Of a stretch of 64,000 nt of DNA, positions 1 to 64,000 are shown piece by piece (the stretch's first letter is position 1; the number at the start of each line of letters is the position of its first letter). Location of the stretch: contig NZ_FNQB01000003.1 in NCBI RefSeq assembly GCF_900107455.1, forward strand, positions 1-64,000. The letters are read 5' to 3'. A program made the translations under genes and the position numbers. The notes under the pieces were generated by a model, which was not told the origin of the DNA, made no database searches, and saw nothing but the letters and a program-made list of their open reading frames with translations. Source of the DNA: Asanoa ishikariensis. Lineage in GTDB: Bacteria; Actinomycetota; Actinomycetes; Mycobacteriales; Micromonosporaceae.

Positions 1-138
1 AGCAAGAAGGATGCCCAGGAGGCGGCGGACTGGCTGGTCGACCGGTTCTCTCGGCTGGTGCCCGGACTGGCGGTGACCGCAAGCGTCGACGCGGGTGGCG
101 GACAGTACCTCGTCGCCCTGGCCACCGGCCGCCGCTGA
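1..138 (+). CDS. C-terminal fragment of an unidentified protein
   Basis: An open frame enters the window at base 1 and ends at a TGA at 136-138, giving the last 45 residues of a protein whose start lies outside. The fragment is mildly amphipathic (it begins SKKDAQEAADWL and ends ALATGRR) and could be the end of a small alpha/beta domain. No motif identifies it. It is called coding because the frame is open throughout, has actinomycete-like codon use, and is followed at 183 by another gene in the same direction. Confidence 0.5.
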   Translation, partial: SKKDAQEAADWLVDRFSRLVPGLAVTASVDAGGGQYLVALATGRR

Positions 139-182
139 TTCGAGGCCCCGGATCGTTTGCGGCCGCCTCGTACGCTGCCGTC

Positions 183-644
183 GTGACACTTCGGGCTTGG
201 TGGGATCCGCAGTGGTACAACTGCGACGCGCACCTGCGGGTCGGCGACCGGGATACGTTCGCCTTCTACTGGGACGAAGACGTGGCCGTCGACGACGCGC
301 GCATCGGGTTCGACCCGCACCCGGAACGGCTGTTCCGCACGAGGCCGGGCTTCGACCTGGTCTTCGCGAACTCGGTCGGCCGCGCGTGGCACTACCAGCG
401 GGCCACCGTGGAATCGATCGAGCACGCCACGTTCGGCCCGCTCAACGAAGTCGATACCGCGGGGTTCGGCGAATACCACTTCCGTTTCCACGACGGCCGT
501 TGGGTGACGCTGGAAGCCGAGCAAGGCCCGGGAGCCGTCAACGGCACCAGCGAGGGCTTTCCCGTCGAGGCAATCGATCCAGACTGGATCCACACCTCGG
601 GGTGGGCGCTTGTCGTCGTGCTCGCTGACGTCACGGAGGCATGA
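183..644 (+). CDS. Hypothetical protein, 153 aa
   Basis: GTG-started frame of 153 residues with no signal peptide or membrane segment. The protein is acidic and rich in Trp, Phe and His, typical of a soluble cytoplasmic beta-rich domain. I do not recognise the family. It lies 44 bp after the preceding partial gene and 75 bp before a small membrane protein, all on the plus strand, so the three may share a transcript. A longer frame on the same strand (95-628) is very Arg-rich and looks like a shadow; the frame given here has the balanced composition expected of a real protein. Confidence 0.6.
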   Translation: MTLRAWWDPQWYNCDAHLRVGDRDTFAFYWDEDVAVDDARIGFDPHPERLFRTRPGFDLVFANSVGRAWHYQRATVESIEHATFGPLNEVDTAGFGEYHFRFHDGRWVTLEAEQGPGAVNGTSEGFPVEAIDPDWIHTSGWALVVVLADVTEA

Positions 645-719
645 GCGGAGGATCTACGTACGGCGTCCATCACCCCGGACAGGGCTGACGCTAGTGCGTG
701 CGCCGTCCACACTGGGCAG

Positions 720-1010
720 ATGAGCGATTCATCGGGTCGGGCCGTTCGACCGAGTCTCGTCGGGCGTCTCTTAGCCTGGATCGGCATCGTCGGACACGTC
801 GTGGTCTTGTTTCTGTACATGATCAGCGGGCTGGCCGTACCGGCCTGGGCGGTGGGTGTCCTGCTCGTCATCTGGGCGGCTCTGCTGGCGGTCGCGATCG
901 CCCTGTTCCGAACCCGTCCGCCCTGGACCTTGGCGGTCCCGGTCGCAGCCGTGGCCATCTGGATCGCCGTCGTCTCGGCCGGCGACGCGTGGCTAGGGTG
1001 GACCGCTTAG
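720..1010 (+). CDS. Small integral membrane protein, 96 aa
   Basis: ATG-started 96-residue protein with three hydrophobic segments (about residues 17-38, 42-62 and 70-90) separated by short Arg-containing loops, so it is a small polytopic membrane protein. No catalytic motif is visible and the function is unknown. The N-terminus (MSDSSGRAVRPS) is polar and likely cytoplasmic. The overlapping long frame at 698-2005 is Arg-rich and is rejected as a shadow. Confidence 0.6.
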   Translation: MSDSSGRAVRPSLVGRLLAWIGIVGHVVVLFLYMISGLAVPAWAVGVLLVIWAALLAVAIALFRTRPPWTLAVPVAAVAIWIAVVSAGDAWLGWTA

Positions 1011-1166
1011 CGGCAATCCAGAAGCCCTTTCGGGTACGGGACTCCGATCGCGCAAAAGATCCGACAAGTAGCGCTCGGCAGGTGGGGCAGTCACTCTCTG
1101 GGGCGTTGTCGCGGACTCGCCAATGCGTAACTGTTGCGTCCGGGGAATTCCCACGGAGGACGACAC

Positions 1167-1898
1167 ATGCCCGACGATCTGCGCAGCCTTGCGACGGCTC
1201 ATCGCGTCCTGGCCGGCGCGAGCCTGCTCGCCATCCTCCTGGTCGTGCTGGGCTCCGTCGCGGCGCTCATCGAGATCATCAACGCGCCGCCCGGAGTGCT
1301 CCGCTGGTCGGCGGCCGCGATCCTTGTGACGGTGGGGCTGTGCTGGCTTGTCGCCGTTCTGCAGAGCCGGCTACGAGGGCATACGACGGTTCTCGGCTAC
1401 CTGGGCGCGGCGATGATGACTGCCGGGGCGGCCCTGGCCGGATGGAACACCGCCGCGGCACCCTCCGTGCGGCCGGCCGCCTCGCCAACGGCCCGGGGCA
1501 CGGCCACCATCGACAGCCCGCAGAGTGGCGCAGAGGTCGGGCCGTGTCTGGTCGACGTCCGGTTCCACGGCCAGCCTTCCCCTGGGAAGACGTTCGTCGT
1601 CGCGGCGCAGAACGCACGGTCCGGTTACTACTTCGAGACCGACCTGACACCGTCACAGGGCCACGTGTACTCCGGGCGTGTCCAAGCCGGCGCCAAGGCG
1701 CTGTCCACCGACGAGAAATACACCGTCAGCGTGTACGAGCACGACGAGGACCAGGTCGCCTATCTCGTCGGAGTGGTCACCGAAGTCGAGGACGAAGCCA
1801 CGTACTGGCCGAGCCTTCGGCCGCCGCCTGGTCTGACCGCGCCGCTGGACAGCATCATCGTCCACCGTGCACGGGCCGATCCCGGTTGCGACAGCTGA
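1167..1898 (+). CDS. Membrane-anchored hypothetical protein with extracytoplasmic domain, 243 aa
   Basis: The start is placed at the ATG at 1167 because a GGAGG ribosome site lies about 7 bases upstream; an in-frame ATG at 1134 has no such site. The N-terminal third carries three hydrophobic helices (about residues 16-38, 48-68 and 77-95). The rest is soluble and probably extracytoplasmic. It begins with a Pro/Ala-rich linker and contains a short stretch reading ATIDSPQSGAEV, typical of an immunoglobulin-like beta-sandwich. The family is not recognised. A role in cell-surface recognition is only an inference from topology. Confidence 0.65.
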   Translation: MPDDLRSLATAHRVLAGASLLAILLVVLGSVAALIEIINAPPGVLRWSAAAILVTVGLCWLVAVLQSRLRGHTTVLGYLGAAMMTAGAALAGWNTAAAPSVRPAASPTARGTATIDSPQSGAEVGPCLVDVRFHGQPSPGKTFVVAAQNARSGYYFETDLTPSQGHVYSGRVQAGAKALSTDEKYTVSVYEHDEDQVAYLVGVVTEVEDEATYWPSLRPPPGLTAPLDSIIVHRARADPGCDS

Positions 1899-2035
1899 TC
1901 ACCCTCCCGCGTGTTCGCGCTGGAAGCCAACTGCGTGCCGGTATGAGGCCGATCCAGGGCCGGCGCGGGTCGCCGATGATGACCGTGCCGGCATCGCTTA
2001 CATAGCAACGCGATCCCGTGTGTCATCCTGCGGAT

Positions 2036-2530
2036 ATGGACGCTGATGCTGTTCGACCGGGATCGGAGCGCTCGGCCGTGGTGGAGGGTCTGGTGACGCC
2101 GGAGCGTCGCATGATCATGGTGCTGGGCGGGATCGGCGACTGGGACTTTCTGCCGGACTTCCGCGAAGACCGGTTGTGCTACGCGGGCAAGGACGTGCTG
2201 TATCTGATGAGCGAGTCGCAGTGGAGCCACGACGCGGTGGTCGTGTTGGAGTCATGGACGGGGGAGCCGCCGCCGGACACGGACGCGGAGGCTGTCGAGG
2301 AGACCACCATCTCGTTCACCGACGGCCGGGCGTATCTGACAATGATGGGAGTCCCGATCGAGGGCGACGTCCTGCCGCTGCCCGGCCCTGGGACCTACCG
2401 TGTGCGGGTGGCGGCGAGCGGCCGCGCCGAGCTCGTGCGGCGCCACGCCGAGGTCAGTCCGCCGCTGTGGTTGACGGGTGTCGAGCGGTTCCGAGTGTCG
2501 TTCTGGCTGGACCCGATGTTTCGAAATTAA
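2036..2530 (+). CDS. Hypothetical protein, about 164 aa
   Basis: Soluble protein without signal peptide or membrane helices, ending in SFWLDPMFRN. Two starts are possible: GTG at 2018 and ATG at 2036. Neither has a clear ribosome site, and the ATG at 2036 is preferred because the sequence downstream is better balanced. Alternating charged and hydrophobic residues suggest a mainly beta fold. I do not recognise the family. The next 236 bp up to the nuclease gene hold only a short inverted repeat (GGTCCGT / ACGGACC at 2603-2619) that may end this transcript. Confidence 0.6.
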   Translation: MDADAVRPGSERSAVVEGLVTPERRMIMVLGGIGDWDFLPDFREDRLCYAGKDVLYLMSESQWSHDAVVVLESWTGEPPPDTDAEAVEETTISFTDGRAYLTMMGVPIEGDVLPLPGPGTYRVRVAASGRAELVRRHAEVSPPLWLTGVERFRVSFWLDPMFRN

Positions 2531-2766
2531 TGCATCTCCATGTGTGAAGATGACTGACCGTTCAGGGGATGGGACGGTCGGTGGGCGTTGGGACAGTGGG
2601 CTGGTCCGTCTGACGGACCGCTCAACGGGGGAGCTGCGGCGGTGTTGACCGCCTGATTGCTGAGTCGTGTTCACCTTCGTGGTGCCTTCCTGGGCGTGTC
2701 GCTGCTGCGGCACGCCTTTCTCGTCGTCCCGTGCGGGGCGAGACGCATCGAGGAGTGTGAGGCACC

Positions 2767-5250
2767 TTGCGTACACATCGGATAGTGCTCGCGGCCGTGG
2801 TGGTCGCGGCGCTTGCCGTGACAGCGGCGCCGTCGCCGGCGAACGCCGCCGCGGTGGCCGAGCCGTCGCCTGCGGCGCCGTCGCAACCGCGGCCGAAGCT
2901 GCCGCCAACGACGGTGTCGGCGACGCCGGATGGCGGCACCCGGATCACCGGCGTGCTGCCAGCGAACCGGGCCGCCAAGGCCGCCGACTACCCGGCGGCG
3001 ATGGGCGACTACCGCGCCGACCGCGACAGGGCCATGGTCGACGACGCCCGGCAGGAGGCTTTGCGGCGGGCGGCAGAGTCGGGTAACGACTCGTTCTGGG
3101 ACGCGGCGGCCAAGGACGGTCCAGGGATCCTGCGGGAGCGGTTCACGCCTCCGTCATCGCCGGAGAGTTCGTTCATCGAGGACTGTCACCAGCAGTCCGC
3201 GGCCGGCAGCGACACCGGATTTGTCAAGAACCGCATCGAGTGGTGCATCAGCGCCCAGGCGTTCGACCTGTGGCTGGACTCCTCCGGCAAACGCACCGGG
3301 TACATGATCATGGACTATGACCTGTTCGGGTACGGACGAGACGACGGGATCCGCAGCATCGTCGTGTACGCCCGCCCCACGTTGGTCCTCTTCGGCGAGA
3401 GCTACACCCCGCTGACCACGGTCGCGATGCGGATCGGTTGCGACGGCCGCAGCGAAGCGGGCTGCTTCGGCGGCGGTGTGCATCGCGCGACGATGGCCGA
3501 GTGGAAGATCCGCTCCTTGAACTCGGACCTGTGGTTCGGGTGGGAGATCGCCTCCGACGAGACCGTCTCGTCCCGCGCGGACCAGGCCTCGTACCACTGG
3601 TTCGACGAGGATTTCCTGTTCATCGACGGCCGTTCTGAGGAGCTCGGCGACTTCGGGATCCGCTGCGATTCCGCCACGTACTTCAGCGCCCGCGCACAGG
3701 CGTGCGTGTTCAACGATGTCGTCCCGCACCTGCAGTACTCGATCAAAGACGCCGACGGGAACTACACCAACCAGCGTGAGGTCGCCGAGCACATCCGTCA
3801 GGCCCAGGACAACCCGAACAGCACCGACCCACCCAAGCCCGACGGCGACAAGAACATCCCCGGCAAGTACACCGGGCGGTTCGATCTGAACTATCTGTCG
3901 CGGATCGACCCCAACAGCCAGAACTACCGGGACAACACGGCCGCGAAGAACGCCGCCTGCGCGCCGCTGACACCCGATCCGGCCATCGAACGTCCACAGT
4001 GCGACGAGTACCCCTTCGCCAGCACCCGCCAAGGTGCCGCGCACCCACTGTTCGACTTCTCCGTCAAGTACATCTCCGGGTCGCAGAACCAATCGGCCGG
4101 GGCCTTGCTCATGCAGTACTACCGCGACGACCGGATCCTCTTCGACGACGACGCCTTCTACGTCGAGATCCGTGACCAGGCCGGCGGCCCGGTCAGCGGC
4201 GCACCGATCGTGCGCGTCCTGCCCGAGGTCCACGGCGACGAGGGCGAGGCCATCCCCTTGCTGGCATCCGCGTCCGGTGCGGACCTGTCCGTGAACTGGA
4301 CGGCCGAACCCGTCGCCGGCGTCGACGCCGGCGCTACCTGCTGGTTCAGCAAGGAGACCATCCAAGCGCCGACGATCACCTGCAACGACGACGGGGAGTT
4401 CCGGGCGACCGTGACCGTCAGCGACGGCATCCACGACCCGGTCCAGGCGTCCAGCCGGGTCATCGTCCGCAACGTCGCCCCGACGGTGCGGATCACCAAC
4501 CCCCGCGACTGGGACCTGTTCCGCGTCGGCGCGCCGATCATCTTCGACGCCCCGATCACCGACCCGGGCACCAACGACACCCACGACTGCCAGTACTGGC
4601 GCGACGCCGGCGGCGGCTGGGACGACGGGTTCTTCACCGCCGCGAACAACTGCGGCCAGGTCATCAGCTACGACCACGCCGGCATGTACACCACCGACGT
4701 GGTCGCCACCGACGACGACGGCGGCCAGGGCGGCGGCGACCCCGTCATGATCGTCGTCTACGACCCGCTCGAAGGACAGGCCAACATCGACGGGTCGACC
4801 GCGACACCCTCCGGTGCCCTGGTCGCGAACCCGACGATCACCGACTGGACCTGGTTGCACTACGCCGGCGCCTACCAACGCCTCGGCGGCACAATCCCGT
4901 CCGGGGCCAGCAAAGCTTGGGTCGGGAACACCGCCTTCCGGCTCGAGGCCTCGGCGATGGAATGGCTGGTCATCACCGAGGACGGCAAGGTCGCCTCCCG
5001 CGGCACCGGCGCCGTCAACGGCCAAACCGGCTACACCTGGGTCCTCTACGGCTGGGACGCCTGCACCGGCTCCAACCGCCCCGGCTGCCAGAACATCAGC
5101 CAGGACCAGGCGCGCCTGGTCGTGTGGCGCACCGCCACCGGCCAGATCGTGTACGACCACTTGCCTGGCAGCAACGAATTCGACGTCGACCGCATCGAAC
5201 CGAAGACCATGACTTCCGGCGCCGTCCAGATCCAACGCTGGCCCCGCTAG
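2767..5250 (+). CDS. Secreted NucA/NucB-type deoxyribonuclease domain protein, 827 aa
   Basis: A TTG start gives a Sec signal peptide (residues 1-28, cut after ANA). Residues about 300-460 resemble the Bacillus sporulation nuclease family NucA/NucB. The hallmark CDEYPFAS motif is at residues 412-419, and a later SGSQNQSAG segment matches the family's conserved SGS-N-GAG stretch. Two PKD/Ig-like domains follow (about 470-570 and 575-660, with repeated ATVTVSDG / DVVATDDDGG strands), then a Trp-rich C-terminal domain of unknown type. The likely role is an extracellular DNase for nutrient recovery or competition. A strong hairpin and a lipoprotein gene follow directly. Family Bacillus enzymes are about 140 residues, so this is a much larger modular form. 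Confidence 0.8.
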   Translation: MRTHRIVLAAVVVAALAVTAAPSPANAAAVAEPSPAAPSQPRPKLPPTTVSATPDGGTRITGVLPANRAAKAADYPAAMGDYRADRDRAMVDDARQEALRRAAESGNDSFWDAAAKDGPGILRERFTPPSSPESSFIEDCHQQSAAGSDTGFVKNRIEWCISAQAFDLWLDSSGKRTGYMIMDYDLFGYGRDDGIRSIVVYARPTLVLFGESYTPLTTVAMRIGCDGRSEAGCFGGGVHRATMAEWKIRSLNSDLWFGWEIASDETVSSRADQASYHWFDEDFLFIDGRSEELGDFGIRCDSATYFSARAQACVFNDVVPHLQYSIKDADGNYTNQREVAEHIRQAQDNPNSTDPPKPDGDKNIPGKYTGRFDLNYLSRIDPNSQNYRDNTAAKNAACAPLTPDPAIERPQCDEYPFASTRQGAAHPLFDFSVKYISGSQNQSAGALLMQYYRDDRILFDDDAFYVEIRDQAGGPVSGAPIVRVLPEVHGDEGEAIPLLASASGADLSVNWTAEPVAGVDAGATCWFSKETIQAPTITCNDDGEFRATVTVSDGIHDPVQASSRVIVRNVAPTVRITNPRDWDLFRVGAPIIFDAPITDPGTNDTHDCQYWRDAGGGWDDGFFTAANNCGQVISYDHAGMYTTDVVATDDDGGQGGGDPVMIVVYDPLEGQANIDGSTATPSGALVANPTITDWTWLHYAGAYQRLGGTIPSGASKAWVGNTAFRLEASAMEWLVITEDGKVASRGTGAVNGQTGYTWVLYGWDACTGSNRPGCQNISQDQARLVVWRTATGQIVYDHLPGSNEFDVDRIEPKTMTSGAVQIQRWPR

Positions 5251-5263
5251 AGGAACCCACCCT

Positions 5264-5294
5264 CGTCCCGGGCCCGCCACGCGGGCCCGGGACG
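5264..5294 (+). terminator. Strong hairpin after the nuclease gene
   Basis: Bases 5264-5277 pair perfectly with 5281-5294 (14-bp stem of CGTCCCGGGCCCG type, 3-nt loop), 14 bp after the nuclease stop. There is no T tract, as is usual for actinomycete terminators. Because the lipoprotein gene starts within 30 bp, it may act as a partial terminator or an mRNA-stability element inside an operon. Confidence 0.75.
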
Positions 5295-5322
5295 CACCAC
5301 GGACATGCGGAGCCCATCACCG

Positions 5323-5838
5323 ATGCGGACCATCGCACGAACCCTCACCACAGCCATCGCCGTCGCCGCGATGGCTGCGACCGCGTCGTGCGCGACCACC
5401 GCAGACGGGCAACCGCCGGCCGGCGACGCCACCACCTCCAGACCCACCCGATGCGTCTACAACCGGCCCGCGAACGCCACCGGCGACCCGTGCCAACCCC
5501 GCCCGACCAACGGCCCAGCACGGGCCGCGCTGACCACCAGCCAGCAAGCGTCCGCCGAACCCGCCCGCGCCGCGGCCGAACGGGCCATCACCGGTTGTGG
5601 CGGCTGCGGTGCCGGGGACCCGGTCGCCCTCGCCGAGAACATTCGCGCGGCACTCGCCGGTGCGGGGTTCGCCGACGCCATCGTGCGACCAGCCGGACCC
5701 GCCGACCCGGCACCCACCGGCAGCGTCATCTACGCGGTACCCGCCGGTGTCGCCTGCCTGCTCGGCTCCTACGAACCATCCACCAGACGACAGCAACTCG
5801 AGATTCAGGGACCTCTCACCCACGGCGGCTGCCTATGA
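5323..5838 (+). CDS. Small lipoprotein, 171 aa
   Basis: From the ATG at 5323 the protein has a lipoprotein signal: basic n-region (MRTIARTL), hydrophobic core, and a TASC lipobox with the lipidated Cys near residue 23. The mature part is Ala/Pro-rich with a GCGGCG cysteine pair and further cysteines, so disulfides are likely. An ATG at 5305 is also in frame but would lengthen the n-region. The gene follows the secreted nuclease by 72 bp and may form an operon with it, possibly as an immunity or anchoring partner; this is inferred only from position. The stop overlaps the next small frame (ATGA). Confidence 0.65.
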   Translation: MRTIARTLTTAIAVAAMAATASCATTADGQPPAGDATTSRPTRCVYNRPANATGDPCQPRPTNGPARAALTTSQQASAEPARAAAERAITGCGGCGAGDPVALAENIRAALAGAGFADAIVRPAGPADPAPTGSVIYAVPAGVACLLGSYEPSTRRQQLEIQGPLTHGGCL

Positions 5839-6029
5839 CTCGTGACGAACCTGAAGCCGGACCGTTGGAGTTCCTTTAGCGCTGGGCAACGGGCAGCCTG
5901 GAGCTGGTCCCCGACATGATCCGCGACGCCCTGCGGGTCCTCACCGCATCCTGGTCCGTCGCCGTCGAGTCCCGCGGCTGGTACGAGAGCGCGTACGTCG
6001 ATCTAGTCGATCCACCGTCAACTCACTAG
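5835..6029 (+). pseudogene. Small frame interrupted by an amber codon
   Basis: An ATG overlapping the lipoprotein stop (ATGA at 5835) opens a frame that reads 14 residues (MTRDEPEAGPLEFL), meets TAG at 5877-5879, then continues in the same frame with protein-like sequence (RWATGSLELVPDMIRD ... WYESAYVDLVDP) to TAG at 6027-6029. The whole would be 64 residues, acidic and amphipathic. The part after the amber codon has an in-frame ATG at 5916 and could be translated alone. It may be a point-mutated small gene, a sequencing error or two short peptides; pseudogene is the simplest reading. Confidence 0.5.
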
Positions 6030-6038
6030 AGTCTCGCC

Positions 6039-6569
6039 ATGATCGAAAAGCTGACCTGGTTGCCGTACCTCGTGACGGCCTTCGTCGTGGGTGTTCCGGC
6101 CCTGGTCGGCATTGGCTTGATCGTCACCACAGCGCTGCGCTGGAACAAACTGCGGACACTCGCCGGGTCGGGCCAGCGAGTGACCGCGCAGGTCGTGGAC
6201 AACCAGTTGGAGTCGTGGTCCGGCGGGAGAACGAGGTTCCGGCCCGTGGTCAGGTTCCAGCCGGGCGCAGGGCCGGAGGTGACGACGGTGCTGACTGATC
6301 TAGTCGGGTTCCGATCCCACGTGGTTGGCACCAAGATCGAAGTGCTCTACGACCCGCAGAACCCGACCAAGGCGGCGCCGGTACGCGCGGGCGGCTGGAC
6401 ACTGATGATCCCACTGGCGTTCGGCCTGATGTTCCTAGTGTTCGGGTTTTGCGCGTACCAGATTGCCGACTCAGTCCTCGGCGTGTTCCACGATGTCGGC
6501 TTCCTCGACCCCGGGGGCCCGGGAGGTTTCTCAGGCCCAGACCCAGGCTTCAACTTCGACGAGTTCTGA
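6039..6569 (+). CDS. DUF3592-type membrane protein, 176 aa
   Basis: Two transmembrane helices (about residues 10-31 and 121-145) flank a soluble beta domain. In it, a VTAQVVDNQ strand, a central RPVVRFQ strand and an IEVLYDPQNPTKA stretch are the signature of DUF3592 proteins, common two-helix membrane proteins of actinomycetes with unknown function. The C-terminal tail is Gly/Pro/Phe-rich (GGPGGFSGPDPGF). It starts 9 bp after the preceding broken frame, so it may belong to the same transcript as the nuclease and lipoprotein. Confidence 0.75.
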   Translation: MIEKLTWLPYLVTAFVVGVPALVGIGLIVTTALRWNKLRTLAGSGQRVTAQVVDNQLESWSGGRTRFRPVVRFQPGAGPEVTTVLTDLVGFRSHVVGTKIEVLYDPQNPTKAAPVRAGGWTLMIPLAFGLMFLVFGFCAYQIADSVLGVFHDVGFLDPGGPGGFSGPDPGFNFDEF

Positions 6570-6628
6570 GCGCCGTGATTCAAAACGTACGTGCTCGTCG
6601 GGAACTCGCTATCCCGACCGTTGGAAGG

Positions 6629-7279
6629 TCAGTTCGGACGTCGGGACTGGAGCGCACGCTGTTCGGGGAAGGTCCATCCGAAGTGGACTGCGGCCAGACG
6701 CACGGCGGTGGTCACGCCCAGGCAGGCCAGACCCGCGATCAAAGTGGGTGTGCCGAGTTCGGCGAGCAGGACGAAGGTCCCGGCGCCGGCCCCGGCGGCT
6801 ACGGCGTAGAGGGTGCCGACCTGGAGGAACGAGATCGGCAGGTTCAGGATGACGTCGCGTAGCATCCCGCCGCCGATGGCTCCGATGACGCCGACGACCA
6901 GTGCCCCGGCTTCGCCGACGCCAAGGGATAGGGCCTTGGAGGCCCCGATCGCGGCGAAGAGTCCCATGACGACCGCGTCGAGCGTGGTGATGAGCCAGGC
7001 CGCTCGCGCGAACGCGGGGTGCAGCAGCATGCCGAGGATGGCGGAGGCGCCGGCCACCAGCAGGTACGAGTTGTTCCAGACCACGACAGGCGGCTGGTTG
7101 AGCATGATGTCGCGCAGGAGGCTTCCCCCGAGCGAGACGGCGAGCCCGATCACGATGACGCCGAGCACGTCGATCCGTCGGTGTCGTCGGCCTGCGGCGA
7201 ACAGGGCGCCCTGTAGGCCGCCGAGTGCTGCGGCGAGCAGCTCGATCCACAGCGTCACCTGAAACGGGGTGATGGACAT
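6629..7279 (-). CDS. UPF0126/TRIC-family membrane protein, about 216 aa
   Basis: Polytopic protein with about six to seven helices arranged as an internal duplication. Each half carries a Gly-rich Arg-Asp motif (GGSLLRDIMLN in the first, GGGMLRDVILN in the second), the hallmark of the UPF0126 / trimeric intracellular cation channel family (YadS/YicG-like). Known homologues are homotrimeric cation channels, so ion flux across the inner membrane is expected. The start is set at the ATG at 7279 (MSITPFQV) rather than 7315, because 7315 lies inside the hairpin that ends the upstream hydrolase gene. Confidence 0.85.
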   Translation of the reverse strand: MSITPFQVTLWIELLAAALGGLQGALFAAGRRHRRIDVLGVIVIGLAVSLGGSLLRDIMLNQPPVVVWNNSYLLVAGASAILGMLLHPAFARAAWLITTLDAVVMGLFAAIGASKALSLGVGEAGALVVGVIGAIGGGMLRDVILNLPISFLQVGTLYAVAAGAGAGTFVLLAELGTPTLIAGLACLGVTTAVRLAAVHFGWTFPEQRALQSRRPN

Positions 7280-7300
7280 GCGGTCACACTCCGGGAAGGT

Positions 7301-7338
7301 CCGGGGCCGGCTCACGTACGCGTGCGAACCGGCCCCGG
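7301..7338 (-). terminator. Hairpin between hydrolase and TRIC genes
   Basis: CCGGGGCCGG at 7301-7310 pairs with CCGGCCCCGG at 7329-7338. The 18-nt loop itself holds a short CACG/CGTG stem. It sits just after the stop of the minus-strand hydrolase gene (7357) and before the preferred TRIC start (7279), as expected for a terminator. Confidence 0.7.
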
Positions 7339-7356
7339 GGGTGGGATGTGGGTGTG

Positions 7357-8052
7357 TCAGCGAGCGCTTTCCGCGGCGGTCACGATGACGTCGGAGACGA
7401 CGCCGGGCTGTGTCACGTAGAGGGCGTGGCTGGCCGAGACGTTGGTGATCTTCGCGCCGATGCGAGTGGCCATGTGCTGCAGCATTGCCTGGTCGAACGC
7501 CATGTCCTCCGTTGCGATGACGGCCCAGCTCGGCTTGTCGCGCCAGGCGGCGTTCTTCACGGGCGCCGCGAACACCGCCATGTTGATGGGCACCTGGGTG
7601 TCGCGGAGGAAGGCGGCGTCGGCGTCACTCGCGTCAGCGGCGAAGCCGGCCTTGAACTTGTCGTGGTTGAGGAAGCCATATCCGTCCTCGACGTCGATGA
7701 CGAACTCGGGCGTCGGGGCGAATCCCTCGTACTGCTGGGCGGTGGTCTCGCCCGCGTCAGGCGCCAGCGCCGACACGTAGACCAGCCCGGCGACCTTCGG
7801 ATGAGCTCCCGCTTCGGTGATCACGGTGCCGCCCCAGGAGTGGCCGACGAGGATTGTCGGGCCGTTCTGCCGATCGAGTACTCGCGTGGTCGCTGCGACG
7901 TCGTCCTCGAGCGAGGTGAGCGGATTCTGCACGATCGTGACCCGGTATCCGCGGTCTGTCAGCTTGTCGTAGACGCCGCGCCAGCCCGAACCGTCGGCGA
8001 ACGCGCCGTGCACCAGCACGACGTTCCTGATCTCGTGACCGTTGGTGCTCAT
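7357..8052 (-). CDS. Alpha/beta hydrolase, 231 aa
   Basis: Compact alpha/beta hydrolase of the small esterase type. The VLVHGAFADGSGW oxyanion segment is near residue 12, the nucleophile elbow GHSWGG near residue 68, the acid in the ATEDMAFD region, and the histidine in SASHALYVTQP. This layout matches the group of salicylate-esterase-like and signal-degrading hydrolases (AB hydrolase 6). The substrate is unknown. It is transcribed away from a GntR regulator, and a perfect 24-bp palindrome lies 74 bp upstream of its start, so it is very probably the regulated target. A longer frame reaching 8499 runs through the regulator and is rejected as the true start. Confidence 0.88.
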   Translation of the reverse strand: MSTNGHEIRNVVLVHGAFADGSGWRGVYDKLTDRGYRVTIVQNPLTSLEDDVAATTRVLDRQNGPTILVGHSWGGTVITEAGAHPKVAGLVYVSALAPDAGETTAQQYEGFAPTPEFVIDVEDGYGFLNHDKFKAGFAADASDADAAFLRDTQVPINMAVFAAPVKNAAWRDKPSWAVIATEDMAFDQAMLQHMATRIGAKITNVSASHALYVTQPGVVSDVIVTAAESAR

Positions 8053-8125
8053 GAGGCCCGTCCTTCCGCTGCCGCGCCCGGCGCCAGCCGGAGCGGGGTT
8101 GAGGTGAGTCGGCGGTCGCCGCCTC

Positions 8126-8149
8126 CGATGTGCAATATATTGCACATCG
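8126..8149. promoter_or_regulatory. Perfect 24-bp palindrome, likely GntR operator
   Basis: The core TGTGCAATATATTGCACA (8129-8146) is flanked by CGA on the left and TCG on the right, so all 24 bases are self-complementary. The AT-rich core stands out from the GC-rich surroundings. It lies between the divergent hydrolase and GntR genes, where such a regulator would bind. Confidence 0.75.
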
Positions 8150-8193
8150 CGGCGGTCATCAAGGCTGGGCGCGGAGTTGTGTAAGGACGCACA

Positions 8194-8868
8194 ATGTGTG
8201 CAATATGTTGCATGCCGATTCCCTCGGGTGTCTCCGCCGTAGACCGGACGCTGCTTCGCGACGACGTCTACCGGCGCCTTCGCGATGCCATCGTCGACGG
8301 CACCTTCCTGCCCGGGGAGCAGCTCAAGGACGGCGAGCTCGCGGAATGGCTCGGTGTGAGCCGCACTCCCGTGCGCGAGGCACTGCTGCGCCTGGCGGGG
8401 AGCGGACTCGTGGTCGCCCTGCCCGGCCGATCGACAAAGGTCAGCACCATCGACCCGCGGGCGGTACGGGATGCCCGCGACGTCATCGCCGCCATGCACG
8501 AACTAGCCGTGCGCCATACCACCGGCCGGCTTTCCGAAGACGACATCGACCGCATGCGGGAAGCGAATCACCGCTTTGCCGAGGCAGTGACCTCCGGTGA
8601 CATCGCCGCGGCTCTGGACGCCGACGAAGAAATACACCGGATCCCGGTCGCCGCGCTGGGCAACCATGCCCTCGCGGCCGTGCTCGACCAGTTCGATCCA
8701 CTAGTACGCCGCGCGGAACGGCTGCGCTTCAGCACGGACGGACACGCGTCCGTCGAGCTGCACGCGAGGCTGATCGACATGATCGCAGCCGGTGATGCGC
8801 GGGCAGCCGCATCGGTGGCGTTCGACATCTGGCACACACTTGCGGCCGAAGACGGCGCCGACGGCTAA
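8194..8868 (+). CDS. GntR-family transcriptional regulator (FCD type), 224 aa
   Basis: The N-terminal winged helix (about residues 18-85) has the family pattern: VYRRLRDAIVDGTFLPGEQL, then the recognition helix in LGVSRTPVREAL. The C-terminal all-helical part (about 95-215) is an FCD ligand-binding domain, with histidines in HRFAEAV, EEIHR and LHARLID likely to coordinate metal. The ATG at 8194 has an AAGGA site 6 bases upstream; a later ATG at 8212 lacks one. It is divergent from the alpha/beta hydrolase, and palindromes at 8126 and 8197 suggest that it represses both that gene and itself in response to a small carboxylic effector. Confidence 0.9.
   Translation: MCAICCMPIPSGVSAVDRTLLRDDVYRRLRDAIVDGTFLPGEQLKDGELAEWLGVSRTPVREALLRLAGSGLVVALPGRSTKVSTIDPRAVRDARDVIAAMHELAVRHTTGRLSEDDIDRMREANHRFAEAVTSGDIAAALDADEEIHRIPVAALGNHALAAVLDQFDPLVRRAERLRFSTDGHASVELHARLIDMIAAGDARAAASVAFDIWHTLAAEDGADG
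8197..8214. promoter_or_regulatory. Second, imperfect copy of the palindrome
   Basis: TGTGCAATATGTTGCATG matches the perfect palindrome at 8129-8146 in 15 of 18 positions; the left half is identical. It begins 3 bp inside the GntR reading frame if translation starts at 8194, so a bound regulator would block its own gene. Confidence 0.6.
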
Positions 8869-8987
8869 ATCGCCAGGTCACGGGGGTTACGCGGACCAGG
8901 CCGGGATTCTCAACCGACGCAGCCGTACGCCATGCGATTGCGTCGTTTGCCGCAGCGTCATGAGCGCTCGTCGAGCGGCCGGGGGAA

Positions 8988-11594
8988 TCAGCGATCCGCC
9001 TGCCAGGACTCGACACCGGATGTCCGGCGCGCAGCGGGTGCGGTGCTGTGCGGCTGATCAGCGAGCGAGTTTCGGCCGGCCCCCAAGCGGTTAGCCGCGG
9101 GTCGGCGCCAGCAGTTCTTCTGCCTCCGCCAAGGCGTGCTCGATGGAGAGGTCGCGGCCACGTCGATCATGGCGGTGAGATCCGCCTCGGCCACGGCTTC
9201 CGTGACTGCGTCAGCGGTTCGCTGTTCCAGTTGGAACACCGACGGCCAGGGAACCAAACCGATGGCGTCGCGGGCTGCGGCGGCCGCGCCGATGAGGCGG
9301 GCGGCGAGTTGGCTATCGCCAGTGTGCAGGGCGAGGGTGCCGAGGGCGCCCACGCATCGGATGAGTCCGTCGACGTGGTCGATGTCGCGATAGCCGTCGA
9401 CGGCTGAGGCTAGGTGCGACCTTGCCGATCCACGGTTGTCAAGCACTAACGCGTCCATGGCCAGGTCGTAGTGCGCTTCGGCGCGAAGGTTTTGGTCGGC
9501 GAGCGCGTCGGCGATCTCGAGGGCGTCGTGGTGACGTTCTACCGCCTCGGCCGCGCGGCCGTCCAGGTTCAGCGATAGGCCATAGTGCGAAAGGACGTAA
9601 CCGGTCACATGCGGGTCGTCTGCCTGTTCCGCCACCAGGAGGGCCTCCGCGAATTCCGCGAGCGCCCGTTCGTGTGCGCCGTGTGGGCGCACGATCGCGC
9701 GGGCCGAGAGAAGCAGGGCCATCCGGGCTGGCGACTCGATCGGCCGGCCGATGGGAATCATCTCGTCGAGTACCTCGGCGGCGGCCGGGAAGTCTCCGTC
9801 GTTGAGCAACCGGCTGGCGGTCAGCCACTGCCGGGCCAGCCGGTCACGCGGCGACCCCGTGTGCGGCAGCGCCTCGATCCGTTGCCAGAGCCCGGACGCC
9901 TGCCGCAGCAGACCGCGGGCCAGCAGCCACACCCAGACGTCGCCGAGTGCGCGCAGCAGTGGGCCGGCATCGTGTCGCGTGCGAGCCAACCATTCCAGCA
10001 CGACCTGCAGGTTCGGTAGCTCGCTGTCGAGCCGTCGCAGGATCAGCTCCCGAGAGCCGAGGCTGGTGTCGGCCGCCCGGAGCACATCGAGGACGTGCTC
10101 GTGCAGCCGGCTCAGGGTGTCGTCCGCGGGGTCCCGGCGGGCGGCGGCGAACCGACGGATCGGTTCGAGAAGCTGGAAACCGCCCTCGCCGTCCATCCGC
10201 TCGACCGGGCTCACCATGCTGCTGTCCAGCAATGTGGACAGGTCGCGAACCGCATCGTCGGCGCCATCGCCGCAGACGGCGACGACACCGTCCACAGTGA
10301 ACGGCGCCGCGAACACCGACAGCCGTGTGAGCAGCCGCCGTGCGGAGCCGGGTAACAGGTCATAGCTCCACGAGACCGTGCCGGTGAGCGTCTGTTGCCG
10401 GTGCGGCAGGTCGACGAAGGCGCCCGGTCGCTCGAGTCGCTCGTACACCTGGGTGAGCATCTGGTCGGGGGTGAGCAGGCGCATCCAGGCCGCCGCGAGC
10501 TCCAACGCCAGTGGCAGGCCACCAAGCCGGCGGCAAAGCTCGGCCAACGCGGACGCATTCTCGGCAGTAAGTTCAAACCCGGGCCGCACATCGCGTACGC
10601 GGTCGACCAGTAGCCGCAGCGCCGCAGGCTGGGCCAGCGCGGACACCCGATGCTCGCGCTCGCCGCGGATCCGCAGGCTCACCCTGCTGGTGACCAGCAG
10701 AGACAGTCGCGGGGTCCGGCGTAGCAGATCGGCCAGGGCGGGCGCCGCGTCCACCACGTGCTCGACGTTGTCGAGCAGGACCAGCAGGTGCCGGCTCGAC
10801 AGTGCCCGTTGGAGCGCGTCGAGCGGACCTTCGTGGCCCTGGCCCACCACGCCCAGCGCGGACGCGATGGCGTCGGGCACGAGCCGGCCGTCGGTGACCG
10901 GGGAAAGGTCGACGAAGGCAACGCCGTCGCGCCAATGTGGCGCGGTGCGTTCCTGCGCGGCCAACGCCAGCCTGGTCTTGCCGATACCGCCGGCGCCGGT
11001 CAGCACCACGAGCCGGCGGTCGCCTGACACGAGGTCGTCAACAATCCGGGCGAGGTCCTCGTCGCGTCCGACCAGGGATGTCGCCGGTGCCGGCGGGATC
11101 GCGACGGCGCGGCCGTCTCGCGGCCCGGCGAACCGTTCCGCGAGTAACGTGGCCAGGTCGGTCAAGATCAGCTCATGGAGCTCATCGGCGTCGGTGAAGC
11201 GCTTGTACGCGGTCTGCCCGCGCGCCCTGATCTCGTCGAGCATCCGGCTCAACGCGGCGTCGCGGCCGGGCGCCGGTGACTTGACGTACAGCAGCCGGGG
11301 CAGCCCCGCTGCCCGCTCGAGCTCGTCCTGCAAGCCAGAGACGATCATCCCCGGACCGACCCATCCGTAGCTGTCTGCGTAGATGCCGACGAAGACGTCG
11401 GACTGCGCCACATAGGCCTGATAGACCGCTTGCGCGGGGTGCGGACGCGCGCCGGACTCGAACATCACGGGAGACAGCCGCAACTGCTCGATCGCAGCCC
11501 GGGCCGCGCGGCGCTCGGCGGCCAGCTCCACCAGAGTCGAGGACACGAAGACCCGCAGCCGATGGTCGGGCGTTCTGATGGCGGGTTCGGCCAT
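8988..11594 (-). CDS. DUF4062-STAND ATPase with TPR-like C-terminus, probably frameshifted at the 3' end
   Basis: Domains in order: DUF4062 (about residues 8-95; RVFVSSTLVEL, then a QSDVFVGIY segment), a linker, an NB-ARC-like ATPase (P-loop GAGGIGKTRLAL near residue 200, Walker B LLVLLDNVE, sensor LVTSRVSL, GLPLALELAAA), a winged helix, then helical TPR-like repeats. It is probably a cytoplasmic sensor or scaffold that oligomerises on ligand binding. The start is set at the ATG at 11594, as in the paralogue at 35855; a GTG at 11630 is possible. The last 50 or so residues are out of character: shifting frame near 9155-9163 gives a natural ending (SIEHALAEAEELLAPTRG) with a stop at 9092. One base appears to be missing. 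Confidence 0.85.
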   Translation of the reverse strand: MAEPAIRTPDHRLRVFVSSTLVELAAERRAARAAIEQLRLSPVMFESGARPHPAQAVYQAYVAQSDVFVGIYADSYGWVGPGMIVSGLQDELERAAGLPRLLYVKSPAPGRDAALSRMLDEIRARGQTAYKRFTDADELHELILTDLATLLAERFAGPRDGRAVAIPPAPATSLVGRDEDLARIVDDLVSGDRRLVVLTGAGGIGKTRLALAAQERTAPHWRDGVAFVDLSPVTDGRLVPDAIASALGVVGQGHEGPLDALQRALSSRHLLVLLDNVEHVVDAAPALADLLRRTPRLSLLVTSRVSLRIRGEREHRVSALAQPAALRLLVDRVRDVRPGFELTAENASALAELCRRLGGLPLALELAAAWMRLLTPDQMLTQVYERLERPGAFVDLPHRQQTLTGTVSWSYDLLPGSARRLLTRLSVFAAPFTVDGVVAVCGDGADDAVRDLSTLLDSSMVSPVERMDGEGGFQLLEPIRRFAAARRDPADDTLSRLHEHVLDVLRAADTSLGSRELILRRLDSELPNLQVVLEWLARTRHDAGPLLRALGDVWVWLLARGLLRQASGLWQRIEALPHTGSPRDRLARQWLTASRLLNDGDFPAAAEVLDEMIPIGRPIESPARMALLLSARAIVRPHGAHERALAEFAEALLVAEQADDPHVTGYVLSHYGLSLNLDGRAAEAVERHHDALEIADALADQNLRAEAHYDLAMDALVLDNRGSARSHLASAVDGYRDIDHVDGLIRCVGALGTLALHTGDSQLAARLIGAAAAARDAIGLVPWPSVFQLEQRTADAVTEAVAEADLTAMIDVAATSPSSTPWRRQKNCWRRPAANRLGAGRNSLADQPHSTAPAARRTSGVESWQADR

Positions 11595-11703
11595 ACCGCC
11601 AAGACTTACCACGAAATCCTGAACCGACACATCGAGGCGCGGGTGTGTGTCGCCGATTGACCCGCCATGCTGCGGCGTCGTTTGGACGTACCTGGACCGG
11701 AGA

Positions 11704-13926
11704 TCAGGATGGGTTGGCGCCGGCCGTAGACGCGGTGGCGGCTTCTCGGTAAAGCGGATGGCTCGATCCGAACTCCCGCTCGCAGTCTGCTGTCAGTGAT
11801 CGTCCTTCGGCGAAGGCCAACGCCGGTTGGCCGAGCCGAGCAAGGAACCGAACGAGCGTCAGCCTCGTCGCCAGCGTGCGCCGGTGATGTGCTCCGAACA
11901 GTTCGGTTCGCTCGTTGACCAAAATGCGCAGCATGGTGACGGCAGCTTCGAGATGACCTAGTTCTCCGGTGGCCAAAGCGATCTGATGCCTGGTGCTGAA
12001 GATCCGTGGTTGCCTGCTGCCCAAGATTCGTATCTGGTCGTGGAGGAGCTCCTCGAACAGTCGCAGGGATCGACCCCAGTCGCCAGACGCGCCGATCGCT
12101 CGGGCGTGCTCGTACCTAATGTTGAGCCCTTGCGGCACGTCCTGGCCATACACGTTGGTCATGCGGAGGGCCAGGTCCTGTAACTCTTCGGCAGCCACGG
12201 TGGGTTGGCCGTTGTTATTGGTGTACTGGGCGGCGTGCATGCAGGTGACCATTGTTTGTAGATAGTCACGGCCCCACAACCTTTCCTGATCTGCGGCAAC
12301 GGCGCGCAGGAGGTCGACGGCTGCTCGGGGATCTCCCGCCTCGCCGGTGTACCGGCCGTGGAACTCACGCGATGCCAGAGTCGATGGATGGTCTGGGCCG
12401 AGCGTCCTGGCGCGGTCGGGGATGATCTCGTTAAGTTCTGCGACGGCCGAGCCGAAGTGCCCGGCTTCGCCAAGGTAGCGCGCGTAGTCGTGGCGGGCCT
12501 GCAAGGTGTCTGGGTGGTCTGCTCCCGCCGCCGCTGTTCGTTGGCCGATGATCCCGTGAAGTTCGGCGGCGGCCTCGGCGGAACGGCCGGAGTTGCCTAA
12601 CGCGATGACGTAGGCATAGGAGGCGTTGGCCACCTGGTGGTCACGCGCCCGGGCAAGCGCGACCATGCCGTGGTCGGAACGGTGGAGGTCGACGGCGGCC
12701 CAGCCGATGTCGTAGGCCTCCACGGGTTCGACTTCGCTGAGGAGTGCGGTCCAGCTCGAGTCTGGGACGGCGGGTAGGAATGGTTGGTCGATCAAGTAGT
12801 CGAACGCAAGAAAGCCGCCGTCGGCGTGGGCGGTCAAGAGGCTGCTTGATCCATAAACGGTGGTCGTCGCCCATGCGAGTGCTTCATCCATGGTCTCGAG
12901 CCGTCGATCCCGGTCCTCTGTCTGAAGGTAGAACACGTGGAGCTTGCCGAGCAGGTCGGTGGAGACGGGTCGGTGGAGACCCATGCGGCGGCAATCGACC
13001 GCGGCGGAGACGATCGCCGCACCACGTCGATGCTCGCCCATCGTGGCCGCCCGTCTCCAGTCCAAGACCAGCTCGGGCCCTGCGGCGAGCATCTCCGCTA
13101 CGCCGTACCGGCTCGACATTTTCGCGGCATTTGTAACGCGCGGGTCCGCAGCCGATGAAGCACGCCGCAGTTCCTTGTCCGACCATGAGCGCGGGACCTC
13201 TATTGGATTCTCGGCCATGAGAAGGACCGCTCGACCTGCCCGCCAGGTTGCCGCATCGGAGACGTCCCGGTTGCGGGCGCTGTATCGGTCGTACTCGCGG
13301 ACGCGCATCGTGGCGAGCACAACGACCTCTGCGCGCCGCCGGCCGTCGAGCAACGACCGCAGCGTCTCGACCGTCAGGCCGGTCGCGCCGAGGTACAGGT
13401 CGAGCTCGTCCAACCAGATCACATGACGCCGTCTCGGCGAGATCGCTTCGCGCAGGTCGTGAAACTCGTCGCCGGGCGAGGGAATGTGGAGCCAGTAGTC
13501 AGGCAGTGCCACGCGCATCGCCTCGTACGCCAGGCGAGACTTGCCGGCGGTCGATTCACCGACGATCAGGACAAAGCCCCCGCCGAGCAGTCGTTCGCAG
13601 ACAGACTCCATGACATCCCGGGCCACGAACTCCGGAACACGATCCGGGCGACCCTCCATTTTGGCGACTTGGGCTGGGTGGACGCCGAGGCTCAGTGGAT
13701 CACTGGCGTCGCGCACCCGGATCCGTGGCAGTCTCCGGGGCCGACGGCGGCCTCGCCGCACGACATCCTCAGCCCGAGCAGTGAACGCGCCAGCTAGCCC
13801 AGCACCTGCGGCCGTGGCTACCGCCGCGGCCCAGGGAGGAAGCCATGCCGCCGCGACAACGCCCACGCCGCCACCAGCTCCCGCAGCTGCCGCCAACGTG
13901 AGCCATGCCCGCAAATGTCGAGCCAT
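11704..13926 (-). CDS. Membrane-anchored P-loop (STAND-like) NTPase with TPR repeats, 740 aa
   Basis: Two hydrophobic helices (residues about 10-30 and 32-50) anchor the N-terminus. A P-loop GESTAGKS (residues 123-130) and a Walker B VIWLDELDLY (169-178) define an NTPase domain. The C-terminal half is a superhelix of TPR units in which the HPDTLxxR / HPSTLxxR phrase and RYTGEAGD-type turns recur from about residue 460. This layout fits signal-transducing STAND proteins placed at the membrane. The gene lies 110 bp upstream of, and in line with, the DUF4062-STAND gene, so they may be co-transcribed. The TPR style resembles the caspase protein at the right edge of the window. The ligand is unknown. 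Confidence 0.78.
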   Translation of the reverse strand: MARHLRAWLTLAAAAGAGGGVGVVAAAWLPPWAAAVATAAGAGLAGAFTARAEDVVRRGRRRPRRLPRIRVRDASDPLSLGVHPAQVAKMEGRPDRVPEFVARDVMESVCERLLGGGFVLIVGESTAGKSRLAYEAMRVALPDYWLHIPSPGDEFHDLREAISPRRRHVIWLDELDLYLGATGLTVETLRSLLDGRRRAEVVVLATMRVREYDRYSARNRDVSDAATWRAGRAVLLMAENPIEVPRSWSDKELRRASSAADPRVTNAAKMSSRYGVAEMLAAGPELVLDWRRAATMGEHRRGAAIVSAAVDCRRMGLHRPVSTDLLGKLHVFYLQTEDRDRRLETMDEALAWATTTVYGSSSLLTAHADGGFLAFDYLIDQPFLPAVPDSSWTALLSEVEPVEAYDIGWAAVDLHRSDHGMVALARARDHQVANASYAYVIALGNSGRSAEAAAELHGIIGQRTAAAGADHPDTLQARHDYARYLGEAGHFGSAVAELNEIIPDRARTLGPDHPSTLASREFHGRYTGEAGDPRAAVDLLRAVAADQERLWGRDYLQTMVTCMHAAQYTNNNGQPTVAAEELQDLALRMTNVYGQDVPQGLNIRYEHARAIGASGDWGRSLRLFEELLHDQIRILGSRQPRIFSTRHQIALATGELGHLEAAVTMLRILVNERTELFGAHHRRTLATRLTLVRFLARLGQPALAFAEGRSLTADCEREFGSSHPLYREAATASTAGANPS

Positions 13927-14065
13927 TCCCAGGCCTCCCGACGATCGGTAGCCCTCAATGCCAGATCCTCAGGGTACGACGCTGGCGCCGGTGGGTAGCT
14001 TGCCAAACATTGCACAAGGGTTGTTATGGTGCGTGGTGCCGCGGCTCGCAGGTCCTGCCCAGCAG

Positions 14066-14212
14066 CTAGGCAGGGAGCCGATTGCTGATCGCGTGGAGTG
14101 CGCCGCGTCGGCTGATCTCCCTGATGAGGTCATCGCAAGGGGTGCCGAAGACCTCCAACTCGTGGACCGTGATGTCCGTCAGCAGGTGATCACCGGGCCT
14201 CCCGTTGGGCAT
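14066..14212 (-). CDS. Small conserved-looking protein, 48 aa
   Basis: A minus-strand frame from ATG 14212 gives a 48-residue protein beginning MPNGRPGDHLLTDITVH and continuing EVFGTPCDDLIREISRRG. From memory, a family of short bacterial proteins starts MPNGxPGDHPxTDIxxH and ends with an amphipathic LIREI helix, and this matches it well. The function is unknown. It is the only gene I can support in the 400-bp gap between the STAND gene and the tyrosinase-like gene; the rest of that gap (13927-14065 and 14213-14330) shows nothing clear. Confidence 0.55.
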   Translation of the reverse strand: MPNGRPGDHLLTDITVHELEVFGTPCDDLIREISRRGALHAISNRLPA

Positions 14213-14330
14213 GGCCCCAGATCTTGCCCGATACCTGCGTCCAGCGCTGGCGGCGAGCATCTCGCCGTCGTGCGGTCAGATCTCGGACCCAATCGCGCCG
14301 CAGGCGGATCGATTCCGCTAGAACGCTCGT

Positions 14331-15890
14331 ATGGGCAGGCGTCGACTCTTGCACACACTGCCGCCAGCCGAACGGCAGCAGCTGGCCGAGTTGATCGCCA
14401 GCTACGTCAACGACACCATCGTGGAGATCCATCGCGCGGGACACAGTTGGCATCACGCCGGCAGCGAACAGTTCTTCATTGGGCACCGCGGATACCTCGA
14501 CGGGCTCGAGTCCTACCTGCGGCAATCGGGAAACGCCCGGTTCGTGCCGCTGCCTGCGTGGGATCCCGACAGTTCGATCCCGGCGGAGTTCACCGCCGTC
14601 AAGCCAACCGACCGAGGTGCCACACGTCCAGCGTTGGCCGACCTCAGCCCCGGCCTCCCGAAGCCGGCGAACCTGGCCACTGGCGCGGTATGCGCGATCG
14701 CTACCGTGCGGGAGCTCTCGTTGTTGACCCAGCCCTGGCACGGCGCGGTGCACGGCCAGATCGGCGGCACGATGGCCGACGTGAACGTTTCGCCGGCAGC
14801 GCTAATTTTCTGGTGCTGGCACGCGTTCATCGACGACATCTACGACGACTGGCTGTCGTGCACCATCGAGGCGGTGGGCCGGCCTTGGGGCTACCCAGGC
14901 GGTGCGACCGCACGGGTCGTCTTCCGCGGCCACGACGCCCACCTGCACGAGATCGCATTGACGCAACAGTGGATGCACTTCGACATGACCGGCGTGCCTG
15001 GGGCGGTCCCACCGGCTGGCAACCCGATGGGTTATGCCAGCAACGTTCCGCGCGTTGTCTATCGCGGTGATGACGGCCGGCTCCACGAACTCGCGATCTA
15101 CCCGGAGACGGGCGCTTGGGGCGATTTCGACATGACGGGTGTGCCTGGGGCGGTCCCGCCGGCCGGGGATCCGATGGGCTACGTGTTCGAGGTACCCCGG
15201 GTCGTCTACCGCGGTGATGACGGCCGCCTTCACGAACTCGCGATTTACCCGGAGACGGGAGCCTGGGGCGACTTCGACATGACCGGCGTGCCTGGGGCGG
15301 TCCCGCCGGCTGGCAACCCGATGGGTTATGCCAGCAACGTTCCGCGCGTCGTCTACCGCGGTGATGACGGGCATCTCCACGAGCTCGCGATCTACCCGGA
15401 GACGGGCGCTTGGGGCGATTTCGACATGACGGGTGTGCCTGGGGCGGTCCCGCCGGCCGGGGATCCGATGGGCTACGTGTTCGAGGTACCCCGGGTCGTC
15501 TACCGCGGTGATGACGGACGGCTCCACGAACTCGCGATTTACCCCGAGACGGGAACCTGGGGCGACTTCGACATGACGCGTGTGCCTGGGGCGGTCCCAC
15601 CGGCTGGCAACCCGATGGGTTATGCCAGCAACGTTCCGCGCGTCGTCTACCGCGGTGATGACGGGCATCTCCACGAGCTCGCGATCTACCCCGAGACGGG
15701 AACCTGGGGCGACTTCGACATGACGGGTGTGCCTGGCGCGGTCCCACCCGCCGGAGACCCGATGGGCTACGTCGACGCCAATGGCACCGCCCGCGTTGTC
15801 TACCAGGGCACAGATAACCACCTGCACGAGCTGTGGCTAGCTGACAAGTGGTACCACTTCGACATGACCGTCACGACAAGACGCGACTGA
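14331..15890 (+). CDS. Tyrosinase-like domain fused to a seven-bladed lectin-type propeller, 519 aa
   Basis: Residues about 1-180 resemble the di-copper core of tyrosinases. A copper-A helix has His38/His42 and His52 in FFIGHRGYL. A copper-B region has His137 and His141 (WHGAVHG), then IGGTM, SPAALIFW and His164 in CWHAFID. Residues about 186-519 are seven repeats of 49 or so residues of the form RVVYRGDDGRLHEL ... WGDFDMTGVPGAVPPAG, the blade pattern of PLL-type bacterial lectins. No signal peptide is visible, so export, if any, needs another route. Predicted role: an o-diphenol or tyrosine oxidase targeted to glycans. The copper chemistry is inferred from the ligands only. Confidence 0.75.
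   Translation: MGRRRLLHTLPPAERQQLAELIASYVNDTIVEIHRAGHSWHHAGSEQFFIGHRGYLDGLESYLRQSGNARFVPLPAWDPDSSIPAEFTAVKPTDRGATRPALADLSPGLPKPANLATGAVCAIATVRELSLLTQPWHGAVHGQIGGTMADVNVSPAALIFWCWHAFIDDIYDDWLSCTIEAVGRPWGYPGGATARVVFRGHDAHLHEIALTQQWMHFDMTGVPGAVPPAGNPMGYASNVPRVVYRGDDGRLHELAIYPETGAWGDFDMTGVPGAVPPAGDPMGYVFEVPRVVYRGDDGRLHELAIYPETGAWGDFDMTGVPGAVPPAGNPMGYASNVPRVVYRGDDGHLHELAIYPETGAWGDFDMTGVPGAVPPAGDPMGYVFEVPRVVYRGDDGRLHELAIYPETGTWGDFDMTRVPGAVPPAGNPMGYASNVPRVVYRGDDGHLHELAIYPETGTWGDFDMTGVPGAVPPAGDPMGYVDANGTARVVYQGTDNHLHELWLADKWYHFDMTVTTRRD
14886..15887 (+). repeat. Tandem coding repeat: 147-bp blades in 294-bp higher-order units
   Basis: Seven blades lie inside the tyrosinase-propeller gene. Blades 2-6 are each exactly 147 bp (starts at 15036, 15183, 15330, 15477, 15624). 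They alternate between two types, starting with ASNVP (15036, 15330, 15624) or VFEVP (15183, 15477), so the DNA repeats with a 294-bp period and very high identity. Blades 1 and 7 are diverged. This indicates recent duplication of a two-blade unit. Confidence 0.9.
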
Positions 15891-16069
15891 CCAGGACTCC
15901 TGCCGCCGCGTTCGGTACGACGCGCCAGAGCTCCTCCAAGGACGCAGGGACCATCCGCAGCTCGGCGACCTGATCGACCGCATCTGGCACCGGACCGCGG
16001 ACCACGGTGGCGCCCTAGGCTAACGAAGATGATCAATCCGTGCTGCCCCGCGATGGTCGGATGCCGGGT

Positions 16070-16861
16070 TCACCAATCTGGCTTCGGCTGTTGGACGGTG
16101 CGGCCGCCCTGGTGCGGGATGGGTACGTAGCCGTCGGCCGGTTTCGGTAGCGCTCGTACGCAGGCGGTGGAGCACGCGTTCACCAGTAACGGAAGCACGT
16201 CCGTGGCGACGCACAGAGAGATCCACAGTTGCTGGAGTCTGGCCGGGTCGATCTGGCCGTCGCAGACGCTGCACGCGCGGATGGTCTCGACACCCCACAC
16301 CTGCGGGTCCAGATCGTCGGGTGTTTGCAGCGCGGCCAGTGCCCCTCGCGGTTGCAGCCGAGGGAATGGAGGACGGTTCTTGAAGTTCCCGTACAGGGCG
16401 CGGGTGCTGACGGTGCTGTCGCGCAGGTTCGGGCATCGGGTCAGCTCGTACGGGAGCCAGTGCAGCGAGTACGAGGTGTACGGTTCGAACACTTCGAGGC
16501 TGGTCATCGCGCCGATCTCGGGTGGAATCCGTACCAGCGGGCTGCTGTAGAGCAGGAAATGTTTGACCCGGTCGAGCTTCGCGATCGTGGGTGGCAGCGT
16601 CACCAGGTCCGTCCGCTCGCTCGGCGAGAGGTCGAGCAGCGGTCGAAACACTTCCCGCCCGTCGCTTGCGGCCTCCTCGATCAGCTCGAGCAGCCGCCGC
16701 CATCCAGGCGAAGACGTGTCCTGGCGCTCACTGTGGAACCTGACCCGGGCACCCCGCTGGTCGAAGCATGTCTCCGCGGCTCGCACCGGGCTGCGGCCGG
16801 CCGCGTCGGTGGCAAAGCGGTTCGGGAGCAGCTGCGGGGTCGGCTCGGGCTGGTGGTCCAT
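16070..16861 (-). CDS. Leucine-rich-repeat protein, 263 aa
   Basis: Soluble protein without signal peptide. Residues about 90-165 hold degenerate leucine-rich repeats (LVTLPPTIAKLDRV, LVRIPPEIGAMTSLEVF, LHWLPYELTRCPNL). The C-terminal part has a CSVCDG pair and a CSTACV pair (residues about 205-240) that could bind a metal. This architecture is common among uncharacterised actinomycete LRR proteins, thought to act in protein-protein contacts. It is convergent with the tyrosinase-propeller gene across a 179-bp gap in which I see nothing definite. Confidence 0.7.
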   Translation of the reverse strand: MDHQPEPTPQLLPNRFATDAAGRSPVRAAETCFDQRGARVRFHSERQDTSSPGWRRLLELIEEAASDGREVFRPLLDLSPSERTDLVTLPPTIAKLDRVKHFLLYSSPLVRIPPEIGAMTSLEVFEPYTSYSLHWLPYELTRCPNLRDSTVSTRALYGNFKNRPPFPRLQPRGALAALQTPDDLDPQVWGVETIRACSVCDGQIDPARLQQLWISLCVATDVLPLLVNACSTACVRALPKPADGYVPIPHQGGRTVQQPKPDW

Positions 16862-17035
16862 GGCCGCAACCTAACCAGATCTCGCCCACCGACCAGGCAT
16901 GGATCAGCGGGCGGCGGCGAGCCAGGCAGTCGAGACTGCCGAAGCACGCCCGCCGACCCGCCGGTGATTGCGCCGGTCGTGTGTCACCCGGCGGCGCGAT
17001 ATCGCAGGTCAGTGGGTCGTTCGCCGGTCCCGGTA

Positions 17036-17103
17036 TCGATCAAGCGGCGCTGGGGTCGCTCCTGCGTACGGTCCCTGGAAGTGCGATCGGCGACCCTAAG
17101 GAG
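17036..17103 (+). promoter_or_regulatory. Upstream block shared by the two ricin-lectin genes (copy 1)
   Basis: TCGATCAAGCGG (17036-17047), a 17-bp spacer, CGTACGGT (17065-17072), then AAGGAGA before the GTG start. The same words in the same order precede the paralogue at 24609. It is a candidate promoter or regulator site for both lectins. Confidence 0.4.
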
Positions 17104-17111
17104 AATCCCAC

Positions 17112-17702
17112 GTGCGTAGGAACAAGGCAGTCCGCCGGGCGGTGACCGTCGTCCTGGCGGCCGCCGCGACCGTGGTCGCGACCCAGGCCCCCGCGCAGGC
17201 GGCACCGGTGATCGTGAAGACCACCCCGCTCATCAACCTGAACACCTACGAGTTGGGCAAGACCAAGGTGATGGCGGTCCTGAACGCCTCGACCGGGAAC
17301 ACCGCGCCGATGATCCAGGCGCCCTGGACCGACGACGCGCCGGACAACGACTGGATCGTGGTGGAGAAGGAGTCCACCGCCAACGTCTACCGGCTCAAGC
17401 CGCTGCACACGTATTCGCCTGACGGCAACGTGCACAACGACAAGTGCCTCGCGGTGAAGAACGCCGACGGCGGGAACAACATCCCGATCGTCAACGCGAC
17501 CTGCACGTACGACGACACCGACAACGACGTCTGGTTCATGGAGTGGATCAAGCTCGACGCGCAGCGGGGCACCTACCAGATCCGCAACCAGATGACCAAG
17601 AAGTGCATCACCACCAAGAACGCGGCCACCGACAACGCCCCGCTGATCACTTTCGACTGCAACGGCGGCCACAACGGCTACTGGAACTACGGACAGGTGT
17701 GA
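17112..17702 (+). CDS. Secreted ricin-type beta-trefoil lectin, 196 aa
   Basis: GTG start 9 bases after AAGGAGA. Sec signal peptide residues 1-31, cut after AQA. The mature protein is a single beta-trefoil-like domain with lectin phrases KCLAVKNADGGNN and KCITTKNAATDN, each followed by a Cys-containing strand (NATCTY, TFDCNGG) as in ricin-type carbohydrate-binding domains. It probably binds extracellular glycans; no catalytic domain is present. Residues from about 55 onward are highly similar to the gene at 24609, so the two are paralogues. It lies 79 bp upstream of the ECF sigma/ABC operon and may be transcribed with it. Confidence 0.8.
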   Translation: MRRNKAVRRAVTVVLAAAATVVATQAPAQAAPVIVKTTPLINLNTYELGKTKVMAVLNASTGNTAPMIQAPWTDDAPDNDWIVVEKESTANVYRLKPLHTYSPDGNVHNDKCLAVKNADGGNNIPIVNATCTYDDTDNDVWFMEWIKLDAQRGTYQIRNQMTKKCITTKNAATDNAPLITFDCNGGHNGYWNYGQV

Positions 17703-17731
17703 GGAGAACCCAACCTGCGTAGAAACAAAGA
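17701..17731 (+). other. Remnant of a third ricin-lectin gene start
   Basis: Immediately after the lectin stop, the DNA repeats the lectin's own ribosome site and first codons. The stretch from GAGGAGAA to CTGCGTAGAAACAAAG matches AAGGAGAA to GTGCGTAGGAACAAGG at 17096-17126 in about 25 of 31 positions, but the start codon is CTG. The similarity stops after about 31 bases. It looks like the 5' edge of a lost tandem copy. Confidence 0.5.
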
Positions 17732-17781
17732 TTTTTGCGGCAAGGTGAACCGGTACGCGCCGGAACGCAACAGAGAAGACG

Positions 17782-18336
17782 ATGGACGACGACGACTTGG
17801 TCGGTGCGATCGCCGGCGGTGATGACGGGGCGTTGCGGGAGCTGTTCTCGCGGCACGCATCCTGGATCGCCGTCCGGCTGCGTGCCGTGCTGCCCGCCGC
17901 CGATGTCGAAGACGTGCTTCAGGAGACGTTCGTGGCGGTATGGCGAGGCGCCGGCGGCTACCGGTCGGAGGGCGCCGGCGCCTGGCTCTGGGGGATCGCC
18001 CGCCGGCAGGCCGCGCTGTGGCTGCGCCGCAAGCGGCCCGCCGACTCACTCCTGCCCGCGCTGTTGGCGGCAGGCCAGGGTCGGACGGTGGACCAGACCG
18101 AGGCCGCGTTGCTACGAGCGGAGCTCGCCGACGCCGTCGCGGCGCTCGGCCCGGCGGGCAGCCCGCAACGCGAGACGTGGCGACTGATGTACGTCGAGGA
18201 CCGGCCGGTGGCCGAGGTGGCCGAGCTGATGGGCGTTCCGGAGGGGACGGTCAAGAGCCGCGCGTATCACGTCCGCCGGCTGCTGCGCGCGGCGCTGCGG
18301 CGCAACGATCCGATGGCGCAGTGGGGTGGGCGATGA
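17782..18336 (+). CDS. ECF-type RNA polymerase sigma factor, 184 aa
   Basis: Region 2 (about residues 15-85) has the core-binding motif DVEDVLQETFVAVWRG and basic, Trp-containing DNA-melting residues (WLWGIARRQAALWLRRKR). Region 4 (about 120-175) has the helix-turn-helix VAELMGVPEGTVKSRAYHVRRLL. The length is normal for an ECF factor. It is the first of five genes joined by 4-bp overlaps, with an ABC transporter behind it and no classical zinc-finger anti-sigma gene. The membrane protein at 18333 is the only candidate for holding the factor inactive. Its targets probably include its own operon. Confidence 0.9.
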   Translation: MDDDDLVGAIAGGDDGALRELFSRHASWIAVRLRAVLPAADVEDVLQETFVAVWRGAGGYRSEGAGAWLWGIARRQAALWLRRKRPADSLLPALLAAGQGRTVDQTEAALLRAELADAVAALGPAGSPQRETWRLMYVEDRPVAEVAELMGVPEGTVKSRAYHVRRLLRAALRRNDPMAQWGGR

Positions 18337-19022
18337 GCGACGCCGGCGATGTCGATCTGGATCGGGTGTGGGTCGGGGTCGCCGCGGAGGTGTGGCGGCG
18401 CCGTCCGGGCCCGGTGGAACGGCTGGCCGGCCGGCTGCTGCGCTCGCCAGGACTGGCGCGGGCGCTGGTGACCACGCCGTCACTGCTGCTCGGCTGGGTC
18501 GTCGCCACCGGGGTGGTGCTGCTGGCCGGGGTGCTGGCCACGGTGGAAACCGGGACGCCGTACGTCGCGCTGCTCGCGCCGGCGCTGGCCGCGGCGGGCA
18601 TCGCCTATGCGTACGGGCCAGGGATCGACCCGGCGTGGGAGCTGTCGTGCAGCGTCGCCGTCAGCGATCGGCTGGTGCTGCTGGTCCGTGCGCTGGCGGT
18701 GTTCGGTCTGAACGCGACGCTCGGGGTGCTGGCATCGGCCGCGTCGGGCGCCGCCGCCGCGGTCACGTTCGGCTGGCTGCTCCCGATGACCGCGGTGTGC
18801 GCGCTGGCGCTGGCGGTGGCGACGGTCGCCCGGTCGGCGAACGTCGGCGTCGCGGCCGGTGTGGCCAGTTGGGTGATCGTGATCCTGGTTGGCCAGGCGT
18901 CCACCGGGCGGATCAGCGCCGCGGTGACGACCTCGGTGTTGTGGCTTCCCTACCTGACCTTCGCCTGCTGCTGCGCCGCCACGGTGCTCTACGCGACCCG
19001 GATCCCGAGAGGAACCCCATGA
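18333..19022 (+). CDS. Integral membrane protein of the sigma/ABC operon, 229 aa
   Basis: Starts with ATGA overlapping the sigma factor stop. A cytoplasmic stretch of about 45 residues (DVDLDRVWVGVAAEVWRRRPG) is followed by about six transmembrane helices. The position next to an ECF factor and the soluble N-terminus suggest an atypical anti-sigma or coupling role, while the membrane part resembles an ABC-2 type permease partner. Neither is proven by sequence. It is translationally coupled to both neighbours. Confidence 0.75.
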   Translation: MSDAGDVDLDRVWVGVAAEVWRRRPGPVERLAGRLLRSPGLARALVTTPSLLLGWVVATGVVLLAGVLATVETGTPYVALLAPALAAAGIAYAYGPGIDPAWELSCSVAVSDRLVLLVRALAVFGLNATLGVLASAASGAAAAVTFGWLLPMTAVCALALAVATVARSANVGVAAGVASWVIVILVGQASTGRISAAVTTSVLWLPYLTFACCCAATVLYATRIPRGTP

Positions 19023-19765
19023 ACGTCGTGACCGCCGATCTGACCCGCCGGTTCGGCCGGACCGTTGCCGTGGCCGGAGTGACCCTGGACGCGGGTCCGG
19101 GCGTGGTCGGGCTGCTCGGACCGAACGGCGCGGGCAAGACCTCGCTGCTGCGGGTGCTGGCCACGGTGATCCCGCCGTCCTCCGGCCGGATCCGGCTGCT
19201 CGGGCAGGACCCCGGCTCCTATCGGCAACGGCGGCAGATCCGGCGCAGGCTCGGCTATGTGCCGCAGAACCTCGGCTTCTACCCGGGGTTCACGGTCGTG
19301 GAGTTCGTCGAATACTTCGCGTTGCTCAAGGAGGTCCCACCGGCGGTCGTGCACCGCGCGGTCGCGTCCGCGGTCGAACGCGTCGACCTGGGCGACAAGG
19401 CCAAGGCGAAGCTGCGTACCCTCTCCGGAGGCATGCTGCGCCGGGTGGGCATCGCGCAGGCGATCGTCAACGAACCAGAGCTGCTGCTGCTGGACGAGCC
19501 CACCGCCGGCCTGGATCCCGAACAGCGGGTGGCGTTCCGGGCACTGCTGCGCGACCTCGGGCAGCGCGCCACGGTGATCGTGAGCACGCACCTGGTCGAA
19601 GACGTCGGCGCCGCCTGCGGGCGAGTGTCCTTGATGGACAAGGGGCGGATCGTTTTCCAGGGTACGCCGGACGAGCTCACCGCGCGCGGCGAAGGCACGG
19701 CAGCAGCCGGGGACGCCCCGCTGGAACGCGGATACAGCGCAGTGCTCGCGGCGGCTCGCTCGTGA
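19019..19765 (+). CDS. ABC transporter ATP-binding protein, 248 aa
   Basis: Complete nucleotide-binding domain: Walker A GPNGAGKT (residues 34-41), Q-loop VPQNLGFYPG (81-90), signature LSGGM (135-139), Walker B LLLLDE (155-160), D-loop AGLD (163-166) and H-switch STHLVEDV. The sequence is closest to exporter ATPases of the antibiotic-resistance/Nat type that pair with ABC-2 permeases. It starts with ATG overlapping the previous stop and ends in a GTGA overlap with the permease. It powers export of an unknown substrate in complex with the next two membrane proteins. Confidence 0.93.
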   Translation: MNVVTADLTRRFGRTVAVAGVTLDAGPGVVGLLGPNGAGKTSLLRVLATVIPPSSGRIRLLGQDPGSYRQRRQIRRRLGYVPQNLGFYPGFTVVEFVEYFALLKEVPPAVVHRAVASAVERVDLGDKAKAKLRTLSGGMLRRVGIAQAIVNEPELLLLDEPTAGLDPEQRVAFRALLRDLGQRATVIVSTHLVEDVGAACGRVSLMDKGRIVFQGTPDELTARGEGTAAAGDAPLERGYSAVLAAARS

Positions 19766-21222
19766 CCGCGGCCTCGGTCCCGCAGGCGCCCGCAGGTCCG
19801 GCCCGCCTGCCGCTGGTGGGGTCCATTCGGCTGCTTCGGCTGGAGTTGCGCCGCAGCATCATGCTGTGGCTGTTGCCGGTCATCGCCGCCCTTTTCTGGT
19901 TGATCACTTACCGCTCCGCGATGAGTAACCCTCCGATGTGGAACATCCGAGCGATGTCCATGCAGACCAGCATCCTGGCGGTCTTCGTGCCCACGATCGT
20001 CGGCGCCGCGGCCTGGCTGGGCTCGCGGGAGGCCCGACACGGCCTGACCGACCTGCTCTCCGGCACCGCCCGGACCCGGTGGGTCCGCCAGTTGGCAACC
20101 TGGGCCGCCACCACATGCTGGGCGCTGGTCGCCTACCTCGGCTGCGTGGCCGTGCTCTACACCGTCACCGCCCGCCAAGCCACCTGGGGTGGCCCGCTGT
20201 GGTGGCCGGTGGCGGTCGGCGCCGCGAGCCTGCCCGCGTCCGCGGCGCTCGGATTCGTCGCCGGGACAGCGCGACCCAGCCGGTTCACCGCGCCAGTGGT
20301 CGCCGTCACCGCGTTCCTGGCGCTCGAGATCACCGCCAACTTCATCCACGGCGACAACTCGCCATGGCAGGTGTCCCCACTGGTCGCGGGCCCATGGGAG
20401 ATCGGACCCGACCAGGGCGTGGCGACGTTCTACCCCTACCTGCGCGACCTGCCGATCGTCCAACTGATGTTCCTCGCCGGCCTCAGCGTGGCGCTGCTGG
20501 CCATGCTGGGCCTGCCCGCCGGGTCCGGCAGCCGACGGATGCGCTGGTTCGCGGCCGCCCTGACCACAGGGGGCGTCCTCGCCACCGTCGCCGCGACCGC
20601 ATTGGCCGGCACCGGCCGGCTCGACCCGCACGGCATGATCGCCATCCCCGCGCTGCACCGTGCCTCCAGTGACCGCCCCGTTCCCTACACGCCCGTGTGC
20701 GCGGACACGAAGATCCCCGTCTGTCTGCACCCGGCCTACGCCGTCCACCTGCCCACCGTGGTGGCGGCGCTCGATTCGGTCCTCGGCGAGCTCGCCGGCC
20801 TGCCGGGTGCGCCGGTCCGGATCGAGCAGGCGGCGGCCAGCTATCAGCAGGAGTCGCCTAACGGCGTACGGATCGGGCGGTCCGGCAAGGTCATGAGTGG
20901 CAACCCGCCGACCCTTCACCTGCTTTTGCCGATGCAGGGCGGACGGTCGATGACCGTCGGCGAGCTGAGCTCCGCGTTGCGCACGGAAACCGCACACGAC
21001 ATCGTCAACAGCGTCATCGGCGGCGACCGCAGAGACCTGAGCCCGGCTCAACAGGCGGTCCTCGACGCGATCCTGAAGACGTCGACACTGCGGCCCGGCA
21101 CGCCCGCCGCCACGGCCGCCCAGCGGCTCGCCGCCCTGCCACCGGCCGCCCGCCACGCCTGGCTGACGCAGCACGTGGCCGCGTTGCGCGCCGGGCAGAT
21201 CGCGCTCGCGGACCTGCCATGA
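19762..21222 (+). CDS. ABC transporter permease with large extracytoplasmic domain, 486 aa
   Basis: GTG start overlapping the ATPase stop. A cytoplasmic N-terminus (about 35 residues) is followed by six to seven helices to about residue 290, typical of ABC-2 permeases (SRXARHGLTDLLSGTARTR coupling-helix-like segment near residue 90). From about 295 to the end is a soluble domain of about 190 residues with PVCADTKIPVCLHPAY (possible disulfide), which should face outside. Such a domain could bind substrate or a lectin partner. It is the main membrane subunit of this exporter. Confidence 0.8.
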   Translation: MTAASVPQAPAGPARLPLVGSIRLLRLELRRSIMLWLLPVIAALFWLITYRSAMSNPPMWNIRAMSMQTSILAVFVPTIVGAAAWLGSREARHGLTDLLSGTARTRWVRQLATWAATTCWALVAYLGCVAVLYTVTARQATWGGPLWWPVAVGAASLPASAALGFVAGTARPSRFTAPVVAVTAFLALEITANFIHGDNSPWQVSPLVAGPWEIGPDQGVATFYPYLRDLPIVQLMFLAGLSVALLAMLGLPAGSGSRRMRWFAAALTTGGVLATVAATALAGTGRLDPHGMIAIPALHRASSDRPVPYTPVCADTKIPVCLHPAYAVHLPTVVAALDSVLGELAGLPGAPVRIEQAAASYQQESPNGVRIGRSGKVMSGNPPTLHLLLPMQGGRSMTVGELSSALRTETAHDIVNSVIGGDRRDLSPAQQAVLDAILKTSTLRPGTPAATAAQRLAALPPAARHAWLTQHVAALRAGQIALADLP

Positions 21223-21869
21223 CCGTCGGCACCGCGTATCCGGAGACCACCGTGCCCGCGTTGCTCCGCCTGGCCCGGCTGCACCTGACCAGCCGCCGCG
21301 TCCCGGCGGCATTGGCCGCGATCGTCGCCTGCGCCGTCGTCCTCCGGATCGCCCTGCATTGGCGATGGAACGCCTACGGCGCGTTCCAGTTGCCGCTGAT
21401 CTTCGAAGCCGGTTGCGCCGCGGTCATCGCCACCGCCAGCACCGGTCCGTTCGGCGAACCGGAACGCGTCGCCGGCCGATGGCTGCCTCTGCTGCGCCTG
21501 GCCACCACGCTGACCTTGACCGCCGTCGCCGCCGGCGCACTCGCAGCCGCCGGACTCGGCACCGACCTCGCCGGCGGCACCGGGGGATTGCTGCGTAACC
21601 TGGCCGGACTGACTGGCATCGCACTGCTCTGCGCGGTCTTCTTCGGCGGCGCGTTGGGGTGGACCGGGTCAACCGCCTACCTCGTGATCGCCACCTACGG
21701 CCTCTACACCCAGTGGCACGGGCCCGCACTCACCACACCGTGGATCTGGCCTGCCCGGCCGTCAGCCGACATTGGTGCCGCCCTATGCGCCGGCCTGGTG
21801 TTCCTCGTCGGCGTGGCCGCCATCGCATTCCGTGGCGCCCGCGACGCCAGCAGCGACCGTGACACCTGA
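21219..21869 (+). CDS. Membrane protein, last gene of the sigma/ABC operon, 216 aa
   Basis: The ATG overlaps the permease stop. About five to six transmembrane helices (for example around residues 31-47, 62-73, 89-108 and 127-150), with short loops and no recognisable catalytic motif. From its place it is a second, smaller permease or accessory subunit. Transcription probably ends after this gene: the next gene, 185 bp on, has its own ribosome site. Confidence 0.75.
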   Translation: MTVGTAYPETTVPALLRLARLHLTSRRVPAALAAIVACAVVLRIALHWRWNAYGAFQLPLIFEAGCAAVIATASTGPFGEPERVAGRWLPLLRLATTLTLTAVAAGALAAAGLGTDLAGGTGGLLRNLAGLTGIALLCAVFFGGALGWTGSTAYLVIATYGLYTQWHGPALTTPWIWPARPSADIGAALCAGLVFLVGVAAIAFRGARDASSDRDT

Positions 21870-22054
21870 ACGACTCGGCAGGGCCTAACCCCGCGCCGCC
21901 TCGTCCGGCCCTGACCAGGCGGTGTGGCTGGCCGTGTTCGTATCCTGTTCGGCCCTGTTCGGGGCTGTTCGTAAACCTTTCAATCAGAGGCGAATCGCGC
22001 CAATCATCGTCGGCATCGACCACGTTGGTCGTCCTCGACGGATGGAGATTGCCG

Positions 22055-22471
22055 ATGATTCGCAAGACGTCGCGCTGGCTCGGTGGTGCGCTGATGGCGG
22101 GGGTGCTTACCGTCGCCGGGCTCGTGGCCGCCCCGGGCGCCGCCTTGGCGGGGTACCCCGTGATGGTGTACTCGGCCGACCCCTACGAAGCCGGCAACGG
22201 CTTCGCGATCTACAGCAACTCCGGGAGCGGTTCGGTGTTCAGGGCGTGCGACGAGGGCGCGGCCGACGGTCGCCGCACCATCGGTCGGATCTGGTGGGGG
22301 TCTGGTCTCGCCAAGGTCACGGTGCATGCGGCGAACGGCAGCGGCACCTGCTCCGAGCCCTATTACGTCACCCTGGTGCCGGGCTCGAGGGTCTATGTCG
22401 AGGCATGCGAGCGCAACGGAGCCAACGGCGCCGACCAGAAGTGCCGAACGACCTGGGACATTGTGGCCTGA
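22055..22471 (+). CDS. Small secreted protein with four cysteines, 138 aa
   Basis: The ATG at 22055 is preceded by GGAGA 6 bases upstream, and an in-frame upstream start lacks a site. Sec signal peptide about residues 1-32, cut after ALA. The mature domain of about 106 residues has four Cys (RACDEG, GTCSE, EACER, KCRTT), likely two disulfides, and a beta-rich pattern. The family is not recognised. It sits between the exporter operon and the HTH-TM-ricin gene, so it may belong to the same surface-lectin programme. Confidence 0.65.
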   Translation: MIRKTSRWLGGALMAGVLTVAGLVAAPGAALAGYPVMVYSADPYEAGNGFAIYSNSGSGSVFRACDEGAADGRRTIGRIWWGSGLAKVTVHAANGSGTCSEPYYVTLVPGSRVYVEACERNGANGADQKCRTTWDIVA

Positions 22472-22635
22472 CGGAGGACGGCCGGCCGGGGTTCCGTTCG
22501 CCCCGGCCGGCCGGGGTCCGCAGCCAGCGCGCCAGGTTCGTGCGATGGGCGCTGACGGGGGTAAGTAGGTCCAGAACCTTTGTGGAAAGATCGACGTTCG
22601 CTGCCGGCCGGTCGATCTCCTGGGGTTCCTCTTCG

Positions 22636-23691
22636 ATGCCAGATTCCGCTACGCCCGACCCCACCCTCGCCCGGAGCGCCGCGGAATACGTGGCGTTGCT
22701 GCGTCAGGTCAGGGAACGGTCGGGCCTGACCTACCGGCAGATCCAGCGTCGGGGCCAACTCGCTGGTCGGCCGCTTCCGGCGAGCACACTTGCCACCATG
22801 CTCGGCCGCGAGACGCTGCCCAGGCAGGAGTTGGTGGTCGCGCTGCTGACCGCCTGTGGGGCAGGGCCGGACGAGGTGTCCAGGTGGATCGAGGCTCGCC
22901 GGCGGCTGGCGGCCCAGGGTGCCCGCACTCCCAAAAGCGATGACGCGCCGCGTCGACAGGATGACGGCGACCAAGAGCTTGAACAGGCGGCCTCCGACGA
23001 GCAGGTCGCCGCCCGCGACACAGGGGCACCGACCAGCGACAGCGGCGCATCGGGCCGGACGGGCGGAAGGCAATGGCTCCTGGTGGCCGCCGTCGCTGTC
23101 GCGGTAGCAGTGACCACCGGCCTCGCGCTGGTCGTCCGTGCCGTCGGCGACAATGGCGCAACCCGCGCGCCCGAAAGCGGGGCGCGGGCAGGCGGGACGA
23201 GCCTGCCGCCCGCCGGCTACTACCGCATCCGGGCCGTGCACTCCGACCGCTGCCTGTCCGAGCGTCACGACGGCCAGAACGGCAACGTCTACCAGACCGA
23301 CTGTGACCGGATCTTCGTCGATCGCGCTCTCGACCCGGTGGGCGGCGGCTACGTGGTCCGCACCTTCCACCCGATCGAAGGGCCGGGCTGCATGGGCGTG
23401 CAGGGCCACAGCGAGGAGGTCGGCGGCATCGTCGCCGACGACTTCTGCGGGAGCGGCGCGGAGGAGTTCACGATCGAGGCGGTCACCACCCCACTGCCCG
23501 GGTTCCGGATTCGACCCACCCACTCCGGGCATTGCATCGGCGTGCTGGGCGGCGCCACCCAGGACTGGGCCCCGTTGCGGCAGGAGGCCTGCGACCCGGA
23601 GGCGAAGGGCCAGGTCTTCCACTTCGATTCAGTGCCGACACCGACTTCGTCAGGGACGAAGAGCAATGCGTCGATGCGGGTACGCTCATGA
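22636..23691 (+). CDS. HTH - transmembrane - ricin-type lectin protein, 351 aa
   Basis: Three parts in one chain. A cytoplasmic XRE-like helix-turn-helix (about residues 10-80: EYVALLRQVRERSGLTYRQIQRR region, then LPASTLATML, RQELVVALLTACG) is followed by an acidic linker, one transmembrane helix (about 140-162), and an extracellular beta-trefoil domain. The trefoil has six Cys in RCLSE, TDCDR, GCMGV, DFCG, HCIGV and EACDP, in the ricin-lectin order. It looks like a one-component receptor linking outside carbohydrate to DNA or to another HTH partner inside. Similar HTH-TM-sensor chains are known in actinomycetes but remain poorly characterised. The ATG at 22636 is the first that precedes the HTH. 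Confidence 0.8.
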   Translation: MPDSATPDPTLARSAAEYVALLRQVRERSGLTYRQIQRRGQLAGRPLPASTLATMLGRETLPRQELVVALLTACGAGPDEVSRWIEARRRLAAQGARTPKSDDAPRRQDDGDQELEQAASDEQVAARDTGAPTSDSGASGRTGGRQWLLVAAVAVAVAVTTGLALVVRAVGDNGATRAPESGARAGGTSLPPAGYYRIRAVHSDRCLSERHDGQNGNVYQTDCDRIFVDRALDPVGGGYVVRTFHPIEGPGCMGVQGHSEEVGGIVADDFCGSGAEEFTIEAVTTPLPGFRIRPTHSGHCIGVLGGATQDWAPLRQEACDPEAKGQVFHFDSVPTPTSSGTKSNASMRVRS

Positions 23692-23694
23692 GCT

Positions 23695-24390
23695 ATGGCC
23701 GAGCCCCAGCCGGTGTACCTGTCCGCTGAGCGTGTGCTGGAGATCGCCGCGCCGATGCTGTCCACAATGGGTCGGGAATGGCGGCTGGTCGACGGGCCGA
23801 TGGTACGGTGCGGGTCGATTGGTGTGCGGATCTTGCCGCCGGACAGCGACCCCCATGGCCGCCTCGATTTCGAGATCCTGCTCGACGCGGACCGGCCGGG
23901 GGCGCCGACGATCGTCGACTGCGCCGGCGGCCTCGGCGCCGATCCATTGCAGGCGGTCCGCCGGGCGATCGGTGGTTTCATCTGCACGTCCCTGGCGACG
24001 GTGATCGAACTGTTCGAGCGGCAGGGGCGGCTGGCGAACCACTACCAGTCCGGCGAGGCGGGCGGGTTCCCGGGCTGGCACGCGATCGTCAGCGGCATGT
24101 ACGGGTTCGCGGCGGACGGCTCGCAGGTGAAACAGGAGTGGTTCTACGACGCGATGCCGTGGTCGACTCTCGCGCCTGTCATCGCGACGGGCCTCGACCG
24201 GCCGTTGCTCAACGGCGTCAGCCTCCTGGTCGCTCAGGACGGTGATGCTGTCGACTGCGAGATCCGGATCAACGGCCAACGCCACGAACCGTCGTGTACG
24301 GCGCTCGCCGCGTTGGACTGGCCACGTACCGAGCGGTTCGGAATGGCGCGGACCTTCGTCCTGCTGGTCGGCCCGGAGCAAGCGGTCTGA
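23695..24390 (+). CDS. DUF6348-family protein, 231 aa
   Basis: Soluble protein starting 3 bp after the previous stop, hence translationally coupled. It has the features I associate with DUF6348: an N-terminal helix, GVRILPPDSDPHGRLDFEI, a Trp-His phrase (GWHAIVSGMYG) in the middle, and a closing LDWPRTERFGMARTF segment. The function is unknown. Its pairing with the HTH-TM-ricin gene may be only positional. Confidence 0.7.
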   Translation: MAEPQPVYLSAERVLEIAAPMLSTMGREWRLVDGPMVRCGSIGVRILPPDSDPHGRLDFEILLDADRPGAPTIVDCAGGLGADPLQAVRRAIGGFICTSLATVIELFERQGRLANHYQSGEAGGFPGWHAIVSGMYGFAADGSQVKQEWFYDAMPWSTLAPVIATGLDRPLLNGVSLLVAQDGDAVDCEIRINGQRHEPSCTALAALDWPRTERFGMARTFVLLVGPEQAV

Positions 24391-24521
24391 CCGTCGGCCA
24401 CCGCCACCGCCGTCATCCCGTGGGCCGCTACCGCAGACGTACAACTGCCGGGATTCTGCCGGTCGCGTGCCGTTTGGTGAGCCATTGTCGCTGCTCAACG
24501 CGTCGCCCGTACCCTCCACTG

Positions 24522-24602
24522 TCGATCAAGCGGTGATGTGGTCCTCCGCCGTACGGTGCCCGAGAGTGCCTCCCAGGCACGACTCGTCGACGTCAAGGAG
24601 AT
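24522..24602 (+). promoter_or_regulatory. Upstream block shared by the two ricin-lectin genes (copy 2)
   Basis: TCGATCAAGCGG (24522-24533), a 16-bp spacer, CGTACGGT (24550-24557), then AAGGAGA close to the GTG start. Order and spacing match the block before the lectin at 17112, in otherwise diverged non-coding DNA. Confidence 0.4.
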
Positions 24603-24608
24603 CCCGAC

Positions 24609-25184
24609 GTGCGTATTGGCAAAGCAGTCCGGTGGGGGACGACCGTTGTCCTGGCGGCTACCGCGACCGTGGTCGCGCTGGCACAGCCCGCCTCGGCCGC
24701 ACCGTGGGTGGTTTATGCCGGGCCGCTCTTCAGCCTGCACACCCAGCAGGCGGGCACGCCTAGGGCGATGGCGGTGCTGAACGCCTCGACCGGGAACACC
24801 GCGCCGTTGATCCAGGCCCCCTACACCCCGGCTGCGCCGTACAACGACTTCATGATCCTGGAACGGGACGACACCACCGCCAACCAGTATCGGCTCAAGC
24901 CGCAGCACACCTACAGCAACGACGGCAACGTGAACAACGACAAGTGCCTGGCGGTGAAGAACGCCGACGGCGGCAACAACGTCCCGATCGTGAACGCCAC
25001 CTGCACCTACGACGGCATCAACAACGACGTCTGGATCATCCAGACCGACTACGCGAGGGGCGCGGACCTCATCTGGAATCTGATGACCGAAAAATGCATC
25101 ACAGTCCAGAACGCGGACCTCGGCAACGTCCCACTGATCACCTTCGACTGCAACCGGAACCCCAACGGCCTGTGGCGCCGCTAG
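24609..25184 (+). CDS. Secreted ricin-type lectin, paralogue, 191 aa
   Basis: GTG start after AAGGAGA. Signal peptide residues 1-31, cut after ASA. The mature domain matches the lectin at 17112 closely: MAVLNASTGNTAP, RLKPQHTYSNDGNV, NDKCLAVKNADGGNN and NATCTYDG are shared with few changes. The C-terminal strand is shorter. It presumably binds the same class of extracellular glycan. The two paralogues bracket the ECF/ABC operon and the HTH-TM-ricin gene, which suggests the whole interval is one functional neighbourhood. Confidence 0.8.
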   Translation: MRIGKAVRWGTTVVLAATATVVALAQPASAAPWVVYAGPLFSLHTQQAGTPRAMAVLNASTGNTAPLIQAPYTPAAPYNDFMILERDDTTANQYRLKPQHTYSNDGNVNNDKCLAVKNADGGNNVPIVNATCTYDGINNDVWIIQTDYARGADLIWNLMTEKCITVQNADLGNVPLITFDCNRNPNGLWRR

Positions 25185-25187
25185 GCG

Positions 25188-25493
25188 CTACGCCGACCGT
25201 TGCAGCTCCCAAGCGGCGTGGATCGCTGCGGTCACGGCGGCGGGGTCGGCGTCCGGCAGCCTCGCGACGACCATCATGTGTGCGTCGAACCGAGGTGGCA
25301 CGAAGAACGTGGTCGGGTGCGCCCGCAGTACTTGTTCGCGTTCGGCGAAGTCGGTGCGGATGACGACTGACTCGTCGTCGATCTGTCGGGCCACCAGCCT
25401 TCCGTCCAGCGCCCATTTCAACCGGCCCGCCCGCGACGACTCGCGTACGCCGGCCAGTGACAAGGCAGCCCTCGACACCTCATCGATGTTCAC
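25188..25493 (-). CDS. MmcQ/YjbR-family protein, 101 aa
   Basis: Short alpha/beta protein with the family layout: N-terminal helix, WALDGRLVARQ strand, VIRTDFAEREQVLRAHPTTFFVP in the middle, and a C-terminal AAIHAAWEL helix. The fold resembles a double-wing DNA-binding domain, but the molecular role is not established. Its start overlaps the end of the upstream membrane-protein gene by 14 bp on the same strand, so the two are translated as a pair. It ends 3 bp from the convergent lectin gene. Confidence 0.8.
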   Translation of the reverse strand: MNIDEVSRAALSLAGVRESSRAGRLKWALDGRLVARQIDDESVVIRTDFAEREQVLRAHPTTFFVPPRFDAHMMVVARLPDADPAAVTAAIHAAWELQRSA

Positions 25494-26595
25494 CTGTGTC
25501 AGCGTACGGGTCCTGACGGGACCGGGTGGTGATGGCGTAGCCCACGGCGGTGACGCCCAGTGCCACCCCCCAGCCGACGAACACCAGCAAAGTGGCGGTC
25601 ACCGCCCACCCCTGCCGCACCTCCGACCAGAGCGTGTCGCCGGCGAGCACCTGCCGCACGAGCACCGCGGCGCTCAAGATGCCGTAGGTGACCAGCGTCA
25701 GCGCCACCGTCCCGGCGGGGATCACCGCCAGGAGCCGGGGGACCGGTCGCCCCCGCAGCCCCGGGACCCAGCGTGGGAACTGCTGCCCCCAGCGCTGGAT
25801 CAACCCGAGAACCAGCAGGCCGGCGACCGGCGGGACGAGGGTGATCGCCACACCGGTCCAGTTGGAGAGGCTCCGGTGGATGTCGTCCAGTTGCCGTTGC
25901 GGAATCCCGAACGGAACGCCGAGCACCCACAGTCCGTGCGGCACGGCCCAACCGAGCAGGGGCAGAGCGATCGCCGTGTACGCCCAGCGGCGCGTCCACC
26001 GCGGCACCGGCTGGTATTCGGCCTTTCGCGCTGCGCGGTGCGGAGCGCAGGCGTTGGCTAGCCCGGCGAACAGGAGCCCGCCCGTCGCCAGCGCGATTCG
26101 TGCGCCGAGGTCGCGCCAGTCCGAGGGGCGTCCCGCCAACGCCGCGGGGAGCTCGAAGAACAGGTGCAGCGGGAACGCGAGGACCAGGAGCAGCGCGGCC
26201 GCCAGCCAAATGCCGGCGATCGGGTATCGGCCCCGGAACCGGACCGCGCACACGACAAGCACCGCCAGTGCGGTGCCGACTCCCACCGCTCCCCACCCCG
26301 CCCAGAACGGCAGCGTCTCGACCCGGTTCGCGCCGCACCCGCCCGTCGGGTCGCCCAGATCGGTGCGGTCGCAGGCGGTGTACACCCACCGGCCACCCGC
26401 GATCCAGTGCGCCCGCAACGTCACCTCGGCGACGACGAACACGACGCAGGCCACCGCCCACCGCCGGACCCGAGGAGCCGTGCGATCCGGGACCCGTACG
26501 CGCTCGGGCCGTCCCCATTCCCGCGACGTCAGGTCGAGGAGATTGCGACGACGGCTGCCGGTGACCGGCGATTTTGGTCCTGCGGTGCTGGTCAT
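25480..26595 (-). CDS. Polytopic membrane protein, 371 aa
   Basis: The start is set at the ATG at 26595, which has a GGGGAGA site 6 bases upstream; an upstream in-frame start at 26643 has none. After a basic N-terminus of about 45 residues come about eight to nine transmembrane helices. A first extracytoplasmic loop contains a YTACDRTDLGDPTGGCG cysteine pair. I recall similar uncharacterised proteins in actinomycetes but no function. It is coupled to the MmcQ-like gene by overlap. Confidence 0.7.
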   Translation of the reverse strand: MTSTAGPKSPVTGSRRRNLLDLTSREWGRPERVRVPDRTAPRVRRWAVACVVFVVAEVTLRAHWIAGGRWVYTACDRTDLGDPTGGCGANRVETLPFWAGWGAVGVGTALAVLVVCAVRFRGRYPIAGIWLAAALLLVLAFPLHLFFELPAALAGRPSDWRDLGARIALATGGLLFAGLANACAPHRAARKAEYQPVPRWTRRWAYTAIALPLLGWAVPHGLWVLGVPFGIPQRQLDDIHRSLSNWTGVAITLVPPVAGLLVLGLIQRWGQQFPRWVPGLRGRPVPRLLAVIPAGTVALTLVTYGILSAAVLVRQVLAGDTLWSEVRQGWAVTATLLVFVGWGVALGVTAVGYAITTRSRQDPYADTGEHR

Positions 26596-26712
26596 CGCGG
26601 CTCTCCCCGACAGAGTTGGTGGCAAAGCGACCGACGTCGCCACCCTCCCAAGCGGCCCGCTCGCGGCCTTCCCCTGACAGCGGGAATCGCCTCCCCCGCC
26701 CGGGGGAGCGGG

Positions 26713-27573
26713 CTACCGGGAAGCCCTTGCCAGGAACGTGGTCACGGCCTGGGCGAACTCGTCCGGACCGTCCACCCACGGGCTGTGCGCGGCGCCTGCC
26801 TGGACGATGTGCTCGCCACGGGGGAAGAGCCCAGCCACCTCCGCCGCGGAGTCCGGTCGCGGGGAGCCGTCCAGCTCACCGGAGATGACCAGCACGGGCA
26901 CATCCAGCTCAGCCAGTGCGGCGCGGGCGGCGTCCGCGCCATCAAAGGCGCCCGGTGCCAGGTATGCCTCCGCCAGCTCCGGGTCGAACCACTGTTCGCA
27001 CGCGGCGGCGTGCGCCTGGGCGGCGGCATCCCAGCGACCGTAGGCCAGGCGGTCCAGCAGCACGAAGTCCGCGTCGCTCGCCTCGCCGGCCATCGCCCGA
27101 TCGAAGGCGGGCTGGGCCCGCTCGTACCAGGGCTCGTTTCGGCGCAGCTCCAGCGCCTCACGACGCCGCTCGACGGGGAAGTCGACACCGGCGGTGCGAG
27201 CCCGGGCGCAGATCAGGACGAGTGAGCGCACCCGCGCCGGGTAACGGGCGGCGTAGGCCAGCACGAGGTCACCGGCGGCCGAGTGGCCGAGAAGATCCAA
27301 CTGCTCCAGTCCAAGAGCGACGCGCAGCGCCTCGATGTCCTCGGCCTGCCGGTCCACCCGTACGCTGGCGAGGTCGGCGGGCTTGGCCGAGTCGCCTGTG
27401 CCGCGCAGGTCCAGCAGGACCAGCTCCCGCTGCGCGGCCAGCCCACCGAGGTCGCCGAAGTAGGCGGAGCGCATCATCGGCCCACCGGGCACACAGACGA
27501 GCGGTCGGTCACCCCCCGAGCCCTTCCGGTGGTACGCGAGGCGGGTCCCGTCGGGCGCGTCGAAGATCGGCAT
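26713..27573 (-). CDS. Alpha/beta hydrolase, proline-iminopeptidase-like, 286 aa
   Basis: Typical alpha/beta hydrolase: VCVPGGPMMRSAYFGDL oxyanion region (about residues 26-42), LLDLRGTGDS, nucleophile elbow GHSAAGD (near residue 95), a cap domain, the acid in ISGELDGSP and the base in AGAAHSPWVDGP. The GGP-M-S start and DLRGTGDS phrase point to the S33 proline iminopeptidase group. The start is placed at the ATG at 27573 (MPIFDAPDGTRL), where homology usually begins; earlier in-frame starts exist. It is divergent from the dehydratase-like gene at 27645. Confidence 0.85.
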   Translation of the reverse strand: MPIFDAPDGTRLAYHRKGSGGDRPLVCVPGGPMMRSAYFGDLGGLAAQRELVLLDLRGTGDSAKPADLASVRVDRQAEDIEALRVALGLEQLDLLGHSAAGDLVLAYAARYPARVRSLVLICARARTAGVDFPVERRREALELRRNEPWYERAQPAFDRAMAGEASDADFVLLDRLAYGRWDAAAQAHAAACEQWFDPELAEAYLAPGAFDGADAARAALAELDVPVLVISGELDGSPRPDSAAEVAGLFPRGEHIVQAGAAHSPWVDGPDEFAQAVTTFLARASR

Positions 27574-27644
27574 GAGCGGCATGCTTGCAGTCGGCGCGAC
27601 AACCCGCCAGGCAATAAGCCCTTCACCTCGAGCGGAGCTGATCC

Positions 27645-28592
27645 ATGACATCGCGTACGGTCGCCACTCCTACCTGGGCCGACCTCGAACGGGCCTGGGC
27701 GGTCGTCCACGCGACGCTGCCACCCACCCCACTCCTGGACGAGACCGGCACCGGCCCGGCGCTCAAGCTCGAAAGCCTCCAGCCGACCGGCTCCTTCAAG
27801 GTCCGCGGCGCGCTGGCCGCCCTCTCCGACCTGGACCCTGACACCGCGGTCGTCACCGCCTCCGCGGGCAACCACGGCCTCGGCGTCGCCTGGGCCGCGC
27901 GCCGCCTCGGACGCAGGGCCACGATCGTCACCGCTACGACCGCCTCGCCCGCCAAGGTCGCCGCGCTGCGCGACCTCGGTGTCGACCTGGTCCAGGTCGG
28001 CACGTCATACGACGACGCCGAGCAGCACGCTCTGCGGCTGGCGTCCGATGGGGGCCATTTCGTGTCCGCCTACAACGACACCGCCGTCATCGCCGGCCAG
28101 GCGAGCATCGGCTTCGAGCTCGCCACCCAGACCCCCGGCCCCGTCACCGTGGTCTGCGGCGTCGGCGGCGGCGGACTGGCCTCCGGACTCGGGCTGTGGG
28201 CATCCCGGCAACCCGGCACACGAGTCGTCGGCGTCGAGGCCGCGGCGTCGCGGGCCATGTCCGCGGCCGTGAGCGCCGGACGTCAGGTGACCGTCCACGT
28301 CGGAGACACCCTCGCCGACGGGATGGCCGGCAACATCGAGCCCGGGGCCGTCACCGTCGACCTGGTCGCCCGCCACGTCGACGACCTGGTCGCCGTCACC
28401 GAGGAACAGCTTCGGCACGCCGTACGCCACCTCGCACTCGACCGTGGCGTCGTCGCGGAAGGATCCGGCGCGGCCGCCGTGGCCGCGGTGCTCGCCGGCC
28501 TGGTCCCGACGACGAACCCGGTCGTGGCCGTCGTCTCCGGACGCAACATCACCGCACGGGAACTCGGCGACATTCTGCACGGGTCAGCCTGA
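27645..28592 (+). CDS. PLP-dependent serine/threonine dehydratase-like enzyme, 315 aa
   Basis: Fold-type II PLP enzyme. The PLP lysine is Lys52 in PTGSFKVRGA, a SAGNHG substrate loop follows (about residues 74-79), and the phosphate-cup GVGGGGLASG is near residue 176. Length and motifs match catabolic threonine/serine ammonia-lyases without a regulatory ACT domain. The expected reaction is deamination of threonine or serine to a 2-oxo acid. It could also act on a related hydroxy-amino acid. It has its own promoter region, shared divergently with the hydrolase at 26713. Confidence 0.88.
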   Translation: MTSRTVATPTWADLERAWAVVHATLPPTPLLDETGTGPALKLESLQPTGSFKVRGALAALSDLDPDTAVVTASAGNHGLGVAWAARRLGRRATIVTATTASPAKVAALRDLGVDLVQVGTSYDDAEQHALRLASDGGHFVSAYNDTAVIAGQASIGFELATQTPGPVTVVCGVGGGGLASGLGLWASRQPGTRVVGVEAAASRAMSAAVSAGRQVTVHVGDTLADGMAGNIEPGAVTVDLVARHVDDLVAVTEEQLRHAVRHLALDRGVVAEGSGAAAVAAVLAGLVPTTNPVVAVVSGRNITARELGDILHGSA

Positions 28593-28630
28593 ACGAACGT
28601 GGTCAGCCGGACGCCTATTCGGCGAGGAAC

Positions 28631-28805
28631 TACCAGCCGCACGACGTCGCCGGCCATCGCCCGCTTGCTCGACTGGGCGTGGCCCGGCGCATCCGGCGGC
28701 AGCGTCGACTGCCCGTACCCGCGTAGGTCCGGTGTCACGACGACGTGCTGTGCGGCGAGTCTGCGGGCGACCTCGTGCCAGGTCGTGTGCGTCCGGGGAT
28801 GGCCG
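28631..28805 (-). pseudogene. Fragment of a haloacid/haloalkane dehalogenase-like hydrolase
   Basis: On the minus strand, about 57 residues read HPRTHTTWHEVARRLA, then HVVVTPDLRGYGQST and SKRAMAGDVVRL. These are the oxyanion region, strand and cap entry of fluoroacetate-dehalogenase-type alpha/beta hydrolases. The N-terminus, the nucleophile elbow and all later parts are missing: one side runs into the end of the YihY gene and the other into the end of the dehydratase gene. It is therefore a decayed remnant. Confidence 0.75.
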
Positions 28806-28820
28806 CGGCGAACATCGATG

Positions 28821-29858
28821 TCAGCCCCGGTCGAGCTTGCGGGTGTCGCGCAGGTCGACGTACGGCTCGTCGGTCTCGCCATGGCCGGCCCGGATCGCCC
28901 GGCTGCGCTGCAGCTCGGCGTCGAACTCGGCGCCGAGCAGGATGGCGATGTTGCTGATCCACAGCCAGATCAGGAAGACGATGACGGCCGCGAGGCTGCC
29001 GTACGTCTTGTTGTAGGACCCGAAGTTGCCGATGTAGAAGGCGAAGGCACCGGAGGCGAGCAGCCAGATCACCACGGCCAGCACGCCGCCCGGGCTGACC
29101 CAGCGGAAGCCGCCGTGCTTGGCGTTGGGGGACGCCCAGTACAGCAGGGCGAACAGCAGGCTGATGATGAGCACCAGCACCGGCCACTTCGCGATGTTCC
29201 ACACGGTCACCGCGGCCGATCCGATGCCCAGGCCCTGCCCGAGCTGGTCGGCCAGCCTGCCGGTGAACACCACCATCAGCGCGGACAAGGTGAGCAGCAC
29301 GCCGGTGAGCACGGTCAGACCGATCCGGATCGGCACTGTCTTCCAGACCGGGCGACCTTCGGGTACGTCGTAGATGACGTTGGACGCCTTCATGAACACC
29401 CCGATGTAACCGGACGCGGACCACAGCGCGGCCAGGAGGCTGACGACGGCGATCAGGCCGGCGGTGCCCTGCTGGCCCTGCTGGAGACTCTCCGCGGCGC
29501 CGCGCAGGATCGAGGCGACCGCGCCGGGCGCGATGTCGGTGACGTTGTCGGTCACGGACTGGACGGTGTCCGGCCCGAACAACCGCAGGCAGGTGACGAT
29601 GAGAAGCAGGCCGGGGAAGATCGACAGCACGCCGTAGTAGGTCAGCGCGGCCGCCCACACGGTGATCGAGTCATCGCCGAACTCCTTGACCACCCGCTTG
29701 AACACCGCGAGGTAGGACTCCTTCGGCAGATCGCTGAGCTCGTCCGGCCCGCGGCTGGCGGTCGGCTGGCGGGGGAGACGAGCGCGGCTCGTGTCCGCCG
29801 GAGTGCGACCTTCCTCGGTCACGTGCCTCTGCGGTGAACTCTCACGATCACGGGCCAT
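28821..29858 (-). CDS. YihY/BrkB-family inner-membrane protein, 345 aa
   Basis: The ATG at 29858 has a strong GGAGGT site 7-9 bases upstream. A polar N-terminus of about 55 residues precedes six transmembrane helices with family signatures: AALTYYGVLSIFPGLL in the first, ALWSASGYIGVFMKASN after the second, and LWISNIAILLGAEFDAEL in the last. The family (formerly annotated ribonuclease BN) has no proven enzymatic role; membrane transport or envelope maintenance is assumed. The C-terminus is cytoplasmic and charged. Confidence 0.9.
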   Translation of the reverse strand: MARDRESSPQRHVTEEGRTPADTSRARLPRQPTASRGPDELSDLPKESYLAVFKRVVKEFGDDSITVWAAALTYYGVLSIFPGLLLIVTCLRLFGPDTVQSVTDNVTDIAPGAVASILRGAAESLQQGQQGTAGLIAVVSLLAALWSASGYIGVFMKASNVIYDVPEGRPVWKTVPIRIGLTVLTGVLLTLSALMVVFTGRLADQLGQGLGIGSAAVTVWNIAKWPVLVLIISLLFALLYWASPNAKHGGFRWVSPGGVLAVVIWLLASGAFAFYIGNFGSYNKTYGSLAAVIVFLIWLWISNIAILLGAEFDAELQRSRAIRAGHGETDEPYVDLRDTRKLDRG

Positions 29859-29969
29859 CGGTCCCACCTCCAGGCATGGCGATGCCCAGCCGGACGCCCG
29901 ACAAACCCGATCACGTCACGAGTCGACTCTCCCAGTGGACCGTGGCAGGACGAGCGCGCCGCGGCCGGG

Positions 29970-30917
29970 TCAGGCGCGTTCGCGGATCTTCACCGCTGTT
30001 TCCAGCATCCGCGAAGTGTTGGTGAACCAGTCCTGCAGGTTCAGGTCCACGATGAGCTCGTCCGCGCCCGCCTCTTCGGCGGTGTGGATGTCGTCCATGA
30101 CCTGGTCGAGAGTGCCGACGAACGCCGATCGGTCCGGTCCTGCCGGGCGGTCGGTGAAGGTGACGTTTCCGACTACGACGAGCTCCATCCGGCTGGTGTC
30201 CCGGCCATACCCGGAAGCCATCTCGCGGATCCGGTCCCAGTTCGCGCGCAGCTCCGCGGCTCCCGCCGGCCCGGGTGTGGTGAGCAGGGGCAGCCAGCCG
30301 TCCGCACGCCTGGCGATGCGTTGCATGGCCTTAGAACTGCCGCCGCGGCCCAGGTTGCTGGCGCCGCCGGCGAGCATCACGGGGATCTTCGACACGGGCT
30401 TGGGCAGCACCGCGGCGTTGTCGATGATGACGCGAGGGCTCCGGAAGGTGACCGGGTCCGGCCCCCACACGGCATCGAACACATCCAGCGTCTCGTCGAG
30501 GAACGGGCCGCGATCGGCTCGGGTGGCGCCGGTGGCCTGGAGTCCGTCGGTGGACCAGCCGGCGCCCAGACCCGCGACCACGCGGCCGCCGCTGATCTGG
30601 TCGATTGTGGCCAGTGCCTTCGCCAGTTGGACGGGTGTGTGGAGTGCGGCGATCAGCACGGCGGTGCCGAGGCGCACCTCTTGGGTCACCACCGCCGCTG
30701 CCGTGAGGACGGCCAGGGGGTCTGCGGTCTGCCGCCCGCTTTCCGGCCACGGCACGTCCGGTGGTGCGTACGGCTCGAGGGGTGTCTCGGCGAAGAGCAG
30801 TTGTTCGTACGTCCACACACTGGCGTAACCGGCCGCTTCGGCCGTTCTGGCCGCTTCGACCAGGTCGTGTCGCAGGTCGACTCCCAATCTCTGGGGCAGA
30901 CGAAGTCCGAGTTTCAC
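29970..30917 (-). CDS. LLM-class F420-dependent oxidoreductase, 315 aa
   Basis: Bacterial-luciferase-like TIM barrel: MKLGLRLPQ at the start, AAGYASVWTYEQL, then VRLGTAVLIAALHTPVQLAKALATID and GGRVVAGLGAGW, the phrases that shape the deazaflavin pocket. Length and sequence fit F420-dependent members of actinomycetes (TIGR03619-like). The expected role is hydride transfer to or from an unknown substrate using coenzyme F420. It lies between a YihY gene and a divergent VOC gene, and neither context reveals the substrate. Confidence 0.88.
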   Translation of the reverse strand: MKLGLRLPQRLGVDLRHDLVEAARTAEAAGYASVWTYEQLLFAETPLEPYAPPDVPWPESGRQTADPLAVLTAAAVVTQEVRLGTAVLIAALHTPVQLAKALATIDQISGGRVVAGLGAGWSTDGLQATGATRADRGPFLDETLDVFDAVWGPDPVTFRSPRVIIDNAAVLPKPVSKIPVMLAGGASNLGRGGSSKAMQRIARRADGWLPLLTTPGPAGAAELRANWDRIREMASGYGRDTSRMELVVVGNVTFTDRPAGPDRSAFVGTLDQVMDDIHTAEEAGADELIVDLNLQDWFTNTSRMLETAVKIRERA

Positions 30918-31062
30918 CCTGAAGCCTCCGATCTAGTCGCCATTGTCGTGTCACCGCGACAGGCCGAACCTCGAATCCGAAATAGTTGGGCCGCGGTGTC
31001 GATCCGGGAGGTTCTTGTTCGACGCGTTGGGGACAGGCGCCATCACAGGACAGGAGCAGGCG

Positions 31063-31524
31063 ATGCAGAAGATCACCCCGTACCTCTGGTTCGACGGCAA
31101 GGCAGAGGAGGCCACCGCCCACTATGTGTCCATCTTCAAGAACGCGCGGGTCGTCGATGTGGCCCGGATGGGTCCGGACGGGCCGGTGATCACCGTGACG
31201 TTCGAGCTCGACGGTCAGCGGTTCGTCGCCCTCAACGGCGGCCCGCAGTTCGCGTTCACCGAGGCCGTCTCGCTCTACATCGGCTGCGCCGACCAGGCAG
31301 AGGTCGACGAGTTGTGGGAGCGGTTGTCCGAGGGCGGCGAGAAGGGTCAGTGCGGCTGGCTCAAGGACCGTTTCGGCCTGTCATGGCAGGTCGTCCCGCA
31401 CGTGTTGGGGGAGCTGATGAGCGATCCCGATCCGCGAAAGGCGGGTGCGGTCGGGCAGGCGATGATGACCATGACCAAGATCGACATTCAGGGACTGCAG
31501 GACGCGTACGACACGGTCGCATAA
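31063..31524 (+). CDS. VOC-superfamily (PhnB-like) protein, 153 aa
   Basis: The ATG at 31063 follows an AGGAGC site. The protein MQKITPYLWFDGKAEEAT ... SLYIGCADQAEVDELW ... WQVVPHVLGELM is the PhnB/3-demethylubiquinone-methyltransferase-like branch of the vicinal-oxygen-chelate fold, made of paired beta-alpha-beta-beta-beta units. Members often bind divalent metal. The physiological reaction of this group is mostly unknown. The upstream in-frame sequence from 30943 is Arg-rich and not part of the gene. Confidence 0.85.
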   Translation: MQKITPYLWFDGKAEEATAHYVSIFKNARVVDVARMGPDGPVITVTFELDGQRFVALNGGPQFAFTEAVSLYIGCADQAEVDELWERLSEGGEKGQCGWLKDRFGLSWQVVPHVLGELMSDPDPRKAGAVGQAMMTMTKIDIQGLQDAYDTVA

Positions 31525-31577
31525 AGGCCGGGAGGCGGGGCGAACACGGGGGCCCCGCCGCCTGACTGATCGAGCCA

Positions 31578-31606
31578 TTGACATACGCAATGCCGGGTGC
31601 CAACAT
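31578..31606 (+). promoter_or_regulatory. Candidate promoter of the GH9 cellulase
   Basis: TTGACA at 31578-31583, a 17-bp spacer, then CAACAT at 31601-31606 as a weak -10. The CebR-type operator begins 9 bp further on, covering the expected transcription start. Confidence 0.55.
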
Positions 31607-31615
31607 CGCAGGCAA

Positions 31616-31629
31616 TGGGAGCGCTCCCA
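31616..31629. promoter_or_regulatory. CebR-type operator
   Basis: TGGGAGCGCTCCCA, a perfect 14-bp palindrome identical to the operator of the cellobiose-responsive repressor CebR of streptomycetes. It lies 51 bp upstream of the cellulase start, next to the candidate promoter, and implies repression relieved by cello-oligosaccharides. The cebR gene itself is not in this window. Confidence 0.9.
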
Positions 31630-31680
31630 GTAATCTTATGACTTTCGATGTACCGTCCCCTGCCATCGGAAGGAACACCC

Positions 31681-33948
31681 GTGTTCTCGTCGAACCGTTG
31701 GCGGCGCCTGGCCGCCGTCGTCGTGGCCGTGTTGGCCGGCACCGCGCTGAACGGCTCACCGGCCGCGGCCGAAGGCCCCGAACAGATCGTCAACGGCACC
31801 TTCGGCAGCGGCCACGCACCCTGGTGGGCGACCGGCAACCTGACCCTGGACTCCAGCAGCGGGCAGCTCTGCGCCGACGTGCCGGCCGGCACGGTGAACC
31901 CCTGGGACGCCATCATCGGCCAGGACAACGTGCCGCTGGTGGCCGGGGAGACCTACGAGTTCCGGTTCTTCGGCACCGCCACGCCGGCCCGGGTCGGCAA
32001 GGCGCTCATCCAGCTCCCGGTCGACCCGTACACCCAATACCTGTCGGCGACCCCGGAGCTCAGCGTCTCCGGCAACGACTACACGTACACCTTCACCTCG
32101 CCCGTCGACCTGCCCAACGCGCAGGTGGCGTTCCAGATCGGAGGCAGCGCGACCGCGTGGCGCATCTGCCTGGACAACGTCTCGCTCCAGGGCGGCGCCG
32201 AACCCGAGGAGTACGTGCCCGACACCGGTCCACGGGTACGCGTCAACCAGGTCGGCTACCTGTCCAAGGGCCCGAAGAACGCCACGCTGGTCACCGATGC
32301 CACCACGCCGCTGCCCTGGCAGCTCCGCAACGCCGCCGGCGCCGTCGTGGCGCGCGGCACGTCGACACCCCGCGGCGTCGACGCCTCGTCGGGGCAGAAC
32401 GTGCAGAGCATCTCCTTCACGTCGTACGCCAAGAAGGGCACCGGCTACACCCTGGTCGCGGACGGGGAGACGAGTCGGCCGTTCGACATCGGGACCGACT
32501 TCTACGAGCGGCTGCGGATCGACGCGCTGAAGTTCTACTACACCCAGCGCAGCGGTGTCGCGATCGACGAGGCGCTGCGCCCCGGCTACGGCCGTCCCGC
32601 CGGCCACGTCGGCATCGCGCCCAACCAGGGCGACACCGCCGTCCCGTGCCAGCCCGGCGTCTGCGACTACACCCTGGACGTCTCGGGCGGCTGGTACGAC
32701 GCGGGCGACCACGGCAAGTACGTCGTCAACGGCGGCATCTCGGTGCACCAGCTCATGAGCGAGTACGAGCGCTCCCTGTACTCCCGCACCGGCGAGATCC
32801 GGACCCTGCGCGACGGCACGCTGGCCCTGCCCGAGAGCGGCAACCGCGTCCCGGACATCCTCGACGAGGCCCGCTGGGAACAGGAGTTCCTGCTCAAGAT
32901 GCAGGTCCCGGCCGGCCGCCCGTACGCGGGGATGGCCCATCACAAGATCCACGACGCGGCCTGGACCGGCCTGCCGCTGTTGCCCCACGTGGATCCCCAA
33001 CGGCGTGAGCTGCACCCGGTCTCGACTGCCGCGACGCTCAACCTGGCCGCGACGGCGGCGCAGGCGGCCCGGGTCTTCCAGCCCTACGACCGACGCTTCG
33101 CCCAGCGCAACCTGGCCGCGGCCAAGGCGGCGTGGGCCGCCGCGAAGGCCAACCCGGCGATCTACGCGGACCCGGCCGACGGCGTGGGCGGCGGCGCGTA
33201 CAACGACGACGACGTGACCGACGAGTTCTACTGGGCGGCCGCCGAGCTCTACATCTCCACCGGCGCGCGGGAGTTCCGGGACGCCATCCTGGCCTCGCCG
33301 CACCACACCGCCGACATCTGGCGCGACCGCGGCTTCGACTGGGGCCACACCGCCCAGCTCGGCCGGTTGGCGCTCGCCACGGTGCCGAACGCGCTGCCCG
33401 GCCGGGCCAAGGTGCGGGCCTCCGTAGTCGCGGGCGCCGACCGCTACCTCACGACGGCCCGGGCGCACCCCTACGGCATCCCGTACGCGCCCGCGGAGAA
33501 CACGTACGACTGGGGCTCGAACAACCTGGTGCTCAACAACGCGGTCGTGCTCGCGGCGGCGTTCGACATCACCGGCAAGGGCAAGTATCGCGACGGAGTG
33601 GTGGAGACCATGGACTACCTCTTCGGCCGCAACGCGCTCAACCAGTCCTATGTGACCGGATACGGCGAGGTGGCCTCCCACAACCAGCACAGCCGCTGGT
33701 ATGCCCGCCAGCTCAACCCCGACCTGCCGAACCCACCCACGGGAACACTGTCCGGCGGCCCGAACTCCTCGATCCAGGACCCGGTGGCACAACAGAAGCT
33801 CCAGGGTTGTGCGCCGCAGTTCTGCTACATCGACGACATCGAGTCATGGTCGACCAACGAGCTGACCATCAACTGGAACGCCCCGCTGGCCTGGATCGCG
33901 GCCTTCGCGGCCGACCAGGACAACGGCGACGCCCGGGGCGGCCGTTAG
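31681..33948 (+). CDS. Secreted GH9 endoglucanase (cellulase), 755 aa
   Basis: GTG start with AAGGA 6 bases upstream (an ATG at 31648 has no site). Signal peptide about residues 1-31. Next come a carbohydrate-binding module of the CBM4/9 type (about 35-180: [13 protein letters not shown] ... [10 protein letters not shown]), an Ig-like linker domain (about 190-285: [13 protein letters not shown]), then the GH9 catalytic barrel. It has the catalytic Asp in [12 protein letters not shown], the [14 protein letters not shown] region, and the acid Glu near the end in [13 protein letters not shown]. It hydrolyses beta-1,4-glucan outside the cell. The upstream CebR box shows cellulose-dependent control. 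Confidence 0.95.
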
Positions 33949-33958
33949 CATCCCGACC

Positions 33959-34918
33959 ATGACGCGCACCACGCCACCGCGGCCGGTGGACATCGCGGAG
34001 CTGTTCCCCGAGCTACGGGAGCATTCGGCGATGGCCACCCGGCTGCATCCCCGGCCCGGTGCGCCCACCGCCGCGGACAGCTCGGTGGGCGGTCCGCTGC
34101 TCTGGCCGGCCGACGAGCCGTGGCCCGTGTGCACGGACGGCGCCGCCCACTACATCCACGCCCTCAGGTCGCCGGCGACGGTCCGGCGCAGCCGCGAGAT
34201 CTACGCGGCCGCGCGGGGCCGCGCCTTCACCGAAGAAGAGCGCGCGCAGCTACCCCGGCACGACTTCTCCGAGCCGCACCACCTCGTCGCGCAGCCGATC
34301 CCGTTCGTCCCGGTCGCGCAGCTCTATCGTCGTGACATGCCGGACTTCGCCGGTCCCGACGGGGCCGACGTCTTGCAGGTCCTGTGGTGCCCGCTCGACC
34401 ATCCCGAGGACAACTACACCCCCCGGGTGCGGCTCTACTGGCGGCGCAGCGCCGACGTGGTCGCTCCGCTGGAAACGCCGCCCGAGCCGCCCGTGGTCAA
34501 CGACGCGTACCTGCCGGTGGCGTGTGTGGTTCATCCGGAACGCGTTCGTGAGTACGAATACGACGGCCTGCTGCCCGAGGAGGTGTGCGAGCGGATCGCC
34601 GCCTGGGAGAAGGACGACGGGCCGAGCTACGCCGGTGACCTGTCCCTGGCGCCTGGGTTCAAGGTGGGCGGCTTCGCCAGCTGGTCGCTGAGCCTGTCGG
34701 AGCCGATGAACTGCGCCGAATGCGGCGCGGCGATGACGCTGTTGTTCACCGTCGACTCCGCCGAGTGGGACCGTGACCAACCCAGCTGGCGGCCGCTGGA
34801 GGAACCGGCGGACGCGTCGGCTGTCTTCACCGAGGTGGTGATCGGCCGCGGCTACTCCCTGTACGTCTTCCGCTGCCCGGCCTCGTTCGGCCACCCGCCG
34901 GCGACCGCCATGGAGTGA
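33959..34918 (+). CDS. Hypothetical protein, DUF1963-like, 319 aa
   Basis: Soluble protein beginning 10 bp after the cellulase stop. Residues about 25-60 (TRLHPRPG, SSVGGPLLWPADEPWP) and the later PFVPVAQLYRRDMPDF and CPLDHPE phrases recall actinomycete relatives of YwqG/DUF1963 proteins. A CAEC motif near residue 257 may hold a metal. The function is unknown. Despite the short gap it is probably not part of cellulose degradation, because it has no export signal. Confidence 0.65.
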   Translation: MTRTTPPRPVDIAELFPELREHSAMATRLHPRPGAPTAADSSVGGPLLWPADEPWPVCTDGAAHYIHALRSPATVRRSREIYAAARGRAFTEEERAQLPRHDFSEPHHLVAQPIPFVPVAQLYRRDMPDFAGPDGADVLQVLWCPLDHPEDNYTPRVRLYWRRSADVVAPLETPPEPPVVNDAYLPVACVVHPERVREYEYDGLLPEEVCERIAAWEKDDGPSYAGDLSLAPGFKVGGFASWSLSLSEPMNCAECGAAMTLLFTVDSAEWDRDQPSWRPLEEPADASAVFTEVVIGRGYSLYVFRCPASFGHPPATAME

Positions 34919-34956
34919 GGGGCTAGGGCCTGTGTCGAAGTCGGTTGGCGCCCCGT

Positions 34957-35382
34957 TTAGTCCGAGTTGATCCAGACGAGTAAACCGGGGCCGTCCGGAG
35001 TGATCACCGGTATCCATGCCTCGTCGGCCTCGCGGATCCGGCTCTCGTCCAGCCGCAGGGCGTGTGGCTCCTCGTTGTGTCCATCACACGCCCAGTAGGA
35101 GATGCCGCCGATGATCTGGTGGAGCCTGTTCCGCTCCTCGTTCGGCCATGGATAGTTCCACGTGCCGGCGCCACGGAAGTCCTTCTCGAACATCTGGCGA
35201 AGTGCGGTCAAAGCGTCGGCGCCTGCTATCGGAACGAGGAAGCCCTCCACCTGCCCTTGTCGACACGCCGTGCCGCCGTACTGCTGCTGGTAGAACACGC
35301 CAGTCTGGGCTTCCACGACCACGTGAAGCCACTCGCCGGCCATCCCATCAGGGTCCAGGAAGACGAACCGTCGAGAGCTCAT
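34957..35382 (-). CDS. DUF6210-family protein, 141 aa
   Basis: Small soluble protein: FVFLDPDGMAGEWLHVVVEA at the start, a YQQQYGGTACRQGQVEGFLVP strand pair in the middle, a TWNYPWPNEERNRL helix, and LDESRIREADEAWIPV near the end. These agree with DUF6210, a small group of immunity-like or unknown proteins. No partner toxin is seen nearby. It converges on the DUF1963-like gene. The 176 bp upstream (35383-35558) hold nothing I can identify. Confidence 0.7.
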   Translation of the reverse strand: MSSRRFVFLDPDGMAGEWLHVVVEAQTGVFYQQQYGGTACRQGQVEGFLVPIAGADALTALRQMFEKDFRGAGTWNYPWPNEERNRLHQIIGGISYWACDGHNEEPHALRLDESRIREADEAWIPVITPDGPGLLVWINSD

Positions 35383-35558
35383 GGTGCGAGTCTTCCTGGT
35401 AAGCGGTCATACGCCGAACGACATTCCAAACGGACGGACCGCGCCATGAAACAGGGCCGGAGCCTGCGCCAAGTGGATCATGGCTATTCGTTGATGGCGG
35501 CGAGGTGGATCGTGGCCTCGCGCCAGTTCAAGCCCTGGCACCGACTTCGGCGCACGCC

Positions 35559-35774
35559 CTAGTCGCCGACGTCCGCCAGAATGCGGCGGGCGTCGGCCTC
35601 GTCGTCCGGGGCCACCAGTACGCGTACGCCGTCCTGCTGAAGCTGTGGCTCCTGGCCGCCCGCGTCATCCGTCACATACGTCGCCCGCAGGCCGTGGCTG
35701 CGCAGCAGGCCCACGGCCAGCTCCGCCTCGACACGGCTCCTGACGATCGACACCGTTACCGGCACACCTTCCAC
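35559..35774 (-). CDS. DUF2007-type putative signal-transducing protein, 71 aa
   Basis: Small ferredoxin-like fold: VTVSIVRSRVEAELAVGLL in strand-helix one, LRATYVTDD in strand two, GVRVLVAPDDEADARRIL in the last strand and helix. This is the pattern of DUF2007 proteins, predicted P-II-like signal or binding proteins of unknown partner. It is divergent from the DUF4062-STAND gene (80 bp between starts). Confidence 0.75.
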   Translation of the reverse strand: MEGVPVTVSIVRSRVEAELAVGLLRSHGLRATYVTDDAGGQEPQLQQDGVRVLVAPDDEADARRILADVGD

Positions 35775-35854
35775 GACAGCAACAGTAGGCCGCGCCGGGC
35801 CGGGCGTCTGGGCGAATCGCGTTCCGGCACCCGGGCCGGTGGGAGTATCGGGGG

Positions 35855-38422
35855 ATGCGCAGCCGGATCCTCACGCCGGACCAGCGGCTGCGCGTGTTCG
35901 TCAGCTCGTCGCTGACCGAGCTCGCCGAGGAGCGGCAGGCCGTGGACTCCGCCGTGCGGCGGCTGCGGCTGGTGCCGGTGATGTTCGAGCAGGGCGCCCG
36001 GCCGTACCCGCCGCGTGAGCTCTACCGGGCATATCTGGGGCAGAGCGACATCTTCGTCGGCGTGTACGGCGAGAGCTACGGCTGGATCGCGCCCGGCGAC
36101 GACCTTTCCGGCCTCGCGGACGAGCTCGACCTCGCGCGCGCGCTCCCGAGACTGATCTACGTCAAGGAGCCGGCGCCCGACCGGGAACCGCGCCTGGCGA
36201 CGATGCTGGAACAGGTCCGTCGCGACGGCGGCATCGTCTACCGCCGGTTCGACACCGCGCACCGGTTGCGTACGCAGGTCGAGGAGGACCTGGCGGTGTT
36301 GCTCTCCGAACGCTTCACCGTGACCCCGCCGGCCACCTGGCCGGAACCGGCCGCGTGCGTTCTCCCGTCGCCGCCGACCCCGCTGATCGGCCGCTCGGAC
36401 GACCTCGCCGCGGTCGAGGCGTTGCTGACCGACGCGCACGTGCCGCTGGTCACCCTCATCGGCCCCGGCGGGATCGGGAAGACCCGGCTGGCCCTGGCGG
36501 CGGCCGACCGGGTGCTGGACCGGTTCCCGGACGGCGTCCGCTACGTCGACCTCTCCGCGACCGCCGACCCCGCTCTGGTGGGCGAGACCCTCGCCCGCAG
36601 CCTGGGCGTGCGCACCTCCGGCAGCGTGCCGCCGGTCACCGACATCGCGTCCTGGCTGCGCTCCAAGCGCCTGCTCCTCGTCGTCGACAACTTCGAACAG
36701 CTCACCGACGCGGCACCCCTGGTCGCCGACCTCCTGCGTGCGGCACCCGGGGTGACCGTCCTGGTGACCAGCCGGGCACCTCTGCGGGTGGCGGGCGAGT
36801 GGGTGTACGCCGTCCCACCGCTGCCGACGACCGGCGACGACCCGACGACCTCCTCGGCGGTGCGCCTCTTCGTCGACCGGACGCGTGCGGTCTCCGCCGA
36901 CTTCGCGCTCACCCCGGACAACGCCGCCGCGGTGGTCGAGGTCGTACGCCGGCTGGACGGCCTGCCCTTGGCCATCGAGCTCGCCGCCGCGAAGACCAGG
37001 CTGCTCTCGCCCGCGGCGATCGTCGACCGGCTCGGCGACCGGTTCGACCTGCTCACCGGCGGCGCACGCGACGCGCCCGAACGGCACCGGACGCTGCGGG
37101 ACACCATCGCGTGGAGCTACGACCTGCTCGGCAAGGGCGAGCGGACGCTCTTCGACCGGCTCGGCGTCTTCGCCGGCCCCTGTGACCTGTCGGCGCTCGA
37201 AGAGGTCGCCGGCCCACATCCTGACGTGTTCGCCGGCGTCGAGGCACTGGTCGAGTCGAGCCTGCTCGTGCAGCGGGCCACCCCGGACGACGAGCCCCGG
37301 TTCACGATGCTCGACTCCATCCGCGCCTTCGCGCGCGAGAAGCTGCGCGACAGCGGCGACTGGGCGGCGGTGTCCACCGCGCACGCGGGCCACTACCTGC
37401 GGTTCGCCGGCGACGTGCAACCTCGGCTGAACACCTCCGCGGCCCCGCTGTTGCTGCGCCGGCTGGAGTTCGAGCACGACAACGTGGTCGCGGCGATGGA
37501 CTGGTACCTCACCCACGACGACCCCGGCGCCGCCCTGGAGATCATGTGGGCGACCTGGGTCTTCTGGTGGCGGCGCGGGCACGTCGAGGAGGGCAACCGC
37601 TACATGTCCCAGGTGCTCGACCGCGTCGACCTGCTCGACGAGCCGCAGGTCGGGATGGCGTTGATGCTGGCCGGCGGCGTCGCGCTGGTGTCCGGGCAGT
37701 TCGAGCGCGCCGAGGGCGTACTCGAGCCGGCGTTGCCGCGGCTGCGGGCCGGCGGCGAGGGCCCGCTCGCGGCGCTCGCCGCGGTGACGGTCGCCCAGCT
37801 CGCCCTCGCCCGGGGCGACCAGGAACGTGCCGACCGCTATCTGCGCGAGTGCCGCGAGCTGGAGCCCGATGTCGGCGCGGGTTGGGAGGCGAGCCTGTTC
37901 CACAGCCGGCTCGCACTGATCGCCCTTCGCCGGGGCCGGCTCGACGAGGTCGAGGACGACCTGCGCGCGGCCCTCGGGGAGGCGGTCATGGACCAGCTGT
38001 CCATGGTCGTCGCCGAGTACCTCTACGCGATCTACGCGGTCGCCCGCGGCCGGATCGAGGAGGCACGGCAGCACCTCGTCGCCGGACTGTCGGTCGCCGC
38101 GGCAGCCGGCGATGAGGGAGGGCTCGGCACGTTCCTCACCGCGGTCGCGGACCTGGACACCCGCACGGGCGACCTCGAGCGGGCGGTCCGCCTGGGCGCC
38201 GCCGCGCAGGCACTGCGTACGCCGTCGAACGAGATGTGGATGCGCGGGTTCGTGTCGCCGTGGCCGGTCACCGGCCTCGACGCCGCCGCCGTCCGCGCGC
38301 GGCTGGGTGCGGCCGCCTACGACAGCGCCTGGCAGGCCGGCGAACGCCTCGGCACTCCGGGAGCGGTGGCCGAGGCGTCCGCGGCGGGTTACGGCCGGAC
38401 CACGACGCGGTCGCAGCCGTAG
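35855..38422 (+). CDS. DUF4062-STAND ATPase with TPR-like C-terminus, 855 aa
   Basis: Full-length paralogue of the gene at 8988. DUF4062 domain (about residues 8-110: RLRVFVSSSLTEL, PVMFEQGARPYPP, QSDIFVGVYGESYGW), NB-ARC-like ATPase with P-loop GPGGIGKTRL (about 203-212), Walker B RLLLVVDNFE, TSRAPL sensor and GLPLAIELAAA, a winged helix, then about 12 helical TPR-like pairs to residue 820. The protein is probably a cytosolic sensor that assembles on ligand binding. The last 34 bp overlap the end of the convergent secreted-protein gene at 38389. Its C-terminus is normal, which supports the view that the copy at 8988 is frameshifted. Confidence 0.88.
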   Translation: MRSRILTPDQRLRVFVSSSLTELAEERQAVDSAVRRLRLVPVMFEQGARPYPPRELYRAYLGQSDIFVGVYGESYGWIAPGDDLSGLADELDLARALPRLIYVKEPAPDREPRLATMLEQVRRDGGIVYRRFDTAHRLRTQVEEDLAVLLSERFTVTPPATWPEPAACVLPSPPTPLIGRSDDLAAVEALLTDAHVPLVTLIGPGGIGKTRLALAAADRVLDRFPDGVRYVDLSATADPALVGETLARSLGVRTSGSVPPVTDIASWLRSKRLLLVVDNFEQLTDAAPLVADLLRAAPGVTVLVTSRAPLRVAGEWVYAVPPLPTTGDDPTTSSAVRLFVDRTRAVSADFALTPDNAAAVVEVVRRLDGLPLAIELAAAKTRLLSPAAIVDRLGDRFDLLTGGARDAPERHRTLRDTIAWSYDLLGKGERTLFDRLGVFAGPCDLSALEEVAGPHPDVFAGVEALVESSLLVQRATPDDEPRFTMLDSIRAFAREKLRDSGDWAAVSTAHAGHYLRFAGDVQPRLNTSAAPLLLRRLEFEHDNVVAAMDWYLTHDDPGAALEIMWATWVFWWRRGHVEEGNRYMSQVLDRVDLLDEPQVGMALMLAGGVALVSGQFERAEGVLEPALPRLRAGGEGPLAALAAVTVAQLALARGDQERADRYLRECRELEPDVGAGWEASLFHSRLALIALRRGRLDEVEDDLRAALGEAVMDQLSMVVAEYLYAIYAVARGRIEEARQHLVAGLSVAAAAGDEGGLGTFLTAVADLDTRTGDLERAVRLGAAAQALRTPSNEMWMRGFVSPWPVTGLDAAAVRARLGAAAYDSAWQAGERLGTPGAVAEASAAGYGRTTTRSQP

Positions 38423-39678
38423 AACGCCACCATGGCACCGGCGACCCGCACGCGTCCGTAGACGCAACCGGACGTGTCGCCCACCTGGAAGGCGTCGGAT
38501 ATCGGGTCGAAGTGCAGCATCGCGTCGGTGTCGCCGTCGCGGGTACGGTCGTCCGGCTCCTGCACGTTCTCGGTGTGGATGCGGCCGTGCTTCTCGCGCG
38601 CGCCGAGCCCGGCCAGGATCCGGGACGGTGAGCCGAGTCGCAGCGTCGACCAGTCGATGGTCGTCGCGTCGATCGCGACCGGGTTGCCGTACTCGCCGGC
38701 CCCCGTGCTCAGTACGCCGACCGGCAGGACGCCGGGGTTGATGTTGACGATGTTCTCGGCGCTGCCGGGCTTGATGTTGACGGTCGCCGGCACCGCGCAG
38801 GTCACGGGCAGCGTCGCGGACCGCACGTCGTTGCCGGGAACCGCGTCGACGACGGTCGGCAGCTTCGGCGCCACCCGGGTGGTCGCCGTCAACGTGGCCG
38901 TGCCGGGCTGCGTGCAGGTGACCGTGTACGTGCGGGTCAGCCGCTGCGGTGTGCCGACCGCGACCGGCACGTCCGTCGTGACCGGCGCCGCGTCGCCGAT
39001 GGTGAGACCGCCGCCCGCCGACACCTCGCGGCGCACGCGGGCGTCGCTCGGTCCGTCCGAGCCGCCGTTGGCCACGGTGCTGGCCACCGTCACCGTGATC
39101 GGTTGCCCGAGGACGCCGAACAGCGGCGCCGACGGCTCGACCGCGGTCACCGACAGGTCGCTCTCGCGGCAGTCGGGGTCGGCCGGGTTGTCCTTGCAGA
39201 ACGTGCGGATCGGTGCGGCCAGGTCGACGGTCACCACCTGCTGGTTCAGGCGTACGTCGGTGACGGTCATCGCGGCCAGGGACGGGCTGAACGGCACGAT
39301 GAAGTTGCCCGTGCCGTTGGGTCGGATGCCCTTGCTGCCGTTCGGCCCTCCGTCCAGGCGCCACAGTGGACTCCAGGCGTTGATGCGGTCGAGCTCCGCA
39401 CCATCCACATCGGTCAGTCGGAGGCGCAGGATCGGTGGTTCTCCGGAGTGCCCGCGGGCCCGCTGGGTGCTGACCGTGGTCGACAGGACGTGGGCCTGGG
39501 TGCGGCTGTCGAACCGGACGCGGGCGACGAGCGCCTTGGCCGGGTCGGTGTCGTAGTCGAAGACCGGCACGGGGATCGTCGCCGGGTCAGGTGGGGGAGC
39601 CTGTTCGGCGAACGCACCGCCGGCGGCGCCGACCAGCAGGATTCCGGCGGCCGCCGCGAGCAGGATTTTGCGTATCAT
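38389..39678 (-). CDS. Secreted beta-sandwich/calcium-binding-type protein, 429 aa
   Basis: The ATG at 39678 follows an AGGAGAG site. Signal peptide residues 1-24, cut after AFA. The middle contains Ig/CARDB-like domains (about 150-290). The C-terminal 110 residues have the phrase series NIKPGSAENIVNINPGVLPV, DRTRDGDTDAMLHFDP and GDTSGCVYGR, a module found at the ends of many secreted bacterial proteins, where the DxDxD-like loop suggests calcium binding. It lies 14 bp downstream of the M64-like protease gene, so the two are one operon. It is probably a surface partner or adhesin for the protease. Confidence 0.75.
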   Translation of the reverse strand: MIRKILLAAAAGILLVGAAGGAFAEQAPPPDPATIPVPVFDYDTDPAKALVARVRFDSRTQAHVLSTTVSTQRARGHSGEPPILRLRLTDVDGAELDRINAWSPLWRLDGGPNGSKGIRPNGTGNFIVPFSPSLAAMTVTDVRLNQQVVTVDLAAPIRTFCKDNPADPDCRESDLSVTAVEPSAPLFGVLGQPITVTVASTVANGGSDGPSDARVRREVSAGGGLTIGDAAPVTTDVPVAVGTPQRLTRTYTVTCTQPGTATLTATTRVAPKLPTVVDAVPGNDVRSATLPVTCAVPATVNIKPGSAENIVNINPGVLPVGVLSTGAGEYGNPVAIDATTIDWSTLRLGSPSRILAGLGAREKHGRIHTENVQEPDDRTRDGDTDAMLHFDPISDAFQVGDTSGCVYGRVRVAGAMVAFYGCDRVVVRP

Positions 39679-39692
39679 CGCTGTCTCTCCTC

Positions 39693-41291
39693 TCAGCACT
39701 TCGCGATGCGGCAGTCGCCGAAGATCAGGTTGAACCGCCGGATGTCGGCCGCGTTCGGTGGACCGTTGTCGTTCATGACGTCGTCGTTCATGAGCCCGGT
39801 CGTCAGGTCGCCTGGCTCGGAGGTGTAGTAGACGTCGCCGTCCTCCTCCAGCGCGCGGCAGGCGTCGCGCACCCGGCCCAGGTTGGGTGCGTCGGCGTCG
39901 CAGCCCTCGTCGCCGGCCAGGTCCTCGTAGACGTTCGGCGCGACCTCGTTGTAGAAGTAGGCCGCGTCGCAGCAGTACTCGTCGGCGAGGCCGAACGGCA
40001 CGTGACCCATCTCGTGCCGGACACCGCCCATCGCGTCCGGGCGCACCAGGTTGACGGAGGCGATGTGGTCGTCGGGCATCCCGAAGTCGCGCAGCGGGCC
40101 CTTGCGGTGCAGGATCACGCCGACGTCGGCGAAGGCGAAGATCTCGTCCCACAGCACCGGCAGGTCGTGGTCGTCGTCGCTGGAGAAGTCAACCGCCTTG
40201 CCGGAGTTGTCCTGCAACAGCCAGAAGTTGAACAGATCCTGGTTGGTCAGGAACGGGTCGAATCCGAAGACCCCCGTGTCGATCACCGTGGAGACGTCGG
40301 TCTGGAACATCGGGTTGAGGCCGATCGGACCTGGACCGGTGTACGTCTCGCGGTCGGCGATCAGTACGACGTCGATCCGGCTTCCCGGGCCGCCCGTGTA
40401 GAGGATCGGCACCGCGGGCTTAGGGAACGTGAAGTTCGGCGTCGGGTCACCGACCGTCGTGCGCCGCCAACCGGAGAAGATGGTCGTGGCGCCCGCGGTG
40501 AGCCGGCACCCGTAGGTGAAGTTCGGCGCGGCCGCCGTGAGAGTGCGGGTGAACGTGCCCACCCCCGATGTCGTCTGCCGATCTGTCGGGCTCAGCCAGA
40601 TCTCCAGCGAGCTCGGCACCACGGTCGGCATGAGCGCCCCGTCGAGCGCCGTCGCGGTGATCGTCACGGTCTGGCCGGGCTGCGGCCACGCGGGTGAATG
40701 GGTGCAGGCGATCCGCAGCCCCGGTGCGCTGGCCGGCGGGTCGACGGCGATCGTGACGGTGAGCTCCGCCCGGTCGTCGCCGTTGCCGGAGCGCACGATC
40801 GGCGTGCCGCAGGCGACCGGAGCCTCGCCCTCGACTGACGCCTGGCAGGGCGCCACCGTCACGTCGGCGAGCAGGGCATTGGCGCCGGTCGGTGAGACGT
40901 CGTACTGGTTGTCGTCCAGACAGAACCCGCCGTCCTCGTCCCAGGCCTCGACGACGACGGGCAGGAACGCCGCGCCGTCGCGCTGGGGGAGCGTCGCCAC
41001 GTCGAGGTTCGGCACGGAGAACTCCCAGTCCGGCTCGATGTCGCTGATTCCCTCGCGGTCGTCCTGGTCGTCGGTGTCCTCGTTGTTGAACGCCACCCCG
41101 TTGATCCAGACCTTGACGTACCAGTCGACACGGCCGCAGAGGCCCTCGTCGTCACTGGATATCGCCCTGATCCGGTTGACCGTGACCTTCGCGTTGACCA
41201 GCGGCACGGCGCTGGCGGGCGGGCTCACCACCACGAACAGTCCGGTTACGACGGCCAGCGCCGTCAGCAGGGTCATAATGCGTCGTCGCAC
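39693..41291 (-). CDS. Secreted M64-like zinc metalloprotease, 532 aa
   Basis: GTG start with a GGAGG site. Signal peptide residues 1-28 (cut after ASA). The N-terminal half has two beta domains with Cys pairs (DEGLCGRV, GGFCLDDN, VAPCQAS, VACGTP). The C-terminal half is a protease-like domain, with VVLIADRETYTG and a zinc site HEMGHVPFGLADEY (His426, Glu427, His430, then Asp437) matching the M64 / IgA-peptidase HExGHxxxGLADEY pattern, and several Cys afterwards. It is expected to cleave extracellular proteins. It is co-transcribed with the secreted protein downstream and divergent from panD. Confidence 0.82.
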   Translation of the reverse strand: MRRRIMTLLTALAVVTGLFVVVSPPASAVPLVNAKVTVNRIRAISSDDEGLCGRVDWYVKVWINGVAFNNEDTDDQDDREGISDIEPDWEFSVPNLDVATLPQRDGAAFLPVVVEAWDEDGGFCLDDNQYDVSPTGANALLADVTVAPCQASVEGEAPVACGTPIVRSGNGDDRAELTVTIAVDPPASAPGLRIACTHSPAWPQPGQTVTITATALDGALMPTVVPSSLEIWLSPTDRQTTSGVGTFTRTLTAAAPNFTYGCRLTAGATTIFSGWRRTTVGDPTPNFTFPKPAVPILYTGGPGSRIDVVLIADRETYTGPGPIGLNPMFQTDVSTVIDTGVFGFDPFLTNQDLFNFWLLQDNSGKAVDFSSDDDHDLPVLWDEIFAFADVGVILHRKGPLRDFGMPDDHIASVNLVRPDAMGGVRHEMGHVPFGLADEYCCDAAYFYNEVAPNVYEDLAGDEGCDADAPNLGRVRDACRALEEDGDVYYTSEPGDLTTGLMNDDVMNDNGPPNAADIRRFNLIFGDCRIAKC

Positions 41292-41492
41292 GTTTTCCCC
41301 CTCCTCGTCGGGATCCCCGATGGGCCCCGCCCTGCGGAGGAGGTGGTGCGATCGATTGATACGGATCGTCGCCCGATCGTGGCGCGTGTCCTAGGTCACT
41401 GCCTCGCGGGCCGTGGACGGCGGGCGGAAATCATGCCGGAGCATTCAGCGTTCGTACGGGTGAAGTGATCAAGTGGGGAGAGGTCCGCAGCG

Positions 41493-41906
41493 GTGTTCAG
41501 GTCGATGATGAAGTCCAAGATCCACCGTGCGACGGTGACCCAGGCCGACCTGCACTATGTGGGCTCGGTCACGATCAGCGCGGACCTGATGGAAGCCGCC
41601 GATCTCCTGCCGGGTGAGCGGGTCGACGTGCTCGACATCGACAACGGATCACGGCTGACCACCTACGTGATCGAGGGTCCCCGCGACTCGGGGGTCATCG
41701 GCATCAACGGAGCGGCCGCCCGCCTGATCAGCCCCGGCGACAAGGTCATCATCGTCGCGTACGCGTGGCTGCCGGACGCCGAGGCGCGACAGTTCGCACC
41801 CCGGGTGGTCTTCGTGGACGACACCAACGCGATCGTCACCACCGGCGCGGACCCGGCGGACGTCCCTGACGGCTACGGCCTCGTCCCCGGCAACGAGCTG
41901 GCCTAA
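41493..41906 (+). CDS. panD: Aspartate 1-decarboxylase
   Basis: Converts L-aspartate to beta-alanine for pantothenate and CoA synthesis. The pro-enzyme self-cleaves between Gly24 and Ser25 ([10 protein letters not shown]), leaving a pyruvoyl group; this site and the preceding [15 protein letters not shown] are intact. Tyr and Arg residues of the active site (LTTYVIEG) are in place. The GTG at 41493 gives the canonical Gly24-Ser25 numbering. The gene is alone here, with no panB or panC nearby, so it may be a separate locus or second copy. It overlaps the convergent small gene by 4 bp. Confidence 0.95.
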
Positions 41907-42253
41907 CCGGTCACCCGCCAACCGCGGCGCCGCAGCTCGGCCAACAGCCTGCCGGGGCGCGCGGCCCAGAAGACCACGTCGTCGTGGTGACCGCGTACGA
42001 CGAACTTGACGCCGTTGGTCAGCCAGGACACGCGACCGAACCGCGAGATCGAGATCAGGGTTTCGGGCGTGACGTAGAGCTCTCCGAGCAGGGACGAGAT
42101 CGTGATGTAGCTGTCCGCGAAACGGATGCGGGCGAACGGCCACGTCGCGAACCGGTTGGTCGCGGGACGCCGAGGATCGGTGCCCCAGTGCTCGATGTGC
42201 GAGACGCTTCCCCGGACGCTGTACTCGTCGTCGGAGTCGCGCTGCGCCGTCAT
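41903..42253 (-). CDS. Small hypothetical protein, 116 aa
   Basis: ATG at 42253. A beta-rich soluble protein with repeated aromatic strands ([33 protein letters not shown]) and a C-terminal [11 protein letters not shown] helix. The pattern resembles a PH-like or GRAM-like single domain, but I cannot assign the family. It overlaps panD tail to tail and is followed on its upstream side by the D,D-carboxypeptidase gene in the same direction, 26 bp away. Confidence 0.6.
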
Positions 42254-42279
42254 CCTCGGAACGTACCCGAGCAGCGCGG

Positions 42280-43593
42280 TCAGCGGTGGTGGCGAATGCG
42301 TTGCCAGACGCTCGGCGGCACCAGGTCGCTGCTGGTCTTCAGTGCCGTCTTGGTCGGCTTGCCGGTGCCGGCCTGGATGGTGAGCTGGCCGTGTGCGGTC
42401 CCGGCGGCCATGCGCGTCGGCACGGCCGGTAGCTGCGCCTCGACCTTGACCTTCAGGCCGGGCCAACCGACCACTTCGAGCTTCTCCGCGGTACGCAGGG
42501 TGGTCCCGGTGCCGAGCGGTCCCCGGACGGTGGCGACGTCGCGGCCGGCCTCGACCAGCGTGTGCGGGGCGAGCGCCTTCGTGGTGGACCGCAACACGGT
42601 GCGGGTCACGGCGAACACCCGGTCGAGCTGTTCGGGGGTCTGGGCGCCGGGCTGGCCGAACACCGCGCCGACGACGGTGAGCTTGCGGCCGGCGACCGTG
42701 ACCACCGCCGCGAAGACCAGGCAGCCGAGCGCCTCGTCCGTCGAGCCGGTCTTGATGCCGACGACGCCGTTGTGGCCGACGAGCTCGTTGTAGTTCTTGA
42801 CCTCGCCGGCGACCGGGATGACCGCGGTCTTCTGTTTGACGATCTCCGCGAACGCCGGCAACGCCATCGCCTTGGTGGCCAGGATGACCTGGTCCTTGGC
42901 GGTGCTGACGGTGTCCGGGTCGAGTCCGGACGGGTCGGTGTAGTGGGTGTCGGTCATGCCGAGCTCTTCGGCGGCCGCGTTCATCTTGTCGACGAACGCG
43001 TCGACGCTGCCGGAGTCCCAGGCGGCCAGGATGCGGGCCATGTTGTTCGCCGACGGCAGCAGGACGGCCTGCAGCGCCTGCCGCACGGTGATCTCCTCGC
43101 CGGCCTCCACCTTGACGAGCGACTCGCCACGGGCCCGCTCGCCCGGGTACGCGGCGGCCTGCTCGGCGCTGACGGTCAGCGTCGGCCCCTGTTCGCCGGC
43201 CTTGAGGGGATGCTCGGTGAGGATGACGTAGGCGGTCATCACCTTCGTCACGCTCGCGATGGGGACCGGTTTGTTCCCGCCGAACGAGCCCAGCGTCCCG
43301 AGCCCGCTGACCGCGATCACCCCCTGGCCCGACTTCGGCCAGGGCAGCTTCGGCGTCTTGCCGGGGATCGTCAGCGACACGGGCATGGCCAGCTCGACCG
43401 TCGGACCCGGCAACGGATGTCGCAGCGGGGCGACCGTGAAGAGTCCGCCGCCGAGCACGACCGCGAGCGTCAGCAGGGAGCTGAACAGCAACCCTTTGCG
43501 GCGCCGGCGCGGTTGCGGCGGGTTCGGCGGGGCGGGTGTGGCTGATGGGATCCGACTGAACACAACGGTCGGTGCCTCGGTCGAACCATCCAT
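42280..43593 (-). CDS. D-alanyl-D-alanine carboxypeptidase (DacA-type PBP), 437 aa
   Basis: Penicillin-binding protein of the S11 family that trims the terminal D-Ala of peptidoglycan stem peptides. All three active-site motifs are intact: Ser114-Val-Thr-Lys117, Ser181-Ala-Asn183 and Lys281-Thr-Gly. The N-terminus has a Pro/Arg-rich cytoplasmic stretch then one hydrophobic helix (residues about 34-54), so the enzyme is an anchored, outward-facing type II membrane protein. A C-terminal domain of about 110 residues follows the catalytic part. It is located downstream of the tannase gene across a strong hairpin and has its own promoter. Confidence 0.93.
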   Translation of the reverse strand: MDGSTEAPTVVFSRIPSATPAPPNPPQPRRRRKGLLFSSLLTLAVVLGGGLFTVAPLRHPLPGPTVELAMPVSLTIPGKTPKLPWPKSGQGVIAVSGLGTLGSFGGNKPVPIASVTKVMTAYVILTEHPLKAGEQGPTLTVSAEQAAAYPGERARGESLVKVEAGEEITVRQALQAVLLPSANNMARILAAWDSGSVDAFVDKMNAAAEELGMTDTHYTDPSGLDPDTVSTAKDQVILATKAMALPAFAEIVKQKTAVIPVAGEVKNYNELVGHNGVVGIKTGSTDEALGCLVFAAVVTVAGRKLTVVGAVFGQPGAQTPEQLDRVFAVTRTVLRSTTKALAPHTLVEAGRDVATVRGPLGTGTTLRTAEKLEVVGWPGLKVKVEAQLPAVPTRMAAGTAHGQLTIQAGTGKPTKTALKTSSDLVPPSVWQRIRHHR

Positions 43594-43727
43594 CGCATTG
43601 CCCTTTCCCTGACGAACGGCGGCACGGTAGCAGGATCAGGCAATGCCGCGAGATCCCGAACCGTTGCACGATGCTGCCAGGGCCCTGTCCGGAAGCCATC
43701 CCGGGAATGTCACGAACCAGTAATAGC

Positions 43728-43769
43728 CGGCGGCGGTGCCCCGGGCGCGTTCCCGGGTCACCGCCGCCG
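43728..43769 (-). terminator. Strong hairpin after the tannase gene
   Basis: CGGCGGCGGTG at 43728-43738 pairs with CACCGCCGCCG at 43759-43769; after one mismatch, CCCGGG at 43740-43745 pairs with 43752-43757, leaving a 6-nt loop. It starts 13 bp beyond the stop of the minus-strand tannase gene, as a terminator should. Confidence 0.8.
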
Positions 43770-43781
43770 CATTGTCAGTGG

Positions 43782-45275
43782 TCAGTTCGCCTTGGAGGTC
43801 GCCAAGGCGTCCGGCGCCTTGCCCTTCTCGACCCAGGTCACCAACGCGCCCAGCGGGTCGGTCGGTGCGGGGCCGGGCCCACCACCGCAATGCGCGACGC
43901 CCGGGAGCAGGAAGAGGCGGTAGAAGTCGTCGACGTTCGTGTGGCCCATGAACCGTTCGACCCGCTCGCGGTAGTCGACGCTGCCCTGCGTGGGAATGAG
44001 CTCATCGGCCTGGCCGTGCCAGCTCAGCAGCTTGCCGCCGGCGTTGCGGAATGCGTACAGGTTCGGGTCGTCGGTGCCGATGACGCTGTTGAACTCCCGC
44101 TGCGACTGCCGGAAGATCTGCGCGAACCGCTGGTAGGTCAGCTTTGTCGTGTCGAGCCCAGGGTCGCGCTCCACGAAATACCTGACCCAGTTGTCGGCGA
44201 CGAAGAACGGCGTGCCCGCCTTAGCCAGCCAACCGAAGCTCGCGCCCTTGTTCGGGCCGTACCACAGCTTTTCGCCGTTCGGCGAGACCGGTCCTTCCCA
44301 GATCTTGTTGACGACGGCGGCGTCGGCGGGCGAGATGGTGATCTGGTGACCCTCGCAGAGGACCTTGGTGCCGACCAGGCGGCGGGCGTCCCAGTGGCAG
44401 TCCCGCGGGTTGTCGATGATCCCGTCCGCTACGCCGTCGAGGCTGTCACAGGCTTTGACTGCGGCGGTGTTGAACGCTTCCAGCTCGCACTGGGTCGGGT
44501 GGTTGTCCTCCTCGTTGAAGACCACCTGCGGCCAGAGGGTGGCGACGGCGAATCGGTCCCAGTTGGTCGCGGGCGCGCCGGCGAGGATGCCCTGGAAGTC
44601 CTTCGGGTATGCCTGCGCTTCCTCGAAGCCCTGGCGGCCGCCGGTCGAGCAGCCGTTCCAGTACGCGTAGCGCACCGGGCTGCCGTAGAACCTCATCGTC
44701 ACGTCCTTGCCGACGACCGCCATGTCGTGCGCGGACCGCGAGGCGAAGTTCTCGAGCAGCGGCTTGTCGACCTTGCCGTCGGCGGTCAGGGCCCAGCCGC
44801 TGACGTCGACGGGTGACTGGCCGACACCCGCGTCGGTGGCCGCAGCCACGTAGCCGGCCTTGACCGCGGTGACCAGCGGGGCACCGAAGTCACCGGCGAG
44901 GTACGCGCTTCCGCCGGTGGCCTGGAACCGTCCGGTCCAGTCGCGCGGTTCCTGGGGCAGCGAGATCTTGACGTTGACGTGGTCTTTCGCACCGGGGTGG
45001 GTGAGCGTGACGGTGATGTCGCACCAGGCCGGAACGTCCGTGATCGGAGCCGGCTGGGGCAGCGGCGGAGCGGCCGGGAAGGTGACCGTCCCACCGGCAT
45101 GTGCGACCGCCGTCACATGCTCCACCTTCGCGCCGGGCGGGGCGGAGACCCGAACTGGCGCACACCGCGTCGCGGCCCCGTTGTCGTGATGCCGGGCGAC
45201 GGCGTCGGCCGCGACCGGCGTCAGCGCGGCGGACAGCGGCACGACCGCCGCCATCAGCATGATCAGTCGTTTCAT
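43782..45275 (-). CDS. Secreted tannase/feruloyl-esterase-family hydrolase, 497 aa
   Basis: Signal peptide residues 1-25. An alpha/beta hydrolase with nucleophile Ser210 in NGCSTGGRQG, acid in HGQADELIPTQ and base in GVAHCGGGPG. The Cys before the serine and the Cys after the histidine form the CS-D-HC motif in which a disulfide joins the two catalytic residues, diagnostic for the tannase/feruloyl esterase family. It should release phenolic acids such as ferulate from plant polymers outside the cell. It is divergent from a LAL-type LuxR regulator, the likely controller. Confidence 0.92.
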   Translation of the reverse strand: MKRLIMLMAAVVPLSAALTPVAADAVARHHDNGAATRCAPVRVSAPPGAKVEHVTAVAHAGGTVTFPAAPPLPQPAPITDVPAWCDITVTLTHPGAKDHVNVKISLPQEPRDWTGRFQATGGSAYLAGDFGAPLVTAVKAGYVAAATDAGVGQSPVDVSGWALTADGKVDKPLLENFASRSAHDMAVVGKDVTMRFYGSPVRYAYWNGCSTGGRQGFEEAQAYPKDFQGILAGAPATNWDRFAVATLWPQVVFNEEDNHPTQCELEAFNTAAVKACDSLDGVADGIIDNPRDCHWDARRLVGTKVLCEGHQITISPADAAVVNKIWEGPVSPNGEKLWYGPNKGASFGWLAKAGTPFFVADNWVRYFVERDPGLDTTKLTYQRFAQIFRQSQREFNSVIGTDDPNLYAFRNAGGKLLSWHGQADELIPTQGSVDYRERVERFMGHTNVDDFYRLFLLPGVAHCGGGPGPAPTDPLGALVTWVEKGKAPDALATSKAN

Positions 45276-45311
45276 GTGCTTCACGGTCCCGGAAGCGACG
45301 CCGCCTCCGCG

Positions 45312-45349
45312 CCAGGGAGATGCCCGGGCATGGTCCCTGGGGATACGGG
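45312..45349. promoter_or_regulatory. Nested palindrome plus TCCCTGGGG-TACGGG block
   Basis: CCAGGGA (45312-45318) and TCCCTGG (45334-45340) pair around an inner perfect 12-bp palindrome ATGCCCGGGCAT (45320-45331). The right arm extends into TCCCTGGGGATACGGG. It lies between the divergent tannase and LuxR genes, and a similar block precedes the gene at 48165. Confidence 0.6.
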
Positions 45350-45384
45350 TCCCACGGTGTAGCTTTGCCTGCCGGGGGGCAGAG

Positions 45385-48096
45385 GTGGGGGGTTTCGAGC
45401 TACGCGGTCGGCAGCGGGAGCGGGGTGTGCTGGACCGCCTCCTGCGTGAGGTCCGCGATGGCCGGAGCCGGGTGCTGGTGTTGCGTGGCGAGCCTGGCGT
45501 CGGCAAGACCGCGCTGCTCGAGGATCTGCTCGACCGCGCGGCGGCCTGCCGGATCACCCGCACCGCCGGCGTCGAACCGGAGTCCGAGCTCGCGTTCTCG
45601 GCACTGCAACAGGTGTGCGCGCCGCTGCTGGGTCACCTCGACCGGCTGCCCGAGCCGCAACGGGTCGCGCTCTCGACCGCTTTCGGTCTGACCCCCGGTG
45701 ACCCGCCCGACGGCCTGCTCGTCGGCCTGGCTGTCCTTGGGCTGTTCGCGGAGGCCGCGTCGACCCAGCCGCTGGTCTGCGTCGTGGACGACGTCCAGTG
45801 GGTCGACCGGATGTCCGAGGTGATCTTCACCTTCGTGGCGCGCAGGTTGGACGCCGAGTCGGTCGCGATGGTGTTCGCGTCCCGCAGTCCGGGCGACGAG
45901 CAGTTGCTCGCTGGCCTTCCGGAGCTGCGCGTCGACGGACTGTCCGATGCGGACGCCCGGGCCCTGCTGGGATCGGTGCTCACCGGCCCGGTCGACGCCC
46001 AGGTCCGCGACCGGATCGTCGCCGAGACCCGGGGCAACCCGCTGGCCCTGCTCGAACTGCCCCGCGGCCTCACCCCGGCCCAGCTCGCGTTCGGATTCGG
46101 CGGGCCGACCACGACGTCCCTGGTCACCCAGGTCGAAGCGGGCTTCCAGCGACGGATAGCGGCATTGCCGACGCAGACCCGCCGGGTCCTGCTCACCGCC
46201 GCCGTCGAACCGGTCGGTGACGTGACCCTGCTGTGGCGGGCTCTGGGGCAGATGGGTATCGAGCCGGATGCCGTCGCGCCCGCGCAGGCCGCCGGGCTGA
46301 TCGAGGTCGGCACCCGGGTCCGGTTCCGGCACCCGCTGGTGCGCTCGGCCGCGTGGCGGTGCGCCGAACCGGACGACCTGCGTGCGGTGCACCGGGCGCT
46401 GGGCGAGGCGACCGACGCGCAACGGGACCCGGACCGCAGGGCCTGGCACCGGGCGCACGCCGCGCTGGGACCCGACGAGCAGGTCGCCGGTGACCTGGAG
46501 TGCTCGGCCGACCGGGCCCGGGTTCGTGGGGGCCATGCCGCTGCGGCCGCCTTCCTCGAACGCGCGACCGAACTGACCGCGGACCCGGCCCGACGCGCGA
46601 CGCTGGCCCTGGCCGCCGCGCACTCCCGGTTCGCCGCGGGAGCCCCGGCCCTGGTCCCGGATCTGCTGGCCGCGGCCGACCTGGGCCCCCTGGATGCGCG
46701 GCAACAGGCCGACGTGCAGCGCCTGCGGGCCAAGGCCGCGTTCGCGCTCAACCCTGGCCGTCAGGCAGGTCCGCCGTTGCTCGAAGCCGCCCGCCGCCTG
46801 GAAACGCTGGATCCCGTGGCTGCCCGGGCGACCTACCTCTCGGCGCTGGGCGCGGCCGTGCACTCCGGCCGCCTCGGCGACGGCGACCTGCGCCGGGCCG
46901 CCGAGGCCGCCCGCGCGCTCGCGCCCGGCCAGGACGCCCCGGGCCTGCTCCTGGCCGGTCTGACGGCATGGAGCCTGGACGGGTACGCGCGGTCGGTGCC
47001 GATCCTGAGCCGGGCGCTGGAGGCACTGACCGCGAACGAGGATCCGCACCTGCTGTGGCTGGCCGCACCGGTCGCGCACGAGGTGTGGCAGGACGCGGCC
47101 TGGCTCAGGCTCACCGAGCAGGCAGTCGCGTCCTCCCGGGGCACCGCGGCGCTGTCGGTGCTGCCCGTCGCGTTGGCGTTCCGCGCCGGCGCCCTGGTGC
47201 ACGCGGGACGTTTCGCGGACGCGTCGGACCTGCTCGACGAGGCCGACGGGCTGGAACGCGCGACGGGCCTGGCGGCCGGCCCGTCGGCCGCGCTCGCCCT
47301 GGCTGCCTACCGCGGCCAGGAGCTTGCGGCACTGGAGTTGATCGAGGCCACGGTCAAGGACGCCGACGCCCGCGGCGAGGGCCGACTCCTCGGCATGGCC
47401 GGCTATGCCAAGGCGGCCCTGTGCAACGGGCTGTGCCACTATCCGACGGCGCTGTCGGCCGCGCGGCAGGCCGCCGAGTACGAAGATCTCGCCGTGTTCC
47501 ACTGGACTCTCGGTGAGCTGGTCGAGGCGGCGGCGCGCGCCGGGGAGCCGGCGGCGGCCGCCGAGGCACGCGAGCGCCTCGGCGAGCGCACCGCGGCCGC
47601 GGGGACGAACTGGGCGCTCGGCGCCCAGGCGCTGGCCGACGCGCTCGCCGGCCCGGCACGGCAGGCGGAGGAGCGCTACCGCGAGGCCATCGAGCGGCTC
47701 TCCGCCACCGACCTCGCACTGCCGCTGGCCCGGGCGCGCCTGTTGTTCGGCGAATGGCTGCGCCGGCAGAACCGACTGGTCGACGCCCGCACGCACCTGC
47801 GGCCCGCCCACGACGCGTTCACCACGATGGGCGCGGAGGGCTTCGCCGACCGGGCCGGCCGGGAACTGGCCGCGACAGGAGAGACCGTCCGCGGGCGCAC
47901 CGCGGGAGCACGCGACGATTTCACCCCCCAGGAGGCCCAGATCGCCCGCCTGGCCGGAGCGGGTCGCACCAACCCCGAGATCGGCGCCGCGATGTTCCTC
48001 AGCCCCCGCACCGTCGAATGGCACCTGCGCAAGATCTACATGAAGCTGGGCATCGGGTCACGCCGCGAGCTCGCCGCGGCGTTGCGCGAGCGCTAG
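45385..48096 (+). CDS. LAL-type LuxR-family transcriptional regulator, 903 aa
   Basis: Large ATP-binding regulator: P-loop GEPGVGKTALL (residues 35-45), Walker B VCVVDDVQWVD (about 132-142), GNPLALLELPRGL, a long helical TPR-like middle, and a C-terminal LuxR helix-turn-helix (about residues 840-900: FTPQEAQIARLAGAGRTNPE, LSPRTVEWHLRKIYMKL). It is expected to activate transcription on binding a small ligand or sugar. The start at GTG 45385 is where family homology begins (GFELRGRQRE); upstream frame to 45259 overlaps the tannase leader and is not supported. Confidence 0.92.
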   Translation: MGGFELRGRQRERGVLDRLLREVRDGRSRVLVLRGEPGVGKTALLEDLLDRAAACRITRTAGVEPESELAFSALQQVCAPLLGHLDRLPEPQRVALSTAFGLTPGDPPDGLLVGLAVLGLFAEAASTQPLVCVVDDVQWVDRMSEVIFTFVARRLDAESVAMVFASRSPGDEQLLAGLPELRVDGLSDADARALLGSVLTGPVDAQVRDRIVAETRGNPLALLELPRGLTPAQLAFGFGGPTTTSLVTQVEAGFQRRIAALPTQTRRVLLTAAVEPVGDVTLLWRALGQMGIEPDAVAPAQAAGLIEVGTRVRFRHPLVRSAAWRCAEPDDLRAVHRALGEATDAQRDPDRRAWHRAHAALGPDEQVAGDLECSADRARVRGGHAAAAAFLERATELTADPARRATLALAAAHSRFAAGAPALVPDLLAAADLGPLDARQQADVQRLRAKAAFALNPGRQAGPPLLEAARRLETLDPVAARATYLSALGAAVHSGRLGDGDLRRAAEAARALAPGQDAPGLLLAGLTAWSLDGYARSVPILSRALEALTANEDPHLLWLAAPVAHEVWQDAAWLRLTEQAVASSRGTAALSVLPVALAFRAGALVHAGRFADASDLLDEADGLERATGLAAGPSAALALAAYRGQELAALELIEATVKDADARGEGRLLGMAGYAKAALCNGLCHYPTALSAARQAAEYEDLAVFHWTLGELVEAAARAGEPAAAAEARERLGERTAAAGTNWALGAQALADALAGPARQAEERYREAIERLSATDLALPLARARLLFGEWLRRQNRLVDARTHLRPAHDAFTTMGAEGFADRAGRELAATGETVRGRTAGARDDFTPQEAQIARLAGAGRTNPEIGAAMFLSPRTVEWHLRKIYMKLGIGSRRELAAALRER

Positions 48097-48112
48097 GGGA
48101 CCGGGGATCCTG

Positions 48113-48139
48113 CCAGGGTCTTTCCCTGGGGTCTACGGG
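48113..48139. promoter_or_regulatory. Second copy of the LuxR-linked block
   Basis: CCAGGG (48113-48118), 5-nt loop, CCCTGG (48124-48129), continuing TCCCTGGGGTCTACGGG. It matches the block at 45334-45349 with one inserted base, and ends 25 bp before the start at 48165. It could also serve as a terminator hairpin for the LuxR gene. Confidence 0.55.
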
Positions 48140-48164
48140 CGGGTGGTCGAGAACAGTTGGACCC

Positions 48165-48716
48165 ATGTCCAACCTGTTCCGCATCTACCTTGTCCGTGGC
48201 CTCGTCGCGATCGCCTGGGCGGTGGCGTTCTCGACCGCGCACGAGTCCCTTTCCGCCACGTCGGTCGTCCTGCTCGTCGCGTACCCGTTGATCGATGTCG
48301 TGGCCACCCTGCTCGATACCCGACAGACTTCGGGCAGCCCGGCGCGAACGTTGCAGGTGTTCAACACCGGGCTCAGCGCCGCGGCCGCCGTCGGCCTGGG
48401 CGTCGCCGCGATCAGTGGCATCGGGGCGGTCCTGGCCACGTTCGGCGTGTGGGCCGTCGTCTCCGGTGCGGCGCAGTTCACGGTCGCGCTGCGCCGCCGC
48501 GCCGAGCTGGGTCGGCAGTGGCCGTCGCTGACCGCCGGCGCCCTGTCCGTGATCGCGGGCGCGACCTATCTCGTGCAGGCCGCGGACGCGCATCCGAGCC
48601 TCCAGGCCCTGATCACCTACACCGCCGCCGGCGGCACGTTCTTCGTCCTGCAAGCGGCCGGGCTGGCCTGGCGGCAGCGTCGGATGCGCTCGCGGGCCCT
48701 GTCCGCGCGAAGCTGA
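48165..48716 (+). CDS. DUF308-like membrane protein, 183 aa
   Basis: The ATG at 48165 opens a protein with six transmembrane helices in three pairs and almost no loops (FRIYLVRGLVAIAWAVAF, VVLLVAYPLIDVVATLL, then AALGLGVAAISGIGAVLATF-type segments). This is the HdeD/DUF308 topology, whose members are stress-related but biochemically unknown. It lies just downstream of the LuxR regulator and shares a DNA block with the regulator's own upstream region, so it is a likely second target. Confidence 0.8.
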   Translation: MSNLFRIYLVRGLVAIAWAVAFSTAHESLSATSVVLLVAYPLIDVVATLLDTRQTSGSPARTLQVFNTGLSAAAAVGLGVAAISGIGAVLATFGVWAVVSGAAQFTVALRRRAELGRQWPSLTAGALSVIAGATYLVQAADAHPSLQALITYTAAGGTFFVLQAAGLAWRQRRMRSRALSARS

Positions 48717-48718
48717 CC

Positions 48719-50113
48719 TCACCCTTCGGCGAGGATCTGGGACATCGTGTCGACGAACCGGTCCGGCTGCTCGAACATGGGCCGGTGGCCTGAAGTGTCG
48801 AAGACGAACAGCCGTTTGCGTGGTGCGTCGAGCAGTGCGTACCACTGCGCGAACGGCTCGGCCAGGCCGCGCATCTCGTGGGCGCCCTGGACGAAGTACG
48901 CGGGCACCGCCAGCCGCGGGACGTCCTCGCGCAGATCGACGCTCTGCATGGACGGGTACTGCGTATGCCAGGTGTCCATCATGGAGTTGAGTGTGTGGAC
49001 GCGGGCCAGCAACGAGTACTCGGCGGCGTTGACGTCGTCGATCGAGCCGCCCGAGCCCTCGTACACCGCGCCGGTGTTGGCCACGATCGGTTCGTAGGAG
49101 TAGAAGTCCTGGTACGGCGGCGGGCCTCGGTCGACCAGCTTCTGCTCCAACCCCTCGTTCCGCGTGCTGCGCGCCCAGGCCAGGATGTCGTCGTAGCAGA
49201 TGCGGTCGCTCTCCGGCAGGTCGACGGCCTGACCCGTGCCGATGTACGCCCGGTACAGCTCCGGGTGCCGGGCCGCGGCGAGGGCGCCGAGCAGTGAGCC
49301 GCCCGAGTGCGCCAGCAGGAAGATCCGGTCCTGGTGGAACCGGGTACGCAGGTAGTTGGTGACCGCGAGCGTGTCGGCCACGCCGGTCTCCGTGCTCACC
49401 GGCGGGCTCCCGTCGAGTGCACCGTAGGATCCGCCGCCGCCGCGCCGGTCGAGGGTGGCGACCACGAACTGCCGTTCGAGCCCGCCCAGGCGCCGCCGCA
49501 TGGAACCCATCTCCATGGCGCCCGGCGACCCCGGCACGAAGAGCAGCACCGGCGCGGTCACGTCGTGTCCGCGGATCAGCACGCTCAGGTGGTACGCGCC
49601 GGCGTCGACGGTGGCGAGCTCCGCGACGCTGCCGGGCAGGCGACTGCCGTCCTCGCCCACGATCGGCGCGGTGCGGGCGGGAATCGCGACCGCCACCGCG
49701 ACCAGTGCGACGACGGCAGCCAGGAGCGCGACGGCGGTGTGCCGCAGCCGCCCGGTGAGTCCCGCACCGTACGCGGCTCCGACGATCATCGGCAGCACCG
49801 TCAGCAGGCCGTGCACGCCCCGGCCGGCGACCAGCGCGACCAGGCCGAACGCGCTGAGGTGGGGAGCGTCGACCGACGGCCCGCTGACGGGCAGGCGGGT
49901 CAGTTCCACGGCGGCCATGAAGGCGACCGGCGCGACCAGCATCGCCCAGCGTGAGCGGGTCGCCCTCCCCACGACCACGCCGACGGCCGCGCTCAGCGCG
50001 ATCGACCACAGCGCCTGCGCCGGCGTCAGCGGCCCGCGCGGCGTCCACAAGGCGGCACCGACACCCCAGCCGATGGGCGCCGCGAGGACGATCCAGGGGT
50101 TCATGCGTCTCAT
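48719..50113 (-). CDS. Membrane-anchored alpha/beta hydrolase, 464 aa
   Basis: An N-terminal membrane part with about six helices (residues 5-140) is followed by an alpha/beta hydrolase domain: LLFVPGSPGAME oxyanion region, LDRRGGGGSYG, nucleophile elbow AHSGGSLLG, acid in FVQGAHEMRGL region and base in DTSGHRPMFEQP. The catalytic domain should face outward. The membrane-fused form is less common than soluble proline-iminopeptidase-like relatives, and the substrate is unknown. It converges on the DUF308-like gene (2-bp gap) and is divergent from the two-component kinase at 50225. Confidence 0.8.
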   Translation of the reverse strand: MRRMNPWIVLAAPIGWGVGAALWTPRGPLTPAQALWSIALSAAVGVVVGRATRSRWAMLVAPVAFMAAVELTRLPVSGPSVDAPHLSAFGLVALVAGRGVHGLLTVLPMIVGAAYGAGLTGRLRHTAVALLAAVVALVAVAVAIPARTAPIVGEDGSRLPGSVAELATVDAGAYHLSVLIRGHDVTAPVLLFVPGSPGAMEMGSMRRRLGGLERQFVVATLDRRGGGGSYGALDGSPPVSTETGVADTLAVTNYLRTRFHQDRIFLLAHSGGSLLGALAAARHPELYRAYIGTGQAVDLPESDRICYDDILAWARSTRNEGLEQKLVDRGPPPYQDFYSYEPIVANTGAVYEGSGGSIDDVNAAEYSLLARVHTLNSMMDTWHTQYPSMQSVDLREDVPRLAVPAYFVQGAHEMRGLAEPFAQWYALLDAPRKRLFVFDTSGHRPMFEQPDRFVDTMSQILAEG

Positions 50114-50224
50114 GGGTTCCGAGCATGGGTGGGCGCCGGCGCGGGCACATCGGACAGAGGATCTGGTCGGACCCACGACTTTGGTAGGGGGACGGCGTCG
50201 ATCCCTGACCCGTACGCTCGGCGC

Positions 50225-51367
50225 ATGTCCGGTCTGCTCTTCGAGTTGCTCGTGCCGGGCAGCCCCGGATCCGCGAGCCGGGACCGGCTCGCCGACGGGA
50301 TCGCGATCGGCTGCGCGCTGGCGTACGGAGGCCTGATGGTCTCGATCGGCGACGCCACCCGGCCGGGTGCCCCCGTGCCGTTGCCGGTCGACGTCGCGAT
50401 CGGTGTCGTCGCCGCCTTCGGCCTGCTGGCCCGGCGACGTCGGCCGGTCGCTGTCGCCGCCGCGGTCATCCCGTTGACGGCGGTGTCGGTGCTGGCCACC
50501 GGCGCGGCCGTCGTCGCGCTGTTCACGGTCGCCGTGCACCGCCGGGCCAGGATCGCGTTCCTGCTCGGCGCGGCGTACGTCGCCGTCGTGGCCGTGTACT
50601 TCGTGCTGCACGACCGGCCGAGCTTCCCGCTCTGGGTGGACCTGGTCGCCCGCGCCGGACCGGCCTCGGCGGCCATCGGATGGGGTCTGTTCGTCGGGTC
50701 GCTGCGGGAGCGGGCGGCGCGCGTCGAGGCCGACCAGCGGCTACGGGTCGAGCAGGCCCGGCTGACCGAACGCGCCCGCATCGCGCGGGAGATGCACGAC
50801 GTGCTCGCGCATCGGTTGTCGCTGGTCAGCCTGCACGCCGGTGCGCTGGAGGTGCGCACCGACGCCCGCCCGGAGGAGATCGCCCTGGCGGCCGGCGCGA
50901 TCCGCGGCAGTGTCCACGACGCCCTCCAGGAGCTGCGTACGGTCATCGGGGTCCTGCGTGAGGGCGCGGCGGGCCGGCCCGAGCCGCCGCAACCGGGCTT
51001 CGCCGACCTGCCCGAGCTGGTCGACGGCGCGCGGGCGACCGGGATGACGGTCGGCTACACCTGCCGCGTGCCGGAGCGCGGGCCGTCGGTGGTCCTTGGC
51101 CGCACGGTCTACCGGGTCGTCCAGGAGGGCCTGACGAACGCCCGCAAGCATGCGCCCGGCGAGCCGGTGGAGGTGCTGCTCGACTGTGCCGCCGATGCGG
51201 AACTGCGGGTGCGGATCACGAACCCCGCCGGTCCAGTTTCGCCGCCGGGCGGTGCGGGGATGGGCCTGATCGGGGTCGGCGAGCGGGTCGCGTTGGTCGG
51301 CGGCCGGGTCGAGCACGGCCCGTCCGCTGGCGGCTTCCGCCTCGAGGCGTGGCTGCCGTGGACGTGA
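50225..51367 (+). CDS. NarL-type sensor histidine kinase, 380 aa
   Basis: Five to six N-terminal transmembrane helices (about residues 20-160) with short loops, then a HisKA_3 dimerisation helix with the phosphorylated His191 in REMHDVLAHRLS, and a HATPase_c domain ending GAGMGLIGVGERVALVGG (G-box). The absence of a large extracytoplasmic loop suggests sensing inside the membrane, as in DesK-like and cell-envelope-stress kinases. The stop overlaps the response-regulator start (GTGA), so the pair is translated together. Confidence 0.92.
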   Translation: MSGLLFELLVPGSPGSASRDRLADGIAIGCALAYGGLMVSIGDATRPGAPVPLPVDVAIGVVAAFGLLARRRRPVAVAAAVIPLTAVSVLATGAAVVALFTVAVHRRARIAFLLGAAYVAVVAVYFVLHDRPSFPLWVDLVARAGPASAAIGWGLFVGSLRERAARVEADQRLRVEQARLTERARIAREMHDVLAHRLSLVSLHAGALEVRTDARPEEIALAAGAIRGSVHDALQELRTVIGVLREGAAGRPEPPQPGFADLPELVDGARATGMTVGYTCRVPERGPSVVLGRTVYRVVQEGLTNARKHAPGEPVEVLLDCAADAELRVRITNPAGPVSPPGGAGMGLIGVGERVALVGGRVEHGPSAGGFRLEAWLPWT

Positions 51368-52035
51368 GCCGCAGGCGTCCGGGTCCGATCCGGCTCGCGA
51401 TCGTCGACGACGACCCGCTCGTGCGGACCGGTCTGCGGATCCTGATGGGCGGGTCACCGGACATCGCGCTGGTGGCGGAGGCCAAGGACGGCACGGAGGT
51501 CGACGCCATGGTCGACGCGCACTGGCCCGACGTCGTGCTGATGGACATCCGAATGCCCAAAGTAGACGGACTCGTCGCCACGCAACGGCTGCGGTCGCGG
51601 CCGTCGCCCCCACAGGTGATCGTCCTGACCACGTTCAACGCCGACGAGCACGTGCTGGACGCGCTGCGGGCCGGCGCGAGCGGCTTCCTGCTCAAGGACA
51701 CGCCACCCCTGGAGATCATCGCCGCGGTCCGCACGGTCGCCGCCGGCTCGGCAACACTGTCGCCGGCAGTGATCCGCCAGCTCATCGACCACGTCGCCGA
51801 CCCGATCGCCGGCCCACGCCGCGACGCCGCCAGGGCCCGGCTGGCCACGCTCACCGATCGCGAACGCGAGGTGGCGGTGGGGCTGAGCCGGGGCTGGTCG
51901 AACGCCGAGATCGGCACGGAGCTGTCGATGAGCGTACCCACGGTGAAGGGACACGTCTCCCGGCTGCTCGCCAAGCTCGACCTGAACAACCGGGTCCAGG
52001 TGGCGTTGCTGGTGCACGACGCCGAGCTTCTATAG
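51364..52035 (+). CDS. NarL/FixJ-family response regulator, 223 aa
   Basis: Receiver domain with acidic pocket IVDDD, phosphorylated Asp in VVLMDIRMPKVDG, Thr in VLTTFNADE and Lys in GFLLKDTPP. The C-terminal LuxR helix-turn-helix is LTDREREVAVGLSRGWSNAEIG region then SVPTVKGHVSRLLAKL. The start is placed at the GTG overlapping the kinase stop; GTG codons at 51349 and 51358 are also in frame. It is the cognate partner of the kinase at 50225. The divergent membrane hydrolase gene is the nearest possible target. Confidence 0.92.
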   Translation: MSRRRPGPIRLAIVDDDPLVRTGLRILMGGSPDIALVAEAKDGTEVDAMVDAHWPDVVLMDIRMPKVDGLVATQRLRSRPSPPQVIVLTTFNADEHVLDALRAGASGFLLKDTPPLEIIAAVRTVAAGSATLSPAVIRQLIDHVADPIAGPRRDAARARLATLTDREREVAVGLSRGWSNAEIGTELSMSVPTVKGHVSRLLAKLDLNNRVQVALLVHDAELL

Positions 52036-52479
52036 CTCCGGGGCGGGGTGCAGGTCGCGGAGCGTGAACGCCTCGGGCGACGGGCCGTTGCGGCGCAGCA
52101 GATCCAGCCGTTTGCCGGCCTCGTCGATGGTCGGCAGGGTGTCGGCGGGGATCCACCACAGCACCAGGTGATGGTCGCCTAGCGGGACGAACCAGTCGCG
52201 CCGCCGGCGCATCGGCTCCAGGTGCGCGCTCCGGTAGAGGAAGGCGCGCAGCGACTCGACCGACTCCCACACGGTCAGGTTCACGATGACGTCGGCGGCG
52301 AAGGGCCGCAGCGCGGTCGCGTCGCCGGAGTCGTCCCGCAGGCGCCAGACGTAGCCGGGTGTGCGCTCGGCGAGGCCGTTGACCTCGGGCAGCAGGGCGA
52401 CGAAATCGGCGAGCGCGGGACTGTCGATTGGGGAGCGCAGCCGGGCGATGTTCAGTTCCGCGAGGTGATGAACGGCCAT
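52030..52479 (-). CDS. DUF3291-family protein, 149 aa
   Basis: Dimeric alpha/beta-barrel-type small protein: HHLAELNIARLRSPIDSPAL at the start, the FVALLPEVNGLAERTPGYVWRL region, then LTVWESVESLRAFLYRS and the WWIPADTLPTIDEAGKRL segment near the end. These are the conserved phrases of DUF3291, distant relatives of antibiotic-biosynthesis monooxygenases; activity is unknown. It overlaps the response-regulator gene tail to tail by 6 bp. Confidence 0.88.
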   Translation of the reverse strand: MAVHHLAELNIARLRSPIDSPALADFVALLPEVNGLAERTPGYVWRLRDDSGDATALRPFAADVIVNLTVWESVESLRAFLYRSAHLEPMRRRRDWFVPLGDHHLVLWWIPADTLPTIDEAGKRLDLLRRNGPSPEAFTLRDLHPAPEL

Positions 52480-52500
52480 GCGGCGAGCGTACCGTCTATG

Positions 52501-53109
52501 TCAACGCTCGTTGTTTTTAGAATCGATCACGACGCAGCACCCGGTCGGACCCGGATCGAGCCGCACGTGCCCGCCGACCAGCCCGTCGAGCAGCGCCAGG
52601 TTCATCCCACAGACCAGACCGGGGTGCGTCTCGGCGATGGCGTGGAACGGGCAGTTGCGCAGCCGGATCGTGCGATCGGCGTCTTCGAACGGCTCGTAGC
52701 CCAGCGCCTCCAGACTCGGGATGACCTCGCCGCCGGCGAGCTTCGCACCCTGCTCGCGGGCCGCCGCGTAGGCCGCCGGCTCGATGCCGGCCCGATCGAC
52801 CGCACTGGCCAGCACGTCGGCCAGCAGCCGATAGTCGCGCGGCGGCAACGTCACCGCGTGCTCGGCGGCCGACCGGCGGTAGAGCTTGGCCGGCCGTCCC
52901 GCCCCGGGACCGCCGCTGCGCGCGGCGTTGGCGGTGTCCAGCAGCCCGGCCTCGGCGAGCTTGTCGAGATGGAACGCCGCGAGAGTACGGCCGATCCCGA
53001 CGGCCTCGGCCACCTCGTTGCGGCTCACCGCCGCGGCCCGCGAGACGACGAACTCGTAGACCGCGCGGCGCACGGGCTCCCGCAGCGCTCCGATGGCCTC
53101 CAGCGACAT
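52501..53109 (-). CDS. Cysteine-containing HTH regulator (COG2345/SufR-like), 202 aa
   Basis: The ATG at 53109 begins MSLEAIGALREPVRR. The N-terminal winged helix (about residues 5-70) has NEVAEAVGIGRTLAAFHLDKL, a DeoR/ArsR-type recognition helix. The C-terminal part carries RNCPFHAIAE, LVCGMN and GCCVVI cysteines, the pattern by which SufR-like regulators hold an iron-sulfur cluster. It may therefore sense iron, redox state or NO. No suf genes are in the window. It follows a membrane-protein gene by 10 bp on the same strand. Confidence 0.82.
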   Translation of the reverse strand: MSLEAIGALREPVRRAVYEFVVSRAAAVSRNEVAEAVGIGRTLAAFHLDKLAEAGLLDTANAARSGGPGAGRPAKLYRRSAAEHAVTLPPRDYRLLADVLASAVDRAGIEPAAYAAAREQGAKLAGGEVIPSLEALGYEPFEDADRTIRLRNCPFHAIAETHPGLVCGMNLALLDGLVGGHVRLDPGPTGCCVVIDSKNNER

Positions 53110-53119
53110 GCCGTCGACG

Positions 53120-53767
53120 CTAACGTGCGGCCCTGATCGCCCGGACGCCGAGCGTCGCCGCGGCCACCGCACCGAGCAGGAGCAGGCCGAGGTACGGGTC
53201 GACGAGCTCGATGCGGCTCTCGGCGAGCTGGGTCGCGGGCGGCAGCGAAAGCGGGACGAGCGCGGGGATGAGCTCGGGCGCGCCGACGGTCGCGACGACG
53301 TCGACCAGCATGACGATGCCGAGCGACGAAACGGTCGCGGTCAACAGCCCGGCGAGCACCGCGGCGCGGTCGCCGTGACGGTGCTGGACGAGTGCGGCGG
53401 CACCGACTGAGCCGAGCGCGACCACCAGCACCGCGGGCCCGACGCCGGCAGGCACCGGCGGCGCGACGACCACCAGCAGCGCCGCGACGGCGATCGTGGC
53501 CAGCCCGGCGGCAGCGGCGGTGAGCAGCACCCGCCCGCCGGCCGCGCAGCGGGGGGACGTCACGGCGACGAACCCGAACAGGTAGGACGCGAGCAGCAAC
53601 GCGAGGATCCAGCCGCCTTCGCGCAGTTTCCGGCCGGGGTCGCCGGACGACGCGATCCCGGCCGCGACGGCCGCGGTGGCACCGACCGCGACCAGGCAGC
53701 AGCCGAGCCGCACCAGCCGCGCCACCGTCCGTCCCTCACCGGTGTGCGGCCACAGGGGTCTGGTCAC
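53120..53767 (-). CDS. Membrane protein with about six helices, 215 aa
   Basis: Starts at GTG 53767 or, less likely, GTG 53725. About six hydrophobic helices with Ala/Val/Leu content and Arg-flanked loops; there is no identifiable family. It is encoded directly upstream of the SufR-like regulator (10-bp gap) and the two are probably one transcription unit, so the regulator may control it. The region 53768-53919 contains the divergent start region and nothing else I can name. Confidence 0.65.
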   Translation of the reverse strand: MTRPLWPHTGEGRTVARLVRLGCCLVAVGATAAVAAGIASSGDPGRKLREGGWILALLLASYLFGFVAVTSPRCAAGGRVLLTAAAAGLATIAVAALLVVVAPPVPAGVGPAVLVVALGSVGAAALVQHRHGDRAAVLAGLLTATVSSLGIVMLVDVVATVGAPELIPALVPLSLPPATQLAESRIELVDPYLGLLLLGAVAAATLGVRAIRAAR

Positions 53768-53919
53768 GGCGCAAACCTTAGCCACTTTGAGTGATCCAGG
53801 GAACGCCAACTGAGGTGTGTGTCAGGTAGTGAGCCGGTTGTGGTCGAGCCGTTTCCGGCCCATTCGGTCGACCACGGGAGGAAGCTGGAAATTGGCCTCG
53901 ACCACACAAGGGGGAAGCC

Positions 53920-54537
53920 ATGTACGCGCGTTCTTCCACTTTCATTGCCCGGACGTCGTCGATCGACCGTGGCGTCGCGTTTCTCGACGGTGAGTTGATG
54001 ACCGACCTTCTCGACATCGACGGCTGTGTCGGGCTGTCTCTTCTGGTCGACCGGGACACCGGTCGCTGCGTGGCCACCTCCTCATGGGAGACCCAGAAGG
54101 CCATGCGGGCCAGCGAAGGGAAGGTGCCGGCACTGCGGAAGCGCATGGCGGACGCCTTCGGCGCGACGGACCTGACGAACGACGAGTGGGAGGTCGCGGT
54201 CATGCATCGCCTCCACCGTGCTCCCGTCGGCGCCTTCGCGCGCATCAGCCATCTGCGGGGTGCGCCGCGTTCCGACCAGCCGACTCAGATCTTCACGTCC
54301 AACCTGCCGATCTTCGAGGGGTTCTCCGGATTCTGCAGCGCGAGCCTGTTGCTGAATCGCGACTCCGGCCGGATCGTCTCGAACGTGATCTTCGATAGTG
54401 CCGAGGCGCTGGCCTCGGCCGGTGAGCGATCCACCCAGCTGCGCACCAAGGCCGCGAACACGATGGACGCTCAGATCATCGAGGTGGCCGAGTTCGAGCT
54501 CGCGCTCGCGCACCTGCGGGTGCCCGAACACGTCTAA
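53920..54537 (+). CDS. Hypothetical protein with two ABM-like ferredoxin folds, 205 aa
   Basis: Soluble protein with an internal duplication. GCVGLSLLVDRDTGRCVATSSWETQKAM in the first half and GFCSASLLLNRDSGRIVSNVIFD in the second have the same layout, each followed by a helix with MRASEGKVPALRKRM or LASAGERSTQLRTK. This is the dimeric ferredoxin fold of antibiotic-biosynthesis-monooxygenase-like proteins, here with two copies in one chain. The catalytic activity, if any, is unknown. Confidence 0.7.
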   Translation: MYARSSTFIARTSSIDRGVAFLDGELMTDLLDIDGCVGLSLLVDRDTGRCVATSSWETQKAMRASEGKVPALRKRMADAFGATDLTNDEWEVAVMHRLHRAPVGAFARISHLRGAPRSDQPTQIFTSNLPIFEGFSGFCSASLLLNRDSGRIVSNVIFDSAEALASAGERSTQLRTKAANTMDAQIIEVAEFELALAHLRVPEHV

Positions 54538-54630
54538 GCGTCACCCGAACAGCGGACTTGGCACCGCGACGCGGTATCAGGCGGCCCCGCTCTCGTCTCC
54601 TGCTTTGTGAGCGACAAAGGAGCGAGAGAG

Positions 54631-56574
54631 ATGAGCGCTGTCGACGGCGCCGCCCTGCGGCGTCTGCTGGTCTTCGCCGCAGCCCTGGCGGCGTTGCTCG
54701 CCTTGGCGGGCTCGGGGTCGTCGTCGCTGACCATCCAGGTGCTGTTCACGATCTTTGTCATCGCCGCGACGATCTGGGTGCGGGGTCAGTACCTCGACAG
54801 CCTCGACGACAGGCAGTGGCTGGTCACCTGGAAGATCGGGCTCGCGCTGGCGCTGGTCGGCGCCGCGATGATCCTCTCCTACGTGTTCTGGCCGATGCGC
54901 GGCGTGGCGCTGGCCGGCGCCATCGTCGTCTACTTCGTGGCCGGATCCGGGATCACCTGGCTGCGCCAGGGCATGAGGTCCGACAGCAGGCGCCTGATCC
55001 TGGGCCTGTCGTTCACGGGCGCGGGCGCCGTGCTGGCGATCGCCGGGCTGTCCCTGCTCGGCCGGTCCACCGGTCAGGTGGCGGTGTACGCGGAGCTAGC
55101 CTTCCTCGGCCTGGCCTTCTTCGCGCTGCTTCCCGTGGGTGTAGCCCTGCTGTCCGAGGTGGTCATCCGTCGGCTGTGCGCGTCGGGACACCGGCTGCGG
55201 CTATGGACGGGCCTCGGCGGAGGCGCGCTCCTGCTGGTCTCGGCCGGCCTGCTGTTCGCGTACACCCGATCGCCCTGGTTGCTCGGCGTGATCGTCGTCG
55301 CCGCGCTGTTGATGGTCGCGCTCGTGTCGACCACCCAGGCCGACGTCGCGTTCGTCCTGGGCGTCATCGCGCTGCTCGGTGTGACCCCGACGCCCGAAGA
55401 CCTGCCGACCGCACTCGAACCTGACCGCACGGCCTCGTCGCTGCTGGTGGCCATCGGTGACTCGTACATGTCGGGGGAGGGCGCGTCGAGGTACTACGAG
55501 GGCACCGATGTCGGCGGCGACAACCAGTGCCGGCGTTCGCCGTCCGCCTGGGCGGCGATGGCGGGCCAGCAACCACCGTTCGGGAGGCTGGAGTTCCTCG
55601 CGTGCTCCGGGGCACGGACGTGGAACGTCCAGTCCGCCACCCGACCGGTGCGACCCGAGGCTCCCTTGCCCGCCGCGGCCACCGGTGAAGCGGCGACCCA
55701 ACTCGACCTCCACACGCGGGACTACGCCGACGCCGCGTCCGCGCCGGCAATGGTGGTCGTCAGCGTCGGCGGCAACGACGCCGGCTTCTCGACGATCGGC
55801 CTGATGTGCCTTGCGCCCGGGAACTGCGGCGACCAGGCCCACCTGTGGACCGACTCGCTGCCGCAGGTCAAGCTCGCGCTGCGGGACACGTACCAGCACC
55901 TCAGCGACGTGTTCCCGCGTACGCCGGTCGTGGTCGTCCCGTACCCGGACCCGATCCACCTCACCGGCACGTGCGACGACGTCGCGCTGAGCATCGGCGA
56001 GCGCCGCTTCCTGCACGAGTACGTGACCGGCGGGCTCAACCGGGTCCTGGCGGAGACGGCGGCCGAGTTCGGCTTCTACTACCTCGCGGACATGGAATCA
56101 GCCCTGGAGACCGCTCACCTGCAACTGTGCGACGAGCTCAACGGCGGGCGGCCCGGCCTGCACTTCATCGGCGTGCGGTCCGTCGCCGGCGTCGCCGAGC
56201 AGCGCTTCAACCCGAAGAACTGGTCGCACAGCAGCCTGCACCCGAACGAGCGGGGCCACGCCGCGATGCTGCGCACCTTCCAGACCTGGCTGCCCGACCT
56301 GGACACCATGCCGATCCGCACCACGTCGGTGGGCCGGTACGACAGCAGGCGCGCCGCGCCCGCCGCCGTGCAGGGGGCACCGCAGTGTGACCTGCTCGAC
56401 ACCACGACGGCGGGTTGCCGCACGCAGGGCATGCGGTGGGCGAAGGGTCAGGTGCGCGAGACACTGTGGACGTACGGGTGGCTGAGCCTGTTCCCGCTCG
56501 CCGGGACCTGGGCGGCCGCGGTCGCGTTCTTCGCCTGGCAGCGCCGGAGGCTCGTCACGCAATCCGGGCGATGA
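54631..56574 (+). CDS. Membrane-anchored SGNH/GDSL hydrolase, 647 aa
   Basis: The ATG at 54631 has AAGGAG about 8 bases upstream; GTG 54607 is in frame but has no site. About nine transmembrane helices (residues 5-270) lead to an SGNH hydrolase domain. Block I is GDSYMSGEG (catalytic Ser278), block III is VGGNDAGFS (about 379-385), block V is SSLHPNERGH (about 535). One more helix lies near the C-terminus. The enzyme should act outside as an esterase or acyl-transfer hydrolase on envelope polymers or lipids. Its last 20 bp overlap the convergent glycosyltransferase gene. Confidence 0.85.
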   Translation: MSAVDGAALRRLLVFAAALAALLALAGSGSSSLTIQVLFTIFVIAATIWVRGQYLDSLDDRQWLVTWKIGLALALVGAAMILSYVFWPMRGVALAGAIVVYFVAGSGITWLRQGMRSDSRRLILGLSFTGAGAVLAIAGLSLLGRSTGQVAVYAELAFLGLAFFALLPVGVALLSEVVIRRLCASGHRLRLWTGLGGGALLLVSAGLLFAYTRSPWLLGVIVVAALLMVALVSTTQADVAFVLGVIALLGVTPTPEDLPTALEPDRTASSLLVAIGDSYMSGEGASRYYEGTDVGGDNQCRRSPSAWAAMAGQQPPFGRLEFLACSGARTWNVQSATRPVRPEAPLPAAATGEAATQLDLHTRDYADAASAPAMVVVSVGGNDAGFSTIGLMCLAPGNCGDQAHLWTDSLPQVKLALRDTYQHLSDVFPRTPVVVVPYPDPIHLTGTCDDVALSIGERRFLHEYVTGGLNRVLAETAAEFGFYYLADMESALETAHLQLCDELNGGRPGLHFIGVRSVAGVAEQRFNPKNWSHSSLHPNERGHAAMLRTFQTWLPDLDTMPIRTTSVGRYDSRRAAPAAVQGAPQCDLLDTTTAGCRTQGMRWAKGQVRETLWTYGWLSLFPLAGTWAAAVAFFAWQRRRLVTQSGR

Positions 56575-57835
56575 GGGTCGCAAGGCCCGCCAGCCCCGGG
56601 GCCGCGAGGATCTCGCCGCCGATGCGCTCGGCCGCCTTGCGGTAGTCCGGTTGGGCCAGGACCGTCCGGACGGCGGTGCCGACCGCCTCCGACGTCGGGG
56701 TGTCGGTCTTGAGGTTGATGCCGACGCCCGACCAGGCCACGCGGGCGGTGACCTCGATCTTGTCCTCCGTGGTGCCGGCCACGACCAGCGGGACGCCGTG
56801 CCGGAGGGCGAAGTGCACCCCGCCGTAGCCGCCGTTGGTCACCATCACGTCGGTCAGCGGGAGCAGGAGGTCGTACGGCAGGTAGGAGGCGACCCGCACG
56901 TTGTCCGGCAGCGGTCCCTCGAGCGTCTCCGCGGGCCGGCCGCCCGTGCTGACGACCACGAGCACGTCGTCACCGGCCAGCGCGTCGATCGTCGGACGGA
57001 TCAGCGCCGTGTGGTCCTGGTTGGCGATGGTGCCCTGGGTGACGTGTACGACCGGGCGACCGGAGGACAGCTCGCCCCACCACGGCGGCAGGGGCTGGTC
57101 GCCGGCGCCACCGCGGCTGACCGGGCCGACGAAGTGCACGAGGCCGTCGCGGTCCGGGCGCGGATACTCGAAGCCCGGCACCGTGAACTGGACCACCGCG
57201 TCCGTCCATGATGGCCAGTCCAGCACGAAGCCCGGCAGGCGATGGCCCGTCGCGGACTGGTGCACCCGCTGTGCGTAGCGCTGGACGCTCCCGAAGACGA
57301 CCTTCTCCACCGCGACGTTGAGCATCCCGTTGCGCAGCCGACCGATCGGGCCGGGCATGGGATGCAGACCGAGCCCGAACGGCGCGGCGTGCCGGCTCTT
57401 CAGGCTCAGCGGGACGATCCCGAGGCAGACCAGCGTCGGCCGGCTGGCCCGGGGGCGTCGGGCCAGGGCCGCGGCGCCGATGAACAGCATCTCGGCCAGC
57501 ACCGCGTCGGTGGGCTCGGCCGCGAGCGCCGCGTCGACGGCGGCGATCTGGTCGGGCATCGGGCGCAGGAACACCTCGCGCAGGTCGTACCGCAGCCGGT
57601 CGAGGCCCTGGTGGTTCGTGCGGTCCGGGAACTCCCGGTCCAGCGCGGTGTCGTCGAAGTCGGCGCCCGCCGGCAGCGGCAGGAACTCGGCGCCGGTGCC
57701 TTCGACGGCGGCGCGGTAGCGGGCGCCGGTCAGGAAACGCACCCGGTGGCCGGTCGCGACCAGGTGGCTCGCCACGCTGAGTAGCGGGGACACATGTCCG
57801 TGCACGGGGGCGCTGCAGAGCAGGACCGACGACAT
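56555..57835 (-). CDS. GT1-family glycosyltransferase (MGT-like), 426 aa
   Basis: GT-B fold: N-terminal acceptor half starting LLCSAPVHGHVSPLLSVASH, and a C-terminal nucleotide-sugar half with HVTQGTIANQDH, VVSTGGRPAET and a TNGGYGGVHFALRHGVPLVV donor-binding region with the conserved GG-GGV pattern. These match macrolide/UDP-glycosyltransferases (MGT, GT1). The substrate is likely a small hydrophobic acceptor such as an antibiotic or a plant phenolic. Start at ATG 57835 with AGGAGA upstream. It is divergent from a TetR regulator, which probably represses it as a xenobiotic response. Confidence 0.92.
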   Translation of the reverse strand: MSSVLLCSAPVHGHVSPLLSVASHLVATGHRVRFLTGARYRAAVEGTGAEFLPLPAGADFDDTALDREFPDRTNHQGLDRLRYDLREVFLRPMPDQIAAVDAALAAEPTDAVLAEMLFIGAAALARRPRASRPTLVCLGIVPLSLKSRHAAPFGLGLHPMPGPIGRLRNGMLNVAVEKVVFGSVQRYAQRVHQSATGHRLPGFVLDWPSWTDAVVQFTVPGFEYPRPDRDGLVHFVGPVSRGGAGDQPLPPWWGELSSGRPVVHVTQGTIANQDHTALIRPTIDALAGDDVLVVVSTGGRPAETLEGPLPDNVRVASYLPYDLLLPLTDVMVTNGGYGGVHFALRHGVPLVVAGTTEDKIEVTARVAWSGVGINLKTDTPTSEAVGTAVRTVLAQPDYRKAAERIGGEILAAPGLAGLATLIARIA

Positions 57836-57893
57836 CGACGTTCTCCTCAGGTAACATTCGGTGTTGTCACGAAGGATTCACTACGGCCCGACT

Positions 57894-57910
57894 GGATTCA
57901 ATTGAAATCC
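57894..57910. promoter_or_regulatory. Candidate TetR operator
   Basis: TTCAATTGAA, a perfect 10-bp palindrome at the centre of GGATTCAATTGAAATCC, covers the preferred TTG start of the TetR gene and faces the glycosyltransferase start. The word GGATTCA also occurs 21 bp upstream (57873). It is the only AT-rich palindrome in this gap. Confidence 0.45.
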
Positions 57911-58534
57911 GAAACCCGACAGCCGCGCACCTACCGCTCACCGTTGCGCAGCCGGCAGGCCGCCGAGACCCGCGACCGGATCCTGGACGCGGCGGCCGCC
58001 CGCTTCGCCGCCGACGGCTACGGACGCACGACGCTGGCCGCGATCGCCGAGCAGGCCGGTGTTTCCGTGGAGACCGTCCAGGCCAACGGACCCAAGCGGG
58101 CGCTGCTCGTGGCGTCGTTCGAGCGGGCGTTCACCGGTGACGAGGGCGCACACCAGATCGCCGAGCGCGAGGTCGGCCAGCAGATCCTCGCCGCACCGGA
58201 TCTGGCCACGATGCGCGCCGGCATCATCGGGTTCGTGGCCGCGGCCAACGAGCGGACGGCGGCGCTCTGGCGCGCGTACGCGTCGGCCGCGGACAGCGAC
58301 CCCGAGGTGATGGCCACCCTCGACGACATGTACGCCCGACGCCGGACCGACCTCGCCGCCGCCGTTGCCGGCCTGGTCGCACGGGGCGCACCGATCGCCG
58401 ACCCCGCCCGCGCGGCCGACGCGCTCTCCTTCCTCCTGTCGCCGGAGGGCTACGAGCAACTGGTGCTGCGTGCCGGCTGGTCGCGCGAGGCGTACGCGGC
58501 CTGGCTCGACGAAGCGGTCGCCGCGCTGCGCTGA
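57902..58534 (+). CDS. TetR-family transcriptional regulator, 210 aa
   Basis: The N-terminal DNA-binding domain (about residues 20-70) reads RDRILDAAAARFAADGYGRTTLAAIAEQAGVSVETV, with a normal recognition helix; the rest is a helical ligand-binding domain. The TTG at 57902 is preferred because the only ATG, at 57794, would lie inside the divergent glycosyltransferase gene and its ribosome site. Predicted repressor of the divergent gene and of itself, released by the compound that the transferase modifies. Confidence 0.85.
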   Translation: MKSETRQPRTYRSPLRSRQAAETRDRILDAAAARFAADGYGRTTLAAIAEQAGVSVETVQANGPKRALLVASFERAFTGDEGAHQIAEREVGQQILAAPDLATMRAGIIGFVAAANERTAALWRAYASAADSDPEVMATLDDMYARRRTDLAAAVAGLVARGAPIADPARAADALSFLLSPEGYEQLVLRAGWSREAYAAWLDEAVAALR

Positions 58535-58566
58535 CCCTAAACCGGACAAAACTCCTCCCGCGCGGC

Positions 58567-58593
58567 TGTCACGAATCGGCTCGCCATCCGGTC
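58567..58593 (+). promoter_or_regulatory. Candidate ECF41 autoregulatory promoter
   Basis: TGTCAC at 58567-58572 and CGGTC at 58589-58593 (16-bp spacer), 47 bp before the sigma factor. They approach the ECF41 promoter consensus as I recall it, a TGTCACA -35 and a CGTC -10; the -10 differs by an inserted G. Confidence 0.5.
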
Positions 58594-58640
58594 CCTCTTG
58601 AAGAGGACTTGGTCATCCAGACCACGGAGGCGAGCGAATC

Positions 58641-59552
58641 ATGATGGGGCTGGTGCAGGACGCGACCCTTGGCGACGCGTTGGCGGCGTTCGCCGTGGTC
58701 CGGCCACGGCTGTTCGGTATCGCCTACCGGATGCTGGGTAGCGTCGCGGACGCGGAGGACGTCGTCCACGACGCCTGGCTCCGGTGGCAACAGACCGATC
58801 GGGCGGCGGTACGGGATCCGGAAGGGTTCCTGATCACCACCACGGCCCGACTGGCGGTCAACGCGGCGACCTCGGCCCGCGCCCGGCGGGAGGTCTACTC
58901 CGGGCCGTGGCTGCCCGAGCCCGTCGACACCTCCACCGACCCGGTCGCCCGGGCCGAGCGCGACGAGTCGGTCGAGCTCGCGGTGCTGCTCCTGCTGGAA
59001 CGCCTCAGCCCGGCCGAGCGGGCGGTGTACGTGCTGCGCGAGGCGTTCGACTATCCCTTCCGGCGCATCGGCGAGGTGCTCGACACCAGCGAGGCCAACG
59101 CGAGGCAGCTCGCCCGGCGCGCCCGCACACATTTGGACCAGGAGCGACACGATCCCGTGCCGCGCGCGGACCACGTGCGCCTCCTGCGGTCGTTCCTCGC
59201 CGCCGCGCGGGCCGGCGACCTCCATCAGCTCGAGGACCTGCTGGCCGACTCTGCGGTGTCCTATGCCGACGGTGGCGGCACCGTCCGGGCGGCTCCCATG
59301 CCGATCGTCGGACGCGAGAACGTCGCGCGGTACATCGTGGGGCTGATGGCCAAGTTCGGACGTGACCTCGAACTCGAGATCGTCGAGGCCAACGGCGGAC
59401 CCGCGGTTCTCGCCTCCCGCGACGGCGCGGCGGTCGCGCTGTTCACGCTCGACGCCTCGGCCGCCGGGATCGAGCAGATCCAGATAGTCCTCAATCCCAC
59501 CAAGCTCGGCCAGTTCAAGCCGACCGTTCATGGAAAGTCAGATCAAACATGA
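58641..59552 (+). CDS. ECF41-type sigma factor (SigJ-like) with SnoaL-like C-terminus, 303 aa
   Basis: Region 2 has AEDVVHDAWLRWQQ, region 4 has FRRIGEVLDTSEANARQLARRA, and a C-terminal SnoaL-like domain of about 110 residues replaces a separate anti-sigma factor. ECF41 marks are present: WLPEP in the linker, YADGGGT after the start of the C-terminal domain (the DGGGR/K motif) and LNPTKL near the end (the NPDKL-type motif that regulates activity). It is the first gene of an operon with a cupin (4-bp overlap), epimerase and AttH-like gene. Classical ECF41 clusters carry carboxymuconolactone decarboxylase, oxidoreductase or epimerase genes, so this set is partly standard. Confidence 0.93.
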   Translation: MMGLVQDATLGDALAAFAVVRPRLFGIAYRMLGSVADAEDVVHDAWLRWQQTDRAAVRDPEGFLITTTARLAVNAATSARARREVYSGPWLPEPVDTSTDPVARAERDESVELAVLLLLERLSPAERAVYVLREAFDYPFRRIGEVLDTSEANARQLARRARTHLDQERHDPVPRADHVRLLRSFLAAARAGDLHQLEDLLADSAVSYADGGGTVRAAPMPIVGRENVARYIVGLMAKFGRDLELEIVEANGGPAVLASRDGAAVALFTLDASAAGIEQIQIVLNPTKLGQFKPTVHGKSDQT

Positions 59553-59947
59553 AAATGGGCAACAACGAGATCGAGGTCCTGGACACCGCGTCGCCGCCCG
59601 CGCTGCCGGCCGGCTCGCACGTGATGACCGCGACGATCGCACTGCCGCCGGGCGACCCCGGTTCGCCGCCGCACCGCCATTCGGGTCCGGTGTTCGGCTA
59701 CATGCTCGAAGGCGAGATGATCTTCGAGCTGGAGGGTGAGCCCGAACGCGTGATCAAGGCCGGAGAGGCGTTCTGGGAGCCGGGCGGGGACGTCATCCAC
59801 TACCAGGCCGCCAACAACCTGGCCGACCGGCCGAGCAAGTTCGTCGTCGTCATGGTGTGCGCGCCCGACCAGCAGATGCTGGTGCTGGTCAGCCCAGAAG
59901 AGCTCGACGCGCGCAAGGACCGCCGAGCCCCGCGACCGGGAGCCTGA
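59549..59947 (+). CDS. Cupin-domain protein, 132 aa
   Basis: Single-domain cupin with both motifs: motif 1 HRHSGPVFGYMLEGEM (metal-binding His) and motif 2 GEAFWEPGGDVIHYQAAN (His). It starts in an ATGA overlap with the sigma factor stop and ends 2 bp before the epimerase gene. Such small cupins in ECF41 operons are thought to be redox or detoxification partners; the reaction is unknown. The metal site is intact by sequence. Confidence 0.9.
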   Translation: MKMGNNEIEVLDTASPPALPAGSHVMTATIALPPGDPGSPPHRHSGPVFGYMLEGEMIFELEGEPERVIKAGEAFWEPGGDVIHYQAANNLADRPSKFVVVMVCAPDQQMLVLVSPEELDARKDRRAPRPGA

Positions 59948-59949
59948 TC

Positions 59950-60765
59950 ATGCGAATTCTGCTCGCCGGTTCCACCGGCGTCATCGGCCGCCGGCTCGCG
60001 GCGTTGCTGACCGCGCGTGGGCACGAGGTCATCGGACTGGCCCGCAACGGCCCGGTCCCCGTCGACGTGCTCGACCGCGACGCCGTGATCTCCGCTGTCC
60101 GCGCCGCCCGACCCGACGTGGTGATGCACCAGCTCACCACACTGAGCACGGGCGATCTCGCGGCCAACGCCCGGCTGCGCCGGATCGGGACCCGCAACCT
60201 GGTCGACGCCGCGCTCGCCGCCGACGTACGCCGCATCGTGGCGCAGAGCATCGCGTGGGGCTACGCCGCCGGCGACGAGCCCGCGACCGAAGAGACCCCG
60301 CTCGACGTCGACGCCCCCGACCCGCGGCATACCAGTGTTGGCGGCGTCACCGCGCTCGAGTCGGCCGTCGCGGAGCTGCCCGAGTGGGTCGTGCTGCGCT
60401 ACGGCACGCTCTACGGGCCGCAGACCTGGTACGCCCGCGGCGGCCGGATGGCCGAGCTTGCCGCCGCGGGCGCGATCCCCGCCGACGCCAACGTGAGCAG
60501 CCTGCTGCACGTCGACGACGCCGTCGTCGCGGCGGCCGCCGCGCTGCGGTGGCCTACCGGCGTGGTCAACGTCTGCGACGACGAACCCGCCCCGGCCGCG
60601 CAGTGGGTCCCCGAGTTCTGCGCGGCGGTGGGTGCGCCGCCGCCCCCGGTCGGCGCCGGCGAGCGCAACTGCTGGGCCCGCGGGGCGAGCAACCGCTACG
60701 CCCGCGAAGACCTCGGCTGGTTCCCGGCCTATCCGTCCTGGCGAGCGGGCTTCGCCACCCTGTAG
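59950..60765 (+). CDS. NAD(P)-dependent epimerase/reductase, 271 aa
   Basis: Rossmann protein with the dinucleotide motif GSTGVIGRRLAALL at residues 7-20 (GxxGxxG). A typical Tyr-xxx-Lys is not obvious in its usual place, so catalysis may be atypical, as in the NAD(P)H-binding atypical SDR group; the middle reads WGYAAGDEPATEETPLD and LRYGTLYGPQTWY. It is a standard companion of ECF41 factors. The ATG at 59950 lies 2 bp after the cupin stop. Confidence 0.85.
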   Translation: MRILLAGSTGVIGRRLAALLTARGHEVIGLARNGPVPVDVLDRDAVISAVRAARPDVVMHQLTTLSTGDLAANARLRRIGTRNLVDAALAADVRRIVAQSIAWGYAAGDEPATEETPLDVDAPDPRHTSVGGVTALESAVAELPEWVVLRYGTLYGPQTWYARGGRMAELAAAGAIPADANVSSLLHVDDAVVAAAAALRWPTGVVNVCDDEPAPAAQWVPEFCAAVGAPPPPVGAGERNCWARGASNRYAREDLGWFPAYPSWRAGFATL

Positions 60766-60777
60766 CGAGGAGGAGTC

Positions 60778-61854
60778 ATGGCAGACCGACTGGCCGCGAT
60801 GAGCGACGACTACGGCCGCTTCGGGATCTCGCCCGAGGTGGTGGAGGAGTGGGAGGACGGCGCTCGCACCGACGGCAGCGCCGGGTCGTACGAGTGGTGG
60901 TACTTCGACGCCCACCTCGACGACGGTGCCAAGGTCGTCGTTGTCTTCATGAACAAGGACCTCGGCGCGGCCACCGCCCCGCTGTCACCGCAACTGCGGC
61001 TCAACCTGGAACTGCCCGATGGCACGGCGTACGACCACGCGGTCGCCATCCCGGCGGGGCAGTGGTCGGCCGCGAGCGGGCGCACGGACGTGCGGATGGG
61101 GCCGGGCAACCGGTTCGCGGGCGACAACCTGCGCGAGTACCGCATAGAGGCGACCGTGGGCGACGTCCGCGTCGACCTCACGCTGACCTCGCAGGTGCCA
61201 CCGTGGCGTCCGGCCACCGGGCACATGCTCTTCGGCCCGGACGACCTCCAGTTCAACTGGTTGCCCGCCGTGCCGCAGGGAGCCGTGCGCGGCTCGTACA
61301 CGGTCGGTGGGGCGCGGCACGAGACCACCGGTGTCGGCTACCACGACCACAACTGGGGCACGATCGGCCTCCAGAAGATCATCCACGACTGGTACTGGGG
61401 GCGCGGGCAGGCCGGGCCGTACACGGTGATCGCGTCCTTCATCACCAGCGTCGAGAAGTACGACTTCGCCGAGATCCCCATCTTCATGCTGGCCCGCGAC
61501 GGACGCATCATCGGCGACGACCCGGCGAAGATGTCGTTCGAGCGGCAGGGCGTCTACACCGACCCGAAGACCGGCAAGCCCGTCGCCGGAGTGGTTCGAT
61601 ACACCTATGTGGATGGTGACGACACCTACGTGGTGACCTTCGACCGCGGACGGGACCTGGTCCGTAACCCGCTGACCAAGGACCTGCCCTGGCTCAAGCG
61701 GGCCGCGGCCCGGCTGGTCCGGTTCGACGGCGCCTACCTGCGCTTCGCTGGTGAACTCACGATCGAGCACCGTTGCCGCGAAGAGACGGTCGATCAGTTC
61801 ACGGAGGAAGCGATCTGGGAGCTCATGTACTTCGGGCACGCCCGCCCCGCCTAG
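60778..61854 (+). CDS. AttH/CrtC-like lipocalin-fold hydratase, 358 aa
   Basis: Two-lipocalin-domain protein with the family hallmarks: GSYEWWYFDAHLDDG in the first barrel (Glu-Trp-Trp) and GVGYHDHNWGT in the second (His-Asp-His-Asn-Trp). These match AttH and carotenoid/neurosporene hydratases, in which an Asp adds water to a double bond. The substrate could be a terpenoid. It follows the epimerase by 12 bp with a GGAGGAG site, closing the ECF41 operon. AttH-like genes are not, to my knowledge, a usual member of these clusters. Confidence 0.85.
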   Translation: MADRLAAMSDDYGRFGISPEVVEEWEDGARTDGSAGSYEWWYFDAHLDDGAKVVVVFMNKDLGAATAPLSPQLRLNLELPDGTAYDHAVAIPAGQWSAASGRTDVRMGPGNRFAGDNLREYRIEATVGDVRVDLTLTSQVPPWRPATGHMLFGPDDLQFNWLPAVPQGAVRGSYTVGGARHETTGVGYHDHNWGTIGLQKIIHDWYWGRGQAGPYTVIASFITSVEKYDFAEIPIFMLARDGRIIGDDPAKMSFERQGVYTDPKTGKPVAGVVRYTYVDGDDTYVVTFDRGRDLVRNPLTKDLPWLKRAAARLVRFDGAYLRFAGELTIEHRCREETVDQFTEEAIWELMYFGHARPA

Positions 61855-61855
61855 A

Positions 61856-64000
61856 TCAGCGGCGGTTGGCCTCGCGGTAGTCGGCCAGGCTGACGGTCAC
61901 GTCCTCGTCGTCCGGGCCGAGGTGGCGCCGCTGGTCGTCGATCAGGTCCGCGAGCAGCAGCGCCGCCTCGCGCGTGCTGCCGCCGCGCGCGAGGTATACG
62001 GCGTGCAGGTGGCGGGAGCGAAACGTCTCACGGTGGTATTCGCCGATGACCCGCTCGCGTGCGGTGATCGCCTCGGACAGCAGCGCCACGGCGCCGAAGA
62101 GGTCACCGGTCTCGCCGGTCCACCGGGCGATGTCGTGGCCGGCGGCCAGGGTCAGCGGATCGTCCACTCCGGACAGCAGGACGAGTGTGTTGCGTACCCG
62201 CTTCAGTTTTTCGATCGCCAGTGTCGGATTGCCGGCCTGCCCGTACCATCTGGCGCTCGCCCATTCGCTGGCGGTCGTGTCGCGATGCGAGGCGCCCAGC
62301 CGCACGGCGCGGGACCGCGCGTTCGCTGCGAGAGCTTCCGCCACCTCGAGCGCGCTCATGCCATCCTGCCGACCCAGGATCCGCCACCGTTCGAACTCGG
62401 TCGCCAAGGTTTCGGGATGGTGACTGCCGATCGTGGCCGACTGGATCCGTTGGATGTCGGCGAGCTCATCCGTCACGTCCGCGCCGCTCCCGCGATCGCG
62501 ACACAATGCCAGGACACGTCGGGTGACCAGCGTGTCCGGGTGGTCCGCGCCCAGCACCTCGGACTGGACGGCCACGACTTCGGACAGGTCGGTCTCGACC
62601 GGCCGCAGATCGCCGGCCCGCGGTGCCGCGCAGGACCAACGGCCGTGAAGCTGACGGGCGAGCAGGGCATCCGGATGCCGTGGGCCCGCTGCCTCGGTCA
62701 GCTCAGCGACACGAACGGCAAGACCGGTGGCCGCCGCTTCGGTGTCCCCGGCGATACCCGTCCAGTGGTCCAGGTCCCGGGTCAGCAGGAGCGTCCAAGG
62801 ATGGTGCTGGCGGTGCTGGCGAGCGGTGGCGTCGACGTACGCGGTCAACGCTGTGCACGCGTCCCGCGCGAGACCAAGGTCCGCTTCGTACGCCCAGATT
62901 GCGTGCTCCGACGCGATAGCTGAGGCGAGCAGGTCTCCGGATCGGGGCAACTGGCTCGCCAGTTGGGAGGCCAACTCGTATGCCCGCTGAGGGAAACCGG
63001 ATCTGCCGGTCCATCGGACCAGCCCCAGCTCACTCGCCGCGGTGTCGGGGTGGTGTTGGCCGAGGACCGCCCGTCGACGCTCGGCGACCTCGGTCATCGC
63101 CTCGGCTGCGGCCAGGGCACCGCCGGCCCGCCCTGCCCACAGCGCGTGTTGATGACGCACGCTGAGCGTCGCCGGGTCGTCCTCGCCCAGCCGGCCGGCC
63201 CGCTCGGTAGCCATGGTGGCCAACCTTTCAGCGGCCGTGGCGGGATCACCGGCGAATCCGGTCCAGACGGCCCACTGGAATCTGGCGTCGTCGGCTGCTT
63301 TCGTGTCGGCCAGGCCGGCAGCCGCGAAAGCGTCGAGGATCTCGCCGAACATCGCGGCGGCGCGCGTCAGTTGGCCCTGGGCTCCAACTTCGTTGGCCAA
63401 GGCGACCCGGCGTGCCAGCGTTTCCGGGTGGTGCGGGCCGAGTGGTTCGATGATCGTCTCGCGATAGGCACGGTTGCGGGCGAGCGCCAGGTCGGCGCCA
63501 GAGTCCGTGCCGCTTCGGTGGGGCGGCGGCAGACCGCGCCGGCGGTGCGCCGTCCGCAACGCCGTGAAAAGCGAGTCGAGCGTCAACAGTGGAGTCGCGC
63601 CGTCGATGCCCTCGCGGAGCAGGCGAATCAGCTCGCCGGTGAAGGCCGTGTGAGGCTCCTCCGGAGGTGCGTGGGCGATCTCGGTGCGGCTGGTCGACGT
63701 GAGGATGTAGGTGCCCGCGATGTCGAACTGCGCGGTGAGCGCCTCGTCGCCGCCGTCCAAGGCGTCTATCGCGCGACCGGAATAGCAACAATCCATGATC
63801 AGCACCCGGGTCGCGGCCCGGGACGACAGGATCTGCCTGCGCAGCACGGTCCACGGCAGCGCGGTGAACCAGGGCAGGTTCGGTCGCGTGCCGGGCAGGG
63901 CCAGCATCAGCTCGCCCGTCTCGTCGACGAGGCCGTGGCCGACGAAGTAGATCAGCAGGACGTCGTCCGCGGCCTCAACCGCCTCCTGCAGTGCCACACC
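61856..64000 (-). CDS. Caspase-like protease with TPR repeats, C-terminal 714 residues (start outside window)
   Basis: The gene runs past the right edge, so the N-terminus is missing. The first visible part is a caspase-like (C14/metacaspase) domain: catalytic His in LIYFVGHGLVD (about 63937), catalytic Cys in IMDCCYSGRA (about 63780-63790), and EIAHAPPEEPHTAFTG near the substrate pocket. From about 63470 to the stop the protein is a long array of TPR units with the phrases HHPETLARR, HPDTAASEL and HPWTLLL, as in NPHP-like TPRs. Caspase-TPR proteins are frequent in actinomycetes and are proposed to act in programmed cell death or phage defence. The right-edge partners are unseen. Confidence 0.85.
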   Translation of the reverse strand, partial: GVALQEAVEAADDVLLIYFVGHGLVDETGELMLALPGTRPNLPWFTALPWTVLRRQILSSRAATRVLIMDCCYSGRAIDALDGGDEALTAQFDIAGTYILTSTSRTEIAHAPPEEPHTAFTGELIRLLREGIDGATPLLTLDSLFTALRTAHRRRGLPPPHRSGTDSGADLALARNRAYRETIIEPLGPHHPETLARRVALANEVGAQGQLTRAAAMFGEILDAFAAAGLADTKAADDARFQWAVWTGFAGDPATAAERLATMATERAGRLGEDDPATLSVRHQHALWAGRAGGALAAAEAMTEVAERRRAVLGQHHPDTAASELGLVRWTGRSGFPQRAYELASQLASQLPRSGDLLASAIASEHAIWAYEADLGLARDACTALTAYVDATARQHRQHHPWTLLLTRDLDHWTGIAGDTEAAATGLAVRVAELTEAAGPRHPDALLARQLHGRWSCAAPRAGDLRPVETDLSEVVAVQSEVLGADHPDTLVTRRVLALCRDRGSGADVTDELADIQRIQSATIGSHHPETLATEFERWRILGRQDGMSALEVAEALAANARSRAVRLGASHRDTTASEWASARWYGQAGNPTLAIEKLKRVRNTLVLLSGVDDPLTLAAGHDIARWTGETGDLFGAVALLSEAITARERVIGEYHRETFRSRHLHAVYLARGGSTREAALLLADLIDDQRRHLGPDDEDVTVSLADYREANRR

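Follow-up and report, generated by a model that had tools for sequence, protein, structure and literature searches.

A compact tyrosinase-type copper domain joined to seven lectin-like repeats in one chain of Asanoa ishikariensis

Introduction

What would a tyrosinase-type copper domain do on the same chain as a set of lectin-like repeats? A gene of the actinomycete Asanoa ishikariensis (Micromonosporaceae) raises this question. Bacterial tyrosinases appear, in the excerpts of a review available to us, as a central domain that stands alone or is accompanied by a signal and a C-terminal domain; a lectin-like protein is named there only as a separate partner of a mushroom enzyme (PMC11608171). 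That mushroom system, AbPPO3 with AbMtaL, pairs an oxidase with a lectin-like partner on two separate chains (PMC11608171), whereas the Asanoa protein is one fused chain. In the open-licence literature searched, we found no tyrosinase described as fused to a lectin propeller.

The gene lies in a window of 64,000 nucleotides (the whole stretch of DNA analysed, positions 1 to 64,000 of contig NZ_FNQB01000003.1), for which a sequence-only reading had proposed a di-copper domain followed by seven lectin blades. We find that the protein combines known domains in a new way and does not represent a new kind of system. Judging from sequence comparison, its head falls within a compact branch of the type-3 copper family that is rarely seen.

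Gene and features

The features referred to in the text are the following (positions within the window).

14331..15890, + strand: whole gene, 519 amino acids plus stop (frame without internal stop; codon-position GC)
14331..14870, + strand: compact tyrosinase-type (type-3 copper) domain, residues 1-180 (PF00264, fold matches, nine-member family)
14430..14432, + strand: H34, putative CuA ligand 1 (His in 9/9 members)
14454..14456, + strand: H42, putative CuA ligand 2 (His in 8/9 members)
14484..14486, + strand: H52, putative CuA ligand 3 (His in 9/9 members)
14739..14741, + strand: H137, putative CuB ligand 1, followed by Gly138 (His in 8/9 members; aligned with the CuB region of Streptomyces tyrosinase)
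14751..14753, + strand: H141, putative CuB ligand 2 (His in 8/9 members)
14820..14822, + strand: H164, putative CuB ligand 3, with Trp just before it (His in 8/9 members)
14913..15887, + strand: seven lectin-like repeats (blades 1-7), residues 195-519 (repeat starts; homology to L066 and L069)
15051-15344 and 15345-15638, + strand: two copies of a 294-bp two-blade unit (DNA identity of blades)
within 8988-13926, - strand: two large genes, one with DUF4062/NB-ARC and one TPR gene with weak STAND matches
17112-17702: gene for a ricin-type beta-trefoil lectin (PF14200, E 2.4e-11)

The GC content of the frame by codon position (0.647/0.516/0.832 over the copper domain, 0.724/0.491/0.785 over the repeats) is close to that of most neighbouring genes and unlike that of an overlapping + strand frame. 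Upstream of the ATG the open frame holds just 3 codons more (522 versus 519), and no hydrophobic leader is visible by eye in the 519-residue protein, so the missing signal peptide on which the sequence-only reading had remarked is real; no export route was found. By eye, however, no leader is evident either in several other members of the subfamily described below (L003, L008, L009, L043 and L044). In the 9.09-Mb genome this is the only gene with a tyrosinase domain (E 0.01) and the only one with these repeats (E 0.001).

A compact tyrosinase-type domain

The first ~180 residues match PF00264 with E 1.4e-11 and 45.7 bits, twice the curated cut-off of 22.6, and their tyrosinase-type identity is beyond chance. 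The NCBIfam model for Streptomyces-type tyrosinase (MelC2, NF047834) gives 23.9 bits, far below its equivalog cut-off of 450. Used singly in phmmer against solved tyrosinases, the protein yields weak matches (best E 0.0018). A profile of six subfamily members, the protein itself included, reaches molluscan hemocyanins, which are multi-domain chains, at a best E of 2.6e-55 and bacterial tyrosinases at a best E of 1.3e-12; hemocyanins come out on top in part because their chains hold up to eight domains.

Comparison of an AlphaFold model of residues 1-180 with solved structures gave a consistent picture: the first 18 matches listed are all tyrosinase- or hemocyanin-family proteins, with Z from 10.7 to 7.3, and the nineteenth drops to Z 3.5. 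At a model confidence of pLDDT 57-82 by ten-residue block, the matches listed thus point to the four-helix type-3 copper fold. Matches under Z 4, which include TcdA1 and a fucose lectin of Kordia (Z 3.0), were taken as noise. The tyrosinases of Priestia megaterium (BmTYR) and Streptomyces (MelC2) share the predicted fold (Z 10.7 and 10.2) and the arrangement of CuA and CuB histidines; compared with them, however, the copper domain studied here is about 100 residues shorter and lacks the seventh histidine. The proposal of a tyrosinase-like di-copper domain at the N-terminus is therefore borne out, by the PF00264 match and by a predicted fold close to that of a bacterial tyrosinase.

Putative copper ligands

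The conservation pattern in an alignment of nine compact members leads us to name H34/H42/H52 and H137/H141/H164 as putative copper ligands. All six are kept in 8/9 members, the exception at H42, H137, H141 and H164 being each time the Ignavibacteria protein L005. Five of these residues had been proposed before, in the sets His38/His42/His52 and His137/His141/His164. His38 has to give way to H34 as the candidate CuA ligand: its column holds a gap in seven members and Pro in one, and we rejected it on that conservation.

In general the CuA site reads H-xn-H-x8-H and the CuB site H-x3-H-xn-H; in the CuA of bacterial enzymes n is in some cases below 10 (excerpts of PMC11608171). The six-histidine motif of the type-3 copper family is present here, though with x9 in place of x8 between H42 and H52; the CuA site reads H-x7-H-x9-H, and several relatives have H-x4-H-x8-H. 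The distance from HisA3 to HisB1 is 85 positions in 6/7 compact sequences matched by our spacing script and 98 in L004. Among 21 other tyrosinase-like loci it is 87 for one protein seen twice (L022 and L045) and 100-125 in the remaining 19. With this script L007 and L026 were tried and remained unmatched, L005 was left out, and 21 of the 22 other loci tried were matched.

Two further positions bear on the chemistry. A seventh histidine precedes HisB3 in polyphenol oxidases of known structure except insect enzymes and PvdP, according to the same review excerpts (PMC11608171). Here that place is taken by Trp163; the 7 compact sequences matched have Trp or Phe there, and 20/21 of the other sequences matched have His. 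The seventh histidine is not a required ligand. HisB1 is followed by Gly138, and no member of the compact subfamily has Asn there. Some tyrosinases have Gly or Ala after HisB1, and in a walnut enzyme monophenolase activity is not lost when the Asn is replaced (excerpts of PMC6997208). We therefore predict diphenol oxidation; from sequence, monophenol hydroxylation is the less certain of the two activities.

E128, which lies nine residues ahead of H137, may be the counterpart of the 'water keeper' glutamate of other enzymes; the position is not conserved in the subfamily, with Glu in 2/9 members. Cys is found at C177 in 9/9 compact members and at C121 in all but L005 (alignment, by eye), and a C121-C177 disulfide is possible.

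A rarely seen subfamily

Nine compact-subfamily sequences were found in all, the Asanoa protein included, one of them on an archaeal plasmid. A scan of genome contigs, described as covering 84,980 species, returned three relatives, in metagenome-assembled genomes of Nitrosospira (50% identity over the best segment), Saprospiraceae and Ignavibacteria (35% each). A plasmid search added one relative of the copper domain in the archaeon Halomarina (32% identity), and profile searches added four stand-alone proteins of 189-207 residues from one family of the same phylum. A match of at least 187 bits defines a compact member, and all other matches reach at most 61 bits.

By this definition, compact members are rare in the genome sets searched, which are samples at each rank. 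They occur in 3/396 genomes of the phylum, that of A. ishikariensis included (any match at E 1e-6: 12/396; 8 candidates per genome scored), and in 4/299 genomes of the class to which G034 belongs, two of which had been found before (any match at E 1e-8: 15/299; 11 candidates per genome scored). Within the order, the A. ishikariensis genome is alone among 397 in having one (any match at E 1e-8: 8/397; 8 candidates per genome scored), and the five congeners searched yielded no match at E 0.001.

The lectin-like repeats are carried by the Asanoa copper domain only (0/8 other compact members). Of the others, four stand alone, two have beta/gamma-crystallin domains, one ends in a type IX sorting tail and one has a DUF3892 domain at its N-terminus. 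The Nitrosospira protein L003 shares the N-terminal domain (48% identity in alignment A1) and continues with beta/gamma-crystallin domains (PF00030) instead of a propeller. The Ignavibacteria protein L005 (33% identity in alignment A1) likewise continues with PF00030, but has lost four histidines, and it gives no PF00264 match at E 0.01. In L005:288-1856 the domain is kept ahead of three crystallin domains with four of the six histidine ligands gone; it is probably a pseudoenzyme, judging from these residues, and suggests that the copper-domain fold can persist without copper. The type IX secretion tail of L004 points to an extracellular action of the copper domain, at least in that lineage.

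On the Halomarina plasmid, L007:3023-4651 encodes an N-terminal DUF3892 and a C-terminal compact tyrosinase domain with six histidines. The stand-alone members each have a related neighbour gene of ~150-190 codons (L008:731-1291, L009:887-1345, L043:3-536 and L044:1424-1888); these neighbours are 39-41% identical to the first of them, and the one tested has no Pfam match. Their products are possibly functional partners of the stand-alone domains.

Seven lectin-like repeats

The motif RVV[FY] opens seven repeats of ~49 residues, at residues 195, 241, 290, 339, 388, 437 and 488, and the same array shows up at the nucleotide level as a tandem repeat of 147/294 bp. DNA identity reaches 95.9% between blades 2 and 4 and 93.9% between blades 3 and 5, compared with 83.0% between blades 2 and 3, which argues for a recent duplication of a 294-bp two-blade unit. 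After this duplication the total still stands at seven, as a closed ring would need. AlphaFold models of the repeats, built from four sequences or alone, have pLDDT of ~24-46 by block and do not resolve a propeller.

Seven repeats had been proposed, and seven there are; their assignment to the PLL type did not hold. PF03984 (DUF346) matches neither the protein at E 1, nor the seven single blades at E 10, nor the gene at E 10, even though the PLL lectins of Photorhabdus, which belong to DUF346, have seven repeats of similar length. The relative L068 comes below the cut-off of this model (E 0.048). More generally, no Pfam or NCBIfam family matches the Asanoa repeats above cut-off, and PF07938, NF052349 and NF052348 give no match to them. 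Short matches below cut-off to XPD_arch (Pfam) and PRK10257.1 (NCBIfam) were discounted. A blade profile found nothing credible among solved structures (best E 0.69, to RNA polymerase).

Relatives of the repeats were found close to home. In a sample of 340 genomes of the same family, six others gave matches and five of these were accepted (6 candidates per genome scored); the sixth, G1101 (E 1.3e-5), was dropped as a match in a repeat-rich protein that by eye is of another type. At E 1e-6, 296 genomes of the phylum gave none, and neither did 246 searched at E 0.001 (28 candidates per genome scored). The repeats lie behind an astacin (PF01400, E 1.1e-49) in L066, whose repeats are 48% identical to those of Asanoa, behind a matrixin in L070, behind a VWA plus endonuclease/phosphatase protein in L067, and behind an N-terminal half that Pfam leaves unclassified in L068. 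Only L069 consists of stand-alone repeats, 35% identical to the Asanoa repeats over most of their length. PLL-like propellers had been said to stand alone; for this type that does not hold, the repeats being the C-terminal part of a larger protein in 4/5 accepted relatives. L066:1176-3023 scores just above the cut-off of NCBIfam LegP (306.9 versus 300 bits) and has no evident leader.

The lectin kinship runs through L069, which matches Fungal_lectin (PF07938) with 38.3 bits against a cut-off of 25.3; L067 reaches 24.4 bits across its repeats, just under that cut-off. L069 also matches the models for BP39L and beta-propeller lectins (NF052349 and NF052348) with E 3.3e-12 and 2.2e-11, both below cut-off, and L068 matches them more weakly. 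Against solved structures L069 itself gave no match at E 1, and a profile of five such repeat domains placed fucose lectins first, weakly (E 0.005 to 0.02). The blades of Asanoa would accordingly stand nearer to BP39L and the fungal fucose lectins than to PLL by one transitive step, the repeat type being shared through the intermediate L069 only. Unlike those lectins, the Asanoa repeats are fused to an oxidase domain, and the models of that group miss them directly. The domain, profile and fold searches, with the homology of the repeats to the lectin-matching L069, nonetheless uphold the core of the sequence-only reading, a di-copper domain and lectin-like repeats in one chain.

Genomic setting and origin

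The gene appears to lie within a variable stretch. For ~11.6-16.06 kb no match was listed in five congeners at E 1e-20 (40 of ~950 candidates per genome scored), and the flanking pieces match scattered places in the congeners. In such a seemingly variable stretch, the gene may have been gained or lost recently, by the time scale of the genus. Another neighbouring gene has a weak LRR match, and no neighbouring gene points to phenol chemistry.

Several origins were considered and rejected. Searches of 50,697 phage records gave no match, and viral contigs held no relative of the copper domain or the repeats. PHROGs matches to the repeats (E 0.0003 to 0.006) cover 19-34 residues and were discounted. 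On plasmids, one relative was found, that of the copper domain in Halomarina at 32% identity; the L066 repeats had no plasmid match at E 0.001, and a Streptomyces plasmid match to the repeats (E 3e-4) was set aside as a transglycosylase with other repeats. A contractile-injection route was dismissed, PF04984 (tail sheath) being unmatched in the genome at E 0.001, as was anti-phage defence, with no PADLOC match for the protein and three neighbours.

Discussion

We propose, with confidence that is evenly poised, that the protein is a compact type-3 copper oxidase with a lectin-like, probably seven-bladed propeller, that is, an enzyme held on glycans. Two copper ions on H34/H42/H52 and H137/H141/H164 would bind oxygen, and the centre would oxidise o-diphenols or similar aromatics to quinones. 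The propeller, a borrowed module for glycan binding, would keep the enzyme on a sugar-coated surface, where the quinones would arise and crosslink or damage that surface. The plant or fungal walls named in the sequence-only reading may be such a surface. Copper binding and catalysis are inferred, as are the propeller fold of this copy, its binding to glycans and action outside the cell. The recurrence of the module behind an astacin, a matrixin and a VWA-plus-nuclease-like protein is what one would expect of a targeting module. Counted against this proposal are the missing leader, repeats that match no lectin model themselves, the absent seventh histidine and the loss of ligands in L005.

Two of these points would suit a protein that never leaves the cell, an intracellular phenol or aminophenol oxidase in which the repeats serve as a scaffold, an oligomerisation surface or a lid and are not a lectin: there is no leader, and lectin models do not match its own repeats. 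In addition, many tyrosinases have their active site covered by a C-terminal domain or a caddie, as the excerpts of two sources describe (PMC11608171, PMC10526336). Four subfamily members nevertheless stand alone without any lid, and the same repeat module is found on unrelated enzymes, with one copy that matches lectin models; we consider such an intracellular role unlikely, if worth keeping in view. It is improbable, in our assessment, that the copper site is no phenol oxidase at all but is either decaying or, like that of hemocyanin, takes up oxygen or copper without turnover. The first place of hemocyanins in the subfamily-profile scores (due in part to up to eight domains per chain), the missing seventh histidine, the Gly after HisB1 and the four ligands lost from L005 all fit that idea, but the six putative ligands are all present in this protein and in 8/9 members.

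A role in antagonism or defence, with repeats that bind competitor cells and a copper domain that makes toxic quinones on them, seems very doubtful to us. The gene does lie in the ~11.6-16.06 kb stretch without a listed congener match (E 1e-20; 40 candidates per genome, five congeners), and propeller lectins aim the umbrella particles of Streptomyces at other cells (excerpts of PMC13274773). The UmbA propellers in those excerpts are, however, 5- and 6-bladed (PMC13274773), PADLOC matched neither the protein nor three neighbours, and the genome lacks the PF04984 tail sheath.

Beyond the single protein, one may imagine that this actinobacterial family has a class of leaderless 'enzyme plus lectin-propeller' proteins, with one kind of propeller that would carry different catalytic heads, here a minimal di-copper oxidase and in a relative an astacin, to a sugar-coated target cell; the copper head of ~180 residues would be among the smallest type-3 copper catalysts. 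We regard this as a long shot.

If the copper domain is active, ~180 residues would suffice for a type-3 copper centre without a lid, a thioether cysteine or a seventh histidine, and the compact domain would be a simple test bed for the residues that set oxygen carriers, diphenolases and monophenolases apart. The fusion itself would amount to a naturally occurring phenol oxidase that a modular lectin directs to glycans, an arrangement otherwise noted here only as the two chains of the mushroom.
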